From assembly GCA_903845195.1 (NCBI GenBank), contig CAIMWO010000018.1, positions 35,174-99,173 of the forward strand: DNA of 64,000 nucleotides, written 5' to 3'. Shown here piece after piece: positions 1 to 64,000 of this stretch. The stretch is from an uncultured Phycisphaerales bacterium (GTDB lineage Bacteria; Planctomycetota; Phycisphaerae; WQYP01). Numbering within the stretch: the stretch's first letter is position 1; every line of letters starts with the position of its first letter. A model generated the notes under the pieces. That model was not told the DNA's origin. It made no database searches and saw nothing but the letters and a program-made list of their open reading frames with translations. The position numbers and the translations under genes are program-made.

Positions 1-1251
1 GTGAACGAGCAGGAGATTCTGGCCGGGCACCTCAAGGCCACCCGTGAACGGTTCGCTGCAACGGATGGACCGATTCTGGTACTGCACGACACCACCGAGT
101 TCTCCTTCACCCGCAGCGATACTGCGGCTATCGGCAAAACCCACAAGGTCGCCAGCGGCCATATGAACGAGCACGGCCGTCAACGGATGCACACCGTCTG
201 TGGCATCCTCATGCATTCGAGCCTCGTCGTAACCACTGACGGAGTTCCGCTGGGCCTGGCGGCGATCAAGCTGTGGACACGCAAGAAGTTCAAGGGCATC
301 AATGCCCTCATGGGCCGGGGGATCGACGGCGGCAAGCATTCCGTCAACACGACGCGCATCCCCATCGAGCAGAAGGAAAGCATCCGCTGGCTGGAGAACG
401 TGCGGCAGTCCACCGCCAACCTCGGCGACGCCGGTCGTTGCGTGCATATCGGCGACCGGGAAAGCGACATCTACGAACTCTTCTGCGAATGCCAATTCCT
501 GGGGGCGCACTTCGTGTTCCGCACCTGCGTCGACCGCCGGGCTGGGGAGGGCGAGGAGACGGTGATCGAGATAATGGAAGAACAGCCCGTCAAGGCTGTG
601 CACCGCATCGAGGTGATGGACAACAAGGGGCGGCCCTCGACGGCGGTGCTGGAGATCAAGTATCACCGCCTGCAGGTCTGCCCGCCCATCGGCAAGGAGA
701 AACGCTACGGCAACTTGATGCTGACGGTGATCCACGCCACCGAACGCGGCACACCCAAGGATCGTGAACGCATCGAGTGGAAGCTCATCACCGACCTCTC
801 GGTAATCTGCAAGGCGGACGCGATTGAGAAACTGGAATGGTACGCCCTGCGCTGGAAGATCGAGACCTTTCACAAGGTGCTCAAGTCCGGCTGCCGGGCC
901 GAAGACTCGAAGTTGCGGAATGCCGAGCGCCTGGCAAACCTGATTGCGATCCTGTGCATCCTCTCGTGGCGTGTACTGTGGCTGTGCATGACCAACCGCG
1001 TATCGCCGGACTTGCCGGCACGACTGGTCTTCACTGACACAGAGATCAAACTGCTGGAGCACTTGGTCCCGATGAAGGAGGGGTCATGCAAGAGAACCGT
1101 CGGCCACTTCCTGATCCGCCTCGCCCGCCTTGGCGGCTACCTGAACCGAACGAGAGACGCGCCGCCGGGTAACATGGTGCTGTGGCGCGGCATGGCAAGG
1201 CTCACCGACATCCACCTCGGCTTCAGCTTGGCAAAAGATGTGGGTAATTAG
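1..1251 (+). CDS. IS4-family (IS50/Tn5-like group) transposase, 5' end cut by window edge
   Basis: This is a DDE transposase that would cut and paste its own insertion sequence. Three catalytic neighbourhoods are visible: LHDTTEF near residue 28 (first Asp), HIGDRESDIYEL near 150 (second Asp), and YALRWKIETFHKVLKSG near 281, which is the Y-R-E-K signature with the catalytic Glu. The tail (GGYLNRTRDAPPG...LWRGMARL) resembles the Tn5 dimerisation domain. The frame is open at base 1 and Tn5-like enzymes are usually about 450-480 residues, so the N-terminus probably lies outside the window and the GTG at base 1 is not a real start. It points toward the 3' end of smc. No terminal inverted repeat could be identified downstream, so the right boundary of the element is undefined. 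Confidence 0.9.
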   Translation: MNEQEILAGHLKATRERFAATDGPILVLHDTTEFSFTRSDTAAIGKTHKVASGHMNEHGRQRMHTVCGILMHSSLVVTTDGVPLGLAAIKLWTRKKFKGINALMGRGIDGGKHSVNTTRIPIEQKESIRWLENVRQSTANLGDAGRCVHIGDRESDIYELFCECQFLGAHFVFRTCVDRRAGEGEETVIEIMEEQPVKAVHRIEVMDNKGRPSTAVLEIKYHRLQVCPPIGKEKRYGNLMLTVIHATERGTPKDRERIEWKLITDLSVICKADAIEKLEWYALRWKIETFHKVLKSGCRAEDSKLRNAERLANLIAILCILSWRVLWLCMTNRVSPDLPARLVFTDTEIKLLEHLVPMKEGSCKRTVGHFLIRLARLGGYLNRTRDAPPGNMVLWRGMARLTDIHLGFSLAKDVGN

Positions 1252-1311
1252 AAGTCGCGCAATGCCTGGTAACTCTCGGTGTATTGATCGTTCATGGTGC
1301 GAACTCTCAGA

Positions 1312-1347
1312 GTATTCTGAATTCACCACTCTGAATTCTGAATTAAT
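1312..1347. repeat. Heptamer array, GAATTCT family, intergenic copy between transposase and smc
   Basis: Five consecutive 7-bp units are readable: TATTCTG, AATTCAC, CACTCTG, AATTCTG, AATTAAT. The core TCTGAATTC..CACTCTGAATTCTG is shared with a second array about 53 kb away, 23 of 25 bases identical by eye. The family also has a copy inside smc. It lies between the ends of the transposase and smc genes. Confidence 0.8.
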
Positions 1348-1351
1348 CGCG

Positions 1352-4300
1352 TCAGGCGGCGGCGACGGTTTCTTGTTTGGGGGCGCCGGGGGCGTGGATG
1401 GCGGCGGGGCCGCGTTCGTCGAATCTGACGGCGACGCGTTTGGAGCAGCCTTGCTCCTGCATGGTGACGCCGTAGAGGACGTTGGCGACGCCCATGGAGC
1501 GTTTGTTGTGCGTGATGACGATGAACTGCGAGAAGTGGGTGAAATCCTGAATGATGCTGGCGAAGCGGGCGGTGTTGGCTTCGTCGAGCGCGGCATCGAC
1601 TTCGTCGAGGATGCAGAACGGGGAGGGCTTGGATTTGAAGATGGACATGACGAGGGCGACGGCGGTCATGGTTTTTTCGCCACCGGAGAGGAGCGACATG
1701 GACTGGGGTTCCTTTCCGGGGGGGCGGGCCATGATTTCGATGCCGGATTCGAGGATGTCATCGGGATCTTCGAGGATGAGGTCGGCCTTGCCGCCGCCGA
1801 AGAGCCGGCGGAACATGTCCTGGAATTCGTTGCGGACGGCGGCGAAGGATTCGGCGAAGCGGATGCGGGAGTCTTCGTTGATCTTGCCGATGAGCTCTTC
1901 GAGTTGCTGCTTGGCGTCGTGGATGTCGGCCAGGGCGGCGGTGAGGGAGGCGTGGCGTTCTTCCAGTGTGGACTGTTCGGAAATGGCGTCGATGTTGACG
2001 TTGCCGAGGCGGGAGATCTTGCCTTTGAGTTCGTTGATCTCGGCGGCGACGGCGTCCCAGTCGGTTTCCTGGGCCTGATAGTTGGCATAGGTCTCGTGCA
2101 GGTTGATCTGAAGTTCATCGATGGTGTGTTCGATGAGGGTTTCGATGCGAACGGAGAGTTCGTTTTTCTGCAGGGAGAGTTCATGTTCGCGGCGGGCCTG
2201 GGCTTCGATCTGCTCCTGAACGGAATCGATGCCGGAGGTGACGGTGGTGAATTCGCTACGGAGGGTGGTGACGCGATCGGTGTGCTGGGCGAGCTGCGCT
2301 TCGGCGGCGGTGATGACTTGGGCGACCTGGGCGAGCAGCGTGGCAGTTTGATCGACGGTGGTCTTGGCGTCGCCGACGCGTTCTTCGACGGTTTCGACTT
2401 CGCCGGCGAGGCGGTCGAGTTCCATCTGCGCCTGGTTGGCTGAGACGCGGGCGGTGGCCAGTTCGCGGGAGAGGCCGGAGCGCTGTTCCTGCACCTGGCC
2501 CATCGCGACGCGGGCAGCGGTGGCGGCTTCGGCAAGTTCCGAGACTTCATGCTGGCGGACGATGAGCTGGGCACCGAGTTCGTGAACGAGGGCTTCGACT
2601 TTTTTCTGTTCGGTTTCGAGCACGGCGACTTTGCCTTCGGCTTCGGTTTGGCGCTCGGCGGCGGAGGCGGATTGGCGGTCGATGGATTCCATTTCGCCGG
2701 CCAGAAGCGGGGCTTCGGAGCTGGTGCGTTGAAGCTGCGAGCCGGCCTGCTGGAATTGGGCGCTGGCCTCGGCGCGGGCGGAATCAGTCAGATAGATCTG
2801 GGAGCGGAGCTCCTGCTGGCGGGCGTCGAGTTCGCGGGAGGTTTGGTCGCAGGCGGCGATCTGGGTGGTGAGATCGTTGACGCGGATTTCGATGGCGGCC
2901 AGATCGCGATCGAGTTTGGCGCTTTCGGCGCGACGGGTGATCATGCCGCCGGATTTTCGGGAGATGTCGCCCAGGACGATGGAACTGGACAACCCCCCTA
3001 CCGCTTCGACGACTTCGCCGGCGCGGGTGACAAAACGGTGGCCGCGCGGCGCGGCGTCGGCGAGTTCGAGCGCTGCGGCGAGGGATTCGACGATGAAGGT
3101 GTGGCCGAGAAGTTGGTGGAGGAGCAAGGCGTGCTGAGGGTCGCACTTGACGAGATCGATGGCGGAGATGGCGAATTCTGAATTTTGAATTCTGAATTCT
3201 GAATTGTCGATACCCGCGGTTTGATACGCGAGCAACTTATCTGTGGCGAGGACGGTAACGCGGCCGGCGAGTTTTTGCCAGATTTCGCGGTCGGCCAGCA
3301 ACGCCTGGGAATTATCGACGATGACGGCGTTGGCGAGATCGCCGAGCGCGGCTTCGATGAGCGAGGCATTTTCGAGATCGGTCGAGACGGCGTCGGCAAC
3401 GATGCCCTTGACGTAGGAGAATGCGGCCGTTGCTGCCCCCCCACTGCCGGTGGCGGCATCGCGCTGCTTGAGGATTTCGCGGACGACCTGCGAGACGCCT
3501 TCGCGCTTGGCCTGCAGATCGTTAAGCACATTCTGGCGGCTCTTGAGACCGGAGCGGAGTTCGCGCTCGCGGGCCAGCTCTTGCGAGATGGCGGCCATTT
3601 TCTGGCTGGTAGCTTTCTGCTGCTCGCGGATCTCGTTGGCCTGGGCCTGCAGCAGCGTGGACTGCTCGGTGAGCTGGTTCTTGCGGGCTTCGTGTTCGGC
3701 GACCTTGGCCTTGAGCTCGGCAATTTGCTGATCGATGACGGCCTTGCGCTGTTCGAGCCGGGTCTTCTGATTGGCGAGATTTTCGCGGGTGATCTTGAAA
3801 GAGTTGATGTCGGTGTGCAGGCGGGCGATCTGACGCATGAGGTCGATCGCTTTGGACTTGTGCTCATCGACGCTGCGGTTGAGGCCGGCGATGGCCTTGG
3901 ATGCCGCCTCCTGCGTTTGCACGGCCTGGGCGACCTGCGCTTCGTGCTCACGGAGCTTCTGGTCGATGGCGGCGAGTGCTTCTTCATGGCGGGCGACATC
4001 GGCCTGGCGTGCGGCAAGGCGTTCGCCGAGTTCGGCCTGGCGATGGTTCAGCAATTCGCGTTGTTCGGTGAGCTGCTGGATCTGCTGGCGGGCGAAGTCG
4101 CCGCGCTGCTGAGCGGATTGCCGATCGTTCTGGGCGCTGAGCAATTCGCGTTCGGCTTTGCGGGCGGATTCCTGGGCGGATTCGAGTTCGAGCTGCAGTT
4201 CGGCCTGGCGGGTGCGTTTGCCTTCGAGATCGCGGCGGACGGCGGCGAGCGAATCGACGACATCATTGAGCTGTTCGGAGAGAGCGACTTCCTTACGGTG

Positions 4301-5011
4301 AAGCTGGTCGTATTCCTGCATGACGTAGGAGGAGCGGAGTTCGCGCAGGCGGGTGGAGTATTCCTGGAAGCTGCGGGCGCGGCCGGCCTGAACTTTCACG
4401 GAACGCAGCTGGCGTTCGACTTCATCGAGCACGAGCTGGGACTGGGCGAGGTTTTGATCGGTGCGTTCGAGTTTGCGGAGAGCTTCTTTTTTGCGCTGCT
4501 TGAAGCGGGAGATACCGGCGGCTTCTTCGAAGATCTCGCGGCGGTCCTGCGAGTTGGCGTCGAGGAATGCGGCGACGCGGCCCTGTTCGATGAGGGAGTA
4601 GGCATCGACGCCGACGCCGGTGTCGAGGAACATTTCGCGGATGTCCTTGAGGCGGGCGATCTGGTTGTTGATGAGGTATTCGCTGGTGGCGTCGCGATAG
4701 AGGCGGCGGGTGACTTTGACGACATCGGCATCGAGGGGGAGTTTGCGGTCGTCGTTGGTGAAGGTAAGGGAGACTTCGGCCATGCCCATGGGTTTGCGGG
4801 TGCCGGAGCCGTTGAAGATAACGTCGAGCATGGCATCGCCGCGGAGGGATTTGGCGGACATTTCGCCGAGGACCCATTTGACGGCGTCGACGACGTTGGA
4901 TTTGCCGCAGCCGTTGGGTCCGACGATGCCGGTGATGCCGTCATCGAAGACGAATTCGGTGTAATCGGCGAAGGATTTGAAGCCGGAGAGTTCGAGGCGG
5001 GCGAGTTTCAA
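1352..5011 (-). CDS. smc: Chromosome segregation ATPase SMC
   Basis: SMC forms the two-armed ATPase of the bacterial condensin that organises and segregates DNA. The head has Walker A GPNGCGKSN near residue 36, the ABC signature LSGGEKTMTAVALV near 1112 and Walker B FCILDEVDAALDE near 1135. Long heptad-rich coiled coils flank a hinge at roughly 530-720. Length (about 1220 aa) is normal. The frame opens five codons further upstream with ATG, but GGAGG sits 8 nt before a TTG that gives the usual SMC N-terminus (KLARLELSGFKSFAD), so TTG is preferred. Oddity: the hinge contains the inserted peptide NSEFRIQNSEF, encoded by a tandem heptamer array. scpA and scpB are not in the window. Large plus-strand ORFs over this gene are shadows. 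Confidence 0.97.
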   Translation of the reverse strand: MKLARLELSGFKSFADYTEFVFDDGITGIVGPNGCGKSNVVDAVKWVLGEMSAKSLRGDAMLDVIFNGSGTRKPMGMAEVSLTFTNDDRKLPLDADVVKVTRRLYRDATSEYLINNQIARLKDIREMFLDTGVGVDAYSLIEQGRVAAFLDANSQDRREIFEEAAGISRFKQRKKEALRKLERTDQNLAQSQLVLDEVERQLRSVKVQAGRARSFQEYSTRLRELRSSYVMQEYDQLHRKEVALSEQLNDVVDSLAAVRRDLEGKRTRQAELQLELESAQESARKAERELLSAQNDRQSAQQRGDFARQQIQQLTEQRELLNHRQAELGERLAARQADVARHEEALAAIDQKLREHEAQVAQAVQTQEAASKAIAGLNRSVDEHKSKAIDLMRQIARLHTDINSFKITRENLANQKTRLEQRKAVIDQQIAELKAKVAEHEARKNQLTEQSTLLQAQANEIREQQKATSQKMAAISQELARERELRSGLKSRQNVLNDLQAKREGVSQVVREILKQRDAATGSGGAATAAFSYVKGIVADAVSTDLENASLIEAALGDLANAVIVDNSQALLADREIWQKLAGRVTVLATDKLLAYQTAGIDNSEFRIQNSEFAISAIDLVKCDPQHALLLHQLLGHTFIVESLAAALELADAAPRGHRFVTRAGEVVEAVGGLSSSIVLGDISRKSGGMITRRAESAKLDRDLAAIEIRVNDLTTQIAACDQTSRELDARQQELRSQIYLTDSARAEASAQFQQAGSQLQRTSSEAPLLAGEMESIDRQSASAAERQTEAEGKVAVLETEQKKVEALVHELGAQLIVRQHEVSELAEAATAARVAMGQVQEQRSGLSRELATARVSANQAQMELDRLAGEVETVEERVGDAKTTVDQTATLLAQVAQVITAAEAQLAQHTDRVTTLRSEFTTVTSGIDSVQEQIEAQARREHELSLQKNELSVRIETLIEHTIDELQINLHETYANYQAQETDWDAVAAEINELKGKISRLGNVNIDAISEQSTLEERHASLTAALADIHDAKQQLEELIGKINEDSRIRFAESFAAVRNEFQDMFRRLFGGGKADLILEDPDDILESGIEIMARPPGKEPQSMSLLSGGEKTMTAVALVMSIFKSKPSPFCILDEVDAALDEANTARFASIIQDFTHFSQFIVITHNKRSMGVANVLYGVTMQEQGCSKRVAVRFDERGPAAIHAPGAPKQETVAAA
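3173..3207. repeat. Heptamer array, GAATTCT family, in frame inside the smc hinge
   Basis: Five tandem units GAATTCT, GAATTTT, GAATTCT, GAATTCT, GAATTG lie within the smc reading frame. On the minus strand they encode NSEFRIQNSEF, between two hinge segments that otherwise look conserved (LATDKLLAYQTAG and AIDLVKCDPQHALLL). The array is strikingly AT-rich compared with the surrounding codons, so it looks inserted rather than diverged. Confidence 0.9.
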
Positions 5012-5383
5012 GAGATCGACCTCCATGTCGAACGAGAGGGGATGGCCGGGGGCGATAACATTGGAGCCCCGCGGGTACCACTACCATCCGTGGTTGGGGG
5101 GTAGGATACCATACTTGATGTGGGGGGGACAATGAAAAAGGGGGGGTAAAAGGGGGTGAGAGCGCAAAAAGTGCGGGGGAGTCCGATAAGTGGGGATTGG
5201 GAGGGTGGAATGTGGCATTTTTACGCTCGGGGCCAAATCACGTAGGTGCAGCGGGAAGTTTCGGGACGGGAATGAGGAGATGTGTTGGTCACGAGGCTAT
5301 TGCGGGCAATCGACAAAGAGGAGGCAAGAGTGGAGGGGATTCGAGAGAGCGCTTTGGGGCACCTTCCCTTTATTTTCCAATTG
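5012..5383. other. Intergenic region with G-run cluster, upstream of smc
   Basis: No credible gene was found. The plus strand carries several G tracts within about 65 bases: two runs of seven and two of five, separated by A-rich spacers, starting near the smc start. The smc promoter should lie here. The ORFs of about 100 aa listed in this stretch have no ribosome binding site or recognisable content. Confidence 0.5.
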
Positions 5384-6292
5384 TCACTTCTTCTGCAACA
5401 TCGCGAACATGTGGTCATGTGCTGAAATCCAGTGTGGAACTTGGTCGCTCCATGCGCTTGGAAACAAAGGCAGATGACTTGCCACGGCGTAGCGAGCATT
5501 TTTGATCCAATCTTTTAAATGCCGTGCCACTCCCGACCGCAAGTGAGGTCTGCGTTCATAATGGACAACCTTCAAACCGCATTTGTTTCCGACCCATTCC
5601 ACTGATCTCCGATTCAAGAAGCTGATGTGTCCAATGTAGCTGCAGTACCAGTAGTGTGACCCATAGATACGCCATGTACGGGCATCCGTGTCACCGGTTA
5701 CGCAAAGCAGTACACCTCCGGGTTTCAGCAAACTCGCAGCCCGTTCGAAAAATTCCCGAGGCGCAGGAAGATGCTCCACAACATCCACTGCAATTATGCC
5801 GTCAAACGAATGCTTTTCCGGATCCAATGAGTCAATCGTTGGGCCAAGGATTTCTATCCCCTTGGTTCGAGACACTTCCGCTGCCATTACCGAAGGTTCC
5901 ACACCGTAGTGCTTCCATCGGGTTCCAAAATGTCTGAGCAATTCCCCGTTGAAGCAACCCACGTCCAGAATTGCATTTCCCAAAATCCGTGAGCAGAGCA
6001 ACTGCTCCATATAATCGAATTGTCGTTCCCTTCCGTCCTCAACGGCAGACCAGTGATCGGCAGGCGATTGGGAATAACCTCGCAACAATAATTCCTGATC
6101 CAGCGGTGGAGCTTTCCAAGTGAACCCACATTCCTCGCAGGCACGCAACTGGAAAATCACTCCATCGGGATTAATGTTCACGCCCCCCACTTCCTCGGGC
6201 TGAAAATGCCGGATGTTCCCTTTGGTTTTCCAGTTTTCTTTCATACATAGCGGGCATTGGTTGCCATCGTTCAGGTTCGTCTGAATCGTCAT
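5384..6292 (-). CDS. Class I SAM-dependent methyltransferase with N-terminal zinc-binding motif
   Basis: The N-terminus has two paired cysteines, CPLC near residue 14 and CEEC near 53, as in methyltransferases that carry a small zinc ribbon. The Rossmann methyltransferase core follows: motif I ILDVGCFNGELLRHFG near 108, an acidic residue in YGVEPS, then FDGIIAVDVVEHLPAPREF and LLKPGGVLLC. This layout is typical of Methyltransf_11/23 proteins in surface sugar or lipid modification clusters. The target cannot be read from sequence. An AAGGG ribosome binding site precedes the ATG. Two GT2 glycosyltransferases lie next to it, which supports a role in extracellular glycan synthesis (inference). 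Base composition is lower in GC than the housekeeping genes, consistent with a variable surface locus. Confidence 0.85.
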   Translation of the reverse strand: MTIQTNLNDGNQCPLCMKENWKTKGNIRHFQPEEVGGVNINPDGVIFQLRACEECGFTWKAPPLDQELLLRGYSQSPADHWSAVEDGRERQFDYMEQLLCSRILGNAILDVGCFNGELLRHFGTRWKHYGVEPSVMAAEVSRTKGIEILGPTIDSLDPEKHSFDGIIAVDVVEHLPAPREFFERAASLLKPGGVLLCVTGDTDARTWRIYGSHYWYCSYIGHISFLNRRSVEWVGNKCGLKVVHYERRPHLRSGVARHLKDWIKNARYAVASHLPLFPSAWSDQVPHWISAHDHMFAMLQKK

Positions 6293-6347
6293 AAATCCCT
6301 TTCAGACTACAACGCCTTGCAGTCACAGTGAAATATGCGAGGAATCG

Positions 6348-7262
6348 TCATTGCATGCGCGAACCCTTAAGTCGTTCGCGAATCGCCAGAATCGGAAATG
6401 CAGCCAAGTATCGAAATCGAAGTAGAGCTAGATTCCATCCAAACGTACGCCGAAATAAACGCCAAGCCCACTTCGATTCCTTATGATTCAGACATCCGAT
6501 CGACACCGGGCGGATATGCATGGTGATAAGCGACCAGCGTGCCTTTCGGCGCGCCTTTCCTCCGGGATATTTGCCCTGTCCCTCTGAATCTATCAGGTAC
6601 ATTCCACCTTCCACATTTTTCATTGAGTACGCAGAGATGTTTCCTGCGTGCTCCCGCCGGGCACAGCATACGGGTCGATCAATCCGCACAAACCCAGGAG
6701 CATCAGAGACGCGCAGCCACGCATCGTTCTCCTCGTGCGTGAACCGATGAATAAAAAAGCCCCCGGCCTTCTGCAGGATCTCCCGTTTTACGGCAAGTGA
6801 ACTGGGGGTCAACCATGCCGGCTCCCGCCATGAGGCCAGGTAGTCCGCGTAATAGCGATCGCGTAACGGGGCGGGCTGAATCTCCTGAACCGTGTCGGCA
6901 TTCGTAAAACTCTGTATCGCTCCGAGCACCAGGGACGGGTGTTTGTGCTTCGCGATTGCTTCCGCCATACGCTCCAGAGCCCACGGCAACCACAGATCGT
7001 CGCTGTCCAGAAAGATGACGTATTCTCCGGCCGCCGCGGCCATGGCGTTATTGCGGGCCGCGCCGAGGCCCTGATTATTCTGGCGCAACAACCGGACGCG
7101 ATCCTTGTATCTGGCGAGGACTTCGGGGGTACGATCGGTAGAACCGTCATCGATGACGATAATCTCCTGATCCTTGAAGGTCTGGTTCAACACCGACTCG
7201 ATCGTTTCCACAACCAAATCGGGCCGGTTATAGACTGGGATGATCGTCGAGAATAACGGCAT
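6348..7262 (-). CDS. GT-A glycosyltransferase family 2
   Basis: This transfers a sugar from a nucleotide donor and probably acts in glycan assembly at the cytoplasmic side of the membrane. The N-terminus STIIPVYNRPDLVVETIESVLNQT and IIVIDDGSTDRTPEVL are the nucleotide-binding part of GT2. EYVIFLDSDDLW holds the metal-binding DxD. The C-terminal half is variable and has no clear membrane segment. The frame opens five codons earlier with TTG, but the ATG giving MPLFSTIIPVYN fits the family start and follows GGTGG. It lies 55 bases downstream of the methyltransferase start on the same strand, and diverges from a second GT2. Acceptor and donor specificity are unknown. Confidence 0.9.
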   Translation of the reverse strand: MPLFSTIIPVYNRPDLVVETIESVLNQTFKDQEIIVIDDGSTDRTPEVLARYKDRVRLLRQNNQGLGAARNNAMAAAAGEYVIFLDSDDLWLPWALERMAEAIAKHKHPSLVLGAIQSFTNADTVQEIQPAPLRDRYYADYLASWREPAWLTPSSLAVKREILQKAGGFFIHRFTHEENDAWLRVSDAPGFVRIDRPVCCARREHAGNISAYSMKNVEGGMYLIDSEGQGKYPGGKARRKARWSLITMHIRPVSIGCLNHKESKWAWRLFRRTFGWNLALLRFRYLAAFPILAIRERLKGSRMQ

Positions 7263-7398
7263 AGCCACCAAAGTCAATTCTGCAATTGAACGGGTAATAG
7301 AACGGGTGACAAATTGTAACGGCTCACGAGGCGGTTATCATATCATTTTACTATCGGTTCGTAATTCTTACGGCAATAGCTGATTTGCGAGGATGTCC

Positions 7399-8178
7399 AT
7401 GGCCAGCACAGAACCGCTTCCATCCATCACCATCGTTACTCCGAGCTTTCAACAGGCCCGTTTTCTCGAACGCACCATTCAAAGCATTATCGGGCAAAAC
7501 TATCCCCGACTGGAATATCTGATCTTCGATGGCGGATCGACGGATGGGTCGGTGGAGATCATCAAGAAATACGCGGATCGTATCAACTTTTGGGTAAGCG
7601 AGAAGGATGATGGCCAATCCGATGCGATCAACAAGGGACTGAGCCGGGCAACAGGCGAGATCGTGGGATGGATCAATAGCGATGATACGATGGCACCCGG
7701 ATCGCTGGAGGCGATTGGCACGTATTATCGCGCTCATCAGGATGCCGAATTTCTCTACGGACATCTCAACCTAATAGATGCTGACGATCATATCATCCGG
7801 CGACTGTTTGCCGTGCAGACTAATGCGCACGAACTGATTTACTTCAATCGCAACCTGTTCTCCCAACCTGGAACGACCTGGCGGCGGCGGCTGCAGGAAC
7901 GAATCGGCCTGTTGGACCGGTCGCTGCATTACACAATGGATTGTGATCTTTATATCCGAGCGGCGAAGGCGACACCGTTGCATTTCATACCGCGACGATT
8001 TGCGAATCTGCGGATTCATGGCGATACGAAAACCAAATTGATGAAACCGCGGTTCGATGCCGAACACAAGTTGCTGGACGAGCGTTATGGCGCGCGCTCG
8101 ACCAACCGCATCGTAAAACAATTCTTCAATCTGCGCAGGCGCATGCGCATTCTGCGGTGCCTAGCCAACTGGAAATAA
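7399..8178 (+). CDS. GT-A glycosyltransferase family 2
   Basis: A second GT2 enzyme with the motif order SITIVTPSFQQARFLERTI, YLIFDGGSTDGSVEI, DDGQSDAINKGLSRATGEIVGWINSDD. The last segment contains the metal-binding acidic pair (NSDD). This WINSDD version is typical of GT2 enzymes in polysaccharide loci. Two in-frame ATGs compete. The second has GAGG six bases upstream and is chosen; the first would add two residues. At about 259 aa it is a single-domain soluble enzyme. It is transcribed divergently from the neighbouring glycosyltransferase. Substrate unknown. Confidence 0.9.
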   Translation: MASTEPLPSITIVTPSFQQARFLERTIQSIIGQNYPRLEYLIFDGGSTDGSVEIIKKYADRINFWVSEKDDGQSDAINKGLSRATGEIVGWINSDDTMAPGSLEAIGTYYRAHQDAEFLYGHLNLIDADDHIIRRLFAVQTNAHELIYFNRNLFSQPGTTWRRRLQERIGLLDRSLHYTMDCDLYIRAAKATPLHFIPRRFANLRIHGDTKTKLMKPRFDAEHKLLDERYGARSTNRIVKQFFNLRRRMRILRCLANWK

Positions 8179-8357
8179 GGTTGGAAGAATTGGCTCCCCA
8201 GCTTTTCGCGAGCGAAGGTCTGGGCGGCTTCGAGGGAGAGGATTATTTGGTGATACTCGGATGTAAAAGCTTGATCTGAGAATGAATTGGGGCGGAGAGT
8301 TCGAGCATGGTGTCGATGAATTTGCGATTTGATGAGCGGCAGGCTTTGAAAGCAACT

Positions 8358-8957
8358 CTAGAATTCCAGTTGGAATCGCGCCACCAGGCGGGCTTCGCGG
8401 GCGAAGCTGTCATCGGGGCCGGAGCCACCATCGAAGTAGAGCAAGCTGGTGCCGATGCTGGCATTCTTGCCCACTACCCACATGATGCCGGCGCCAATGC
8501 CCATGCGTTTTATGTCTTCGATCCGCGAATCGTCTTCCTCCGCCACTGCAATGAACGGCAACAGGAGCGAATCGATCGGGGCCGGGACATTGAAGATCGT
8601 CGTGGCTGACCAGGGCGTTTGCGTCTCCCAGACGTTCATCCGGTCAAGAAACGCATCCATTCCTGTGGCGGGAATCATCATTTGATAGACGAAGCGCACC
8701 GCGGGATCGGTCAGCGTTGCCAGAGGCATGATGAACTGCTTGACCTTTTCGGAATAGGTCTCATCGACATCGCGGCCGACCAGGAATTCGGTCTCCGGGA
8801 GGATGACCCCCATCGGCTGCAACGTGAGGGGTCCGACGGGAAACGAAATGTCCTGTGCCTGAGCAGTCCCCGCGGCGGTGCACCAGAGGCACAACGCCGA
8901 TAATACCCCGGCCCACCAGGTTCTTCGCAATGAGATTATACTAAGCTTTGCGCGCAT
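8358..8957 (-). CDS. Secreted protein of unknown function, possibly outer-membrane beta-barrel
   Basis: I do not recognise the family. The chosen ATG (preceded by GGAAGGTGG) gives a clean signal peptide: positive start, hydrophobic core around LSALCLWC, then TAQAQ cleavage region before DISFPVG. A GTG 19 codons upstream would spoil the signal. The mature part ends in alternating hydrophobic strands with a final Phe (ARLVARFQLEF), a pattern seen at the C-terminus of outer-membrane barrel proteins. That is inference from pattern only. No cysteines suggest a lipoprotein. The protein stands alone, divergent from the MoxR gene. Confidence 0.6.
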   Translation of the reverse strand: MRAKLSIISLRRTWWAGVLSALCLWCTAAGTAQAQDISFPVGPLTLQPMGVILPETEFLVGRDVDETYSEKVKQFIMPLATLTDPAVRFVYQMMIPATGMDAFLDRMNVWETQTPWSATTIFNVPAPIDSLLLPFIAVAEEDDSRIEDIKRMGIGAGIMWVVGKNASIGTSLLYFDGGSGPDDSFAREARLVARFQLEF

Positions 8958-9222
8958 CCACCTTCCAGACAACGGATAGCTGAGTCGGTTAGGCAACTTT
9001 GCCAAAATTCTCACCGATTATCCAGCGTTTTCTTCCAGAAAGAAAAAATTGTTACTGGCCTGTGGCAATTTGCGCAGAAGTCGCGCGAACTTGCTCGCAA
9101 CACCACGCATAGGTGAACGTTTGTCCCTTCGCGGCGTTTGCCGCTTCGTCACCTTGTCACTCTCGCCCAACTAGGTACGATGAGCACGAATCAGCCGTTC
9201 TGCACCGTTTTCAGGAGTTTGC

Positions 9223-10302
9223 ATGAGCGCCAACCCCCCAACGCATCAGTCGGCCCTCCTCGCTGCGGCGCAGGCTCAGAGCGCATCGTCCACTCCCGCC
9301 ACTGAAGCTGCCGCCATCGAAAAACTCAAAATCGCCCGCGAAGCATTACTTCATGAAATCCGCAAGGTGATCGTCGGCCAAACGGATGTCTTGGATCTTC
9401 TGCTCACGGCCATGTTTTCGCGCGGGCATTGCCTGCTCGTCGGCGTACCGGGTTTGGCCAAGACGCTCATGATTTCCACGCTGGCCCGCGTTCTTTCGCT
9501 GCGGTTCAACCGCATTCAGTTCACGCCTGACCTGATGCCGTCGGACATCACGGGCACCGACATCATTCAGGAAGACCCACAGACCGGTCACCGGGCATTC
9601 AATTTCGTCAAAGGCCCCATTTTCTCCAACCTATTACTGGCGGACGAAATCAACCGCACGCCGCCGAAGACGCAAGCGGCGCTACTCCAGGCCATGCAGG
9701 AATATCAGGTGACGGCATCGGGCAAGACGTACCCCCTTGAGCCCCCTTTCTTCGTACTGGCGACGCAAAACCCAGTGGAGCAGGAAGGCACCTATCCGCT
9801 TCCGGAAGCCCAGCTCGACCGTTTTATGTTCATGGTGAAGGTCGGGTATCCGCAGAAAGAGGATGAGCGCACGATCGTTAAGTCCACCACTTCTGAGATC
9901 TCACAGGATCTGAGCCCGATTCTCACGGCCAATGATATTCTCACCGTGCAGAAGATGGTGCGAAAAGTGCCGGTATCCGACCATATTGTGGACTATGCTG
10001 TCACCCTCACGCGCGCCACCCGACCGCACGAGAAGGATACTCCGGAATTCATCAACAACTGGCTGACGTGGGGGGCCGGTCCACGTGCGGCACAATACCT
10101 GGTGCTGGGGGCCAAGGCCCGGGCTATCACCCGCGGCCGGCTTAATGTGTCTGTCGAAGACATCAAACAGATGGCGAAACCCGTGCTCCGGCACCGCATC
10201 ATCACCAACTTTAACGCAGATGCGGAAGGTGTGGATCCTGATACCATCATCGAAAAACTCCTTTCCGCCATCAAAGAACCGAGTGCTGAAGCGTACCGAT
10301 AA
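9223..10302 (+). CDS. MoxR-family AAA+ ATPase
   Basis: MoxR ATPases act as chaperones that help assemble or activate protein complexes, usually with von Willebrand factor A proteins. Seen here: Walker A GVPGLAKT near residue 75, Walker B region [23 protein letters not shown] near 142, and [22 protein letters not shown] near 182, which is the family hallmark. The C-terminal lid domain is complete, so length (359 aa) is normal. AGGAG stands six bases before the ATG. MoxR genes are commonly followed by DUF58 and BatA/VWA genes, but here a DUF2203 gene follows, so the usual partners are missing. Its partner could be encoded elsewhere. Confidence 0.95.
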
Positions 10303-10466
10303 TCGACGGCTTTCCGGCCCTTCCCGCCTCACCTGCCTATAGTGGGCTCAAGTTTATTGCGCTACGTATCCGATCCACTACGATGGATTCTCATCGCGCT
10401 GCCATTTGGTATTTGACTGGCCTCAATCCGGAGCTATAAAGAATTCATGTGGAAGTGAGGCGTGGT

Positions 10467-10910
10467 ATGTCAAACTATTCTGCGGCCCTCAAGCATGAAG
10501 CCAGCCCTCTGCCGGGCAAGAAGTTCTTCACGCTCAGTGAAGCGCGCCGGGCACTCCCACTCGTCAAGCGAATTGCTGCGGACATTCACGACGCACAAAG
10601 CCATCGGCTCCGCATTCACGCCGAGCTGTCGGCGGGGATGGCGGATCTGGCCCTTGGGGGGCACGAGGCCCTGCAACGCGAATTTGATGATGAGACCGAT
10701 CACCTTGAATCGCTCGTTGCGGAGTTGGGGCTAATCGGGGTGGAACTGAAGGACCCCTCGCGGGTGCTTCTGGATTTCCCGGCGATGCATGAAGGCCGGG
10801 AGATTCTGCTGTGCTGGAAATCGGATGAAGAAAACATCGACTTCTGGCACGAGCTCGACGGCGGATATGCCGCGCGAAAACCGGTCAGCGAACTTGCCGA
10901 CGTGCACTGA
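10467..10910 (+). CDS. DUF2203 family protein
   Basis: A small soluble protein matching the DUF2203 pattern: an N-terminal FTLSEARRALPLVKRIAADI helix, a long helix with REFDDETDHLESLVAELGLIGVELKD, then the conserved end DFPAMHEGREILLCWKSDEENIDFWHELDGGYAARKPV. The biochemical role of this family is not established. The ORF opens with a GTG six codons upstream, but GTGAGG precedes the ATG giving MSNYSAALKH, which is preferred. It is separated from the MoxR gene by about 160 bases, so co-transcription is possible but not shown. Confidence 0.85.
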   Translation: MSNYSAALKHEASPLPGKKFFTLSEARRALPLVKRIAADIHDAQSHRLRIHAELSAGMADLALGGHEALQREFDDETDHLESLVAELGLIGVELKDPSRVLLDFPAMHEGREILLCWKSDEENIDFWHELDGGYAARKPVSELADVH

Positions 10911-10971
10911 TCAGTGGGCCTCTCCCTCTTTCGACTGAATTGTTAGCATTCTGGTGGTGAGTCACGCGGCG

Positions 10972-12777
10972 CTAGCTGCGTTCGGCGGTTGCGCTTTCCG
11001 GCGCGGCCTCCAGCCGGGCGTAATTCGGAGTCCACATCGCAGCGCCCACGGCGCTGGGAATATCCCCATCATCCAGCGGGCGCCCCACGCCTTCTTCACG
11101 TGCCTGGCGCACCACAGCACAAGCGACCTTATGTGTGATGGCCCGCAGTTCGCGTAACCGCGGAAAGAGCGTTCCGGCGGCGATATCGGCATCGGAAACA
11201 TGTTGCGCCAACGTCTCGGCGGCGACGCGGAACATCGCATCGCTGACGCGGCTGGCCTCGGATACCAAGACGCCCAGACCCACACCGGGGAAGATCAAGA
11301 CGTTGTTGCCTTGGCCGATGCGAATCATGCGTCCCTGCCACTCGACGGGATCAAACGGACTTCCGGTGGCGACCATGGCGCGGCCGGCGGTCCAGGCGAT
11401 CAAATCGGCGGGCTTGGCTTCGCACTTGCTGGTCGGATTCGACAGGGGCAAGATGACCGGGCGTTCAACATGTGAGGCCATCGCGCGGATGACCGCTTCG
11501 GTGAATACGCCGGGTTGACCGGATGTTCCCACGAGCACGGTGGGTTTGAGTGCGCGGACCACGGCGAGCAGATCAAGGGGCTGATTCGGGTCCATTCCCG
11601 CGGCCTTGACCATTTCAACGGGCCAGGCAAATTCAGCTTTGGTTTCATCGCTCAGCTTGCGTCCCTGGTGCAGGAAGCCGCCGCTGTCGAGCATGCCGAT
11701 TTTCCCGATCAGTTCGTTTCCTTCCGCACCGGAGCGGCGGAAGGTATCGCGAATCAAGCGGCTGATGCCGATGCCGGCGGCGCCGGCGCCGAGCATGACC
11801 ATGCGCTGTTGACTGAGGGGTTTGCCGGTGGCGCGAACGCCGGCGAGCAATGCCGCCGCACCGATCGCGGCCGTTCCCTGAATGTCATCATTGAACGAGG
11901 GCAGGCGTTTGCGGTAGCGCTCCAGCAGACGCAGGGCGTTCTGCTGTTTGAAATCTTCCCACTGGAGCAGGGCCAGCGGGAATATGCGCTTAACCGCCTG
12001 CACGAATTCTTCGATGAAATCATCGTAGGGTTTGCCCCGCAGGCGTGCATGCCGCCAGCCGAGGTAAAGCTCATCGTCGAGCAGTTCCTGATTATCCGTG
12101 CCGACATCGAGGCTGATGGGGAGCGTGTATTTGGGGTGGATGCCGGCGCCGGTGCTGTAGAGGGCGAGTTTGCCGATGGGGATGCCCATGCCGCCGGCGC
12201 CGAGATCGCCGAGGCCCAGAATACGTTCGTTATCCGTCGCGACAATCAAGCGGATGTCGCGCGTTCCGACGTTGGCGAGGACTTTTTCGATACGGCCGCG
12301 ATGTTCGGGGCAAATCCAGACGCCGCGAGCCCGGCGGTAGATATGGCTGTAGCGCTGACAGGCCAATCCGACCGTCGGCGTATAAATGATCGGCAGACAT
12401 TCCTCGAGATGGTCGAGCAGCACGCGATAGAAGAGCGTTTCGTTGCGATCCTGCAGGGCGACCAGGCCGATGTAGCGTTCGAGGGGATCGGTTTTCGCCG
12501 CAATGTGTTGATAGGCGCGCTGGGCCTGCATATCGAGAGCGGCCACACCCGGCGGCAATAATCCTTCCAACCCCAGCGCCCGCCGCTCACTATCGGGGAA
12601 GGCCGTTCCCTTGTTCAGGCGTGGATTGTTGAGCACGGCCTGTCCGCGCAGGGATACGAACTCGGCGACATCGTCTTTCATGTAACCACTGACGCCTTGA
12701 TTGCCCGCATCAGCCGGCCGGCTTTCGACGGAAGCAACATCGCCGGCATTATCCACTTCAGAATTGGAACGACTCAT
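10972..12777 (-). CDS. NAD-dependent malic enzyme (malate dehydrogenase, decarboxylating)
   Basis: Converts malate to pyruvate and CO2 with reduction of NAD(P). The family pattern is clear: YTPTVGLACQRYSHIYRRARG, IVATDNERILGLGDLGAGGMGIPIGKL, FNDDIQGTAAIGAAALL near residue 290, and a Rossmann NAD-binding stretch VMLGAGAAGIGISRLI near 330. Length (601 aa) matches the long MaeA/SfcA-type class, which usually prefers NAD. An AGGT site stands before the ATG. It follows the hydrogenase operon on the same strand after about 135 bases, so it may share transcription. A metabolic link through pyruvate and reductant supply is inference. Confidence 0.95.
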   Translation of the reverse strand: MSRSNSEVDNAGDVASVESRPADAGNQGVSGYMKDDVAEFVSLRGQAVLNNPRLNKGTAFPDSERRALGLEGLLPPGVAALDMQAQRAYQHIAAKTDPLERYIGLVALQDRNETLFYRVLLDHLEECLPIIYTPTVGLACQRYSHIYRRARGVWICPEHRGRIEKVLANVGTRDIRLIVATDNERILGLGDLGAGGMGIPIGKLALYSTGAGIHPKYTLPISLDVGTDNQELLDDELYLGWRHARLRGKPYDDFIEEFVQAVKRIFPLALLQWEDFKQQNALRLLERYRKRLPSFNDDIQGTAAIGAAALLAGVRATGKPLSQQRMVMLGAGAAGIGISRLIRDTFRRSGAEGNELIGKIGMLDSGGFLHQGRKLSDETKAEFAWPVEMVKAAGMDPNQPLDLLAVVRALKPTVLVGTSGQPGVFTEAVIRAMASHVERPVILPLSNPTSKCEAKPADLIAWTAGRAMVATGSPFDPVEWQGRMIRIGQGNNVLIFPGVGLGVLVSEASRVSDAMFRVAAETLAQHVSDADIAAGTLFPRLRELRAITHKVACAVVRQAREEGVGRPLDDGDIPSAVGAAMWTPNYARLEAAPESATAERS

Positions 12778-12912
12778 CTTTGACCTGCCTGTTCACGTTG
12801 AATAAATACGCATCCACAGAGTCACGCACTCCGTTGTCGAAGCAGACTATCACCTGGTGGAAACGGCCATCGTACCATGCCCGCGTCGCACACGCCGAGG
12901 GCACGGCATCCC

Positions 12913-13314
12913 TCATTTCGGGGCAGAGGTGCTATTGCCCTCTGCCGCTTTTGGGGCACCGGTTTCTTCATTGCCGGATTTGTGTATCTGCAATTCTGAA
13001 GATTTGGTCGTCACGGGACTCGAATGGGCCTCGCCCAGCGAGAACGACTTCTTCGGGCAGACATCCACGCAGTAACCGCAACTGATGCAGCGCAGGCGGT
13101 CGATTTCCATGGTTTTCTTGTCGCGGCTGACGATCAGTGCATTGGCGGGGCATTTTTTGGCGCAGGCCGTGCAGTAGACGCAGTTGCCGTCAGTGAATAC
13201 CAGTTTGCCGCGAGAACCGGCGAGCGGGACGCGCGGTTCAAACGGGTAGCGGCTGGTCACCGGCTTGCGGAATATCCATTTCATGACCAGCGAGGTCATC
13301 TGGAAGAACGCCAT
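12913..13314 (-). CDS. echF: Ech-type hydrogenase subunit F (two-[4Fe-4S] ferredoxin-like, NuoI homologue)
   Basis: Carries electrons between ferredoxin and the hydrogenase module. Two complete [4Fe-4S] motifs are visible: CVYCTACAKKCP and CISCGYCVDVCP. The ORF track starts 11 codons early. The ATG giving MAFFQMTSLVMKWIF has AGAGGTG just upstream and starts one base after the echE stop, so it is preferred. The C-terminal tail (about 45 residues after the second cluster) is polar and low-complexity, longer than needed for cluster binding. It is the last gene of the hydrogenase operon. Family: NuoI/HycF-like, with EchF the best fit from the gene order. Confidence 0.92.
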   Translation of the reverse strand: MAFFQMTSLVMKWIFRKPVTSRYPFEPRVPLAGSRGKLVFTDGNCVYCTACAKKCPANALIVSRDKKTMEIDRLRCISCGYCVDVCPKKSFSLGEAHSSPVTTKSSELQIHKSGNEETGAPKAAEGNSTSAPK

Positions 13315-13315
13315 G

Positions 13316-14392
13316 TCACCTCTCCGTACAACTGATGCAGGGATCAATCGTCAGCACCAGCACCGGCACATCGGCCAGGTCACACCCTTGCAGGACTTTG
13401 AGCATTGCCGGCAGATTGGCGAAGGTCGGCGTGCGGACGCGGAAACGCTGCAGATTCTTCGAACCCGTCGCCTTCACGCAATAGGCCACCTCGCCGCGCG
13501 GCTGCTCGGTTCGCATGATCGTTTCGCCGTTGGGATTGCCGGTCACCTTGACGGCAATTTCGCCGTCAGGAATTCTTTCCAGGGCCTGCCGGATGATATC
13601 CACCGACTGGAATAATTCTTCGCTGCGGACGGCACACCGGGCATACGAGTCGCCCTCGGTGCGCGTGATCGGTTCAACGGGAATATCTTTGTAGGCGGCG
13701 TAACCGAGCTTTCGCATGTCTTGAGCGACGCCGCTGGCCCGGAGCATCGGACCGACGCAGCCGAGTTCGTAGGCTTCCTGTTTGGTCAGCACGCCGACGC
13801 CGCAGAGACGCGATTTCACCGAGCGGTCGTTCATGAAGACCGTGGTGATCTCACGCATTTCCTTTTCGATGGTCTTCATTTCCGACTGGATGTGCGTGAT
13901 CATGGCGGGATCAATGTCGCGGCGGACTCCGCCGATCTTGCACGATCCGAAGATCACGCGTCCGCCGGTGGTGGCTTCAATGATGTTCAGCACGCGTTCG
14001 CGTACCCGCCACGAGTGCATGAAGAGGCTTTCAAAACCCATCGCATCGGCGAGCAGTCCCAGCCAGAGCAAGTGGCTGTGGATACGTGACAGCTCTCCCC
14101 AGACGGTCCGCAGATAGAGTGCCCGCGGGGGGACGGTGACGTTCATGATGGTTTCGATGGCCTGGCAGTACGATTGCCCGTGAATGAAACTGCAGATGCC
14201 GCAGATGCGTTCGGCGACGTAGACAAATTCGACGTAATCTTTTTTCTCGGCCAGCTTTTCCAAGCCGCGATGAATGAAACCGATCGAGGGGCGTGCCTCG
14301 ACGACCTTTTCGTCTTCGACGACGAGATCGAGATGCACGGGTTCCGGCAGGACGGGATGCTGCGGACCGAAGGGAATAATCGTACGAGCCAT
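13316..14392 (-). CDS. echE: Ech-type [NiFe] hydrogenase large subunit E (NuoD homologue)
   Basis: This is the catalytic subunit that binds the NiFe centre. Both ligand pairs are intact: ERICGICSFIHG near residue 61 and DPCISCTER at the extreme C-terminus. That separates it from NuoD of complex I, which lacks these cysteines. At 358 aa it has normal group 4 length. The protein stops three residues after the last cysteine, so there is no C-terminal peptide for a maturation protease to remove; lack of this extension is, as I recall, reported for some hydrogenase large subunits. The gene is tightly packed between echD and echF. No hyp maturation genes are in the window. Confidence 0.95.
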   Translation of the reverse strand: MARTIIPFGPQHPVLPEPVHLDLVVEDEKVVEARPSIGFIHRGLEKLAEKKDYVEFVYVAERICGICSFIHGQSYCQAIETIMNVTVPPRALYLRTVWGELSRIHSHLLWLGLLADAMGFESLFMHSWRVRERVLNIIEATTGGRVIFGSCKIGGVRRDIDPAMITHIQSEMKTIEKEMREITTVFMNDRSVKSRLCGVGVLTKQEAYELGCVGPMLRASGVAQDMRKLGYAAYKDIPVEPITRTEGDSYARCAVRSEELFQSVDIIRQALERIPDGEIAVKVTGNPNGETIMRTEQPRGEVAYCVKATGSKNLQRFRVRTPTFANLPAMLKVLQGCDLADVPVLVLTIDPCISCTER

Positions 14393-14398
14393 AAATCC

Positions 14399-14824
14399 TC
14401 ACTTCACCGGAGCGGCGCCTGCCGCGGGCTTGGGGGTTGGGGCCGGGGCAATTGCCGCACAGGTCACGCCGGGGGCCTTCGTGCTGCCGAAGGGGAATTT
14501 CACTGCGGTCTTGTAGAGGTTGCCCTTGAAGTCGAGCGTCATGCCGTCGACCTGCACGCGAAACAGATCGTGCATTTCGTTTTCGTAAAGGACGGCGCAA
14601 CCGTAGATTGTGCTGACGCTGGGGAGCCGCGGCTCTTCCAGGGGCAGATGCAGCCGCAAACTTGCCAGGCGAAGATCCAGGTCAAAGCTGTAAGTGATCT
14701 CCAGCTTGTCGGGCAGTGTCGTCGCGTGAATCTGCACCAGCCGGTAACCGTCCTCGTGCATTTTCTGGACGCGCTGCAACAGCGTCTCCACCGCGATGGG
14801 TTCCATGGTTTGTTCCGGAGTCAT
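14399..14824 (-). CDS. echD: Ech-type hydrogenase subunit D (NuoC/30-kDa-like)
   Basis: A small hydrophilic subunit linking the catalytic large subunit to the rest of the complex. The stretch LPSVSTIYGCAVLYENEMHDLFRVQVDGM is the NuoC-like core: in complex I the corresponding motif is (A/S)..ERE..DLFG. The ATG with AAGGAG six bases upstream overlaps the echC stop (ATGA), so translation is probably coupled. The ORF track start lies 15 codons too early, inside echC. The C-terminus is Ala/Pro-rich. At about 141 aa it is the size of EchD and lacks the extra N-terminal part of NuoC. Confidence 0.88.
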   Translation of the reverse strand: MTPEQTMEPIAVETLLQRVQKMHEDGYRLVQIHATTLPDKLEITYSFDLDLRLASLRLHLPLEEPRLPSVSTIYGCAVLYENEMHDLFRVQVDGMTLDFKGNLYKTAVKFPFGSTKAPGVTCAAIAPAPTPKPAAGAAPVK

Positions 14825-15723
14825 TTTCGCTCCTTCTGGAAATAGACCCGCGCGATTGCCGGCCGCCACGAATCCGTCTTGTAGAGTTCATATCCCTGCC
14901 GCTGCAGCCACGCGGCGCTTTCGACGCACTTGTCGCCGATGGAGGCCTCGAAGCGATTCATGTCCGGGAGGGCCTTTTCCAATTCTTCGAGGAGCCGGCG
15001 CCCGACACCGCAGCGATGGAAATACGGGTGCACGATGACATCGCTGATGAAACCGGTGCGATCCTGGGCGTATCCGCGGGCGACACCGACAAGCCGCCCA
15101 TTGACGGTGGCCTTGATGAATACGCGTTGCGTCAGTTCGACTTCGAGTGCCGGAAGTGTCTGGACCAATCCCGGCACGTGTTCTTCGCCGTAGATTGTGC
15201 CTTCCTGCTGATGGGCGGTTTTCTGCAGGGAGAGGATGCGTGCAGCATCCGCAGATTCCGCCCGCGAGTAAAGCACCTGATCGACATTCTTGCCAAGGGC
15301 CTTCATCGCCTTGCGACGATCCATCAGGGCGGCGAGGGCCTGCACGACGCCATCGATGATGGCCTCGGGGCGAGCGGCACAGCCGGGGACGAAGACGTCG
15401 ACGGGGATCACCGTATCGACGCCGCCGGAGATGTTGTAGCACTCGCGGAAGATTCCGCCGGTGCAGGCGCAGGCGCCGATGGCCACGACCACCTTGGGTT
15501 CGGGCATCTGGTCGTAGATATTGCGGATCACGGCGTGGCTCTGTTCGTTGGCGGCGCCGGTCACCAGGAAGATATCGGCGTGTTTGGGGTCACCGGTGTT
15601 GAGGACGCCGAGGCGTTCGACATCAAAGCCCGGCGTCAGGCACGCCAGCGTTTCGATGTCGCAGCCGTTGCAGCTGGAGGCATCGTAATGAATCACCCAC
15701 GGCGATTGTTTCAAGCCAAACAT
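14821..15723 (-). CDS. echC: Ech-type hydrogenase small subunit C (NuoB homologue) fused to a GNAT acetyltransferase domain
   Basis: Residues 1 to about 165 are the small subunit that holds the [4Fe-4S] cluster nearest the NiFe site. The four expected cysteine ligands are present: C18 and C21 (SSCNGCDIE), C85 (GACACTGG) and C115 (VPGCAARPE). After a linker, residues from about 205 to 297 form a GNAT-like domain with the acetyl-CoA motif VHPYFHRCGVGRRLLEELEKAL and a typical end AAWLQRQGYELYKTDSW. Ordinary EchC/NuoB proteins stop before this, so the fusion is unusual. The start is set by AAGG before the ATG, nine bases after the echB stop. The track's 66-residue extension has no support. What the GNAT part acetylates is unknown. 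Confidence 0.92.
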   Translation of the reverse strand: MFGLKQSPWVIHYDASSCNGCDIETLACLTPGFDVERLGVLNTGDPKHADIFLVTGAANEQSHAVIRNIYDQMPEPKVVVAIGACACTGGIFRECYNISGGVDTVIPVDVFVPGCAARPEAIIDGVVQALAALMDRRKAMKALGKNVDQVLYSRAESADAARILSLQKTAHQQEGTIYGEEHVPGLVQTLPALEVELTQRVFIKATVNGRLVGVARGYAQDRTGFISDVIVHPYFHRCGVGRRLLEELEKALPDMNRFEASIGDKCVESAAWLQRQGYELYKTDSWRPAIARVYFQKERK

Positions 15724-15731
15724 GAGCGGCC

Positions 15732-16592
15732 TTAACGCAAGAGGGACAAAATCAGAATATTGCCGAAGCCCAGCACTGCGGCCACTGCCCACGCGCTGCG
15801 GATCGCGGCCTGCCACTTCAACCGGGCAAAGACGTTGTCGACGAAAATCACGAGCACGAAGACGAGCAGGGAGACCGCCACGCCGAGAATGGGCATCGAC
15901 GCGAAGAAGAGATAGACCCATCCCAGGAGGAAAACGAGTTCGTACCAGTGGGCGATTTCGATCATGGCGAGCGTGCGGCCGGAGAATTCGGTTGTCAGGC
16001 CGCGGACGAGTTCCTGGTGGGCGTGATGGGAGGAGGAGAGGTCAAACGGGGATTTGCGGAACTTGATCTCGAGGGTGTAGAGGAATCCGAGGAAGATCCC
16101 CGGCAGCAGGAAGACCAGCGGGACGCCGTGATAGCCGGCGATGTCACCGACCTGGAAGCTCTTGGTCACCATGTACATGCCGATGGCGGTGAGTAGGACC
16201 ATGGGTTCATAGGCCATCATCTGGATCAGCTCGCGTTCGGCCCCGATAAAGCTGAAGGGGGAGCTGGCCTTGTAGGCCCCGAGGACGAGGAAGATGGCGG
16301 CCAGAGTGAGGGCGAAGATCACCAGGAGCAGATCGGAGCCGGCGAAGAAGAGTCCGCCGGTGAAGATGACGAACACCAGGAAGAGGGCGACGTAATAATT
16401 CTGCGAGCGGCGGACGACGATGTTTTCTTTTTTGCACAGTTTGAAGACATCATAGAAGGGCTGAAAGATCGGCGGTCCCTGGCGCGACTGCATGCGGGCG
16501 GAAATCCGGCGATCCCAGCCCACGAGCAGCCCGCCGACCAGCGGGGCGGCCAGCAGATACACCACGAGCGAAATCCAGGAATTTATTGACAT
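15732..16592 (-). CDS. echB: Ech-type hydrogenase membrane subunit B (NuoH homologue)
   Basis: Integral membrane subunit that connects the hydrogenase module with the ion-pumping arm. It has about eight hydrophobic segments and the NuoH-like signatures RRISARMQSRQGPPIFQPFYDVFKL near residue 27, GAERELIQMMAYEP near 120 and EIKFRKSPFDLSSSHHAHQELVRG near 178, the last with the conserved charged loop facing the quinone/ferredoxin module. The ATG giving MSINSWISL overlaps the end of echA, seven bases before its stop, which implies coupling. The earlier start in the track reads into echA. Confidence 0.94.
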   Translation of the reverse strand: MSINSWISLVVYLLAAPLVGGLLVGWDRRISARMQSRQGPPIFQPFYDVFKLCKKENIVVRRSQNYYVALFLVFVIFTGGLFFAGSDLLLVIFALTLAAIFLVLGAYKASSPFSFIGAERELIQMMAYEPMVLLTAIGMYMVTKSFQVGDIAGYHGVPLVFLLPGIFLGFLYTLEIKFRKSPFDLSSSHHAHQELVRGLTTEFSGRTLAMIEIAHWYELVFLLGWVYLFFASMPILGVAVSLLVFVLVIFVDNVFARLKWQAAIRSAWAVAAVLGFGNILILSLLR

Positions 16593-18500
16593 GCGATTAC
16601 CACCATCACGGCCAGGAGGCACGTGCAGCAAATGACCCCGCAGCGCGACAGCCATATTTCACTGAGCAACCCGCGCATGTAATAGTTGTTCATCGTCGTG
16701 TTTTCGACCTTGCCGCCCGAACCGAGGAATTGAACCTTGTCGCCGACGTTGGCGCCGCTCAGGTAGGCGGCCACGACTCTGGGGGCCGCGGCCGTAGCGA
16801 ATGAAGCTCAGCGGGAAGAGCATGACCATCGCCATCATGATCATCATGATGATGATGTTGCCCTGGGTCAGCGAAGCCGCATGCTCACCGAAAACGCCAG
16901 TCACATACGGCACGATCATGTGCGATGAAATCATCGGGAAAAGCAGGCATGCCAGGAAGGTTGCCATGGAAAGCACGCCCACGGCCAGGCCTTCGCCCAG
17001 CGTGAATTCGTTGCGGACCCGCTCGGGGGTTCCTACGACTTCAACAAGTTTGCCCATCCACTTCACCCAGAAGAAGAGCGTGGCCGAACTGCCGAAGACG
17101 ATGAACACGGAGAGTACCGGGGCCGCGTCGACGACCGCCATCAGCACGGCATACTTGCTGATCAACATGCCGAAGGGGGCCAGGAACATGCCCGCCATGC
17201 CGATGAGCATCATCACGGCCACGGCCGGCATGCGCACGATGAGGCCGGACATGGCATCGATGTTCCGGCTATGAATCTTGTGTTCGACCAGACCGACGCA
17301 GAGGAACAGGAGGCATTTGGCAACCGCATGGAAGATAATCAGCAGCACGCCTGCCCAGACGGCCGCATAGGTTCCGATTCCGCCGCAGAGGACGATCAAA
17401 CCGAGATTTGCCACGGTGGACCAGGCCAAGACGCGTTTGGCATCGGCGGCCGTGATTGCAGCCAGCGATCCCACCAGGAAGGTCACGGCCCCAACCAGCG
17501 CCACCAGCATTCCGACCTTCGTTTCCGTAATCACCGGCGCCATCCGCAGAACCAGGTAGACCCCGGCTTTCACCATCGTGCTCGAATGCAGTAGTGCCGA
17601 CACGGGGGTGGGCGCGACCATCGCTCCGAGCAGCCAACTGGAAAACGGCAACTGGGCCGACTTGGTAATGCCTGCAAAGCAGAGCAGGGCTGCGGGTAAC
17701 AGTACGAGTGCCTTGCTTGATCCACCGGACTTGGCGCTGTCGATCAGTCCCTGAAGGTCGAGCGGGCAGGCATTGCGGCTCAGGTAGACAATTGCCGCGG
17801 CAAAGGCCACTCCGCCCAGGAGGTTCATCATCAGGGCGCGCTGGGCGTTGCGGCGGGACTCTTCGGTGCGGGTGTAGCCGATGAGGAGATAGGAGCAGAG
17901 GGTGGTGATTTCCCAGAAGAAGAAGAGCCAGGTGAGGTTGTTGGAGAAGACGAGGCCAAACATTGCGCCGACGAAGACGAAGAGCAAGGCGAAGAATGTT
18001 GGGCGGCGATCGGTAACATCGGTATGTGCGACCTCGTGGTATTCCTTCATGTACCCAAGCGCGTACAGGCAAATGCCGCCGCCCACTATCCCGTTGATCA
18101 GGGCCATGATGACGGAAAAGTGATCTGTAGCGGGAAGAAGATTTTGGCTGACTTCGGGATGACTTCCCGAGCCATACTCAAACCACGCCATCAAACCGGC
18201 CTGAACCGCCATCAGGACGGCGATCAAGGGTCGGCGGGAGTGAACGCCGACGTAGAGCACGAAGATCGCCATTGCCGCTTCGGTCAGGTTCATCGCCAGA
18301 TTGATCGAATGATCAGAAACCGCGGTTATCGTGAAGGAGATTGCGTCGGGAGCTACCACCAGCAGGACGCTGGCGGCGCCGATCGCCAGTACCAGGATGG
18401 TCACGATCACCCGGCGAACGTGGTCATTGCGGATCAGCAGCATGGCCAGACCCGCAACCAGCGGAACGAGAATAAGCAAAGGTATGAGCGTCATCATCAT
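16583..18500 (-). pseudogene. echA: Ech-type hydrogenase membrane subunit A (NuoL homologue) with an apparent +1 frameshift near the 3' end
   Basis: Antiporter-like proton/sodium channel subunit with about 14-16 membrane helices. Key residues are in place: Glu in WLFFFWEITTLCSY, Lys in FAGITKSAQLPFSSWLLG, and PTPVSALLHSSTMVKAGVY. The first frame runs to FIRYGRGP and then becomes Arg-rich nonsense (QSRGRLPERRQRRRQ). A second frame gives AAYLSGANVGDKVQFLGSGG and a final membrane helix ending just after the echB start. Removing one base from a run of five C (coding strand; GGGGG on plus) joins both frames as IRYGRGPRVVAAYLSG. This may be a sequencing error, a true mutation or programmed slippage. 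The ATG cluster MMMTLIP is taken as start. Without correction the last helix is lost. Confidence 0.88.
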
Positions 18501-19019
18501 CAAATGTTCCAACGCGTGAAGCCGGACAACCACCAGGTGGAGGCACTTCTGACAAGTAGGCCTGCAAGTCCTGATTTACATGGGAGTTACGAGGATCTTG
18601 CAGGGCTCAATAGAATCAATGTCCAGGAAGTCTGCAGCAGAAAAACTCCGAACGAGCCGCGCTGCAGCTTCCCCTTCACCACATCGGCAGCCGCGATTTA
18701 CTGCCAATACAGAAAAACAGATCGCTTTATCTTTAATCAACTATAACGGACATTGACGTACGCCGCTACTGAAAAGATCCCTAACGGATAACTCAGCTAC
18801 CGGCGAGAAATGACGTTTTTGCGAACAATTGTATGCCAATCCGCCAAATTCTCGCCACCCACCGAATCCAAACCGCGCCATCTCCGGCAGAAAAAGACCA
18901 CAGCCGTTCATCAAAGCCATTGATTGAACCACTCAACGTCATATAAGCTACTTGAAACTGTCTTCTTGTTTACTAAACACCTGTCTGTCACTCCCCTCAT
19001 CACATGGAGTATTTTTCAC
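18501..19019. other. Divergent promoter region between echA and a TIM-barrel protein gene
   Basis: About 520 bases with no convincing gene on either strand. The part nearest the plus-strand gene is AT-richer (CTTTATCTTTAATCAACTATAACGG and similar). It should hold the promoters of the hydrogenase operon and of the divergent gene. I could not identify a clear operator, riboswitch or sigma-54 site. Confidence 0.5.
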
Positions 19020-20921
19020 ATGGCCGTCCATGATCTGATCGTCTCCACCGCACACGATTCGCCCCGTATCACCTCCGTGAAGCTTTTCGATCAGGAGCTT
19101 CTTGATACAACCGCACCTTGCCAAAGTGAGCTGTGGGTCAACGGGCAACCGCTGGCGCTTCGTCCGCACGTGGATCCGCATGATACCGACCGAAAACTCC
19201 TCCATCTCAAGGGCGAACGGTTCACCAACTTCTTTTCCGGCTGGGCGCTGGTCGTGGCCCGTCGAATGGGACATCGGACCAACCTGAAGCATCCCTGCTT
19301 TGGCATCGAAACCGTCGTCCGCCGCGAGCAGTGCGATCAAACTTGCCCGTGCCCCGGTCCGGGCGGTCCGGTCACCGAGGCCCCGCTCTGGGCGGAAACG
19401 TTCTCGATTCTGAATTGGAACTGGAAGTTCTGGGGCGATGACACCCGCATGATTTTTCCGACGATCCACGGCGGCGGCCCCGCGGATGAGTTTGGGCACG
19501 TTGGCTACGATCACGACACCCCGGAAGTCTGCAAAAACTTCATGCAGAACATCCGCCGGCGGATCTACCCCGGTTCGATGGTCATCCACGGGGGGCTTTT
19601 CTACAACGTCAAAACGGCGAACTGGATAGCCATCACGTGTCGGCGGCCCAATCTCGGCTACAACCTCAACATTAATGATGCCGGCCGCGGGATCAGCTAC
19701 GACTTCACGCTTCACGCCATGATTCCCCTGGGCGAAACCCTTCCACTGCCCGAAATCAAGATTTACTACGGCAAGACCCGCGAACAGATGATGACCTGGC
19801 TGGCCGACTACACCACCAATTACTATGAAGAGCCGCCCGAATGGGTCTTCAAGACCGTCTTCGGCGGGGCGCTGGCCTGGAACAATCAACCGACGTGGTC
19901 GCAGCAGGCCGATCACTGGGAAAAGCAGTTGGATGACGAGCTTTACAGCGGGATCGATTACTGCCTGGTGACCAGCCGACCGATTCAGAGCGGGACTACA
20001 CCGTATAGTTACGAGCCTGATCCGAATCACGGCTCGATCCAAGAATTCAAGAAAATGTCCCGCCGCATGGCCGACCGCAAGGTCCCGCTGCTGATCTGGA
20101 TGAGCCATTCGGGGCTCATGTACCGGGGCAGCCCCGATATCGATGATGACTGGTTCATCCGCGGCATCGATGGGCGTATTTCGGCGGCGTGGGGTAGCGT
20201 CGACAACCCCGACCTGGCGCACGTCAACCCAGGCCATCCCGGCTACATCGAATACACCAAGAAGTGGATCCGCTTCTACATCGGCGAGTGCGGCTGCAAA
20301 GGGATCTTCCTCGATTGCCTGGCGTGGGCGTTCCCCACCGATTACACCCCGCGGAAATTTATGCGCTATCCGGGCGACACGAATCGGATGGCGATCAAAT
20401 TCATCGATGAAATCTACGCGTGCATCAAGGAGTGCGATCCCGAGGCCATTCTGCTGGGCGAAGGGGCGACCCTTGAAGCGCCGTGCAACGTCGTCGCGCT
20501 GCATACCAATCCGCAGCGGGCCATCGACGGCTTCGGCCCACGGGATTTCATGCTGCAACTCAACAGCTTTAGTTCAAAACGGATCGTGATCGACCAGGGC
20601 CCGTGGCTCTTTCCGGCCAGCGGCTATTGCCATGCCGACAACCGCCGCGAGGGCGCCGCGCAGAATCGTCAGATGGTGCAATTGCTTCGCGAGCGCGGAG
20701 CACCGAAGGCATTTACGCATCTGCCGGGAGACCTTTCGGTCCTCGATGATCTTCTCTTCGTTCCTGTGCCCGAAACCAAAGAGAAGAAGATGAGCTTCAA
20801 GCTTCCCGCGAGTTTGAAGAGCATTCGCGTTCTGACGGAGACGACTTCACAGGTGGCCCATAAGCGCGCGGACGATCACAAATTCCACGATGTTCCCCCC
20901 GGCGTCTACCGCATGCAGTGA
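19020..20921 (+). CDS. Putative TIM-barrel glycoside hydrolase-like protein (GH36/DUF6259-like)
   Basis: The N-terminal half looks like a beta-rich domain. The second half (from about VFGGALAWNNQPTW) reads like a TIM barrel of the alpha-galactosidase clan: PLLIWMSHSGLMYRG, then HPGYIEYTKKWIRFYIGECGCKGIFLDCLAWAFP, where the Asp in FLDCL sits where clan-D enzymes keep the nucleophile, and AILLGEGATLE further on. No signal peptide is visible, so it may act in the cytoplasm. The track start (TTG) adds 32 residues; the ATG giving MAVHDLIVS follows GGAGT and is preferred. Specific substrate and exact family are uncertain. It is divergent from the hydrogenase operon and probably unrelated to it. Confidence 0.55.
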   Translation: MAVHDLIVSTAHDSPRITSVKLFDQELLDTTAPCQSELWVNGQPLALRPHVDPHDTDRKLLHLKGERFTNFFSGWALVVARRMGHRTNLKHPCFGIETVVRREQCDQTCPCPGPGGPVTEAPLWAETFSILNWNWKFWGDDTRMIFPTIHGGGPADEFGHVGYDHDTPEVCKNFMQNIRRRIYPGSMVIHGGLFYNVKTANWIAITCRRPNLGYNLNINDAGRGISYDFTLHAMIPLGETLPLPEIKIYYGKTREQMMTWLADYTTNYYEEPPEWVFKTVFGGALAWNNQPTWSQQADHWEKQLDDELYSGIDYCLVTSRPIQSGTTPYSYEPDPNHGSIQEFKKMSRRMADRKVPLLIWMSHSGLMYRGSPDIDDDWFIRGIDGRISAAWGSVDNPDLAHVNPGHPGYIEYTKKWIRFYIGECGCKGIFLDCLAWAFPTDYTPRKFMRYPGDTNRMAIKFIDEIYACIKECDPEAILLGEGATLEAPCNVVALHTNPQRAIDGFGPRDFMLQLNSFSSKRIVIDQGPWLFPASGYCHADNRREGAAQNRQMVQLLRERGAPKAFTHLPGDLSVLDDLLFVPVPETKEKKMSFKLPASLKSIRVLTETTSQVAHKRADDHKFHDVPPGVYRMQ

Positions 20922-21202
20922 ACGCCGAATCGGGAGTTATGTCTTCGTATCACCTCACCTAACGTGCGGCAGCCCGTTGGGAGGTGCTCCGGGGGGCGCT
21001 GGGCATGTTCGCCGCCAGCCCTATCCATCGTGATACATTTCATTTGACTGGCGAACTCCGCGACATAGAATTCTCGCGCGATTTTGTCCCCCCCCGCCCG
21101 CCGGACAACCTCGACCGACCCCAGGCCCTTGTGCGGCCGGCCACGCGCGGTGCGTGTCCGTGGGACCCCCGGAAAAGTGGAACCTTCTATCGCGGAGCTC
21201 AG

Positions 21203-21985
21203 ATGAGTCAGAACGCGACGTTGCCGGCAGAACACACCTCCTTCACTCCTCGCGCAAGACCTAATCCCACCCGCTTGTTCTACGTCGCTGCCGCCGTCAT
21301 CGTACTGGCGCTCACGTTCATCGGTTTCCACCATTTCTATTTGTACGGAAAATCCTACCCCGGCCGCGACATCACCCCGCCCATACGCACGCTGATCATC
21401 AGTCACGGCATCGCCATGTCCGGCTGGTTGGTCCTGTTCCTGCTCCAGCCCCTGCTGGTCGCCAGCGGGAACCGACGCGTCCACATGGCGTTGGGAAAGC
21501 TCGGGGCCATCTACGCGACGGCCATTTTCATCCTGGGCGTCTGCGTCGCGGTCCAATCCGCACGCGTCTCGCCTCCGGACATGAAACTCTGGGGCCTGTT
21601 GCCCAAGCAGTTCATGGCGGTTCCCCTCATCGCCGTCATCATCTTCGCCCTCTTTGTCGCGGTGGGAGTCTGGCAGCGGAAGCGCCCGGCCATCCACCGC
21701 CCGATGATGCTGCTGGCCACCCTCAGCGTGCTCTCGGCCGCCGTCAGCCGCATCGATTTCATCAATAATCTCTACGTCGGCACCCTCTGGGAATCGCTGT
21801 TCGGTCCCTTCTTCGCCACGCTCATCCTCGGCGCACTCCTGCTGCTCGCCAAATGTGCGCTCACGCGTTCATTCGACAAGTGGTTCACGATCGGACTGGG
21901 CGCCCAAACCCTCGCCTTCGCCCTGACCATGCAGCTCGCGACCACCCCCCTCTGGGACCATTTCGCCAGCGCCCTGGTGCACTGA
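21203..21985 (+). CDS. Multi-pass membrane protein of unknown function
   Basis: Seven hydrophobic segments are visible. The N-terminal part FYVAAAVIVLALTFIGFHHFYLYGKSYPG, then SHGIAMSGWLVLFLLQPLLVASGNRRVHMALGKLG, resembles a widespread uncharacterised membrane family (DUF2306-like architecture) in which His residues may bind haem or metal. That link is a guess from pattern. The long upstream frame in the track (73 codons) is Arg/Pro-rich and not credible. The ATG after CGCGGAGCTCAG gives MSQNATLPAEH and a cytoplasmic tail before the first helix. It follows the TIM-barrel gene by 281 bases in which I see nothing else. Confidence 0.75.
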   Translation: MSQNATLPAEHTSFTPRARPNPTRLFYVAAAVIVLALTFIGFHHFYLYGKSYPGRDITPPIRTLIISHGIAMSGWLVLFLLQPLLVASGNRRVHMALGKLGAIYATAIFILGVCVAVQSARVSPPDMKLWGLLPKQFMAVPLIAVIIFALFVAVGVWQRKRPAIHRPMMLLATLSVLSAAVSRIDFINNLYVGTLWESLFGPFFATLILGALLLLAKCALTRSFDKWFTIGLGAQTLAFALTMQLATTPLWDHFASALVH

Positions 21986-22192
21986 AGCTCCCCCCCCCGC
22001 ATCCAGCGGATGCCATAGGAGAACGTGCCGAACTATGAAGCGCCGTCTCGCAAAGTGGTGCTGACGCCCTCGTCGACCGTCCCGCCACGATGCTGGAATC
22101 ACCAGATCAAGTAACAGTATTTCTCAACAGGAGCCCCGTCACACCCGTTGTTCGCGGATGGCTTCTCAGAATTCACAGATTGCCGGCATCGC

Positions 22193-24646
22193 TCACTTTC
22201 CCGGCTCCGGGCTCGGCGGCGGCACATCCGTCTCGGGCGGAGCATTCGGCGCGTTCTCCGTCTCCGCCGGCGGCACGGGCCGCGCCACGGGTGTCGCCAG
22301 GTGGGTCACAATGTTCCGCGCCAGCGCCTGGGCGGAATCGGGGGCGTAGCCCAGAATTCCCCAGGTGTTGGTTCCCAGCAGTCCGCTGGTGATATCCTCC
22401 GGCGAATAGATCACCGCGGGTCGATTGTCGATCATGTAGGCCTGCATCCCCGGGTTTGATTTCCGGCCCCGCAGGTCGATCAGCATTCGCCGGTACTCGA
22501 CGGCCGTGCAGTCTTTTCCGCCATCAAATTTTCCGGTGTAGAGCACATCATCGGGGGCCAGCGGCACGGGCTGGGCGCTGGGCGCCACGCGTTTCATCAT
22601 CTCCTGAATGCTTCGGATGAACGTCTCGGTGTTGCCCGCCCCGCCGCCGGTCACATCGATAAAGAGCGTTCCGCCGGCGGCCAAATAGGCCTTGATGCTG
22701 GCGACTTCCTCATCGGTCGGCGTATAGGATGCGGTGCCTGTCATGTGGGCCAGATGCGTCCGCGTCGCATCCAATTTGTTGAGTGGCATCGTCGTCAGAT
22801 CCAGGCCTGTTCCGGCGTCGGTCAACAGCAATTTGGCCATCCGGGGCCAGGCGCCCGGCTCGGGATCCCAGTTGCCGTTATACGTCACGCGTGCCATGGA
22901 AACGTAGCGAACGGGCGACTCGCCGGTCTCGCGAACGGTCAACGGCTGAAGCTTGCTCCGCAAAGTGCCCTTGCCCGTCGCATAGAAGAAGAGGTTCGCG
23001 GGAATCTCAAAGAAGTCTTTTTTAGAGACCTGCCGAATCTGCCATGCCGCCCCCATGTCCGATGGGGAGTGAATCCACAGTTCCCGCGAACCGTTCGAAA
23101 GGCCGTACATCTTCGCGCTGGTCTTGATTTCTGTGAAGACGTTGAAAATCGGATGATCGGCCGGCAATTCGCGGAGCTCATATTTGCGATCGACGATTGC
23201 CCCGGCCATCACCCGCACGGCCTTGTTGAACTCTTCGCTTCCGCCGTCGGAGTTTGAAAAGATCATTCCCCCAGCCTCGACGAACGCCCGCAGTTTCGCA
23301 ATATCGCCGGGGGCAAATTTCGGATCGCGCGAGCCGGTGATCAAGAGAATGGGCGCATCGAGCCAGTCCTCCGGCTTCACCTTCAGATTCACCACCTGCC
23401 AGTTGATTTCGCGTTCAAATCGCTTGGACATCCAGCGGGTCAGATTGGCATTGTCCCGTGGGCGGGCGTTCCAGGTTTCTCCCGGGTATTCCAACTTGTT
23501 AAAGACGACCGGATTGCGTCCGCGGGCCAGGAACAGCAGTGCGTAGGCCGTCCCGATAGCGTTGCCGCTGTAGTTCCACGATCCATCGCTGCGCTGTGCC
23601 AGCACGACGTTCCGCGCGCCTTCGCGATACCAGTTAGTGTCATTGAAGAATTTCAATCCCGTCGCCAGCCCCACGCGCTCCAACCCGTACAGGGAATACA
23701 AATTCATGTTCGGCCGAAACTCGCGGGTGAGCATCGCGAGGCCCTGATCGACGTTTTTGTCCTGGCGATTGGTGAGTCGCACGGCTATGTCGGTAAATTC
23801 GCTCGTGATATGCAGCGACGCCAGGCCGGCCAGAGTCATCGACAACTTCTGATAGCGAAACTGATCCGGCTTGCCGGCAATGTACGGCCATGACCCGTCA
23901 GAATTCTGCGTGAGCCGCCAGAACCGATCCGATGTGGCCCAGTAGGCGTTGGGCAGCTCAATCCCGGCATCTGACAGGGCCCAGGCCCCGAGCGTTCCGT
24001 ATTGGCCGTTCGACAAATCCCCCGAGGGCCGAAAATCGCCTTCTTTCGTGGATTCAAACGGATTGCGCACGCCGGACTTCACCACGGAGCTGCCGTAGGT
24101 ATAGCCGCCGTTCTGTCCCATGGCTTCAACGATATATTTCTGAAACTTCCAGAGCGCCGCGGTATTCTCCGGCGACTTCGGGCAGAGGGCCAAAGCACTG
24201 ATCGCCAGCGCCGAAACGTAGGTTCGATCGGCCTCGAGCTTCATCAGATAATTCACCGCGGGGGCCATATCCTTCGAGCGCGGGTGGAGCCGGGGATCGT
24301 TCATGCCGGCCGAGCGTCCGGCATGCAGCAGGGAGTAGACGACGAGGGCCGTGACGCCACCTTCCTGGTCGTAGGGATTTTTCGACGGCTCCCAGATATC
24401 CCCCTTGCGCGACGCCAGCAGGTAATCGATTCCCATCTTCATTGAATCGAGCACATCGTCATCCGACAGCGGCTTGCCGCCGGCGATGCGCGCCTGCACT
24501 TTGGTATGGGAACCTGAGGCCATGTCGAGCGTCTCGGGGCGTTCCTTGTCCGCATCCGTCTGCGCCCACAACCCCGGCGCTGCGAGCGTCAAACCGACCA
24601 GTGCGCTTGCCATCCACGTCCATGTCCGCCGCGTCCGTTGCATCAT
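22193..24646 (-). CDS. DUF4159 protein with prenyltransferase-like alpha-barrel domain (paralogue 1)
   Basis: Secreted or periplasmic protein of a family common in Planctomycetes; function not established. After a signal peptide (WMASALVGLTLAAPGLWAQ) comes a squalene cyclase/prenyltransferase-like helical repeat region with GG..W motifs such as QNGGYTYGS, DGSWPYIAG and RSDGSWNYSG (about residues 70-390). A DUF4159 segment follows, with LLITGSRDPKFAPGDIAKLRAFVEAGGMIF, LLLTDAGTGLDLTTMPLNKLDATRTHLAHMTGTASY and an IYSPEDITSGLLGTNTWGILGYAPDS end. The C-terminus is Pro/Glu-rich. Start: ATG with GAGGG upstream; an earlier ATG adds five residues. Such genes often sit with MoxR/DUF58 genes, but not here. 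Two paralogues occur later in the window. Confidence 0.9.
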   Translation of the reverse strand: MMQRTRRTWTWMASALVGLTLAAPGLWAQTDADKERPETLDMASGSHTKVQARIAGGKPLSDDDVLDSMKMGIDYLLASRKGDIWEPSKNPYDQEGGVTALVVYSLLHAGRSAGMNDPRLHPRSKDMAPAVNYLMKLEADRTYVSALAISALALCPKSPENTAALWKFQKYIVEAMGQNGGYTYGSSVVKSGVRNPFESTKEGDFRPSGDLSNGQYGTLGAWALSDAGIELPNAYWATSDRFWRLTQNSDGSWPYIAGKPDQFRYQKLSMTLAGLASLHITSEFTDIAVRLTNRQDKNVDQGLAMLTREFRPNMNLYSLYGLERVGLATGLKFFNDTNWYREGARNVVLAQRSDGSWNYSGNAIGTAYALLFLARGRNPVVFNKLEYPGETWNARPRDNANLTRWMSKRFEREINWQVVNLKVKPEDWLDAPILLITGSRDPKFAPGDIAKLRAFVEAGGMIFSNSDGGSEEFNKAVRVMAGAIVDRKYELRELPADHPIFNVFTEIKTSAKMYGLSNGSRELWIHSPSDMGAAWQIRQVSKKDFFEIPANLFFYATGKGTLRSKLQPLTVRETGESPVRYVSMARVTYNGNWDPEPGAWPRMAKLLLTDAGTGLDLTTMPLNKLDATRTHLAHMTGTASYTPTDEEVASIKAYLAAGGTLFIDVTGGGAGNTETFIRSIQEMMKRVAPSAQPVPLAPDDVLYTGKFDGGKDCTAVEYRRMLIDLRGRKSNPGMQAYMIDNRPAVIYSPEDITSGLLGTNTWGILGYAPDSAQALARNIVTHLATPVARPVPPAETENAPNAPPETDVPPPSPEPGK

Positions 24647-24743
24647 GATGCCCTCATGCAATATTCACCACCGCATCGGACATCTTAACGCCCGCCCCAG
24701 CGGGAACAAGACGCCCCCTGCGTTCGCGCCGACTTTTTTCTTT

Positions 24744-25769
24744 TCACTTTAAATGCTTGTCGAAAAACGCCGCCACGGTTTTGCGCACGCCGGCATTGTC
24801 GAATCCCGCGCCGTGCCCCATCCCGGGCATAATGACCAACGTCGATTCCACCTTTGCCTTCTGCAATGCGTCGTAGAGCATTTGACTCTGCGCCACCGGT
24901 ACGATCGCGTCCTTGTCGCCATGCATGATCAGAAAGGGCGGAGTATCCTTTGAAATGAACGCGATCGGATTGGCCCGGGCCACCAACTCCTTGTGCTCGT
25001 CCAGTGGTCCGCCGAACAGCCGCGACAAGGGTGAATTGGCCAGCACCATCTCCACCACTGCGTCCTTCCCCATTTGCTCCATCGCCGCCTTCATTTTCGG
25101 ATCGCGCGTCGCCTTCTCCAGCGCCTTGTTCATGTTTTCATCCTTGGCCGCCTGCTCGGCAAAATGGCTCATGTCCGTCGGGCCGAAAAAATCGCAGACC
25201 GCCTGCACGCTGCTCGATTGATCCAAGTTGGCTCCCACCTTTCCCTCCTCGCCCTTCACGCCGCCGGTCGTGCCCAGCAGAGCCGCGAAATGGCCGCCCG
25301 CCGAGGCACCCCACACGCCGATGTGATCCGAATCGATATGGTATTGGCCCGCGTGCGCCCGCAACCACCGAATCGCCCCCTTGCAGTCTTCAAGTTGCGC
25401 CGGATACAACGCCTCACGGCTGAAGCGGTAATTGAGGCTGGCGCCGATATATCCCTTGGCCACCAGAAACTGCAGCGGACAATCCTTCTTGTCGCCTTGT
25501 TCCGCTCCCCCGCCATGGATCCAGATTACCAGCGGCAGTTTTCCCTCGGCCTTCACTGGCATGTAAATATCCAGCAAATTGGCTTTGCCTGTGGCCTCGC
25601 CATACTTCAGATCCCGCTCGGCACGTATGCCGGCGGCTGCGATTTTTTCATCATTGACCGCGGGTTTCGTCTGCGCGGTCGTGCTTTGACCGCACAGCAA
25701 TCCAGCGCCCAACCAACCTGATGCCAACAGGATGATGCCCGCCGCGATGCGTAGGAAAATCGACTTCAC
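24744..25769 (-). CDS. Secreted alpha/beta-hydrolase (esterase/lipase, BD-FAE-like)
   Basis: An exported esterase-type enzyme. A signal peptide (MKSIFLRIAAGIILLASGWLGAGLLCG) precedes the fold. The oxyanion-hole motif is VIWIHGGGAEQ, the nucleophile elbow GASAGG (Ser), and the other triad members fit HGDKDAIVPVAQ (Asp) and MPGMGHGAGF (His). A charged helical insert (about residues 190-245) lies between nucleophile and Asp and may form a cap. The start codon is GTG with GAGGAG six bases upstream. A Cys in the signal region (LLCGQS) could make it a lipoprotein, but the context is not a strict lipobox. Natural substrate unknown; planctomycete relatives are often annotated as acetyl-xylan or feruloyl esterases. 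Confidence 0.9.
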   Translation of the reverse strand: MKSIFLRIAAGIILLASGWLGAGLLCGQSTTAQTKPAVNDEKIAAAGIRAERDLKYGEATGKANLLDIYMPVKAEGKLPLVIWIHGGGAEQGDKKDCPLQFLVAKGYIGASLNYRFSREALYPAQLEDCKGAIRWLRAHAGQYHIDSDHIGVWGASAGGHFAALLGTTGGVKGEEGKVGANLDQSSSVQAVCDFFGPTDMSHFAEQAAKDENMNKALEKATRDPKMKAAMEQMGKDAVVEMVLANSPLSRLFGGPLDEHKELVARANPIAFISKDTPPFLIMHGDKDAIVPVAQSQMLYDALQKAKVESTLVIMPGMGHGAGFDNAGVRKTVAAFFDKHLK

Positions 25770-25895
25770 GACTGCTCCTCGAAAGCCGGAACACTCTTGG
25801 CCATCATCCTCGATCGATCATGCCAGAGCGAACAAATTATGGAATGAAGCCACACGCCGAGAAAGTGGGGCCCGCGCTATCGCACGAATGCTGAT

Positions 25896-25916
25896 TGGAG
25901 TTACGAAACCGCCTCT
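25896..25916. repeat. 21-bp dispersed repeat, copy 1
   Basis: TGGAGTTACGAAACCGCCTCT matches a second intergenic site about 950 bases away with one mismatch. It lies between the esterase and HD-domain genes, outside any coding frame. Confidence 0.6.
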
Positions 25917-25931
25917 ACATCTCCCCCAAGC

Positions 25932-26582
25932 CTACTCTGCCTCCCTCCACTGCACTTCCAGCCGCACCCCCAGTTCCTCTTCCAGCATGCGATACTTCTT
26001 CTTCCTCCCCAGGACATCTTCGGCCCGCGTCACGTCGTCGACGTAACAGCGGATCCGCAGCCGATCGCCTTTACGTTCCAGGGCCACGGCTGGGGTTTCG
26101 AACTTGCGGCTGTCCAGGGCATCGGCGGCCCGCAATATGGCCAGGAGTACCCGCATGGCCCGTGGCTGGCGCAGGCCGGCAAACCGCCTGTCCTTTCGCG
26201 GACTCACCACGGCCCCGCGGTGATACCACGTCAGGTATGCCACCGCCAGGCGTTCCGACGCGTCCAACTCGAGCGTGCGCCCCTCCAGCACCAGTTGGGC
26301 CCCGCGTGCGTGATGTTCGTCCGCCCCGTGAAGGCGACCGACATCATGCAGGAGGGCGGCAAATTTCAGAATGCGCAAATGCCCGTGGTCCAGGCCATGA
26401 GTATTGCTTGTGAGGTGGAAGATTCCCGCCGCGATCCGCATCACGCGTTCTTCATGTCGCGTCGACCCCAGCCGGCGTCCCACCCACGCCCGTATGCGTT
26501 CGAGGCGAGCTCGGAACAGTTGCCGGGCCTGGACCCCGTTGGGTCCCCGCCGGGTATGCGTCCGTGCAATGACGATTCCCAT
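25932..26582 (-). CDS. HD-domain protein (Ppx/GppA C-terminal-like phosphohydrolase domain)
   Basis: Single-domain metal-dependent phosphohydrolase candidate. The HD signature LLHDVGRLHGADEHHARGAQLVLEG is near residue 77, preceded by a His in EERVMRIAAGIFHLTSNTHGLD and followed by HRGAVVSPRKDRRFAGL and an LRAADALDSRK motif. That order matches the C-terminal domain of exopolyphosphatase/guanosine pentaphosphatase, but the ASKHA catalytic half is absent, so it stands alone. Substrates might be nucleotides or polyphosphate-related compounds; not demonstrable here. The ATG has AAGGGG upstream. Basic N-terminus, no signal or membrane segment. Confidence 0.8.
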   Translation of the reverse strand: MGIVIARTHTRRGPNGVQARQLFRARLERIRAWVGRRLGSTRHEERVMRIAAGIFHLTSNTHGLDHGHLRILKFAALLHDVGRLHGADEHHARGAQLVLEGRTLELDASERLAVAYLTWYHRGAVVSPRKDRRFAGLRQPRAMRVLLAILRAADALDSRKFETPAVALERKGDRLRIRCYVDDVTRAEDVLGRKKKYRMLEEELGVRLEVQWREAE

Positions 26583-26889
26583 GCAACCCCTTCAAAAACA
26601 CGCGTATCTGCTGTTTATCGGACCACTTCACCCCACCCACCACAACATTTTCCCCAAAAACCAACAAAATTGGTGCTACCCATCGCCCTGTCGCAATCAC
26701 ACCTGTTCCTCTTGTTTGCTGTATCATTTTGTCGGTCCGCCCTCTCACCGTGCATGACAATCCCATCGTGTGCCGATAACGTATTACAAGCTGTTTCATG
26801 ACCCCGGTTACGAATTGGAAGCCAGTTGTTCTTGGCGGCACTCTGGAGTTATGAAACCGCCTCTGCAGTCATCCGAACCAGGAGCCATC
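26583..26889. other. Intergenic region between HD-domain gene and membrane-protein gene
   Basis: About 300 bases, AT-richer than the flanking genes, with no credible ORF. It contains the second copy of the 21-bp repeat close to the downstream start and presumably divergent promoters. Confidence 0.5.
26844..26864. repeat. 21-bp dispersed repeat, copy 2
   Basis: TGGAGTTATGAAACCGCCTCT lies 25 bases upstream of the start of the following membrane-protein gene, so within its presumed leader. One mismatch to copy 1. A weaker partial match (GGAGTTATGAAGCCG, reverse strand) covers the end of ctaA. Confidence 0.6.
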
Positions 26890-27531
26890 ATGCAGCTTAT
26901 CGCTCGCGCGTCGACCACGGTCCGCAACAAGAACATCCTCCTCACCACCTTATGCGTGGCATTTGCGTTCTGGTTCGCCTACGACGGCTACATCGGCTGG
27001 CCTGCGCGGAACGACGAACTGGTGCGCGCCATGAAGCGCATGATCATCGACAACCGCCTCGACAAAGTGCACGAGAAGACCCTCGACGCATGGAAAGGCT
27101 TCAACAACTCCACGGCCGAAGAGCGCGAAGCCATGTACAAGATCGCCGACGCGGCCCACGTTGAAGGGTGGAAAACAGATCTTGATCTGAACATGCAACG
27201 ATACATCACGGCAGGGCTGGCGGTGGTTTCGGTCGGCGCCATCGGCTGGTTCATCCGCTGCCAGCGCCGCCGGGTCATTGCCGATTTCAACGGGCTCTCG
27301 CCGGCGCCCGGCGTGCTGATCCCCTGGGACAAAATCACCAAGGTCGACAATACCCGGTGGAAAAAAGGGTTCGTCGAAATCACCTACACCGACGAACTAG
27401 GGAACGAAGATACTGCATTGCTCGACGACTACATCGTCGAACGTCCACCGCTGATCGAAATCCTCAAGGAGCTCGACGCCCGGGCCACCAAGGCGGAGTT
27501 CCTACCCAAGCAAGAGCCCGCCGCTGGCTGA
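26890..27531 (+). CDS. Two-TM membrane protein of unknown function
   Basis: No known family recognised. The protein has an N-terminal membrane helix (ILLTTLCVAFAFWFAYDGYIGW), a soluble helical part of about 80 residues, a second helix (ITAGLAVVSVGAIGWFI) and a C-terminal domain around residues 140-205. That last part (VLIPWDKITKVDNTRWKKGFVEITYTDE, then ALLDDYIVERPPLIEIL) looks like a PH-like fold of bacterial membrane proteins. This is inference from pattern. AGGAG sits just upstream of the chosen ATG; the track extends 40 codons further with GTG through non-coding sequence including a repeat. Confidence 0.75.
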   Translation: MQLIARASTTVRNKNILLTTLCVAFAFWFAYDGYIGWPARNDELVRAMKRMIIDNRLDKVHEKTLDAWKGFNNSTAEEREAMYKIADAAHVEGWKTDLDLNMQRYITAGLAVVSVGAIGWFIRCQRRRVIADFNGLSPAPGVLIPWDKITKVDNTRWKKGFVEITYTDELGNEDTALLDDYIVERPPLIEILKELDARATKAEFLPKQEPAAG

Positions 27532-27764
27532 GCGGCGCTATGGGATTTCCTGGCGACCTATGCACGACAAAGTGCTACGAAGGACCGACGAGCGAACCGA
27601 GCGCGGTCTGTAGGGGCGTGTTGTCGCGATGCAACATGAGCGTTGCGTAACGTCGTCTCGCCGCATCACCCACCTTCACATTTCCGGCATCGAACGTTTC
27701 TAACTCCTGAAATTACCACCATTTCCGGACTTCTCTCCGGCACAGCGATTGCCTATGCTTAGGT

Positions 27765-28130
27765 ATGACCCAGGGGCGATTCCATATTCTTACGGGCTTG
27801 ATGCTGATGCTGGCGACCGGTATGCTGTCAGCCTGTCAGTCCACATCACAAACCTCTGCTGTACCGCCACTTAGAGTTCCCAGCGCCATGATGTACCAGC
27901 CCCTCCACGAGCCGCAGATCGTTTATGCCCATGCCGACCACATCCTTCCCAGTTCTGACGCCGATTACTATGATTTCCCGCGCATCCATCCCTTTGCCTA
28001 CGGCTCCGTGGAACTGGGCGGAGTGTCCGCATACACGGATTACACCTTTGACGCGCAGCAGATTTCTACCCCGGCTGGCACCGGGTACCACTATCGTTAC
28101 GTGGTCCGCCAGGGGCTCTCATATCCCTAA
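27765..28130 (+). CDS. Putative lipoprotein of unknown function
   Basis: A short exported protein. The N-terminus has a hydrophobic segment ending in the lipobox LSAC (LMLMLATGMLSACQS), so it should be lipid-modified on that Cys. Lnt, also encoded in this window, performs the last step of that modification. The mature part (about 95 residues) is rich in His, Tyr and Pro with no known motif. A TATGCT sequence ends six bases before the ATG and there is little room for a ribosome binding site, so the message may be leaderless. Confidence 0.7.
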   Translation: MTQGRFHILTGLMLMLATGMLSACQSTSQTSAVPPLRVPSAMMYQPLHEPQIVYAHADHILPSSDADYYDFPRIHPFAYGSVELGGVSAYTDYTFDAQQISTPAGTGYHYRYVVRQGLSYP

Positions 28131-28334
28131 TTCTGTGGCCGCCCTACCGCGTGGAAACTACCGTCAAATCACATCTTGACGTTCGCGGCGCGAAAGACGA
28201 TGATAAGCAAATCCTTGGTGTTCGCGGCGAGCGAAGCGCTGGCGAGAAGGACGTCCGGCTTCAATTTCTCTTGATCGTGAACTTCGTCGGGCAAGGGCAC
28301 ATCTCGTCCTGTCGGGGACAGGAAAAGGAAAAGC

Positions 28335-28682
28335 ATGGCTACAATTACCAAAAAAGAACTCGTGGATCGCATCGCGGAACAACTGGGCGTCAAACGCGTG
28401 ACCGTCAAGCGCGTCACTCAGCAGTTCCTCGACGAGATCATCTCCGAGCTGGGCAAAGGTAACCGTCTGGAGTTCCGAGACTTCGGCGTGTTTGAGTGCA
28501 AGCAGCGGGCGGCCCGGGTGGCGCAGAATCCCAAGACCATGGAACGCGTCACGGTGCCGTCGAAGCGCACCGTCAAGTTCAAAGTTGGCCGCCTGATGAA
28601 GGCCAAAATGCAGGAAATCGCCAGCAAACAGGCCGCAGCACGCGATGGTCAAGCGGCGCCGGCGATAAGCCCGAAGCTATGA
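28335..28682 (+). CDS. HU/IHF-family nucleoid DNA-binding protein
   Basis: Binds and bends DNA as a dimer. The HU fold is evident: TITKKELVDRIAEQLGVKRVTVKRVTQQFLDEIISELGKGNRLEFRDFGVFECKQRAARVAQNPKTMERVTVPSKRTVKFKVGRLMKAKM. The R-x-x-R/NP arm region (RVAQNPKTMERVTVPSKRTVKF) replaces the usual GRNPKTGE. The extended C-terminal tail after the core (about 20 Ala/Lys-rich residues) is longer than classic 90-aa HU. GGAAAAGG lies just upstream of the ATG. An intrinsic terminator follows. Confidence 0.93.
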   Translation: MATITKKELVDRIAEQLGVKRVTVKRVTQQFLDEIISELGKGNRLEFRDFGVFECKQRAARVAQNPKTMERVTVPSKRTVKFKVGRLMKAKMQEIASKQAAARDGQAAPAISPKL

Positions 28683-28710
28683 AATCCGCCGAAAAATGTT
28701 AACTTCCATC

Positions 28711-28741
28711 GAGCCTCGGCAGTTGCCGGGGCTCTTGTTTT
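28711..28741 (+). terminator. Intrinsic terminator after the HU-family gene
   Basis: GAGCCTCGGC AGTT GCCGGGGCTC forms a ten-base stem with one mismatch, followed by TTGTTTT. It lies about 30 bases after the stop codon. Confidence 0.85.
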
Positions 28742-28823
28742 GATGGAGACGCTCAACGGCACGGAGTACGAAGATCGTTCCAAACGGCGACCTCCGTTTC
28801 CAGCAGATAGGCGATTTCGTTCT

Positions 28824-28851
28824 GCTTCTTGATTCTTGTTTCTTTCTTCTC
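28824..28851. repeat. Heptamer array, AAGAAGC family, intergenic copy
   Basis: Units GCTTCTT, GATTCTT, GTTTCTT, TCTTCTC follow each other directly. They are the reverse complement of the heptamers found inside the next gene (GAAGCAA is a rotation of AAGAAGC). The array ends about ten bases before the start codon, so it lies in the leader of that gene. Confidence 0.8.
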
Positions 28852-28861
28852 GGAAAACGTC

Positions 28862-30106
28862 ATGGCTGATATTCGAAGCCAGTGGATTCAGTCGCTGCGT
28901 GCCGAGCTCGATGAGCGTCGCGCAGGGCATCTGTTGCGCGAACTGCGGCAAGTCGAATCGCCGCAGGGACCCACACTGGTGATTGACGGCCATGAGTACG
29001 TGCAGTTCTGCACGAATAATTATCTTGGACTCGCGACCGATCCGGAAGTGATCGAGGCGTCGCGAGAGGCCACCGGACGGTTCGGCGCCGGCAGCGGCGC
29101 GTCGCGACTGGTGGCCGGTTCAATGGCACTGCATCACCAGCTTGAGACGGCACTCGCTCATTTCAAACACGCGGAAGCGGCACTCGTTTTTCCGACGGGT
29201 TTCATGGCCAACCTTGCAGTGCTGACCACGTTTGCCGGCGAAGACGATCTGGTGGTTTCGGACAAGCTCAATCACGCCAGCCTGCTGGATGCTGCGAAGT
29301 TCAGCGGCGCGTATCACCGGACGTTTCCGCACCGCAAGTATGAGCGGGCTGCGGAATTGCTGGAGAAGCAGGAAGTAAGAAGCAAGAAGCAAGATGAGAA
29401 GGGGAAAGATCAAGAATCAGGCAGGAAGAGCGCGGGGCGTCGATTTCTGGTGACGGACTCGTTTTTTTCGATGGATGGCGATCTGGCGGATCTGCCCGCC
29501 GCATGCGCCGTCGCTGCGAGCCATGATGCCCTGGTGATCGTCGATGAAGCCCACGGGACGGGCGTGCTGGGGCCGCGCGGTGCGGGGGTGGCGGAACTGC
29601 AGGGAGTGGAAGACCGCGTGACGCTCTCGATCGGAACGCTGAGCAAGGCGCTAGGATCGCTGGGCGGATTCGTCACCGGGCCGCGTGAGGCGATCGAGAT
29701 GCTCGTGAATGCAGCCCGCAGTTTCATTTACACGACGGCCCTTCCTCCCGGATGCTCGGCGGCGGCGCTGGCGGCATTGAAAATCGTCGAACGAGAACCG
29801 GCGCGCCGGCAGCGTGTGATGAGCTTGGCGCAACGGGTGAAGACGGAACTCGAGGCGCTGGGATTTGACTGCGGAAACTCCGCCTCGCCCGTCATCCCTG
29901 TCATCTTGGGCGAAGCGGAAACGGCTGTGGCGGCGGCCATGTTCTTACGTCAGCGCGGCATCTACGTACCGGCTATTCGCCCCCCCACCGTCCCACCGAA
30001 GTCCGCACGCCTGCGGATCAGCCTGATGACCACGCACACCGATAGCCAGGTGTCACAACTCATCGACGCGATGGCAGCGCTGGCCGCTGATCAGGCAAAC
30101 CGCTGA
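28862..30106 (+). CDS. AONS/KBL-family PLP enzyme (8-amino-7-oxononanoate synthase or 2-amino-3-ketobutyrate CoA ligase)
   Basis: An alpha-oxoamine synthase that condenses an amino acid with an acyl-CoA. Features: FCTNNYLGLATDPEV, GSGASRLVAGSMALHHQLE, the PLP aspartate in VDEAHGTGVLGPRGAG, and the Schiff-base lysine in TLSIGTLSKALGSLGG. Length about 414 aa. The stretch KQEVRSKKQDEKGKDQESGRK is a charged insertion between YERAAELLE and RRFLVTDSFFSMDGD, encoded by a heptamer array; relatives have a short turn there. BioF and KBL cannot be separated with certainty, since no other bio or tdh gene is adjacent. The ATG giving MADIRSQW is used; the track adds 11 residues. Confidence 0.88.
   Translation: MADIRSQWIQSLRAELDERRAGHLLRELRQVESPQGPTLVIDGHEYVQFCTNNYLGLATDPEVIEASREATGRFGAGSGASRLVAGSMALHHQLETALAHFKHAEAALVFPTGFMANLAVLTTFAGEDDLVVSDKLNHASLLDAAKFSGAYHRTFPHRKYERAAELLEKQEVRSKKQDEKGKDQESGRKSAGRRFLVTDSFFSMDGDLADLPAACAVAASHDALVIVDEAHGTGVLGPRGAGVAELQGVEDRVTLSIGTLSKALGSLGGFVTGPREAIEMLVNAARSFIYTTALPPGCSAAALAALKIVEREPARRQRVMSLAQRVKTELEALGFDCGNSASPVIPVILGEAETAVAAAMFLRQRGIYVPAIRPPTVPPKSARLRISLMTTHTDSQVSQLIDAMAALAADQANR
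29372..29427. repeat. Heptamer array, AAGAAGC family, in frame inside the AONS/KBL gene
   Basis: Three clear units GAAGTAA, GAAGCAA, GAAGCAA are followed by degenerate ones (GATGAGA, AGGGGAA, AGATCAA, GAATCAG, GCAGGAA) in the same 7-base phase. It encodes a Lys/Glu/Gln-rich loop. The intergenic copy just upstream of the same gene has opposite orientation. Confidence 0.85.
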
Positions 30107-30129
30107 ATCCCCCCCCCGCACAGCGCAAG

Positions 30130-30156
30130 AAAAACCCCGGCCGATACCGGGGTCTG
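30130..30156 (-). terminator. Intrinsic terminator of the HTH-membrane protein gene
   Basis: On the minus strand ACCCCGG TATCGG CCGGGGT is followed by TTTTCTT. It is 27 bases past the stop of the minus-strand gene and may also end the convergent AONS/KBL transcript. Confidence 0.85.
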
Positions 30157-30182
30157 GTTTGCGTTGAATTGGAACCTGCCGA

Positions 30183-31058
30183 TCAGGTTTTGGCCTTGCC
30201 AACGAAGAAGCCTACGCCGGCGAGGAGGGCCGAAACCACCACCAGCACCGCGGAGAAGAGGAAGATCTTGCCGTTATCCTGGGTGATAGCGCCGAACCAT
30301 GAGGGGAGGTAGTTGTTCAGCGAGGCGCCGACGATAATGCCGACGGTCGCCATGACCAACACGGCCGCAAGGGCCAACCCGCCGAACGCGCCGGATGCCG
30401 GATCGGTTTCTTCCAGCACTTCCGCCACGCCGAGCGGTGCGGCAGAGCCACCGGTCGCGATATTCTCCAGGCCCGATGGCCCGGACGATTCGACCGTGGC
30501 GGAATGTTCAAAGATGCCGGAGGACGAGCCGATGCCTTCGGTCTTGGCCTGTTCGCCACCGGGATAAATTTCGTCGAGCAACTCAGCGCCGAGGGAGGTG
30601 TCATCCGATTCGCGGGTCAGGTCGAGCAGACCGGAGCCGGAACCGACGCCTTCGAGTGAAAGCTGATCGTCGATGGCGGATTGGATCTGAGTTTGAGCGG
30701 CAGCCTCGGCGGGCTTCACTTCGCCCTTCTCGAAAACCTGCACGCCCTGGCCGGTGACCACCGTATCTTCCTTGGCCGCGGCCGCGGGAGCGTTGGAGTC
30801 GGAAAGCGAGATCACATCGCTGGCGCCGGAGTCCTTGGGGGGAAGGGAGATGCCGGAGTCGGACAGCCCCAACTCAGCAGCGCCGGGCTTGCTGCCCTTA
30901 TCGGCGGCGAATTTGTCGACCTGGTCGACCTTGAACATCACGCGAGCACCATCACGAAATTCGCGTAACTTGTTGTCGGCAACGAATTGCTTGAGCTGGT
31001 CCGTCGAAACGCTCAGCTTCTGGGCCGCTTCTTCCGTTGTGTAAAACATCTTGGCCAT
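30183..31058 (-). CDS. HTH (MerR/excisionase-like) protein with low-complexity linker and two C-terminal membrane helices
   Basis: Residues 1-55 (MFYTTEEAAQKLSVSTDQLKQFVADNKLREFRDGARVMFKVDQVDKF) form an excisionase/MerR-like winged helix. A linker of about 160 residues rich in Ser, Gly, Asp and Ala follows, with short repeats such as LGLSDSGISLP and SLEGVGSGSGLLDL. Two membrane helices (LALAAVLVMATVGIIVGASL and IFLFSAVLVVVSALLAGVGFFVG) end the protein. I recall similar architecture in other planctomycete proteins but no known function. A membrane-tethered regulator is one reading; another is that the HTH-like domain binds protein rather than DNA. GGAG precedes the ATG. A strong terminator follows. 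Confidence 0.8.
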   Translation of the reverse strand: MAKMFYTTEEAAQKLSVSTDQLKQFVADNKLREFRDGARVMFKVDQVDKFAADKGSKPGAAELGLSDSGISLPPKDSGASDVISLSDSNAPAAAAKEDTVVTGQGVQVFEKGEVKPAEAAAQTQIQSAIDDQLSLEGVGSGSGLLDLTRESDDTSLGAELLDEIYPGGEQAKTEGIGSSSGIFEHSATVESSGPSGLENIATGGSAAPLGVAEVLEETDPASGAFGGLALAAVLVMATVGIIVGASLNNYLPSWFGAITQDNGKIFLFSAVLVVVSALLAGVGFFVGKAKT

Positions 31059-31234
31059 AGACGACTCCTCGCGATTTGCCTGCTAAGAGGACTTGAAATC
31101 TATCTCAAAGGGCTTTTTCCGACGCACCATATTGCGAACGCAAAGATTTTCGGCGGCCTTCTGAGATAGCGTGTTAACGATTCTTGTAACACCAGTGGCT
31201 ACAAAAGTCTAGGGCCATGCCCATCGAGTTTCCG

Positions 31235-31720
31235 CTATTTGTTCTCCGGCGGGTTCTGGTCAACCGTCGGGGTATCGGTCTGGTTCTTCAACTCCGTCCG
31301 GGCTCGCTGTTTTTGCACGAAATCCAACACGTCCTTGGGGGTGGGCGAATCGTTGTTGAGATCTTCGAGAAAGCGGTCATTTTTGAAGGAACGGGCCGCA
31401 ATCAGCTTGAAACGGTTACCCTCGGGCAAGACGCGGTAGACGCAGATTGTGGAGGAATCGATATCCATCAGGTAGAGCCCAAAGGCGGTGGGGCCAAGCT
31501 GTGCGGGCATCATGTAGATGCCGCGAGCGCCGAGCAGGCCTCCGGTGGGCGTTTGGGCAAAGGCGCCACGATCGAGGATCAGTTCGGGGAATTGTCCGCC
31601 GCTGTGCGAATAAACCATGGCTGCGGCATTGGCCAGGAGGCCCAAGCCGAGGCACCACAGAGCCGCATTGGTCCAATTGCGGCGCGGCGCGGGGGACGGA
31701 TTCTGACTTTGATCAGTCAT
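31235..31720 (-). CDS. Membrane-anchored protein of unknown function
   Basis: One N-terminal membrane helix (AALWCLGLGLLANAAAMVY) anchors a domain of about 120 residues. The segment ARGIYMMPAQLGPTAFGLYLMDIDSSTICVYRVLPEGNRFKLIAARSFKNDRFLEDLNN reads like a small beta domain; the pattern is familiar from short planctomycete envelope proteins but I cannot name a family. A polar tail (KNQTDTPTVDQNPPENK) ends it. It is 176 bases downstream of the HTH-membrane gene on the same strand. Confidence 0.7.
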   Translation of the reverse strand: MTDQSQNPSPAPRRNWTNAALWCLGLGLLANAAAMVYSHSGGQFPELILDRGAFAQTPTGGLLGARGIYMMPAQLGPTAFGLYLMDIDSSTICVYRVLPEGNRFKLIAARSFKNDRFLEDLNNDSPTPKDVLDFVQKQRARTELKNQTDTPTVDQNPPENK

Positions 31721-31873
31721 GCGCTGGTTCCAGCATTCTTGTTCGGACAGGGGGCCGAAACGCCTGCCAACGCTTCGACCATATCACGCTATCTTACCTG
31801 CTGGGAGACGCTTACGGCAAGTATGGACGAAACGTTCTTCATCAAGAAGCAGGAATCAAAAACGCGGACGCGA

Positions 31874-31879
31874 TATAAT
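31874..31879 (+). promoter_or_regulatory. Putative -10 element (TATAAT) of a leaderless cupin gene
   Basis: A perfect TATAAT ends seven bases before the ATG of the cupin gene, so transcription would start at or next to the A of the start codon. No clear -35 TTGACA is visible at the expected distance. Confidence 0.55.
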
Positions 31880-31886
31880 CGACCGC

Positions 31887-32294
31887 ATGATTATGAAGAA
31901 CCTGACCAGCGTTACCCCGCAAACCGTCACCATGGCCGGCGCCGAAAAGGTGCAGATGCAGCTTTTGTGTGGCCCGGGAGATGGTGCGCCGAGCTTTGCC
32001 ATGAGAAAATTTATCATCGCGCCGGGTGGATGCACACCCCTACATCAGCATGATTACGAGCATGAAGTGCTGATCCTTGCCGGTGGGGGCGTTGCTTTCG
32101 GTAATGGCCGCGAAAACGCGATCAAGTCGGGCGATGTGCTCTTCGTGCCTGCCAATGAACTGCACCAGTTTCGCAATACCGGCGGCATGCCACTGGAATT
32201 TCTGTGCCTGGTCCCGGCCTTCGTGCACCAGAGCGGCGCACCGCAGCCGGTCGCGGTAAACTGTGCGAGCGATATGGCCGCCAACAAGAAGTAG
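31887..32294 (+). CDS. Small cupin-domain protein
   Basis: Single-domain beta-barrel, about 135 aa. Metal-binding motif 1 fits PGGCTPLHQHDYEHEVLILAGGG (two His, Glu) and motif 2 fits NELHQFRNTGGMPLEFLCLVP (His). Such proteins are dioxygenases, isomerases or sensors; nothing in the sequence decides which. The track's long upstream frame has no support. The start at MIMKNLTSV is placed right after a TATAAT, hinting at leaderless translation. A second in-frame ATG lies two codons later. It is 43 bases upstream of the phospholipase-D-like gene and could be co-transcribed with it. Confidence 0.85.
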   Translation: MIMKNLTSVTPQTVTMAGAEKVQMQLLCGPGDGAPSFAMRKFIIAPGGCTPLHQHDYEHEVLILAGGGVAFGNGRENAIKSGDVLFVPANELHQFRNTGGMPLEFLCLVPAFVHQSGAPQPVAVNCASDMAANKK

Positions 32295-32337
32295 TCCCCA
32301 ACGACAATCGGGGGAGATCGGCGGACGGGGTTCAGCA

Positions 32338-33597
32338 ATGTCCACACCCAGCAAACAGCGCGACCGAGCGGTCATCACCGTTACGCCTGAAGTTTCTGGA
32401 CAGCCGAATGAACCGGCGCAATCCCCGCAAACTCTCGAAGTGGCCGGGCAGCGGCTGACCGTCTTCGTCGAATCGCCGCCGCTGTATGAAGCGATGCTGG
32501 CCGACCTTGCTGCGGCTCGCCAGCGTATCTGGCTGGAGGTTTACATTTTCAGCAATGATGGCGCGGGGACGGCCATCGCCGAGATGCTCGCACGGAAAGC
32601 ACGCGAAGGCGTGGATGTCCGCATCATGTACGACGCGGTGGGGTCAAGCACGACACCCGCGGCGTTCTTTACAGCGCTTCAAGCCGCCGGCGCCCAGGTA
32701 CATGCCTATCACTCGTTCTGGGAAGCCCTGCAAAGATTCCGGCCGCTGACGCTGTTGAACCGGCGCAACCACCGCAAACTTCTCGTGATCGACCAGAGCA
32801 TTGGATACTTCGGCGGGATGAACATCGTCAACCACGTCGGCGATGACGCCGGCAAGAGCGCCGGTCCGTCCAGCGGGGGATGGCGTGACGCTCACGTACG
32901 GCTTGAAGGCGCGCAACAGTCCGAGATTGCCGAGTCGTTCAGTCGCTCGTGGCAGAAAGCCCACGGCCAGCCGCTCCGCGGGAAAAGAAAATACTTTCGC
33001 CGGGTGCTCCGCGGCATCTCCAGCAAATCCGCGAACACCGGACCGGCTGAATCCATCCACTTTTTTGATTCGGGCCCCGGCATCCGCTACGGCGCCGCAG
33101 GACGCGTCTTTCGCCGCGTAATGCGATTGGCACGCTCCAGTGTGACGATTTCGATGGCTTACTTCATACCCGTGGGTCCATTGGTGCAAAGCCTGCTCCG
33201 CGCCCGCAGGCGTGGCGTGCGTTTCCGGCTGATCGTTCCGGGATCGCAATCTGATGTCTGGCTGGTGCAGCGCGCCACCAGCCACATCTATGCGCGCCTC
33301 ATCCGCCGCGGCTTCCGCGTCTACGAGCGCCGCGACCAGATGCTCCACGCCAAGATCATCATCGTCGATCACCAATGGACGCTCGTCGGCTCGGCCAACA
33401 TGGATCCACTGTCGATGTATTTTAATCTGGAATTTCTGGCCGTGATTCGTTCGCAGGCGTTCGCCGAGATGGTGGAGCGGATCACACGTTTTGAATTGCA
33501 GCACTCGCAGCGCATTACCGAAGCCCATTGCAGGCGCATCACACGCTGGAATCGCCTGCTGAACGCGCTGGCGTGGTCACTGCGGTGGTGGCTGTGA
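32338..33597 (+). CDS. Cardiolipin synthase-like phospholipase D family protein
   Basis: Two PLD catalytic motifs are visible: NHRKLLVIDQSIGYFGGMNI (HxK...D) near residue 143 and MLHAKIIIVDHQWTLVGSANMDPLS near 341. The two-motif layout and size (419 aa) fit bacterial cardiolipin synthases of the ClsB/Cls-C type, which join phospholipids into cardiolipin. There is no N-terminal membrane pair, as in ClsB. The N-terminal 40 residues are polar. The ATG giving MSTPSKQRD is used instead of the earlier start in the track, which would overlap the cupin gene. Confidence 0.9.
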   Translation: MSTPSKQRDRAVITVTPEVSGQPNEPAQSPQTLEVAGQRLTVFVESPPLYEAMLADLAAARQRIWLEVYIFSNDGAGTAIAEMLARKAREGVDVRIMYDAVGSSTTPAAFFTALQAAGAQVHAYHSFWEALQRFRPLTLLNRRNHRKLLVIDQSIGYFGGMNIVNHVGDDAGKSAGPSSGGWRDAHVRLEGAQQSEIAESFSRSWQKAHGQPLRGKRKYFRRVLRGISSKSANTGPAESIHFFDSGPGIRYGAAGRVFRRVMRLARSSVTISMAYFIPVGPLVQSLLRARRRGVRFRLIVPGSQSDVWLVQRATSHIYARLIRRGFRVYERRDQMLHAKIIIVDHQWTLVGSANMDPLSMYFNLEFLAVIRSQAFAEMVERITRFELQHSQRITEAHCRRITRWNRLLNALAWSLRWWL

Positions 33598-33634
33598 CGG
33601 GCTTCGCCGGCTTTCTCACGTCATGGATGGCGGA

Positions 33635-34084
33635 TCAGTCGAAGACCCATGCCCGGGCGGCGAGTTCGTAGTCCACGAGTTCTTCGGGTTTGAACCAGAT
33701 CGCCAGTTCCGTTTTGGCGGATTCGGGCGAGTCCGAGCCGTGGATCAGGTTGAAGGATGCCGAAACGCCGTAATCGCCGCGGATGGTGCCGGGCTCGGCC
33801 TTGAAGCCGAAGGTGGCGCCCATCATTTTTCGCGCGATGTCGACGACGCCCTTGCCCTGCAGCGCCATCACGATGACCGGGCTGGAGGTCATGTATTTCA
33901 GCAGGCCGTCATAGAAGGGTTTGCCCTTGTGCGGCGCGTAATGCTTCTCGGCCAGTTCCACCGGAATCTTCATGAACTTCATGCCGACGACTTGAAGTCC
34001 CTTGTCTTCGAAACGGGAGATGATTTTGCCGGTCAAGCCGCGCTGCACTGCGTCGGGCTTGAGAATAATCAGTGTGCGATCCAT
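33635..34084 (-). CDS. ndk: Nucleoside diphosphate kinase
   Basis: Transfers phosphate between nucleoside di- and triphosphates through a phospho-histidine. The start DRTLIILKPDAVQRGLTGKIISRFEDKG and the active-site His in NLIHGSDSPESAKTEL near residue 113 are diagnostic. Length (149 aa) is standard. GGAG lies about nine bases upstream of the ATG. It is flanked by a PLD gene (convergent) and a beta-galactosidase gene upstream on the same strand, neither functionally related. Confidence 0.97.
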   Translation of the reverse strand: MDRTLIILKPDAVQRGLTGKIISRFEDKGLQVVGMKFMKIPVELAEKHYAPHKGKPFYDGLLKYMTSSPVIVMALQGKGVVDIARKMMGATFGFKAEPGTIRGDYGVSASFNLIHGSDSPESAKTELAIWFKPEELVDYELAARAWVFD

Positions 34085-34193
34085 GACTCGTCACTCCAAA
34101 AAATAGAGGCAATTTGAGGGGGACATCCTACGGCATCGCCGGGATGTTGTCACACCGCACATAGGCATTGTGCTTGTGGCGGGCTATTCGCCC

Positions 34194-36197
34194 TCAGGAC
34201 TCGACGATCGCCACGCCGTACGCGGGCAACGTCAACGTGCCGCCGGCGACCTTCTGCGCCGTCAGGAGTTCCTTGCACTTCTCCGGCAAGCCGCGGACCT
34301 GCTCGGGCTTGGTGGAATGATTCATCAGAAACAGGTATTTGTGCTTGCCCGAGTCGCGGGAAATCGCTTCGACCCGTGGCGTGGCGTCGACCAGTGAGGA
34401 GAGCCCCGCCATTTCCATCAGCTCATCAGCCAGCGTGTCGGTCGCTTCACTGGGACAGTAGCCGCCGACATAAATGATCGATCCCTTGCCGACCTTGGCC
34501 CGCGTGATGGCCGGGGCGCCGGCCAGCAGTGTGTCATCGGTGTCCCAGGTGGCCAGCACCTCCGTGCCGCGGGTCGGCTTGAGGCGTTCGGCAAATAGGC
34601 TCAGTGTGAAATTACGATCGCCGCCGAGTTTCACCGGGCGCGTCTTACCGTCCAGCATCGTCCAGTCTTCTACTTCCACGCCGGCGACTTTGCGCCACAA
34701 TCCGGGAAGCACCGCTTCAACGATGTGACAGTTGCGATCCTTCAATCCCGACTGGGCGCCGAGTACCACGACTCCGCCGGCCTGGGCGAACGCCGTCACT
34801 TTCTCAACCAGCGCCTTATCCACAATTTTCAGGTGCGGGAGGATCAGAATCTTGTAGCCCTTGAGATTGGAGCTTGGCCAGACGATATCGGTGGGAATCT
34901 GCCGGCCGGCAAATTCGCCGATCCAGCGGCCAAGTTCCCAGCGGCCATCCGGAATATAGGTATTGATCCGCGTGTCATTGACGTCATTGTCGTAATCGCG
35001 CATCACCGCGACCGCGCGGGCCACCGGAGCATCCCACAGCGCCTTGGGCAACCGGGCGATCTCGCTGCCGACAGTCTTGGCCTCGGCCAGACGGCGACTA
35101 TCGCGATCATCCTGATCGATCAGGCCGTGCCAATGCTGTTCGGCGCCGTACGGACAGGTACGCCAGCGGAAATAACTGAGCGCCTTGGCGCCGTGGGCGA
35201 TCGATTGCCAGGTAAAAAGGCGCTGCTGCCCCTGCCGCGGCGTCCGATGGAGATAACTCAACTGGCCCCCGGGACCGGACTGCTGTTCCATGACGGCGTA
35301 GGGGAACGAAAGCGATCTCGCGACGTGCAGGCCGTGGGCGTAATCGGTCCAATTGCCTTCACCGGTGAAAAGCGGGTATTGGTCGTGCGAGAAGAAATCC
35401 AGCCCACCGTCATGAACGAGCTTGGGCCCGTCAACATTGGCGAAAAGGTGATTGTGCGTGATGAGCCACTTCGGATTGGCCTTGCGAAGAATGTCCGCCT
35501 GCCGCCGTGCGAAGCGGCACACCATATCCGAGATGAATCGCGATTCATCGAGCAGGTGCGAAGGATTGGGGTGGGCGGCCGTCGGATGCGGGAGGAGAAT
35601 CTGCGACCAGTCGTTGTACTGCTGACTCCAGAAGGCAGTGCCCCACGCCTTATTGAGTTTCTCAATCGTGCCGTATTTTTCCTGCAGCCAGATGCGGAAT
35701 GCCGCCTCATCGGATGGTGCGTAGCTCACATCCATGTGGCAATTGAATTCATTGTCGAGCTGCCACGCGAAGATCTGTTTCTCGCGCCGGTAATGCTCGG
35801 CCAGGGCGGTGCAGATCTTATCGGAGAGCTCAATGTACTTCGGCGAAGTGTAGTTGTAGTTTCGCCGGGAGCCATGTTCCATCGGAATGCGCTGAAAATT
35901 GTAGCGGAGCACTTCGGGATAGTTCCGGGCGATCCAGGCGGGGCCGCAGTAGGTCGGCGTGCCGAAGATGACCTTGAGGCCGTGCTTGCGGCAAAGATTC
36001 AAGACATTGTCGAAAAGGTCAAAGCGGTACTGGCCCTCGACTGGCTCAAAATATCCCCAAGCCCCTTCGCCGATGCGGATGTATTCAAATCCCGCGGCTG
36101 CGATGCGCTGGATGTCCGAGGCATGCCGCGATGCATCCCAGTGCTCAGGGTAGTAGCACACACCGTAAAGAAACCCATCGGGTAGAGTGCGGGGCAT
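34194..36197 (-). CDS. Beta-galactosidase, glycoside hydrolase family 42
   Basis: Cleaves terminal beta-galactosides. The start DGFLYGVCYYPEHWDASRHASDIQRIAAAGFEYIRIGEGAWGYFEPVEG is typical GH42. The acid/base Glu is in WQLDNEFNCH near residue 148 and the nucleophile Glu in YAVMEQQSGPGG near 306. The trimerisation domain (VWPSSNLKGYKILILPHLKIVDK) and small C-terminal beta domain follow. Length (667 aa) is normal. No signal peptide, so it would act on imported oligosaccharides. AGGAG is six bases before the ATG. It stands alone with no transporter or regulator gene beside it. Confidence 0.95.
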   Translation of the reverse strand: MPRTLPDGFLYGVCYYPEHWDASRHASDIQRIAAAGFEYIRIGEGAWGYFEPVEGQYRFDLFDNVLNLCRKHGLKVIFGTPTYCGPAWIARNYPEVLRYNFQRIPMEHGSRRNYNYTSPKYIELSDKICTALAEHYRREKQIFAWQLDNEFNCHMDVSYAPSDEAAFRIWLQEKYGTIEKLNKAWGTAFWSQQYNDWSQILLPHPTAAHPNPSHLLDESRFISDMVCRFARRQADILRKANPKWLITHNHLFANVDGPKLVHDGGLDFFSHDQYPLFTGEGNWTDYAHGLHVARSLSFPYAVMEQQSGPGGQLSYLHRTPRQGQQRLFTWQSIAHGAKALSYFRWRTCPYGAEQHWHGLIDQDDRDSRRLAEAKTVGSEIARLPKALWDAPVARAVAVMRDYDNDVNDTRINTYIPDGRWELGRWIGEFAGRQIPTDIVWPSSNLKGYKILILPHLKIVDKALVEKVTAFAQAGGVVVLGAQSGLKDRNCHIVEAVLPGLWRKVAGVEVEDWTMLDGKTRPVKLGGDRNFTLSLFAERLKPTRGTEVLATWDTDDTLLAGAPAITRAKVGKGSIIYVGGYCPSEATDTLADELMEMAGLSSLVDATPRVEAISRDSGKHKYLFLMNHSTKPEQVRGLPEKCKELLTAQKVAGGTLTLPAYGVAIVES

Positions 36198-36367
36198 GCG
36201 GACTCCTGAAAGAGGCTAGGCAATCGGCAGCGGCCCAAGACGGGTGAAAGCTCCACTGGGCCCACGGAATGCGTGGCATCATAACAGGACTTGGCAGGTT
36301 TTCGATACGCCAATCCACGAAGGCGGCAATAATTGTACGCTTTTAGGGATAATGGTCAAAATAGAGT

Positions 36368-39334
36368 TCAGGTGAAGGCCTTAGTAGCGAGGGCCTTGGC
36401 AGCTGCGAGGGCATCGCTGACTTTGGCGGTTTCCTTGCCACCGGCCATGGCGAGTTGGGGACGTCCGCCGCCGGAGCCTCCGACGAGGGGGGCGATGCCT
36501 TTGACCCAGTCGCCGGCTTTGAGTTTGCCGATGAACGGATCGCCGACGCCTGCCAGCAGGTTAACCTTCGGCGGCTGCGGGTTGCCGTCCTTGTCGTTTT
36601 CGACGATCACGCTGGCCAGGAATGCAGCGACGTTGCCTTGCGGATGCTTCTTCTTGAGCCAATCCCAGGTGTTGCGGAGGGCATCGGCATTGGCGTCCGG
36701 GACGGAGGCGACGACGAGCATGACGCCGTTGACCGATTCGGCGGAGGCCAGCAGCGCTTCGGCATCGAACGAGGCGCTGGCTCCTGAAGCCTGACCCTTG
36801 GCCCCTTCGTTTTTCTGCCAATTTTTATGGCGCGTCTGCAGATCGGCGATCGCGGCCTGGGCGCGGCGTTTGAGACGAAGCGGAATGTTGGGCGCGGCGA
36901 GAGCCTTCTGAATCGCGGCAATGTGATTGGGGAGATTGGCTTCACTGGTCTGAGCCGACGCGGTCAGCAGCGTCTCGACGACCTGCGCCTGCGTGGCAGC
37001 GTCCTTGGCTCCCGGACCGGTCAAGGCAACGATGCGGCGAATGCCTTTGCTCACCGACTCTTCGCTGGTGACGACGAAGCGCTCGATCTGTTCGGAATTG
37101 GCCAGATGCGTGCCGCCGCAGAACTCGATGGAGTATTGCTTCCACTGGGTATTGGCGGGGTCTTTGAGCAATTCGCTTACCGGTGCGCCGACGGAGACGA
37201 CGCGGACCATCGCCGGGTATTTTTCGCCGAAGACGGCCCGCAGACCGAATATTTTGAGCGCCTGTTCCTGCGGGGCAACTTCCGTGTACACAGGCAGCTT
37301 TTTCGCGATGCCCTGGTTGACGAGATCCTCCACCTTGGCGAGTTCATCGTCGGACATCGGCTTAGGATGCACGAAGTCGAAGCGAAGTTTGTCCGGATCG
37401 ACCAGTGATCCTTTTTGCTGCACGTGATCGCCGAGGGTTTCGCGAAGCGCCCAGTTGGCCAAGTGGGTGCCAGTGTGATTTTTTTCGATCGAGTCGCGGC
37501 CGTGAGAACCGCCGTCGACGTTGAGGGTGGCGCCGTCCGCCACGGCAATCTTGCCGGTCTTCACGTGTCCGATATGGAGGACGAAGCCGCCGACGGCGCG
37601 CGTCGTCTCGACGATAAAGATGCCGCCGGAATCGGCGCGGATTTCGCCTTTGTCGCCGACCTGGCCGCCCATTTCGGCGTAGAAATTGGTTTTGTCGGCG
37701 ATGAGGGCGATCTGCGCATTGGCGCGGGCGTCGGCCAAATCAGTCTGAGTTTCGAGGGTGGCGCCGTTCCAGATGGCGCGGAGGGTGGCGCGGGCCGGGC
37801 CGCGTTTGAACTTAGGAGAATCGTCGGTGGGATGCACGTTGAGCTTGGCGAGTTCGTCGAGGATGTTGGGCGGCAGATCGTAAACGGCAACGCCGGCGCC
37901 CTTGTCGACGCCGCGAGAACGCTCCTTGGCTTCTTCCATGAGCTTGTCGTAACCGGCAAGATCGACGGTCATTCCGCGTTCCTCGGCCATGATGCGGGTG
38001 AGGTCGATGGGGAAGCCATAGGTGTCGTAGAGCTGGAAGGCGTCTTCGGCGGAGATGGCTCGTGGTCCGTGATCCGTGGCCCGTGGTCCGTTGGCCGCGG
38101 CTTCTTCAAAAAGTGCGATGCCGCGGCCGAGGGTCTTGCCGAAACTGATCTCTTCATCCTTAATGATGTCGATGACGTGCTGGGGACTCTTCTTCAATTC
38201 GGGAAACATGTCGCCCATCGTGTCGACGACGACGGGGACGAGTTTGTAGAGGAAGGGTTCATGCAGGTTGAGTTGCTGGCGGCCGAAGCGGACGGCGCGG
38301 CGGAGGATGCGGCGTAAAACGTAGCCGCGGCCTTCGTTGCTGGGGACGGCGCCATCGGTGAGGGCGAACGTCAGACAGCGCAAGTGATCGGCGATGACGC
38401 GGAAGGCGATGTCGATGCGCAGCTGCGGGTTGGCCGATTCGAGCGCCGGGTCGGCGGCATTGGTTGGGGGGAATTGGCCGGTGTATTTCAGATTTGAAAT
38501 TTTCGAGATCGAATCAAAGAGCGGCGAGAACAGGTCGGTGCCGTAGTTGTCATCCTTGTTCTGCATCACCTGGCAGAGGCGTTCGAGGCCCATGCCGGTG
38601 TCGACGTGCTGGGCGGGAAGCGTGGTGAGGTGCCCCGCGGCATCGCGGTTGTACTGGATGAAGACGAGGTTCCAGATTTCCATGACGCGCGGGTCGTTGC
38701 CGTTGACGGGGGCGCGGCGGCCGGCGGTGACGTCGGCATGTACTTCCGTTTCGGGGCGGCGATCGATGTAGATTTCCGTGCATGGCCCGCAGGGGCCGGT
38801 GTCGCCCATTTCCCAGAAGTTGTCTTTGCCGAAGTAGTGAATGTGGTCATCGGACTTCAGGCCGAACTGTTCCCAGTTGGCGACCTTGCGCCAGATGTCG
38901 GCAGCTTCGTTATCGCGCGGGATGCTGTGCTTTTCATCACCTTCAAAGCAGGAGACGTGGAGGAACCGCGGGTCGAGCTTGAGGACCTTGGTGAGGAGTT
39001 CCCACGCCATTTCGATGGCGCCCTGTTTGAAGTAGTTGCCGAAGGACCAGTTGCCGAGCATTTCGAAGAACGTGTGATGGCGGCGGGAGCGGCCGACGTC
39101 ATCGAGGTCGTTATGTTTACCGCCGGCGCGGATGCATTTCTGGGTGTTGGCCACACGCGGCCAGGGAGCCTTCTGCACGCCGAGGAAAAACGGTTTGAAC
39201 TGGTTCATGCCGGCGTTGGCGAAAAGCAACGTCGGATCATCGTGCGGCACCACGGACGACGATGCCACAAAAGCATGCCCATGCTGCTGCACAAAAAAAT
39301 CGATGAACTGTTTACGGATTTCTGCGGACGTCAT
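36368..39334 (-). CDS. alaS: Alanyl-tRNA synthetase
   Basis: Charges tRNA-Ala. The class II catalytic domain starts with EIRKQFIDFFVQQHGHAFVASSSVVPHDDPTLLFANAGMNQF. The editing domain shows HTGTHLANWALRE and CGGTHLANSEQIE, the metal ligands of AlaX-type editing. A C-terminal DHHA1-like domain ends in GGSGGGRPQLAMAGG. The start giving MTSAEIRKQF has GGAG upstream and is preferred over the 27-codon longer frame. At 988 aa it is longer than usual (about 870-900). Part of the excess is the insert ANGPRATDHGPRA in the loop before ISAEDAFQLYDTYGFPIDL, coded by a heptamer array. Function should be intact. Confidence 0.97.
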   Translation of the reverse strand: MTSAEIRKQFIDFFVQQHGHAFVASSSVVPHDDPTLLFANAGMNQFKPFFLGVQKAPWPRVANTQKCIRAGGKHNDLDDVGRSRRHHTFFEMLGNWSFGNYFKQGAIEMAWELLTKVLKLDPRFLHVSCFEGDEKHSIPRDNEAADIWRKVANWEQFGLKSDDHIHYFGKDNFWEMGDTGPCGPCTEIYIDRRPETEVHADVTAGRRAPVNGNDPRVMEIWNLVFIQYNRDAAGHLTTLPAQHVDTGMGLERLCQVMQNKDDNYGTDLFSPLFDSISKISNLKYTGQFPPTNAADPALESANPQLRIDIAFRVIADHLRCLTFALTDGAVPSNEGRGYVLRRILRRAVRFGRQQLNLHEPFLYKLVPVVVDTMGDMFPELKKSPQHVIDIIKDEEISFGKTLGRGIALFEEAAANGPRATDHGPRAISAEDAFQLYDTYGFPIDLTRIMAEERGMTVDLAGYDKLMEEAKERSRGVDKGAGVAVYDLPPNILDELAKLNVHPTDDSPKFKRGPARATLRAIWNGATLETQTDLADARANAQIALIADKTNFYAEMGGQVGDKGEIRADSGGIFIVETTRAVGGFVLHIGHVKTGKIAVADGATLNVDGGSHGRDSIEKNHTGTHLANWALRETLGDHVQQKGSLVDPDKLRFDFVHPKPMSDDELAKVEDLVNQGIAKKLPVYTEVAPQEQALKIFGLRAVFGEKYPAMVRVVSVGAPVSELLKDPANTQWKQYSIEFCGGTHLANSEQIERFVVTSEESVSKGIRRIVALTGPGAKDAATQAQVVETLLTASAQTSEANLPNHIAAIQKALAAPNIPLRLKRRAQAAIADLQTRHKNWQKNEGAKGQASGASASFDAEALLASAESVNGVMLVVASVPDANADALRNTWDWLKKKHPQGNVAAFLASVIVENDKDGNPQPPKVNLLAGVGDPFIGKLKAGDWVKGIAPLVGGSGGGRPQLAMAGGKETAKVSDALAAAKALATKAFT
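38062..38096. repeat. Heptamer array, GTGGTCC family, in frame inside alaS
   Basis: Five tandem units GTGGTCC, GTGATCC, GTGGCCC, GTGGTCC, GTTGGCC. On the alaS strand they encode GPRATDHGPRA in a loop just before the conserved ISAEDAFQLYDTYGFP. Unit sequence differs completely from the smc and AONS/KBL arrays but the period is again seven. Confidence 0.9.
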
Positions 39335-39506
39335 AACGCTTGAAACTCCTGACTCAATCGAGCTCATTATTGTAAGGGAAGGGTGGGCGACAGGCGAATG
39401 CCGGGGTTGCGTCACGGCGATTTTTCATTGCGTCCTTTCTTGCGGCAAATGATAATCCCGGTGGGGAGTTGTCTAACAGATTGTCTTTCGCTTGAAGGAG
39501 CACGAC

Positions 39507-40274
39507 ATGAAAAAGCTGCTGAAATGGGGTTTGATCGCCGTCGGGGTGCTGGTCGTTTTGATCGTTGTCTTCTGGCTGTTCTTCCTGAACGGTGCGATCC
39601 GCATCGGCGTGGAAAAAGGCGGCATGTATGCCACGGATCGCACCACCACCCTGAATGCCGCGAATCTTTCGATCATGAACGGCACGCTCGATCTCTCCAG
39701 CCTGAGCATGGACAACCCCAAAGGCTATTCCATGCCGGTATTTCTCAACTTGAAGGAATGCAAGGTCACCGTGCAGCCGAGTTCACTGTTGGCCGGCACC
39801 GTGAACGTTCCGGAGATTTCCATGGATGGCCTCGAAATAACGCTGGAACAGAACGGCCTGAAGAACAATCTCGCCGAAATTCTTGATGTCATTCAGCGGA
39901 AGACTTCCGCGGGAAACACTACCGGCAACACCCAGGGCGCCAGTTCGCCGGGCAAGAAACTGCAGATCGGCGTCATCCGCATGACCGGCACGAAGGTGCA
40001 CATCAAAGCGGTGACGGAAATGACGCTCGATCTGGGCCCGATCGAAATCAAGGAGCCCACGAATCCGGACGGCCGGCCGATGAAAATTGCCGACGTCATC
40101 GGCAAGGTGCTGATCAGTGTTGCCAAGCAGATTGCGGATAATCCGCAGGTACCCGGCGGGCTCAAGGACGGCCTCGGCAGTGTCAACAAGTTGTTCGGCG
40201 ACAGCGGCAAGCAGTTGCAGGGCGGACTCAATGACGCGACCAAAGGCTTGCAGGATATGTTCAAGAAACATTAA
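39507..40274 (+). CDS. AsmA-like membrane-anchored protein
   Basis: A single N-terminal membrane helix (LLKWGLIAVGVLVVLIVVFWLFFL) leads into a periplasmic domain. The segment KGGMYATDRTTTLNAANLSIMNGTLDLSSLSMDNPKGY and VTVQPSSLLAGTVNVPEISMDGLEITLEQNGLKNNL resembles the beta-rich repeats of AsmA/DUF748-type envelope proteins, which are linked to phospholipid transport between membranes. Assignment is from pattern only. The C-terminus is Gly/Gln-rich and helical. AAGGAG precedes the ATG giving MKKLLKWG; the track's start is five codons earlier. Divergent from alaS. Confidence 0.7.
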   Translation: MKKLLKWGLIAVGVLVVLIVVFWLFFLNGAIRIGVEKGGMYATDRTTTLNAANLSIMNGTLDLSSLSMDNPKGYSMPVFLNLKECKVTVQPSSLLAGTVNVPEISMDGLEITLEQNGLKNNLAEILDVIQRKTSAGNTTGNTQGASSPGKKLQIGVIRMTGTKVHIKAVTEMTLDLGPIEIKEPTNPDGRPMKIADVIGKVLISVAKQIADNPQVPGGLKDGLGSVNKLFGDSGKQLQGGLNDATKGLQDMFKKH

Positions 40275-40283
40275 GTACGGGTG

Positions 40284-40352
40284 AATGACCGATGACGCAA
40301 TGCCCAATGACCAAGGCCTGATTTCCTTGCGTCATTGGGCATTGGTCATTGT
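40284..40352. repeat. Inverted pair of heptamer arrays, AATGACC family
   Basis: The left arm reads ATGACCG, ATGACGC, AATGCCC, AATGACC, and the right arm TTGCGTC, ATTGGGC, ATTGGTC, ATTGTGT. The arms are complementary over a perfect 13-base core (AATGCCCAATGAC) plus CAAGG/CCTTG around an eight-base loop, so a long hairpin can form. It starts nine bases after the AsmA-like gene and ends just before the transporter start. Confidence 0.85.
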
Positions 40353-40375
40353 GTGATTCCAAGACCACTGACGTT

Positions 40376-41671
40376 ATGCCGGAAACTTTTCCAACTACTC
40401 TGGCCATCTCCCACACGTGGGACTGGGTGATTTTTGCGGCGGTGTATGCCGGGATCGCCATCGGAACGATTCCGTTTACCCGCCTCAATCGCTCGGCGAT
40501 TGCACTGCTGGGTGCGATCGCAGTCGTGGCCATCGGGCGGCTGTCGTTTACCGATGCGGTCGGGCATGTGGATTTCGCGACGCTGGCGTTGCTGTTTGCC
40601 TTGATGGTGATCGCCGCGATGCTGCGGGTCGCCGGCTTCTATACGCGGATCATCGAGTGGATCGTTTCACGCGCGCATAAGCCCTGGACGCTGCTCGTGG
40701 GGGTGATCGCCGCAGCGGCAATTCTTTCGGCGATCTTCGCCAACGACATCATCTGCCTGGCCTTTGCCCCGGTATTGTGCGTGGGACTGCAGAAGGCCGG
40801 GCGCCGGCCGCTGCCGTATCTCATCGCGCTGGCTACCAGTTCTAACATCGGGTCGGCGGCCACGATCATCGGCAATCCGCAGAACATGCTCATCGGGCAG
40901 TCGGCGCATCTTTCCTTTGGCCACTATTGCCTGATCGCCGCTCCGCTGGTGCTGGCCTGCCTGATCCTGAATGTGCTGGTAGTGGCCATCGTTTACCGCA
41001 AGACGCTTTTCACCGCGGCAGAAATCGCAGTCGTCGGTCCTCAGCACGCAGAACTCGTTGTCCCGGACTTTCCCTTTCGTCCCTGGCAAGTCGCCAAGAC
41101 ATTGCTGATCATGCTGGGTTTGATGCTTGCATTTCTCTTCACCGGCGTGCCACGGGAAATTTCGGCGCTGGTGGCCGCGGGGCTGGTGTTGATTTCCCGC
41201 ACGCAAGATCCGCGGAAGCTGTTTGCACTGGTCGACTGGGAGTTGATCCTGCTTTTCATCGGCCTGTTCGTGGTTATCGGCAACGTACAACAGCAGGGCC
41301 TGATGCAGCAGGCATTGGATCACATCACGGCCCAGGGCGTGCAGATCTACCAGCCGGTGCCGTTCTCGTTGATCACGGTGGCGCTGTCCAACATCGTCTC
41401 CAACGTGCCAGCGGTTCTGCTGCTCAAGCATGGATTGGCCGTGCCCGCCGGTACAGCCGATCCCGTGACGTACACGTGGTACCTGCTGGCGGTGGTTTCA
41501 ACATTTGCGGGGAATTTCACGCTGCTGGGATCGATTGCGAATCTGATCGTCGCCGAGCAAAGCAAGCCACATGGAGTAAAGATGGGATTTGTCGAATATC
41601 TGAAGGCCGGGGTGCCGCTGACGATTTTGACAACCGTTTTGGCCGTGGTCTATTTTGGTTGGCTGGTGTAA
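40376..41671 (+). CDS. SLC13/ArsB-type anion transporter (ion transporter superfamily)
   Basis: About 11 hydrophobic segments. The conserved halves are recognisable: LFALMVIAAMLRVAGFYTRIIEWI, ANDIICLAFAPVLCVGL, then TSSNIGSAATIIGNPQNMLIGQ, and the matching second-half SNIVSNVPAVLLLKHG and GNFTLLGSIANLIVAEQ. These SN-type hairpins bind substrate and cation in the family. Substrate could be dicarboxylate, phosphate, sulfate or arsenite and cannot be fixed here. ATG giving MPETFPTT is chosen; the upstream TTG start of the track lies inside the repeat hairpin. Confidence 0.88.
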   Translation: MPETFPTTLAISHTWDWVIFAAVYAGIAIGTIPFTRLNRSAIALLGAIAVVAIGRLSFTDAVGHVDFATLALLFALMVIAAMLRVAGFYTRIIEWIVSRAHKPWTLLVGVIAAAAILSAIFANDIICLAFAPVLCVGLQKAGRRPLPYLIALATSSNIGSAATIIGNPQNMLIGQSAHLSFGHYCLIAAPLVLACLILNVLVVAIVYRKTLFTAAEIAVVGPQHAELVVPDFPFRPWQVAKTLLIMLGLMLAFLFTGVPREISALVAAGLVLISRTQDPRKLFALVDWELILLFIGLFVVIGNVQQQGLMQQALDHITAQGVQIYQPVPFSLITVALSNIVSNVPAVLLLKHGLAVPAGTADPVTYTWYLLAVVSTFAGNFTLLGSIANLIVAEQSKPHGVKMGFVEYLKAGVPLTILTTVLAVVYFGWLV

Positions 41672-41683
41672 CGACGGAAAGGA

Positions 41684-41756
41684 GTATCGGGGTGTCAGGG
41701 CCTCGGGATATCGGAGTTGCACACTCCGACGCCCCGAGACCCCGACACCCCCATAC
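41684..41756. repeat. Inverted pair of octamer arrays, TCGGGGTG family
   Basis: Left arm units TCGGGGTG, TCAGGGCC, TCGGGATA, TCGGAGTT have period eight. The right arm is complementary, about 28 of 34 positions pairing, around loop TGCAC. It lies between two convergent genes and could act as a bidirectional transcription block, but has no T-run. Confidence 0.85.
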
Positions 41757-41763
41757 CGTTTCG

Positions 41764-41931
41764 TTAGTGCTTTCCGGCCGGCGAAGGCTGGGGCGCCTGC
41801 GACGGGATCTTGAACAGCGTGGCGCAGTTCGAGCATTTCACATTCTTGCCGCGGGCCGTTTCGGGCACCACGAGAATGCTGCGGCACTTGAGGTTCGGGC
41901 ACATGATCCGAATGTTCTTGACGGGATTCAC
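41764..41931 (-). CDS. Small zinc-ribbon protein (MJ0042-type)
   Basis: A 55-residue protein. Two CxxC-like knuckles, CPNLKC and CSNC, are spaced 19 residues apart with ILVVPETARGKNVKC between, which matches the MJ0042 zinc finger frequently found in planctomycete proteins. GGAGG lies eight bases before a GTG, giving VNPVKNIRIMCP, so GTG is chosen over the TTG used by the track. The tail is Pro/Ala-rich. On its own it may be an RNA polymerase or ribosome-associated ribbon; no function is known. Confidence 0.75.
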   Translation of the reverse strand: MNPVKNIRIMCPNLKCRSILVVPETARGKNVKCSNCATLFKIPSQAPQPSPAGKH

Positions 41932-42091
41932 AGTATATCCTCCGAGTTGATGGGCCAAGCAAACGCATCATGCGTTGCCCTTCACACGGCTCATCGGATC
42001 GATAAAGCCGCCGGTTTAGACGCCTGAATGGAATATGTTCGGAAAAGGCTATGTGCAGGCCGAAAACGAGCCCCATTCACAACCATGAAAC

Positions 42092-42134
42092 AAAAGCCCG
42101 CACCGAGGTGTTATCGGTACGGGCTTCTTCGTTT
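42092..42134 (-). terminator. Intrinsic terminator, probably for the DinB-like gene
   Basis: AAGCCCGTACCGA TAACACC TCGGTGCGGGCTT on the minus strand is a strong stem with one mismatch followed by TTGTTTC. T-rich sequence on the other side suggests it could also work from the plus strand. Confidence 0.85.
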
Positions 42135-42168
42135 CTTAGCCAATGCTCCCTGTTCTGGGAGGTCTGCC

Positions 42169-42657
42169 TCAGAACATCACGGGCTTTCCGAGCTTTCTCC
42201 GCACGACCTGGATCTGCCCCATGTGCATCAGGACGTGACCGAGATTGAGTTGCACCAGATCGAGGGTCGTCGGCGCGAAGGCGCGGATGCGCTCGGGACT
42301 GGGCGCCGCCAACTGTTCCGGCGTGGCTGAACTCACCCAGGCAATGGTGGCGGCGCGAATTTTGTCGAAGAGTCCAAAGAGTTCGGCCTTGGTATTAAAT
42401 TTTGTGGGACTGTCGATCTTCGCGGTTTCTTTGGTGAATGCGTCCTCGAAGCCTGCGGGCAGTGGGACGGGCTTGGCGCCAACCGTGGACATGAAACGGG
42501 CCTCGGTATTGATCAGGTGCCCGATCTGCCACTGGGGGGTATTGGCACTGGGAACAGGCCGAACAAGCAGTTCTGCATCAGAAAAATCCGAGACCGTATT
42601 CTTCAGCCAATCGAGGTTGCCGCGTAGTGAGTTCGCCATGTGTTCCTGGATGGTCAC
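42169..42657 (-). CDS. DinB-like four-helix-bundle protein
   Basis: A small soluble protein of the DinB/YfiT group, metal-dependent enzymes of varied function. Visible is the expected histidine pattern: WQIGHLINTEARFM near residue 50 and LNLGHVLMHMGQIQVVRRKLG near the C-terminus, whose His residues would bind a divalent metal. Many relatives are thiol transferases (bacillithiol, mycothiol) or of unknown function. AAGGAG stands seven bases before a GTG, giving VTIQEHMANS, so that start is favoured over the ATG six codons upstream, which overlaps the ribosome binding site. Confidence 0.88.
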   Translation of the reverse strand: MTIQEHMANSLRGNLDWLKNTVSDFSDAELLVRPVPSANTPQWQIGHLINTEARFMSTVGAKPVPLPAGFEDAFTKETAKIDSPTKFNTKAELFGLFDKIRAATIAWVSSATPEQLAAPSPERIRAFAPTTLDLVQLNLGHVLMHMGQIQVVRRKLGKPVMF

Positions 42658-42859
42658 GGGATATCTCCTTGTCATTTAAAGACATGAAACGTCCATCATA
42701 TTACCCGTCATTGCGACGATTTCTACCAGTAGGGAATAATCAACGAAATGGACATAATTGCCCACAAAGAAAAGTCTGGCGTTTTTCCAAAAGATTGGTT
42801 CTATTAAGCAGATGAGGGGACACGTCTGAACTGATGTTGACCAAAAAAGGGGATGGATC

Positions 42860-43135
42860 ATGCCAGCAGTCGCACAAGCTCATCGTTTGGGTAAACAGGA
42901 TCTCGAAGACATTGCCGCCGGAAATCGCTGCGAAAAAATTGACGACATGGAATTTCTGGAAACGCTTGCCCACAAACATTGCATGATCATGCCACCGTGG
43001 ATCTATCACCTGAGTACCGATGGCAAGTTGGAAAAACTTACGCCCGTGCGCTATACGCAGGAGTACGATCTCGACAAGGCGTCGATTCTGCTGGGTGTGA
43101 TGCGCCGGCTGCATGAGCCGCAGCCTGTGCATTGA
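42860..43135 (+). CDS. Small protein of unknown function
   Basis: A 91-residue acidic-basic mixed protein without signal or membrane segment. I recognise no family. It has GGGGATGG before the ATG, a compact fold-like composition (MEFLETLAHKHCMIMPPWIYHLSTDGKLEKLTPVRYTQEYDLDKASILLGVMRRLHE) and coding-like base usage. The preceding 200 bases contain no gene; the rsmB gene is convergent. Confidence 0.55.
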   Translation: MPAVAQAHRLGKQDLEDIAAGNRCEKIDDMEFLETLAHKHCMIMPPWIYHLSTDGKLEKLTPVRYTQEYDLDKASILLGVMRRLHEPQPVH

Positions 43136-43206
43136 CACACGCCGCAGGAAGCATTGAGCCAACTCAAAGGGGGAATTCGGGGTGAAGTCCTGCGCCCGAT
43201 GCCTGC

Positions 43207-44595
43207 CTATTGCATGATCGCAAAATAGCCGCCATCATTTGTCGCCGCGATTTCATCGCTGAGCGATGGTAGCGTGGATTCTTCCTTGATCACTTTCAAT
43301 CCCTGCGGAAACTCTGCTGCGAGTTCCTCAATCAGTTTTTCGTTTTCGGCCGGATCGAGCGAGCAGGTCGAATAGATCAGCGTTCCGCCGGTCTTCAGAT
43401 AGGCCGCGCCCTGCGTGAGCAGGTTCTTCTGCAGCACGTGCAGGGAGACGTGATCCAACGTGACCCACCGCCAGCGGCTCTGCACGCGCTTGCCCATCAC
43501 GCCCGTGTTCGAGCACGGCACATCCACCAGCACGAGGTCAAACTGCCCGCCGACTTCGATTTCACTGGCCAGATCGTTCGCGGAAACGCTGCGGATGTTT
43601 TTGATGCCGATTTTTTGTGCGCGATCCATGAGTCGCGAGAGTTTGGCGACGTCCGTATCGCTGCTGACAATGAGGGCGTCAGGAAACGTACGCGCCAGTT
43701 GAATCGACTTGGTTCCCAGCCCCGCGCACAGATCCAGTACGCGCTTCGGCGGCGTTCCTGCGGTGAGGATCTCAGCCGCGGCACGCACCGGCCGCGCCGA
43801 CGTCGGATCCTGCGGGGAAAGAATTCCCTTGTTCACCAGCGTATCGATCGACTGGTTCCATCCCTCGGCGGCCACGAGAAACCGCTTGGCGCTGGCATGC
43901 GCCACGAGTCCCGCCATCGCCGGGGCATCCACGGCATCGGCATCGGCGCGCAAGGTAATCGTGGGCCGCTGGTTATTTCGCAAGAGCAGTTTCGCCGCAA
44001 GATCATCCTTGAAATGCCTGCGGAGAAAATCGACGTACATCCGCGGATGACTGCGCGTCGCGGCCAGATGACTGGTCGGTGCCGTCAGCGGATCGGGGAA
44101 AATTGCGGTATTCAGATCGACCTGCGTCGCAAAATCGATTTCAAAACTTCTCCGGCTCAAACCCCGCCGCGGCACCCGCGCCGGATTGAACCGCGTAATC
44201 CCCCGCAGCACCGCGTTGATCAGCCCCGACGCCTTCGCTGCCGTCTTGCTGCGCTTGGCCATGTCGACCGTCGTATCGACCGCGGCATAATCGCTCGTCC
44301 CGCCTTGAAGCAGCAATTGATACGCGCCGAGCCACAACAGCACCTGCACCGGATGATCGAGCGAATCGAGCGGCTGTTTCAAACGTGACGCGATGACATG
44401 ATCGAGCAGCCCCCGCCAGCGGATCACGCCCGTCACCAGATCGAACGCGAACGCCCGATCCCGCGGGGCAAGCGACGCCCACGCCTCATCGCCCATGCCC
44501 CCAGTGCCGCTGACGCGGTCCGGCAGCATCGGCGGTTCTGACAGCACGTGCCAACGTCCCAAGACTCGAAGTGCATTGTCGCGTGCCGTCAGCAT
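43207..44595 (-). CDS. rsmB: 16S rRNA (cytosine-C5)-methyltransferase RsmB/Sun
   Basis: Methylates a cytosine in 16S rRNA. An N-terminal NusB-like RNA-binding domain (ALRVLGRW..., FAFDLVTGVIRWRGLLDHVIAS, LLLQGGTSDYAAVDTTVDMAK) is followed by the SAM-binding core: VLDLCAGLGTKSIQLARTF, VDVPCSNTGVMGKR with one catalytic Cys, and LIYSTCSLDPAENEKLIE with the second. Length (462 aa) fits RsmB. GGAAG precedes the ATG. It lies next to an orphan histidine kinase on the same strand. Confidence 0.95.
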   Translation of the reverse strand: MLTARDNALRVLGRWHVLSEPPMLPDRVSGTGGMGDEAWASLAPRDRAFAFDLVTGVIRWRGLLDHVIASRLKQPLDSLDHPVQVLLWLGAYQLLLQGGTSDYAAVDTTVDMAKRSKTAAKASGLINAVLRGITRFNPARVPRRGLSRRSFEIDFATQVDLNTAIFPDPLTAPTSHLAATRSHPRMYVDFLRRHFKDDLAAKLLLRNNQRPTITLRADADAVDAPAMAGLVAHASAKRFLVAAEGWNQSIDTLVNKGILSPQDPTSARPVRAAAEILTAGTPPKRVLDLCAGLGTKSIQLARTFPDALIVSSDTDVAKLSRLMDRAQKIGIKNIRSVSANDLASEIEVGGQFDLVLVDVPCSNTGVMGKRVQSRWRWVTLDHVSLHVLQKNLLTQGAAYLKTGGTLIYSTCSLDPAENEKLIEELAAEFPQGLKVIKEESTLPSLSDEIAATNDGGYFAIMQ

Positions 44596-44656
44596 TCAAA
44601 CTTCCGATCAGAAAATGCCATTCTTATGACTTCGTGCGTTCGCGGTTCATTGCGTC

Positions 44657-45403
44657 TCATCCATCCACCAGCGGAATCTCCACCCGGAAATTCGTCCCCT
44701 GCCCCGGTTCGCTGGTCACTGCAATATGGCCGCCGTGCTCCTCGATGATACGCCGCGTCGTGGGCAATCCCAATCCGGTGCCGCCCTTTTTCGTCGTAAA
44801 GTAGGCATCAAAAATCCGCGGCAGATTTTCCGCCGGAATGCCCATGCCCGTGTCGGAGATATACAAAATCGCCTGCCCCTTGGAAGCGAGCGATCGGATC
44901 AGCAGTTCACCGCCCTTGGGCATCGCCTGGATCGCATTGAGCAGCAGATTCAACAACGCCTGCTTGAACAGATTCACATCGAGCCGGCAACGCGGGCCTT
45001 CGGCGGAAAGAGATGTAAGAATCCGCACCTTGTGGGCCTGCGCCTGCGGGTGCAGAAAATCGACCAGCTCTTCCACGATCGCGTTGACCCCCACCTCTTC
45101 CGTCCGCAATTCGATGCGTCCGGCAAACCGCAGAAAATCATCCAGCGTCTGCCGCAGCCGATCCGCTTCCTTCTTCAGCGTCGTCAGACGCGTCTTGGAG
45201 CGTTCTACCCCCGGCACATCTGCCAAATCCTCTTCCAGCAGTTGCAGATTCAGCTTTAGCGTTGAGAGGGGGTTCTTCAGTTCATGCGCCAAGCCCGCAG
45301 CCAGTTTGCCCATGTCGGCAAGCTGGTTGAGACGCGCGATGCGCTCGCTCTCCCGCCGCATCCGGCGCGGGCGTTTGTCTTCCTGTGGTTCGGTCATAGT
45401 CAT
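44657..45403 (-). CDS. Soluble sensor histidine kinase without sensor domain (NtrB-like)
   Basis: An orphan kinase of about 248 residues. DHp helix with phospho-His in MGKLAAGLAHELKNPLSTLKLNLQLL near residue 38, then the HATPase domain with N box LLNLLLNAIQAM, G1 YISDTGMGIPAENLPRIFDAYFTTKKGGTGLGLPTTRRIIEEHGG. Only about 25 basic residues precede the DHp helix, so there is no PAS, GAF or membrane input domain. No response regulator gene is nearby. It sits 61 bases upstream of rsmB, so the two may share a transcript. Input would have to come from a partner protein. Confidence 0.93.
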   Translation of the reverse strand: MTMTEPQEDKRPRRMRRESERIARLNQLADMGKLAAGLAHELKNPLSTLKLNLQLLEEDLADVPGVERSKTRLTTLKKEADRLRQTLDDFLRFAGRIELRTEEVGVNAIVEELVDFLHPQAQAHKVRILTSLSAEGPRCRLDVNLFKQALLNLLLNAIQAMPKGGELLIRSLASKGQAILYISDTGMGIPAENLPRIFDAYFTTKKGGTGLGLPTTRRIIEEHGGHIAVTSEPGQGTNFRVEIPLVDG

Positions 45404-45479
45404 GATTGTAACCCAGCCGCCCCGAACCCGCAGTAGCGACTGAAAGCCATGTCCTCCAATGAGTTCGATGCCGAGCGAC

Positions 45480-47678
45480 TTACGCGTGAACCAGCAGGGA
45501 AATATCCTCCGGCAGATTATCCGCCACCGCGCTGATCACATCGCCTCGCAAGGCGCGAATCACCGCACCCTGTCGCGATACACCCATCATCACCGCCTCA
45601 ACGCCGTAGGTCGCGGCAAAGTCCAGAATCGTGTATGCGACATCCGGCGCGACCGCGTAGATAGGAATCATTGATACGCCGTGTTTCGCGCAGACATCGG
45701 CCGCCATCTTCAGCGCGGCAAGAGCGTCCTTGTCTTCTTCGATCTTTGGCGCTTGGACGGCGCCCGTCATCGTCACGTTCAACTGGCGCACAAACAGCAC
45801 GAACGCCACGGCTCCGGTCTTGTGACAGTAGTTCGCCGCAAATTCGATCAGCTTGGCGGCCCCGCGGGTGGCGATCAGCACATGGGGGCGATTGAGATCC
45901 AATCCTCCCGCACCTTCCGCCGTCGGCAGCCGCACCGGCGCCCCAGCACCTGCACCGACCGGCACCAGGCCAGTTTCCACCGGCATCTTCCCGCGGAGAT
46001 AACGAAACGCCGTCGAGGCGCTTGATCCTGCTGAAAGCAGCAATACGGCGCCGATGGCCAGCAATGCGAAGAGCCCTTGCGTAGGCGTATGGATCACCGG
46101 CAGGTTGGCCGCCAGAATTTCCGCCAGCGCATCATGGAACTGCGCAGCAAGACCCGCGCATAGCAACAGCACGCAGGTCGCACCGCTCAGGGCAATGCCC
46201 CGGCCGCGCGGCGCCAATAGCGGATAGGTCTTGGTGCTGAACCGCATCAACAGACCACCGACCAGCACCGATCCCGCAAAGAGCAACGCGTGCGGCTTCT
46301 GATACGCCAGCGTGCCCTCAATCGCCAGCATGACCACCGCCAGAATGCCCATGCCCACGCGTTCGTAAGTCTTCAGGGGCATCGTGCGATTGGCCGTGCA
46401 CGAGCCCAAGTTGATGGCAATCGCACCCACCACGCCGATCGCATACAGATCCGCGAGTTTTTCCAGGTCCGTGATAAAGCACAAAATCAGAATGGGCAGC
46501 ACGATCGCGGGTATCAAGGCGTACCACGGCACGCCGAAGATGTTGAGCTTCGTAAAGAACTTCGGCAATTCCGTATCGCGCGACATCACGTACTGGATGG
46601 AAATCATGTCCGCAACCGCTGTATTCACCGCGGAAAGCAGTAACAGTCCAAACACGCCGCCCGAAAGAATCGCGAACCAATGCCCGATGAATTTTTCGCC
46701 CATGAAGCGAAGGATGGCGTTTTTTGCGCGATCCTCATCCGGTGTCAGTTCCGGCAGGGCCTTGACCTTAGCTGCGGCCTCGTCGACCTGAGCCGCCAAG
46801 GCCGAATTTTCCTTCCACTTGGCATCCACCTGCTCCACTTTCTTCGTGACCGCTGCAAGTTCCTCTCGGGCTTGCGCGATCTTCTCGTCCTTCACATACG
46901 GTGCGGAATTCGCCGTGCGGCCGTGTCCGATGTCCACCCCCGGCAGCGACGGCAGGGCGTTCATCGCGATAGCAAAGATGATGTTGAAAATCACCACTTC
47001 CAGCAGCACCGGCCAGATCGCCTTGTTGGCCGTCTTCGTCACCGGCGGCACCATGATGCCCGTCATGTTGGCGATGGCCTCCACGCCCGAGAGCGCCAGC
47101 ACCACGTTCACCAGCATCAGCCACTGATGCCCCATCGATTCGGTCGGGCGATGAATGGCGCTCCAGCCGGCGCGAAGATGCGGTATCGAAAAGAAAAACA
47201 GGACCAAGGTCAGCAACAGCGTCGCCAATGCCACAATCAGCGCAAACGTGCCGGCCTTCTTCGGGCCGACGAAATTGATCACGCCGACAAGCAGAATGGC
47301 ACCGATGGCGCAAATTGGCACCAGATTGTCCGGCACGCCGAAGTAGTGCATGCCATCGAGTGCCGAAAGAGAGGCCGTCACGATGTAATCCGCAAACAGG
47401 AGCAGCGCCCCGATTACCGCGAGCGTGCGCGAGGTGTGCTTGGCCGCGGAATAGACGCCGCCGCCATCGGGATAGCACCGGCAGATGATCGTGTAAGCCC
47501 ACCCTACCGCCGCCACCAACGCGCATACGCCCAGCACGTAATAAAACGACGCGTGCAGTGCGTAGTAGAACGCCAACCCCAGCACATAAAAACGCGAAGT
47601 GCCCCAGTCGCCATACAACATGGGACCGGCGTGGTACCACTTCAATTCGCGCGGACGTTCCGAGTGGGTAACGAGCAT
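45480..47678 (-). CDS. KimA-like APC-family permease with C-terminal UspA-like domain
   Basis: A 12-TM amino acid/polyamine/cation superfamily transporter (YYALHASFYYVLGVCALVAAVGW, PDGGGVYSAAKHTSRTLAVIGALLLFADYIVTASLSALDG, INFVGPKKAGTFA, LALSGVEAIANMTGIMVPP). The ydaO riboswitch upstream makes a KimA-type K+ importer the best match, since kimA is the former ydaO. Two oddities: a charged coiled coil of about 50 residues (EKIAQAREELAAVTKKVEQVDAKWKENSALAAQ) in a loop near 270-330, and a C-terminal cytosolic UspA-like domain (about 600-732) ending AVADNLPEDISLLVHA. Amino acid transport is the alternative. No strong ribosome binding site is visible at the ATG. The gene is monocistronic. Confidence 0.88.
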   Translation of the reverse strand: MLVTHSERPRELKWYHAGPMLYGDWGTSRFYVLGLAFYYALHASFYYVLGVCALVAAVGWAYTIICRCYPDGGGVYSAAKHTSRTLAVIGALLLFADYIVTASLSALDGMHYFGVPDNLVPICAIGAILLVGVINFVGPKKAGTFALIVALATLLLTLVLFFFSIPHLRAGWSAIHRPTESMGHQWLMLVNVVLALSGVEAIANMTGIMVPPVTKTANKAIWPVLLEVVIFNIIFAIAMNALPSLPGVDIGHGRTANSAPYVKDEKIAQAREELAAVTKKVEQVDAKWKENSALAAQVDEAAAKVKALPELTPDEDRAKNAILRFMGEKFIGHWFAILSGGVFGLLLLSAVNTAVADMISIQYVMSRDTELPKFFTKLNIFGVPWYALIPAIVLPILILCFITDLEKLADLYAIGVVGAIAINLGSCTANRTMPLKTYERVGMGILAVVMLAIEGTLAYQKPHALLFAGSVLVGGLLMRFSTKTYPLLAPRGRGIALSGATCVLLLCAGLAAQFHDALAEILAANLPVIHTPTQGLFALLAIGAVLLLSAGSSASTAFRYLRGKMPVETGLVPVGAGAGAPVRLPTAEGAGGLDLNRPHVLIATRGAAKLIEFAANYCHKTGAVAFVLFVRQLNVTMTGAVQAPKIEEDKDALAALKMAADVCAKHGVSMIPIYAVAPDVAYTILDFAATYGVEAVMMGVSRQGAVIRALRGDVISAVADNLPEDISLLVHA

Positions 47679-47794
47679 AAACGTACTGAAGACCCGTGGC
47701 GCTCTTCACAAAACATGAACGAACTCATCGCGGGCCGATCCGCCAGGTTCGGCTCGCCACTCGTCTCATGTTTTGGAGGAAGCGTTTAGGCCTT

Positions 47795-47968
47795 CACTCC
47801 AGCGTTCGCCTGCGAGGTTAGCTGACGGGCTCGGATGCGCTGTTCTCCGTCTGCGTTTACCGCAGATTAGCCCCTGCGCGGCCAGTCTTTCGACCGGCTT
47901 TGCGTTTTTCCGCCGCTACACGCAACGGATTGGTTTCCCCGCTGCCGGGCTTTGCGCCCGGCATTCGG
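47795..47968 (-). promoter_or_regulatory. Cyclic di-AMP riboswitch (ydaO/yuaA motif)
   Basis: On the minus strand the leader carries the diagnostic blocks in order: TGCCGAATGCCGGG, CAGCGGGGAAACCAAT, GGGGCTAATC, GGAGAAC, and the near-invariant CCCGTCAGCTAACCTCGCAGGCG. These match the ydaO consensus that binds two c-di-AMP molecules and normally turns expression off. It lies about 115 bases upstream of the KimA-like permease and is its only downstream gene. The expression platform (a terminator or a blocked ribosome binding site) is not clear; pairing of ACATGAGACGA-type sequence further down is possible. Boundaries are approximate. Confidence 0.93.
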
Positions 47969-48066
47969 CACTTCTCAGCGAATGCAGTGATAAAGGCTAA
48001 CAATCGAGGCCGAAATGTCAAAAGGATATTTAAACGCAAATACGTATGTTGTTATGGAGAATAGGC

Positions 48067-49260
48067 TTACAATTCCAAGAGTAGCCCTTCTGCCATCAGC
48101 CCTGGCCCAAACCCGATGGCCGCACATGGGCGATGACCGCCCTCTTTAGCCTCTTGTTCATCTCCAGATTTGCGGTTTTGGAGAAGCCGATTCAGCAGGA
48201 ACAGCAGCGTGGCCGACGACATGTTCCCATGCTGTGCCAATATCTGGCGCGATGCGCGCAGGTCGGGTTCTCCGATTCCCAATGCTTCCCCCGCTGCCGC
48301 GAGAATCTTCGGCCCGCCAGGGTGGATTGCCCAATAGCGCACATCCGACAATGCTAGCCCTTCCTTGGCCAGCCATGATTCACACCATGACCGTAAATGC
48401 CGGCCAATCAACGCGGGCAATTCCGCTGACAACGTCATTTCAAAACCATGATCACCGATGCGCCACGTCATGGCATCGCGGCTGTCGGGCAACAGCAGGC
48501 TGGCCGTTTCGATCAAACGCCAACCGCGCGGCACGTCACCATGAACCTTTTGGTTTTCATCGTTTTCCGCACCAACCACGCATGCCGAAGCGCCATCCGC
48601 AAATAGCGCATTGGCCACCAGCTTTTCGGGATTCCACCCGTACGCAAAATGCAGCGTGCTCAACTCGACACAGCACACGAGCACCCGCGCGCTGGGATCG
48701 GCCGTTACCGCATCCTTGGCCGCGCCGAGCGCATTGAACGCGGCGTGACATCCCATGAAGCCAATATGCACGCGCCGCACATCGGGACGTAAATCAAGCC
48801 GGCCGGTCAGTTCCACATCCAGTCCTGGCGCATAGAAACCGGTGCAGGAAACGGTGATCAGATGCGTGATACGCCGTGGCGCGACGCCGGACGCCTCAAG
48901 TGCTGCGCGTGCGGCCCGCTCGGCCAGCACCGGTGCTTCTGCCGCATAGCGTGTCATGCGTATCGCCGTTGTGGGGCCACGCAATCCCGCCTCCGCCGGC
49001 GGACCGTAGAACGCCCGCAGGTCCGCCAGTCCCTCGCCGGTATTAATCACCGACCCGCGTTGCTCCACTCCGCTGTGCGAAAACACGCGGCGTAGCCAGG
49101 CACGCTGGCCATCCGACTGGCAACTGAATTCCTCGGATACCGCTGCCGCATCCAACTGGCTGAGCGTCGGCGGCGAGGCCGTGCCGATGCCCAGAAGGCT
49201 GACGGATCGCCGCAGCGGCGTCGCATCGCGAACGATCGTTTCACCCAGCAAGTCCGTCAT
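48067..49260 (-). CDS. Type III polyketide synthase
   Basis: A homodimeric chalcone-synthase-like enzyme that extends an acyl starter with malonyl-CoA. The catalytic triad is intact: Cys in HIGFMGCHAAFNALGAAKDA, His in YWAIHPGGPKILAAAGEALG and Asn in ILAQHGNMSSATLLFLL. GFGPGLMAEGLLLEL at the end is typical. Length about 397 aa. The ATG giving MTDLLGETIV follows GGAG; the track adds 11 residues. It is the third gene of a compact operon (methyltransferase, FAD oxidoreductase, PKS), the same set as in Streptomyces srsABC, so alkylresorcinol, alkylpyrone or a related phenolic lipid is the probable product (inference). Confidence 0.93.
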   Translation of the reverse strand: MTDLLGETIVRDATPLRRSVSLLGIGTASPPTLSQLDAAAVSEEFSCQSDGQRAWLRRVFSHSGVEQRGSVINTGEGLADLRAFYGPPAEAGLRGPTTAIRMTRYAAEAPVLAERAARAALEASGVAPRRITHLITVSCTGFYAPGLDVELTGRLDLRPDVRRVHIGFMGCHAAFNALGAAKDAVTADPSARVLVCCVELSTLHFAYGWNPEKLVANALFADGASACVVGAENDENQKVHGDVPRGWRLIETASLLLPDSRDAMTWRIGDHGFEMTLSAELPALIGRHLRSWCESWLAKEGLALSDVRYWAIHPGGPKILAAAGEALGIGEPDLRASRQILAQHGNMSSATLLFLLNRLLQNRKSGDEQEAKEGGHRPCAAIGFGPGLMAEGLLLEL

Positions 49261-49285
49261 GAGTCCACTCCTCTGAGGCCGCCGA

Positions 49286-50437
49286 TCACGCACTGATCTG
49301 CCGCGCCATGATCTCCGATGCCCACGGCACGTGCCGCGTCACGCGGACGCACGCCGCGGCCAAAGCCGGCCTGTGCAATATGCCGCGCAATCCTCGGCAC
49401 CAGCGTTGCCTTCGCACGATCTCCAACGAATGGATCGCGCCCCAGCGATCCGCCAGATCGCCGGGCCAGGTTTCCGCTTGATTCGGCAACAGCTTCACCA
49501 CTTCACGGGCGCTCCGAATGGCCCAGGAAATTCCTTCGCCCGTGAACGGCTCGACGTAGCCGCACGCATCGCCGACGGCCAATACGCGATGCCCCCCTAC
49601 CGCCCGGCGCCGCCGGGTGAGCGGACCGGTGCCGATGAATTTCGCTTTCTCCAACGACTGCCATTCATTCAAACCACATTCCGCCAGAATCTCGCGTACC
49701 ACCGCCGCCGGGCAACCGTGTCTCGCATGGCAAGCGGCAGGATCGAGAGACGCCCCCACGTGGAAATGTCCGTCGGAAAGCCGCACCAGTCCCACGTATC
49801 CGTTCGTGCCGACGTACATGCCAATCGTTCCGGCGGGCAACGTACCGGCATGCTCCACCGTGGCCGCGAAACCGAGCCGTATCGGCTGATCCTGTTCGAA
49901 TCGCGCCCACGACTCATTCGCCAGCGAGGTTCCACCCAATCCATCGCACGCCAACACCACGCGTGCCTGCACCTCGACGCTTGTGCCGCCGGATTTCAAA
50001 CGCACGGTTCGCAATTCGCCGCTGGTTGCCGGTACCAACTGTGCGGCCACTGCGTCAACAAACACGCATCCGCGGCTTGTGGCCAGCCGCACCAGCAGTT
50101 CATCCAATTGCCGCCGTTCTATGGCGATGCCCTGCGGCAATGCGATCGTCGTCCCACATTTTCCGACGTGCAGAGCCATGCGGGTCAAGACGATTCCGCC
50201 ATCCAACACTTCACCGAGCCCCATCGACAGCAGCATGGCTGTCGCCGCGGCGTTCACGCAGCCGCCGCAGGCTTTGTCGCGCGGCCAATGCGATTTTTCC
50301 ACCAGCAATACTTGCCATCCTTGCGCCGCCAGCAATGCCGCCGATACGCTTCCTGCCGGGCCGGCGCCGACAATCACGGCATCCCACGTTTGCCGGGAAA
50401 TATCCGCCAGATTTCTTCTGACTGCAGGTTCAGTCAC
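49286..50437 (-). CDS. FAD-dependent oxidoreductase (geranylgeranyl reductase/monooxygenase type)
   Basis: The dinucleotide-binding start DAVIVGAGPAGSVSAALLAAQGWQVLLVEKSHWPRDKACGG and GHRVLAVGDACGYVEPFTGEGISWAIRSAREV are the two classical FAD-contact regions. Cys-rich CGGC near the first site is shared with the tetraether/geranylgeranyl reductase group. In the operon it may hydroxylate or reduce the polyketide, matching the flavoprotein SrsC role. A GTG with GGGGGAGGG six bases upstream overlaps the end of the methyltransferase gene by eight bases, which argues for coupled translation; the track start is six codons earlier. Confidence 0.9.
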   Translation of the reverse strand: MTEPAVRRNLADISRQTWDAVIVGAGPAGSVSAALLAAQGWQVLLVEKSHWPRDKACGGCVNAAATAMLLSMGLGEVLDGGIVLTRMALHVGKCGTTIALPQGIAIERRQLDELLVRLATSRGCVFVDAVAAQLVPATSGELRTVRLKSGGTSVEVQARVVLACDGLGGTSLANESWARFEQDQPIRLGFAATVEHAGTLPAGTIGMYVGTNGYVGLVRLSDGHFHVGASLDPAACHARHGCPAAVVREILAECGLNEWQSLEKAKFIGTGPLTRRRRAVGGHRVLAVGDACGYVEPFTGEGISWAIRSAREVVKLLPNQAETWPGDLADRWGAIHSLEIVRRQRWCRGLRGILHRPALAAACVRVTRHVPWASEIMARQISA

Positions 50438-51191
50438 GACGGCCCTCCCCCTCAACTGGGCCGCGTCGTTGCCAGACCAGCAGCATGCGCCAGGGCCAGC
50501 AGGCGGTCACGCGCAACTCCGACTCATCCGTTGTCGCGTGCATCCCCGCTTCCCGCGCCATTTCCGCCAATTCCGTTTTCGTCCAGGCGGCGCGGACGCT
50601 GGCCGTCCCGTCGTGATGCACGATCGCGCTGCGGCTCAGCACGCGGCAACCGGCCCAGGCAAGCGCCCAGCCCATCGCGGATCGCCGCAGGTCGCTGATC
50701 ACAATCATTCGCTGTGCCCGCTGGCGCATGTGTGCCAGCGTCTCGATCACTTCCGGCCGCTGCAAATGATGCATGAAGAGGCTGCACGTGATGGCATCGA
50801 ATTGGCCCGGCGGCAATCCGTCAGGTGCGGATCCTTGCGTCGTGCGGGCGCGCACGCCGGCTTGCTTGGCCGCCTTGGCCGCCAGTTCCAGCGCGGTCGG
50901 GCTCCGATCCATCAAACTCAGTTCGACATGGAGGCCTTGAGCCTGCAACAATTTCGCAACCGCCACCGGCACATCCCCCCCGCCGCAGGCGACATCCAGC
51001 AATGTCAGATTCTTGAGCCCGCAGTCGCGCGCCATTTCCGCCAGCGGCTGCGCGATAATCCGGGCGGCGTGCGAGGCGCGGTTGATTCGCTGCAGCCCGG
51101 CCAGTGCCGCGCCGTGCAGCGATTCATCCAATCCCGGTTCGTCCATCAATTCCGGAATGACGTGGCGCTGGCGTAGAGCTGAAAATAGCAT
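50430..51191 (-). CDS. Class I SAM-dependent methyltransferase of the PKS operon
   Basis: The SAM-binding motif LTLLDVACGGGDVPVAVAKLL is near residue 62, followed by VELSLMDRSPTALELAAKAA, and FDAITCSLFMHHLQRPEVIETLAHM further on. Function probably O- or C-methylation of the polyketide-derived ring or its precursor. This is inferred from the operon: methyltransferase, FAD enzyme and type III PKS overlap or lie within about 25 bases of each other. The N-terminal 50 residues (RQRHVIPELMDEPGLDESLHGAALAGLQRINRAS) are typical of this planctomycete group as far as I recall. No membrane segment. Confidence 0.88.
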   Translation of the reverse strand: MLFSALRQRHVIPELMDEPGLDESLHGAALAGLQRINRASHAARIIAQPLAEMARDCGLKNLTLLDVACGGGDVPVAVAKLLQAQGLHVELSLMDRSPTALELAAKAAKQAGVRARTTQGSAPDGLPPGQFDAITCSLFMHHLQRPEVIETLAHMRQRAQRMIVISDLRRSAMGWALAWAGCRVLSRSAIVHHDGTASVRAAWTKTELAEMAREAGMHATTDESELRVTACWPWRMLLVWQRRGPVEGEGRRD

Positions 51192-51303
51192 GCCTCATGG
51201 TAGGTGCGCCGGGGTGCAAAGGGAACGAAAATTCCCGGCGGGGGATTCGCAAACGTTCAAGCAGGGCATTCTCGTGCTATCATGATGAAGCAGGAGGATC
51301 TCC

Positions 51304-51804
51304 ATGACTCGACATGCCGCTAAATCATTCCAAGCGATACGATTCCCTGGCGCTCTGTTCATTATGCTGGTGCTGATTGCCGTCGGCATCGTGGTCGCGG
51401 ATCGGTACTTCGCCAGTGCCAAACCACCGGCAACCACAGCCGCGTCGCAAACGCAACCGGCCAGCACCTCGGCACCGACGACGCGCATCGCGGCGCCCGC
51501 AACGCCGACTCGCTCGTCGACCACGGCACTGCCCACCGGGCCAATCAACGCCCGCATCGGCGACGGTCCTATCAATGGGCAAGTTCCTGGTACAGGCACA
51601 CCCAACAGTGCCACACCCAATCCATCGGGCCAGGCGCTGAATACGGAGGCGCCGCAGGGGGACCATGTCGAGGTGTTCAAGGATAATCAATGGTTGCCCG
51701 CCACCGTTCTAAAACGCGAAGGCAACCGGCTCTACATCCAATACTATGGCCGCGGCGATGCATCGAACGAATGGGTGGGACCAGATCGCGTCCGAGCCAA
51801 ATAG
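51304..51804 (+). CDS. Membrane-anchored protein with C-terminal tudor/agenet-like SH3 fold
   Basis: An N-terminal membrane helix (FPGALFIMLVLIAVGIVVADRYF) is followed by a Thr/Pro/Ala-rich linker of about 75 residues. The C-terminal part, about 45 residues (GDHVEVFKDNQWLPATVLKREGNRLYIQYYGRGDASNEWVGPDRVR), has the W-x-x-A-x-V..(10-15)..Y-x-G...EW pattern of agenet/tudor-knot domains, more common in eukaryotes but also in Planctomycetes. Here it would be periplasmic. Ligand unknown. AGGAGG is six bases before the ATG. The gene stands alone between the PKS operon and lipA. Confidence 0.8.
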   Translation: MTRHAAKSFQAIRFPGALFIMLVLIAVGIVVADRYFASAKPPATTAASQTQPASTSAPTTRIAAPATPTRSSTTALPTGPINARIGDGPINGQVPGTGTPNSATPNPSGQALNTEAPQGDHVEVFKDNQWLPATVLKREGNRLYIQYYGRGDASNEWVGPDRVRAK

Positions 51805-51866
51805 ACTTGAAATGTAAGAGTTGCCCCCTCTTCCTTGAGGACTGAACCTTCCCCCCACGCCTTGCG

Positions 51867-52790
51867 CTATTTCCCCCGCGCCCCAGCTTGCTCATCAGCA
51901 TGATAACTGGACCGCACCAGCGGGCCGCTCTCTACCACCGGATACCCCAACTCCGCCACGCAGTACCGCTTGTATTCTGCAAATTGTTCCGGCGTTACCC
52001 AGCGGTCGATGGGCAGGTGCTGGCGTGTCGGTTGCAGGTATTGGCCAATGGTGAGGATGTCCACCTGTTCGGCGCGGATGTCGCGGAAGGTGGCGCGAAG
52101 TTCCTCATCGGTTTCGCCGATGCCGGCCATCAGACCGGTCTTGGTGATGAAGCCCTGGGCCTTGGCGCGGCGGAGGAGTTCCAGCGAACGCGGATACTTG
52201 GCCTGGGGGCGTACTTTTCGGTACTGCGAGGGGACGGTTTCCATGTTGTGATTGAGGATGTCGGGCTTGGCGTCCAGGACGGTTTGCAGGGCCTGCCAGT
52301 CGCCGCAGAAATCGGGGATGAGTACTTCGATGTTGGTGCCGGGGGAAGCGGCGCGAACGCGGGTGATGGTTTCGGCCCAGATGGCGGCGCCGCCGTCGGG
52401 GAGTTCGTCGCGGTTCACGGAAGTCATGACAACGTGCTTGAGATGCATGAGGCTGACCGCCTCGGCAACGCGGCGGGGTTCGTCGAGGTCGAGTACGGGC
52501 GGGCGGCCGGTGGCGATGTTGCAGAAGCCGCAGGAACGGGTGCAAACGTCGCCGAGGATCATGACAGTGGCGGTGCCGCGGGCCCAGCATTCGCCCATGT
52601 TGGGGCACTTGGCGGATTCGCAGACGGTGTGAAGTTTGTGATGGTCGATGGTGCCGCGGAGTTCCTGATAATTGGGCCCGGCGGGGAGTTTGACGCGCAG
52701 CCACGACGGTTTTTTCCCGGGCTGGGTGTGCTCGGGTGCGGGCTGGGGGGGCATGACATTCAGGGGAACAGAGCGGCTCATCAGGTTCAC
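51867..52790 (-). CDS. lipA: Lipoyl synthase
   Basis: Radical-SAM enzyme that adds two sulfurs to protein-bound octanoate. The auxiliary cluster motif [12 protein letters not shown] is near residue 58 and the radical SAM motif CTRSCGFC near 85. The rest ([68 protein letters not shown]) follows the family closely; length (307 aa) is standard. A GTG with GAGG six bases upstream is the start. The octanoyltransferase lipB is not in the window. Confidence 0.97.
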
Positions 52791-53070
52791 GGGACCTCAT
52801 TTAGACCACGTATTTGAATGGGACAGTATATCGAATCCGCCAGCGACTTAATACCGCTCAGCGTGCCCTCGCGGAAAGCTTATTACTGAGATGTGTTTAC
52901 ATCACCCCGTTTGTAAATAATCCCCAATTTCGTCCGCGCCATCGGCGCGGGCCAGTCAACTAACGCACATCAGACAAGATGCGAACTGATCCAGAATTTA
53001 CTGCATTTTGATGATTTTATTGAGGCTGTCGGTGCGGCGGTGGTAGCCAAATTATTCTCCAGATCATGTT

Positions 53071-53802
53071 TTACTGCGGTTTACCTTCGGTCGTGTTAGC
53101 TACAACACGCAAGACATCCGCGTATTCTGGGCTGTCTTCCCAGTGGCGTTCGACGATGAAGAGCGGGCCTCCGGGCGCAAGCATTACCTGCCTGAAGGCG
53201 CCAACAGTCGCACGGGCATCCACCTTAATAAAGAACGTATACCCCGCCGCATTGAAGCGGTAGTAGTTCAAAGCGCCCCGTTTTCTTGCTCGGAACACCT
53301 GTAGGCCGAGTTCGCGGGCGCATGGATCGTCAAATGACATGACGATGACGGAATACTCTTCTGAACTCCCGGGATTTCCAGCCTTAATCATTGCGAGTAG
53401 GCGATCTTCATGTGGCCCGAGAGTGACCTGCTCGAACATCCGATGTGTTGAGATTCCTGCACGCCATAAAAGGGTTAGAAAGAAGAGCTTGAGTTTTGCA
53501 TAGTCATATTCTTGTATCAGTCGAGCTGGACCGTGTGGGTAAGGTTCCATGGGCGTGTCAAAAAGGATCCTCTTGGCATAGTCGTCGTAAAGGCCCATCG
53601 CTCCATCACAGGAAGCGCAGAGAATGCCGGTGTCATAAACTCCGATGGGTGCTTTTCGCGGGTACTCCGCTTCGCGTGTCGAATACAGCGTTGGTACCTC
53701 GCCTGAGTCCAAAATGGGACGGTAAAAGCTTTCTGGGAAAATGTGCGCTTTGATCAGAGGTCTGAATTCTCCGCAGTAACGACATGTACCATGATTCTTC
53801 AA
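53071..53802 (-). CDS. HNH-like zinc-binding protein of unknown function
   Basis: The N-terminus CRYCGEFRPLIKAHIFPESFYRPI followed by GILCASCDGAMGLYDDYAKR shows two CxxC pairs and a His placed as in HNH endonuclease folds, although a full HNH catalytic triad is not clear. The remaining 150 residues are unique in my view. It is on an AT-richer islet. The start is TTG with AAGG upstream. The preceding small gene ends 49 bases before, so both likely form one operon. A nuclease or defence role is plausible, not shown. Confidence 0.6.
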   Translation of the reverse strand: MKNHGTCRYCGEFRPLIKAHIFPESFYRPILDSGEVPTLYSTREAEYPRKAPIGVYDTGILCASCDGAMGLYDDYAKRILFDTPMEPYPHGPARLIQEYDYAKLKLFFLTLLWRAGISTHRMFEQVTLGPHEDRLLAMIKAGNPGSSEEYSVIVMSFDDPCARELGLQVFRARKRGALNYYRFNAAGYTFFIKVDARATVGAFRQVMLAPGGPLFIVERHWEDSPEYADVLRVVANTTEGKPQ

Positions 53803-53851
53803 CTCTTATCCTTAACATGCGGCGTCTGGAGAGTCCTTTGTCCCTATGCCA

Positions 53852-54178
53852 CTACGTAACATGCCGAGCGCCTCGCTTAAATCTTCGGCGAAAATCTGCG
53901 ATCGAAAGCGCATATACGAAGTGAATGGCGTCCACCCCCTCAGGGTCGATATGCAAGAATTCACCCAATTCTCTGCCAGTCACTTCATAAGAGGGGATGT
54001 CGGGGTGAGCTTCGAACGCCTGAAATCTGGTGTGACTTCCCGAAGCAATCATCTTGCCGTAAACCGTAGAAAAAAGAACTGCATATTCGTCCCAGGAAAC
54101 TAAGATGAGCCCCAGTTCTGGCAGAAAAATAAAATAGTCATCCTCATCAAAGTTTTCATAATAAGATTGATTTTCCAA
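53852..54178 (-). CDS. Small acidic protein of unknown function in the AT-rich islet
   Basis: A protein of 108 residues, acidic at the N-terminus (YYENFDEDDYFIF), with a mixed fold (ELGLILVSWDEYAVLFSTVYGKMIASG). I recognise no family. Start is TTG with GGAG seven bases upstream. With the following HNH-like gene it could form a toxin/immunity or similar pair (inference from size and placement only). Codon usage and AT content differ from the neighbours, suggesting recent acquisition. Confidence 0.55.
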   Translation of the reverse strand: MENQSYYENFDEDDYFIFLPELGLILVSWDEYAVLFSTVYGKMIASGSHTRFQAFEAHPDIPSYEVTGRELGEFLHIDPEGVDAIHFVYALSIADFRRRFKRGARHVT

Positions 54179-54225
54179 TTGGTGTCTCCAATTTCGATTG
54201 ACGAATAGGAACTCTGCTATCTACG

Positions 54226-54489
54226 TTACACCGTGTGACATACGAACTCCTTTGGTTGGCGACCGCATGCAAATTCATGGCGATCCTTAAAGGTTCGCAT
54301 CATCTTGGTCTCGCCCCGAATGACTGTGTCGTTACGGTTGGAATCGAACGCTGGCTCAAAATAGATCAGGTCCAAGTATTCCAGAGGTAGCTTGGCACGC
54401 TACTCCAAGTTGCCGCCGTAGCAAACAAGCGAGTGTCGAACACCGATGACAACCTTTCTTTGTTCATGACGAAGCAGAATACCGTCTCG
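54226..54489 (-). pseudogene. Decayed N-terminal fragment of a site-specific DNA methyltransferase
   Basis: Not in the ORF track. One minus-strand frame reads DGILLRHEQRKVVIGVRHSL, VCYGGNLE, a stop, then RAKLPLEYLDLIYFEPAFDS and NRNDTVIRGETKMMRTFKDR before a final stop. Beta-class DNA methyltransferases start with Y-Y-G-D-N-L..(10-14)..DLIYLDPPFNSNR, so the match is good in order and spacing. The catalytic DPPF is changed to EPAF and a stop interrupts the frame. It is probably a remnant of a restriction-modification or similar system. A GAATTCT heptamer array borders its upstream end. Confidence 0.55.
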
Positions 54490-54490
54490 A

Positions 54491-54518
54491 TCTGAATTCT
54501 GCACTCTGAATTCTGTAT
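54491..54518. repeat. Heptamer array, GAATTCT family, next to the methyltransferase remnant
   Basis: Units TCTGAAT, TCTGCAC, TCTGAAT, TCTGTAT. The 25-base core differs at two positions only from the array next to the transposase. A further single degenerate copy (CACTCTAAATTCTG) forms the last codons and stop of lnt about 85 bases away. Confidence 0.85.
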
Positions 54519-54600
54519 TCCCACACACCATTCCCCCCACCCTCTCCGTTCCCACGGTAGGAACCGAAGCCCGAACGTAGCAGCCCTGTTTCGGTCGTCA

Positions 54601-56385
54601 TCACTCTAAATTCTGGTGTCCGCGTCTGGGGCGGACGTAGGTCCAGGCGAGGGTGAGGATGGTGGTGATGCCGCAGATCATGGGGAGGAGGTCGCCGATT
54701 CTTGTGTAGAGGGTGAGGCGGGAATCGATCTGGAGTTGCTGGGTGGCGTAGCCGACGGCGTGGAGGCTGGCGCCGGTGGCGGGGTCGCGGACGAGCTGGA
54801 CGAGGCGGCCGTTGGAGTCGATGAAGCCGGAGTTACCGGTGTTGACGCTGCGGGCGATGGGGATGCGGTTTTCGACGGCGCGGAGCATGCAGGCCTGGAG
54901 GTGCTGGTCGAGTTCGACGGGAAAGAACCAGCCGTCGTTGGAGATGTTGACGAGGAAATCGGCCTTGGCGCCGTCGCCGGCGCGATTGGCGGGCGAGGTC
55001 ATGTCGCGGGCGGGATAGGGCATGACGTCCTCGAAGCAGATGGGTGTGCCGAACTCGTAGATTTTGTTGCCGGCGGCGACGGGGAAGCGCTGCCAGGAAT
55101 CGCCGCGCTTGAGGGAATAATCATCATCGGCGCCGTAGGGTGTGAGAGAGAGGAGGAAACGCTGGAGCCAGGGGACGGATTCTTTGAAGGGGACGTATTC
55201 GCCGAAGGGGACGAGGTGGCGCTTGGCATAGAAGATGTCGAGTTGGCCGCGGCCGGGGGCGTATTCGAATGCGGCATTTTGCCGGGCGTTATCGACAGGA
55301 TCCCAGGAGGCTGAACCGACGAGGAAAGTGACATGATGTGCATCGGAGAATTCGGCGAGGCGACGGTCGAGGTCGATGGCGAAGGACTGGAATTTGCGGC
55401 CTTCCACATTGAGGTAGCGCGGTTCGAGTTCGCGCCAGGCGCGGTTGATCGGCTCGGGCACCATGGTTTCGGGCCAGACGATGAGATCGGGGTTGTCGGC
55501 GAGGGCGGCTTGGCTGAGGCGGAAGTGGCGGTCGAAGATGTCCTGCTTGTGGGCGTCGTCTGATGAATCCTTTTGCGATTGGGGGATGTTTTCCTGCACG
55601 ACGCAGACGCGCGGGCCGGGGGTGGTGGTGTGCTGGCTAAGGCGGAAGAGGCCGTAACCGAGGACGGAAGCGGTGGCGACGAGGACGCAGACGAGGAGGC
55701 TTCCAATGGCGGGATTGAACCGGCGCTGTGGCTGTCCCAGCGCGGTGGAGACGCGGCGCGGGACCATGAGGGGCAGACGCAGGAGGTCGACAACGAAGCC
55801 GTTGAGTAACGCGAGGAAAAAGCTGACGCCCCAGACGCCGAAGAGGTCGGCGATTTGGATGAGCGCCGGTACTGGCGCAACGCAGTTGCCGAGCATAAAC
55901 CAGGGGAAGCCGCCTTGGATGAAGGATGAGCGGACGTATTCGACGGCGGTCCAGACGAGGGGGACGGCGAAGGTGGCGGGCAGGCGGAGTTGTACGACGA
56001 GTCGGTTGGTGCCGATGGCGAAGAGGGGCGTGTAGATGGCGAGGTAGACGGAGAGTGCGAGCACGCCGCCGAAAGTGACGGGCCAGAGCCAGTAGAGGTT
56101 GAGGGCGAAGAAGATGAAGCCCAAGGCGTAATAAGCGAGGAGGTAGCGCCAGTTGAGCGAGCGGCGAATGGAGCAGACGGCCAGCGGGACAAGGGCGACG
56201 GGGGCGAGGAAGAAACAGTAGAACGGGGGAAAGAGGAGGGGGAGGAGAATGGCGGCGAGGGCGAGCATGATGAGGGTGGAGGACCACTTGCCGCGGGTTG
56301 CGTCAGGGGGAGGAGATTTTGCGGAAGATTTTGTCTTTGCGGCCAAGGTATCACTCGCGGGAAATCGTTTCGGATCAGAGTTCAT
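54601..56385 (-). CDS. lnt: Apolipoprotein N-acyltransferase
   Basis: Adds the third acyl chain to lipoproteins in the inner membrane. Six to seven N-terminal helices precede a nitrilase-like domain. The triad Glu-Lys-Cys is visible: LIVWPETMVPEP, FYAKRHLVPFGEYVPF and GTPICFEDVMPYPARD. NISNDGWFFPVELDQH and RSVNTGNSGFIDSNG are typical. It has about 594 residues, somewhat long because of a polar N-terminus. The start is uncertain: ATG giving MNSDPKRFP is chosen over a GTG 36 codons upstream. The last residues NLE and stop derive from a repeat unit. A DUF4159 gene precedes it by about 110 bases on the same strand. Confidence 0.93.
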   Translation of the reverse strand: MNSDPKRFPASDTLAAKTKSSAKSPPPDATRGKWSSTLIMLALAAILLPLLFPPFYCFFLAPVALVPLAVCSIRRSLNWRYLLAYYALGFIFFALNLYWLWPVTFGGVLALSVYLAIYTPLFAIGTNRLVVQLRLPATFAVPLVWTAVEYVRSSFIQGGFPWFMLGNCVAPVPALIQIADLFGVWGVSFFLALLNGFVVDLLRLPLMVPRRVSTALGQPQRRFNPAIGSLLVCVLVATASVLGYGLFRLSQHTTTPGPRVCVVQENIPQSQKDSSDDAHKQDIFDRHFRLSQAALADNPDLIVWPETMVPEPINRAWRELEPRYLNVEGRKFQSFAIDLDRRLAEFSDAHHVTFLVGSASWDPVDNARQNAAFEYAPGRGQLDIFYAKRHLVPFGEYVPFKESVPWLQRFLLSLTPYGADDDYSLKRGDSWQRFPVAAGNKIYEFGTPICFEDVMPYPARDMTSPANRAGDGAKADFLVNISNDGWFFPVELDQHLQACMLRAVENRIPIARSVNTGNSGFIDSNGRLVQLVRDPATGASLHAVGYATQQLQIDSRLTLYTRIGDLLPMICGITTILTLAWTYVRPRRGHQNLE

Positions 56386-56496
56386 TTTCAATGGGGCAAG
56401 GTACGGGCGGGGGTTGTGGTTGTCTATAGGAAGACGCGTGAACATGCCCAGCGGGGCCCCTGCCCCACTGGGCTTGCCCCCCGCCACTAGCACGCG

Positions 56497-58821
56497 TTAC
56501 GGTTTGGGTTGGGGGCGGGTGGTGGCGGCAAAGAAGAGGAGAAGATCGCGAGAGAGGAGTTCGGCACTGTCGATGGTGTAGCCGTCAACGCCCCAGGCGC
56601 GGACGCCGGCGAGGCCACAAGTGATATCGAAGGGCGAGAAGACGATGGCGACGCGTGTGCCGCCGGCGGCGCGGGGGAGGGAGAGGGCGAACATGCGTGG
56701 GGTGGTGGTTTTGCCGATGACGGCTTCGGTGAGCGGGCGGTACTTGATGATGCTGGCGGGTAGGCCGTCATCGACTGTGCCGGCGTAGATGGAGTGGCGG
56801 TCGCTGAGAAGTTTGAGTTCGTCATGGGGGTAGAGTTGTTTGCAGAGGGCTTGAAAGGAGTCGGCGAATTCGGCGTTGCCGCCGGCCGCATCGACGATGA
56901 GCGCGCCGCCGCCGTCGAGGTAGGCGCGTACTTTGGCGAGTTGGTCGTCGGTGAGGGAGATTCTTCCCGTGCCGGTGAGCCAGGTGAAGCGGGCCTTGTT
57001 GAGGTCGAGTTTTTCGGGAGTCATGGTGACGGTTTGGAGTTGCGTGCGGAAGTGAGCGGCAGCGAGGCGAGCAAGGCGGTCCCAGGCGCCAAATTCGGGA
57101 TTCCAGTTTCCATCCCACTGCAGGCGGCCCATGGTGATGGAGCGTACAGGCTGCTGGCGGCCGAGGTTGACGGCGGTGGTGCGGAGTTTGGAACGGAGAT
57201 CTTCCTTGCCGCAGGCGTAGACGTAGATGTTGGTGGGGAGCTCGAAGGCCTCTTTCTTTTCCTGGTCTTTGAGTTGCCAGGCGGCGCTGAGATCGGAGGG
57301 CGAATGGAGCCAGAGTTCGCGGATTCCGTTGGTTAGGCCGAGGAGTTTCGGAGGATTTGCGATTTTTCCGAAGATGCTGAAGAGGGGATGGTCGGAGGGC
57401 AGATCGCGCATCTGGGCGTGGTTCTGCAGCATTTGCGAGGCGTATTTTTGCATGGCGGCGGTGAATTCGGCGGAGTCCACAGACTCACCGAGGGCGACGC
57501 TGAAAATCATACCGCCGCCGCCGAGATATTCCCGCAGTGAGTTGAGCTGTTCCGGGGTGAAGTTGGGGTCTTTGGTTCCGGTGAGGAGGAGCGCGGGGGC
57601 ATCCTGCCACTGGTCGGGATCGACGGTCAGATTGACGACCTGCCAATTAAAGGGGCGCTCGAGCTGTCGACTGATATGTTCAGAAAGGTTTGCGACATCG
57701 CGCGGGCGGGCCTGCCAGTTGCCTTCATATTGGAGTTTGTTGAAGGCGACGGGGTTTCGACCGCGGGCCAGGAAGAGGAGGCAGAAGGCGGTGTCGACAC
57801 GCGTATCGCTGAGGCCGACGATGGGTCGGGTCCATGAGCCGTCTTTGGCCTGGGTTTGGACGAGGAGGTTGGCGCCGGATTCGAACCAGTTGCGGTGTCC
57901 GAAGTATTTTTCGCCGGAGAGCAGGCCGGAGCGCTCGACGCTGTAGAGGGTGTAGGAATCGCAGAGTTTGGGGTCGAAATTTTTGCTGAGGAAAGCGATT
58001 CCGCGTTCGAGGTCTTTATCGGGTCGCGATTCGAGGCGGAGGATGCGGTCGGTCTGTTCGGTGGAGATGAGCAGGCTGGAGACGCCGGCGGCGGTCATGG
58101 AGAGCGTGGCAGCGCCTTTCGGTCGATACGCCCAGCCGCCGTCGGGTGCGGCGTTGTCGCGCCAATAGCGCTCGGCGTTTTTCCAATAGCCGGCGGGGAC
58201 GGCTCCGCCGACATTGAAGGCGGCCCAGGTTCCGAGAAGGCCGTACTGGGTATTGGAGGCATCCAGCATGCGTTCGGGATCCCGATTGAAATTCTGGCCG
58301 ACGTTGTAGTTGTGGCCGCCGCATTTGTATTGGCCGTCAATCAGAAGTTTAAGCGAGCGCTGGATCGCATTGGTGTATTCAGGCTTGGGGGGCAGGGACG
58401 TCAGTGCGCTAACCTGCATGCTCGCAACGTAAGTGGTTTTGGGTTTGAGGGTGGTGAGAAACTTGTTGGCGGCCTGCAATTCCGGGGCGTGCGGTTTGAG
58501 GCGGGGATCGTTGATGCCTTGGCCGACGTTTAGAAGGGCGTAAAGAATCAAGGAAGTCTCGCCGCCGGTGTAACGATGCTCGGCGTTGTAAACGCGTTCC
58601 CAGGTTCCGGTCTTTTCATCCTGTGATTTGAGAAGGAAGTCGGCGCCTTTCTTCAGGGCATCAAGAACCTGCTCGTCGGTGAGCGGCTTTTCCTCGGCGT
58701 CTTCGGCGGGGGGATCATTCCCGGCGGCGATAAGGGGGGCTGAGGCGATAAACGCGATGAGTGCAAGGATACAAGGCTTTGCCCCATGCCGTAAAAGGTG
58801 TATTAAGAGGCGTTTACGCAT
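56497..58821 (-). CDS. DUF4159 protein with prenyltransferase-like alpha-barrel domain (paralogue 2)
   Basis: Same architecture as paralogue 1: signal peptide (ILALIAFIASAPLIAAG), helical repeats with LLKSQDEKTGTWERVYNAEHRYTGGETSLILYALLNVGQG, DNAAPDGGWAYRPKGAATLSMTAAG and QAKDGSWTRP, then DUF4159 (LLLTGTKDPNFTPEQLNSLREYLGGGGMIFSV, ELWLHSPSDLSAAWQ, FTWLTGTGRISLTDDQLAKVRAYLDGGGALIVDAAGG). The C-terminal FSPFDITCGLAGVRAWGVDGY is a diverged form of the family end. Probably periplasmic. The ATG giving MRKRLLIHLL has GGGA six bases upstream; earlier GTG/ATG codons are possible. It is next to lnt, perhaps co-transcribed. Confidence 0.9.
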   Translation of the reverse strand: MRKRLLIHLLRHGAKPCILALIAFIASAPLIAAGNDPPAEDAEEKPLTDEQVLDALKKGADFLLKSQDEKTGTWERVYNAEHRYTGGETSLILYALLNVGQGINDPRLKPHAPELQAANKFLTTLKPKTTYVASMQVSALTSLPPKPEYTNAIQRSLKLLIDGQYKCGGHNYNVGQNFNRDPERMLDASNTQYGLLGTWAAFNVGGAVPAGYWKNAERYWRDNAAPDGGWAYRPKGAATLSMTAAGVSSLLISTEQTDRILRLESRPDKDLERGIAFLSKNFDPKLCDSYTLYSVERSGLLSGEKYFGHRNWFESGANLLVQTQAKDGSWTRPIVGLSDTRVDTAFCLLFLARGRNPVAFNKLQYEGNWQARPRDVANLSEHISRQLERPFNWQVVNLTVDPDQWQDAPALLLTGTKDPNFTPEQLNSLREYLGGGGMIFSVALGESVDSAEFTAAMQKYASQMLQNHAQMRDLPSDHPLFSIFGKIANPPKLLGLTNGIRELWLHSPSDLSAAWQLKDQEKKEAFELPTNIYVYACGKEDLRSKLRTTAVNLGRQQPVRSITMGRLQWDGNWNPEFGAWDRLARLAAAHFRTQLQTVTMTPEKLDLNKARFTWLTGTGRISLTDDQLAKVRAYLDGGGALIVDAAGGNAEFADSFQALCKQLYPHDELKLLSDRHSIYAGTVDDGLPASIIKYRPLTEAVIGKTTTPRMFALSLPRAAGGTRVAIVFSPFDITCGLAGVRAWGVDGYTIDSAELLSRDLLLFFAATTRPQPKP

Positions 58822-59052
58822 GTTCATTCCCACCACATGTCGTCCAGTTCAACCGGTTTCCCACGACCAGACCATGTCTGATAATAGCCCGCTAATGCGG
58901 ATTCGCGAGTTTATGCTTCCCGGAAGCCCCTTTCGACAGGTACGATATTCCTGACCATCGGCATTATCCGGTGTCTAAGGATGAATCGAAAGCTCGGACA
59001 CGCCGGCGATGCCGACGATCCGCAGCAGTATCTCACAGGAAGACCCACCATC

Positions 59053-60210
59053 ATGCCATCAGCCACGCAACCCACCATCAGCATCATTGTGCCGACATAT
59101 AAGGAAGCAGAGAACCTGCCGCTGCTGATTCCGCAGGTGGCGGCGGCGATGCGCTTGCGCGGGTGGAAGTGGGAACTGATCGTCGTGGACGACAATTCGC
59201 CGGACGCCACACCGACAGTGCTGAAAGATCTTTCGGCAATGTTCACGCAGTTGCGTTACATCATCCGGCTGGATGAGCGCGGACTTTCGTCGGCGGTGCT
59301 GGCGGGGATCAGCGAGGCGCGGAACGACTATGTGGTGGTCATGGATGCGGATCTATCGCATCCACCGGAATCGATTCCCGCGCTGGTGGACAAGCTGGTG
59401 GCGGATGAAGCGGATTTCGTCATCGGTTCACGGTACGTGGCGGGCGGGGCAACGGAAGACTGGTCGCGGCTGCGGTGGCTGAATTCTTTCGGGGCGACGC
59501 TACTGTCGAAACCGCTGGTGGGAAGCACGCGGGATCCGATGGCGGGGTTCTTCGCGATTCGTCGCGAGACGCTTCGCACGGCCGATCCGCTGGTGCCGGT
59601 GGGATACAAGATTGCTCTCGAGCTCATCGTGAAGACGCGGGTCACGCGCGTGGCCGAGGTTCCGATCGTTTTCCGGAATCGCCGGCACGGTGAATCGAAG
59701 CTCAGCCTGAAAGAGCAGTTCCATTACCTGGAACACCTGTCGCGACTGTATGACTACAAATATCCGCGGCTGTCGCCGTGCGTGAAGTTCATGATTGCCG
59801 CCGGATGCGGAATCTTCGCGTGCTACGGCACGGTGGGCGTGCTGAACACGCATGTCATTCCGCTGCTGACCATTGCGGCGGGCCTGCTGGCGATGATTGC
59901 CGTCACGATGGTCTTCTTCCTGCGCTATGCGCATACGCAACGTGACTTCATTGTGATGAAACATCCGTATACAGAGTTCTTTGCCATTTCCGCGGCGGAA
60001 TTCATCAGCGGCTGGGGCTTCGCAGTGGCGACGCAGGCCAGCATCTACCTTCAGATGGCGGTTGGTCTGGTCATCCTGCTGCTGGTGCGTTACACGCTGC
60101 GCAAGGTGTTCCTGCACGATATCCGCGGTATTCGCGGCACGCCGAAGGCGGGGAGCAGCCGAAAGCTCATTCTTTCACCAGCGGCGTCGAAGTCTGCGGC
60201 ATCCGCGTAA
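59053..60210 (+). CDS. Polyprenol-phosphate mannose/glucose synthase-like glycosyltransferase with GtrA-like membrane part
   Basis: Residues 1-230 are a DPM1-type GT2: ISIIVPTYKEAENLPLLIPQV, ELIVVDDNSPDATPTVL, DYVVVMDADLSHPPESIPAL (DxD), FVIGSRYVAGG and RNRRHGESKLSLKEQ. The second part has four membrane helices (FMIAAGCGIFACYGTVGVLN, LLTIAAGLLAMIAVTMVFFLRY and so on) like GtrA. The fusion makes polyprenyl-phosphate sugars for export of glycans or protein glycosylation. ATG giving MPSATQPTIS is used; AGGAAG lies upstream. The gene stands alone and is divergent from the DUF4159-lnt pair. Confidence 0.9.
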   Translation: MPSATQPTISIIVPTYKEAENLPLLIPQVAAAMRLRGWKWELIVVDDNSPDATPTVLKDLSAMFTQLRYIIRLDERGLSSAVLAGISEARNDYVVVMDADLSHPPESIPALVDKLVADEADFVIGSRYVAGGATEDWSRLRWLNSFGATLLSKPLVGSTRDPMAGFFAIRRETLRTADPLVPVGYKIALELIVKTRVTRVAEVPIVFRNRRHGESKLSLKEQFHYLEHLSRLYDYKYPRLSPCVKFMIAAGCGIFACYGTVGVLNTHVIPLLTIAAGLLAMIAVTMVFFLRYAHTQRDFIVMKHPYTEFFAISAAEFISGWGFAVATQASIYLQMAVGLVILLLVRYTLRKVFLHDIRGIRGTPKAGSSRKLILSPAASKSAASA

Positions 60211-60230
60211 GGAACGCGGGGCGGGGATTC

Positions 60231-61301
60231 CTACTTTTCGATGGGTTGCCTGGTTAAGGCAGAATAATCCGAATCCTGCGCATGCATGGCGTACCAGGCG
60301 AAGAGAAAACTGTGAATGCGGAAGGTGTGCGGCGCGTCGGCAAGTGCCGGCTCGGCGGGCGAGGCGGGATTAACCATCCATTGTTTTTGGTCGGTGCTGG
60401 TGGCGATCACGGGGGTTTTTCGGGAAATGCCAAGGATGTTCCAGAGGGGATCGACGGGGAATTTCACATCATCACTGTGGAAGTACGTGGCGTAGGGCTC
60501 GGCGCGATATTCGTCCTTGAGCGTACGCAGTCCCAGGAGAACGCGCGTTTGCGGATACTTTTCCCGCCATTTGCTCCAGGTGGTCAGTTCGTACGGTAAC
60601 AGCGGCAGGGGCTTTCCGACGGCGGGTCCGGCGATGGCTTTGAGACCGAGCTGGCTCCAGAGGCTCTCCTGCGACGGTGCGGAACGCCGATCGTAGAGAA
60701 CCAGATTGGAATTGATCAGCAGGCCGCTGACGCCGAACTCGGGTGCGGCATCGACCGCGGCAGTGCCAAGCGGCGCGGCATCGACTCGGCGATCGAAGAC
60801 CACGGCGCTGTCGCAGAGCGGCGAGTAAGAAACGCAGATGGGCAGCCGATCAGGCCCTTCGCCGAGGACATCATTGCAGACTTCGTGCAGCGTCAGGACG
60901 CGGAGGGGATAGGCCCGCGCCACGCGTTTCTCGCCTACGCCGACGGTCACGCCGATGACCCGGTCTTCACCGACAAGAAAATAACTGTGTTCGTTCTTTT
61001 TGATCAGGTCGACTTCCTCGGGGCGGATCGTTTCGGCGAGTCTGACGGGAATTGCACGAATGCCATCCTTGGGAACGCCGGAGGCGATCAGTTTTCCGGC
61101 AGGCACGGAGAGCTGGGAAAGATCGAAGCCGTAGGTTTCGACGTGTTCGCCGTCGCCGATGGCGCGGCGAAACCCGGTTTGATAGGCGGGCCAGAGGATC
61201 AGGACCGCGGCGACGAGGGAGAAGAATGCCGAGAGCACAAGCACCCAGCCTCCGCCGCGGAAGGTGAGCATTCTCTCTTTTTTTGCGGGGATATCGTTCA
61301 T
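60231..61301 (-). CDS. DUF3179 domain protein, membrane-anchored
   Basis: An N-terminal membrane helix (WVLVLSAFFSLVAAVLILWPAY) carries a soluble domain with the DUF3179 hallmarks: PLRVLTLHEVCNDVLG, ICVSYSPLCDSAVVFDRRV, FGVSGLLINSNLVLYDRRSAPSQESLWSQLGLKAIAGPAVGKPL and WSKWREKYPQTRVLL. The CSYSPLC-type cysteines may bind metal or haem (inference). The function is unknown, but its close coupling to ctaB (the ATG is 17 bases beyond the ctaB stop) suggests a role in the haem A/oxidase pathway. The track start adds 33 codons inside ctaB. Confidence 0.88.
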   Translation of the reverse strand: MNDIPAKKERMLTFRGGGWVLVLSAFFSLVAAVLILWPAYQTGFRRAIGDGEHVETYGFDLSQLSVPAGKLIASGVPKDGIRAIPVRLAETIRPEEVDLIKKNEHSYFLVGEDRVIGVTVGVGEKRVARAYPLRVLTLHEVCNDVLGEGPDRLPICVSYSPLCDSAVVFDRRVDAAPLGTAAVDAAPEFGVSGLLINSNLVLYDRRSAPSQESLWSQLGLKAIAGPAVGKPLPLLPYELTTWSKWREKYPQTRVLLGLRTLKDEYRAEPYATYFHSDDVKFPVDPLWNILGISRKTPVIATSTDQKQWMVNPASPAEPALADAPHTFRIHSFLFAWYAMHAQDSDYSALTRQPIEK

Positions 61302-61317
61302 GATGTTCCGCCGTCCA

Positions 61318-62337
61318 TCAGCGCGATCCGAGCGAGGGGTCCTGGAACGATCCGTCATTACTCGGCGCGACATAGCCGGCCGGCGCTTTTTGCAGGCCAT
61401 CGAGCGGGCCCCGGGCGTCGATCACTAGGATCGCCATGAGCAGCGGGAGGTAGAGTACGCTGCCGAGGAAGAGTTTGCGGGCATTGGCGTGCGTCTTGTC
61501 CATCGCCAGTTTGAGGGTGAGTGCAAAGAAGCCCAGACCCAGCATCATGGAACCGGCCAGGAAGAACCAACCGGCAGCGCCTGTCACTACGAGCATCACG
61601 CACAGCGGCAGCAGCACGAGGCTGTAGAGCATGGCCAGCAGGCAGGTGAGACGGCCCGAGGGCTCGACCACGGGAAGCATTTTGTAACCACCCTTGGCGT
61701 AGTCGGCGCGATACATCCAGGCGAGCGCCAGGAAGTGCGGAATCTGCCAGGCGAAGAGCACTGCACCGAGCAGCCAGGCGCCGGCATCGAGACGATCCAC
61801 GGCGGCGGCCCAACCGAGCATGGGAGGAATTGCCCCGACGATCGCACCGACGAGCGTGTTGGCGGTCGTATACGGTTTCATGGGCGTATAGACCAGCACG
61901 TAGAGGAGGAGGTTGACGGTACACAACAAGGCGGCAAGACCATTCGAAGTGGGGCAGAGAATGGCCACGCCGATGATCGAAGCGATCAGGCCGACAAACG
62001 CGGCATGCGTGCGGCTGATGTGTCCGGCGGGGATAGGGCGTTTGAACGTCCGCGGCATGCGGGCATCGCGCGGGGCTTCGATGGCTTGATTGAAGGCACT
62101 GGCTCCGACGGCCGCCAGAAAGGTTCCCAGACACGTCCACCACAGGCGAGTCCAGTTCGTGTGTTCCATCGTCTGAGAGGCAACGAAATAACCGACGGCG
62201 GCGGTGACCACGACCATCAAGCTAAGACGCGCCTTGCCGAGCTCCATGTAGGAACGCAGGAGTGACTGCGCGGCGGCAGGAACAGATGCCGGAAATTCAT
62301 TTGCGTTTCCGAGCGCGATGGATTGGGTTCGACTCAT
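61318..62337 (-). CDS. ctaB: Protoheme IX farnesyltransferase (heme O synthase)
   Basis: Attaches farnesyl to protoheme IX to make heme O for cytochrome oxidase. The UbiA-type motif NQAIEAPRDARMPRTFKRPIPAG near residue 84 is the family signature, the usual N-x-x-x-D-x-x-x-D being partly changed here. FAWQIPHFLALAWMYRADYAKGGYKMLPVV is the second conserved region. About nine membrane helices, 339 aa. The ATG giving MSRTQSIALG is preferred; the long N-terminal extension in the track runs antisense through ctaA. It diverges from ctaA with about 115 bases between starts. Confidence 0.95.
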   Translation of the reverse strand: MSRTQSIALGNANEFPASVPAAAQSLLRSYMELGKARLSLMVVVTAAVGYFVASQTMEHTNWTRLWWTCLGTFLAAVGASAFNQAIEAPRDARMPRTFKRPIPAGHISRTHAAFVGLIASIIGVAILCPTSNGLAALLCTVNLLLYVLVYTPMKPYTTANTLVGAIVGAIPPMLGWAAAVDRLDAGAWLLGAVLFAWQIPHFLALAWMYRADYAKGGYKMLPVVEPSGRLTCLLAMLYSLVLLPLCVMLVVTGAAGWFFLAGSMMLGLGFFALTLKLAMDKTHANARKLFLGSVLYLPLLMAILVIDARGPLDGLQKAPAGYVAPSNDGSFQDPSLGSR

Positions 62338-62451
62338 GAAGACTTCGCTATCCTTCGGCGACGGCGCGTTGCTTGAAACGTCCCGCCACTGGGCCCTATG
62401 CTGTGGCACTAAGGTTACCACAAGAGAGTGCCAATAGTATGCGAGGAAAGC

Positions 62452-63828
62452 ATGGCGGTACAGCCCGCGGGAACAGCTTCGACGGAAGAAAATAGCTCCA
62501 AAATCGCGATAGACTACGCCCCGGTCGGAATATCGGCCGAACCGCGTCCAGTCTTCGGCGACGTGCTGACGCTGGGCTTCGGCATCACCGTGGCAGCGTG
62601 GACTTGCGCGTACATCTGCCGCATGCCCATCGTCAATGCCGACGGGCCGACGACGGTAGTGACAATGCTGGGAGTGATCATCCTGGGCGGGATGGCCGCC
62701 GGGCGCTATTCGCACAAAGGATGGAGGGCGGGGATTTATGCGGGCGGAATTTCTGGCATTCTCGATATCCTGATCGTCGGATCGCTCATTCAGGACTATA
62801 CGCGCAGTCATCACGGCGCCACGCTTCCTTCGGCGGCGCTGTGGATCGGCGGGTCGATCGGTTTCAACGCGGCGGTAGCGGGTCTGGGCGCAGCGCTGGG
62901 CAGTCTTATCCCCAGCCCGCGACGTACGCAGATTGCCTGGGCTCAGGTCTTTGCGATCGTACTGTGCTGCGCCACGCTGCCGCTGATCACTGCGGGCGGA
63001 CTCGTAACGGCGTTTCGCGTCGGCATGGCCGTGCCCGACTGGCCGCAGTCGTACGGTTACAACATGTTTCTGTTTCCGCTCTCGATGATGCAGAAGCACG
63101 AAGGCAATTTTTATGAACACGCACACCGGCTGATGGGTTCATTGGTCGGCTTCACGGCGCTGACGCTGGCGATCTATCTCACGTGCGTTGAATCGCGGCG
63201 GTGGGTCAAAATCTACGCGTGGAGCCTGGGTGTAGCGATCGCCATCCAGGCGGTTCTGGGCGGCACGCGCGTGACGGAGAACAGCATTCCGCTGGCGATT
63301 GCCCACGGCATTTTCGCGCAAGTCGTCTTTGCGGGCATGGCGGCGCTGGCCGCGATCACGTCGCGACGGTTCATTGCGTTGCAGACGCCGGTGCGCGACG
63401 GGGCATCGGTGGACTGGGTACTGGCGATCACGTTTCTATCGATCATGGTCGTGCAGTTGCTGCTGGGGGCGCTGGTGCGGCACAAGGACATGCTGGTGCT
63501 GCTGCACATCACCGTGGCCATGTTTGTCGCGATGATCGGGATGGGCTGCGGCGTACGCGCCTGGGGCATGCAGGAGAATTTCTCTTCGCTGCGACGGGCC
63601 GGCGCGTGGCTGATGACGATCATCGGGCTGCAGCTTTTTCTGGGGATTCAGGCGCTGATCTTCCGCAACCCCCACGGCGAAACACCCACCACCGTGCACG
63701 CGTTCATGACCACGGCGCACCAGGCCAACGGCGCGCTGCTGCTGGCGACCGGCGCGGTGCTGGCGGCGTGGACGTTCCGGGGACTGGAGTTTTCGCGCAC
63801 CGAGCGATTAACAACGACGGCTTCATAA
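62452..63828 (+). CDS. ctaA: Heme A synthase (CtaA/Cox15) with an extra N-terminal four-helix domain
   Basis: Oxidises the methyl group of heme O to formyl. The CtaA core starts around residue 170 (VFAIVLCCATLPLITAGGLVTAFRVGMAVPDWPQSYGYNMF) and shows the four haem-binding histidine regions: YEHAHRLMGSLVG, LAIAHGIFAQVV, LVLLHITVAMF and TTAHQANGALLL. The first 150 residues hold four further hydrophobic segments (VLTLGFGITVAAWTCAYICR, TVVTMLGVIILGGMAAGRYSHKGWRAGIYAGGISGILDILIVG and so on) resembling the TIGR04086-type small membrane family. So it is a fusion. AGGAAA precedes the ATG. It is divergent from ctaB. Confidence 0.93.
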   Translation: MAVQPAGTASTEENSSKIAIDYAPVGISAEPRPVFGDVLTLGFGITVAAWTCAYICRMPIVNADGPTTVVTMLGVIILGGMAAGRYSHKGWRAGIYAGGISGILDILIVGSLIQDYTRSHHGATLPSAALWIGGSIGFNAAVAGLGAALGSLIPSPRRTQIAWAQVFAIVLCCATLPLITAGGLVTAFRVGMAVPDWPQSYGYNMFLFPLSMMQKHEGNFYEHAHRLMGSLVGFTALTLAIYLTCVESRRWVKIYAWSLGVAIAIQAVLGGTRVTENSIPLAIAHGIFAQVVFAGMAALAAITSRRFIALQTPVRDGASVDWVLAITFLSIMVVQLLLGALVRHKDMLVLLHITVAMFVAMIGMGCGVRAWGMQENFSSLRRAGAWLMTIIGLQLFLGIQALIFRNPHGETPTTVHAFMTTAHQANGALLLATGAVLAAWTFRGLEFSRTERLTTTAS

Positions 63829-63852
63829 CTCCAAAAGGCCGCTGGTACTCTT

Positions 63853-64000
63853 CTACTGTTTATCCGCATAGAGCAGGATATTCCGGACGAGCGCTTCGGA
63901 CGAATCGGGCGCGTAGCCGATGATGCCCCAGGTATTCGTCCCCAGCAGGCCGCTGGTCAAATCGTAAGGGGAAAAGAGCACGGTCACGCGACCGTTGACC
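63853..64000 (-). CDS. C-terminus of a third DUF4159 protein, cut by window edge
   Basis: Too short for the ORF track. The minus frame reads VNGRVTVLFSPYDLTSGLLG then TNTWGIIGYAPDSSEALVRN and stops after ILLYADKQ. It matches the end of paralogue 1 (VIYSPEDITSGLLGTNTWGILGYAPDS) nearly residue for residue. The remainder lies beyond the right edge. Convergent with ctaA, 24 bases apart. Confidence 0.9.
   Translation of the reverse strand, partial: VNGRVTVLFSPYDLTSGLLGTNTWGIIGYAPDSSEALVRNILLYADKQ

Follow-up and report, generated by a model that had tools for sequence, protein, structure and literature searches.

We consider it highly probable that, in this uncultured Phycisphaerales bacterium, a c-di-AMP riboswitch leads the gene for a proton-coupled K+ importer that is KimA-like and belongs to a clade distinct from KimA; c-di-AMP at high K+ would then be expected to shut off importer synthesis. 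The window (the whole 64,000-nucleotide stretch of DNA that was analysed) comes from contig 18 in an assembly of 4.62 Mb that is 94% complete, and its Rfam content is a single match, to RF00379 (cmscan). The permease open reading frame extends from an ATG at 47678 (reverse strand) to 45480 and encodes 732 amino acids; its start, MLVTHSERPREL, has the same form in close relatives, and 113 nt separate the aptamer 3' end from the ATG. A first-pass annotation of the sequence had placed the unit at 45480-47968, which captured the gene and leader correctly but stopped 12 nt short of the aptamer 5' end at 47980. The unit and its aptamer comprise:

45480..47678, reverse strand: KUP-superfamily KimA-like permease with universal-stress-protein (USP) tail, 732 aa (Pfam, profile, fold and residue evidence)
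47792..47980, reverse strand: c-di-AMP riboswitch aptamer, RF00379 (cmscan, covariation)
47838..47842, reverse strand: pseudoknot arm 1, CAGCG (covaries with arm 2 across 32 aptamers)
47800..47804, reverse strand: pseudoknot arm 2, CGCTG (covaries with arm 1 across 32 aptamers)

Judged from its sequence, the leader is a genuine c-di-AMP riboswitch aptamer with conserved structure and predicted ligand binding. The ydaO-motif leader read by the first-pass annotation, which quoted CCCGTCAGCTAACCTCGCAGGCG (a stretch inside the aptamer) and proposed an Rfam search as a check, was recovered by that search well above the gathering score (58.6 bits versus 38, E = 5.2e-11) and over the full length of the model (positions 1-134). 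Among 32 homologous aptamers from the phylum, RNAalifold recovered the main helices, with compensatory change on both sides in 11 of 21 pairs. The pairing between loop and 3' tail, CAGCG/CGCTG in the window, is made elsewhere by other sequences (CTCTTC/GAAGAG or CCTGAA/TTCAGG), and its matched score on alignment columns was 16.4, compared with 11.6 ± 0.53 when loops and tails were permuted among sequences (maximum 13.5 in 5000 permutations; the statistic ignores relatedness). The riboswitch is unevenly distributed close to home: in four genera belonging to the family of the window genome, none was found upstream of the permease orthologues even when thresholds were relaxed, and rescanning of the relatives without an RF00379 match at E ≤ 5 found no hidden aptamer, so the gene works there without it. 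Either there have been repeated losses or gains of the riboswitch, or those four genera use other control.

Relationship of the permease to KimA emerged at the level of profiles and folds. A single-sequence phmmer search of the permease against the PDB found nothing, so a profile was needed to reach KimA; with a profile of 24 relatives, KimA (6s3k) came top at E = 3e-16, far before all others. In Foldseek searches with an AF2 model (mean pLDDT 76.6), c-di-AMP-bound KimA (8b71 and 8b70) ranked first with low TM-scores (0.39-0.55), and in both profile and fold matches amino-acid permeases of the APC fold came next. These matches bear out the earlier description of the protein as KimA-like, while overall sequence similarity to KimA is low. 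The Pfam matches were AA_permease_2 (residues 39-241) and Usp (residues 605-723; 9.1e-7); the window protein had no match in NCBIfam or PHROG, and K_trans (Pfam PF02705) matched neither the window protein nor its relatives nor anything else in the genome.

The residues of the predicted K+/H+ path are strongly conserved. Six positions invariant among 18 diverse homologues (D24, Y31, T101, S105, E200 and Y412) map to KimA residues tested by mutation (PMC6994465), with the K+ and H+ site residues D36, Y43, T121, E233 and Y377 of KimA corresponding to window D24, Y31, T101, E200 and Y412 (numbering checked against the 6s3k alignments and PMC6994465); N204 is likewise invariant, and conservation is 90% or higher at D97, Y98 and S197. 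Nine of the ten K+/H+-path residues compared with KimA (6s3k, 8b70, 8b71) are identical, the tenth being S197 in place of T230. The first transmembrane (TM) helix carries the following motif, in which G, D, T, S and Y are invariant among the 18 homologues:

47586..47612, reverse strand: TM1 motif GDWGTSRFY (residues 23-31), with a predicted K+ site at D24 and Y31 (spacing equal to that of KimA D36/Y43)

Across the clade, TM1 reads [LF][YF]GDWGTS, near the VFGD/IYGD motif of Kup, which is absent from KimA (PMC6994465); the corresponding stretch is VYGDIGTSPLY in a canonical Kup from this class, and the pattern YGDxGTSxxY is common to the window permease and to a riboswitch-controlled Kup of that class (L095). 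Kup differs from the window permease, however, in its C-terminal domain, and profile similarity between the two is confined to TM1-5 (E = 4.4e-6). A Kup-like TM1 together with a KimA match and no K_trans match places the protein in the KUP superfamily as KimA-like, neither KimA proper nor Kup, and it is likely, on these sequence grounds, to be a proton-coupled K+ importer of a clade distinct from KimA. Canonical KimA-like proteins of Planctomycetota (alignment A2) are likewise preceded by riboswitches and belong to the same superfamily, but match KimA at E = 2.9e-87, retain a pocket motif of the HN[ED][TS] type and lack any match to Pfam Usp.

The protein also departs from KimA in architecture. 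KimA has 12 TM helices, with TM12 running straight into its cytosolic domain, whereas 14 are predicted for the window permease (from hydropathy, charge distribution and the AF2 model). Three elements stand out:

46683..46952, reverse strand: charged insert in the TM7-TM8 loop, predicted helical, residues 243-332 (charge, model, alignment)
45987..46211, reverse strand: TM13-14, two additional TM helices, residues 490-564 (hydropathy and model)
45483..45890, reverse strand: C-terminal USP domain, residues 597-732 (Pfam Usp, 9.1e-7; Foldseek)

The insert is real, lies in a loop and is predicted to be helical, as had been proposed, but comprises approximately 85-90 residues rather than 50 (with 14 K+R and 15 D+E in residues 243-329). 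The positive-inside rule puts it on the outer face, and it measures approximately 55-65 residues in most close relatives and approximately 20-30, or is nearly absent, in other families and classes, riboswitch-controlled homologues included. The comparison thus identifies the insert as a lineage-specific elaboration, and does not support it as a functional hallmark. One class-level homologue (L043, G038:C43, 2518-4866) has an insert of more than 100 residues in the predicted outer TM3-TM4 loop and almost none between TM7 and TM8. The added helices, at approximately residues 490-513 and 532-564, come after TM12 and before the USP domain and had been overlooked; they are absent from the genome's paralogue (L049; 12 TM by alignment) and from homologues in other classes. 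The UspA-like tail was recognised correctly: its own model (pLDDT 84.9) matches USP structures in Foldseek (best E = 2e-7), among them the A. fulgidus USP with dAMP, TeaD, a USP that binds cAMP and the c-di-AMP-bound USP of KdpD, and as modelled it is a genuine USP fold, whereas the KimA cytosolic domain has been described as PPAT-like.

This tail raises the question of whether c-di-AMP, besides acting on the leader, also controls the permease itself by way of the USP domain, as in KimA, which is inhibited via its cytosolic domain (PMC10284832). Such double control is conceivable, though we lean against it. Besides the nucleotide-bound USPs and the c-di-AMP-bound KdpD USP among the fold matches, Y118 and N237 of KimA are retained as Y98 and N204, and several c-di-AMP contacts in KimA are made by backbone atoms, so that side chains may vary. 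Against it, the KimA pocket side chains H579 and R337 are replaced by R711 and K373, with R711-G-D-V714 aligning to H579-N580-Q581-S582 and K373 at a variable position; TM12 is followed by the two added TM helices before the tail begins; the c-di-AMP motif of KdpD, SXS-X20-FTAXY (PMC4686210), was not found in the window permease; and the USP ATP motif G-2X-G-9X-G(S/T) is degenerate in the tail (G699-2X-R702-9X-G712-D713). On sequence comparison, the tail may put the transporter under direct nucleotide control. Somewhat more doubtful is the fuller proposal that the permease represents an undescribed KUP-superfamily branch, with a TM1 motif like that of Kup, a membrane domain like that of KimA and a bona fide USP domain, in which c-di-AMP would act both on the leader and, via a non-KimA USP pocket, on the transporter.

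Control through the leader requires an output, and two further elements flank the aptamer:

47994..48021, reverse strand: promoter-like site, TTGACA (48021-48016), 16 nt, TAGCCT (47999-47994) (predicted from relatives' leaders)
47685..47797, reverse strand: candidate expression platform, a long hairpin ending approximately 7 nt before the ATG, with no U-run (predicted fold; role inferred)

A strict consensus scan of the leader for promoters gave none. The TTGACA precedes the aptamer by 41 nt, and seven of eight close-relative leaders have TTGAC 35-46 nt upstream of theirs, with TAnnnT 16-18 nt further on; TTGAC occurred within 80 nt upstream in 18 of 28 leaders, compared with 1.8 expected (maximum 7) in shuffles. 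Because these elements recur at similar distances in relatives, transcription probably starts just before the aptamer. The platform hairpin has a predicted folding energy of -54.9 kcal/mol (z = -3.5), and the output is most likely a block of translation by this hairpin just before the start codon, a reading favoured because a terminator scan of the leader found no intrinsic terminator with a U-run, and because the platforms between aptamer and ATG in two relatives, just 34-35 nt long and lacking a U-run, fit translational control better than termination. Those same observations count against transcription termination at the long hairpin 3' of the aptamer, which we regard as unlikely even though the hairpin is accompanied by a short T stretch (CATGTTTTG) and the kdp c-di-AMP riboswitch of Bacillus terminates transcription (PMC6488665).

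What the permease carries was addressed through its distribution and that of the riboswitch. In the class sample, the permease was present in 28 genomes and TrkH in 15, with both in none and neither in 4 (Fisher P = 5e-9; statistic and counts ignore shared ancestry), and a swap was apparent within one genus (permease in G027 and G132, TrkH in G036 and G208); beyond the class, five genomes carry both genes. The mutual exclusion of permease and TrkH within the class gives good support to K+ uptake. Across a sample of 392 Planctomycetota, 46 genomes contained the riboswitch, and 36 of the 41 riboswitches examined precede TrkH, KimA-like or Kup genes, so the riboswitch serves mainly K+-importer control in the phylum. 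By Pfam, the 41 downstream proteins included 20 TrkH, 14 AA_permease_2 and 1 Kup, and by reading 15 were KimA-like (11 canonical and 4 window-type), with the caveat that coding frames were picked by a simple composition rule, so individual assignments may be wrong. Riboswitches before TrkH, Kup and kdp genes belong to the same aptamer family and apparently follow the same regulon logic, while the transporter families differ (PMC6488665). The K+/H+ residues, the exclusion of TrkH within the class and the K+ importers behind the phylum's other riboswitches together back the function first proposed for the permease. They also make it very improbable that the permease carries amino acids or some other osmolyte and that the riboswitch serves osmolyte control, a view that draws on Pfam's name for the permease (AA_permease_2), on the APC-fold amino-acid permeases next after KimA in the profile and fold matches, and on osmolyte uptake also being under c-di-AMP control in other bacteria.

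Several riboswitches in the survey had other contexts. One precedes an SPFH/Band 7 gene (L065) and another the gene for a protein 51% identical to it (L092); the rest lie before genes for a HAMP sensor (L090) and for a protein of aminoacyl-tRNA editing (L047) and before other open reading frames (L048, L101), none of them K+ importers. Six riboswitch-controlled TrkH-like proteins (L073-L076, L079 and L089; two of the six were scanned singly) have an N-terminal extension of approximately 180-210 residues before the TrkH match.

The genome contains one membrane-type CdaA-like cyclase (DAC domain, E = 3.4e-36), as a search proposed in the first-pass annotation revealed, and one PgpH-like 7TM-HD phosphodiesterase, and its gene content provides good support for predicting that the host can make and degrade c-di-AMP. 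KdpA is present; TrkH and Kup were not found in the genome. A second riboswitch-permease unit (L049, G000:C33:14000-28000, 4664-6924) lies behind the PNPase gene. In another genome, an entire riboswitch-permease unit is duplicated in tandem (L046, G009:C179, 1873-6468). In the scheme that we propose, high K+ would lead the CdaA-like cyclase to raise c-di-AMP, which would bind the leader and switch importer synthesis off; at low K+, c-di-AMP would fall and the importer would be made. Both the OFF direction and the rise of c-di-AMP with K+ are inferred by analogy with Bacillus (PMC10284832, PMC6488665).

The closest known arrangement is the ydaO riboswitch-kimA pair of Bacillus subtilis, which shares the aptamer family before a KimA-type K+ importer and, in the genome, a cyclase and a 7TM-HD phosphodiesterase. 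The window genome differs in belonging to another phylum, in having two riboswitch-permease units and in showing no U-run terminator; its permease belongs to a different clade, has a Kup-like TM1 motif, ends in a USP domain and carries both the insert between TM7 and TM8 and a further pair of TM helices.

Genes on either side of the unit were also inspected. Just upstream, a type III polyketide synthase (chalcone-synthase-like), an FAD-dependent oxidoreductase and a methyltransferase lie end to end (48067-51191, reverse strand), likely forming a small biosynthetic cluster. A soluble histidine kinase, with no membrane segment in its annotated part, lies 76 nt downstream of the permease (44657-45403, reverse strand); it was rejected as an operon partner, as a motif search did not find it next to the permease in relatives.

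Most work on the control of K+ by c-di-AMP concerns Firmicutes and Actinobacteria. Planctomycetes are not among the six phyla named as having predicted links between the riboswitch and K+ transporters (PMC6488665), and our literature search found no paper linking c-di-AMP riboswitches to Planctomycetota. Together, these results extend a regulatory scheme described in Bacillus to a little-studied group in another phylum, where the transporter is of unusual construction; in Planctomycetota as a whole, three families of K+ importer stand behind the riboswitch, and in one class one such family takes the place of another. It is now testable whether c-di-AMP control is what has been conserved in K+ homeostasis, more than any single transporter, and whether nucleotides gate a KUP importer with a USP tail.
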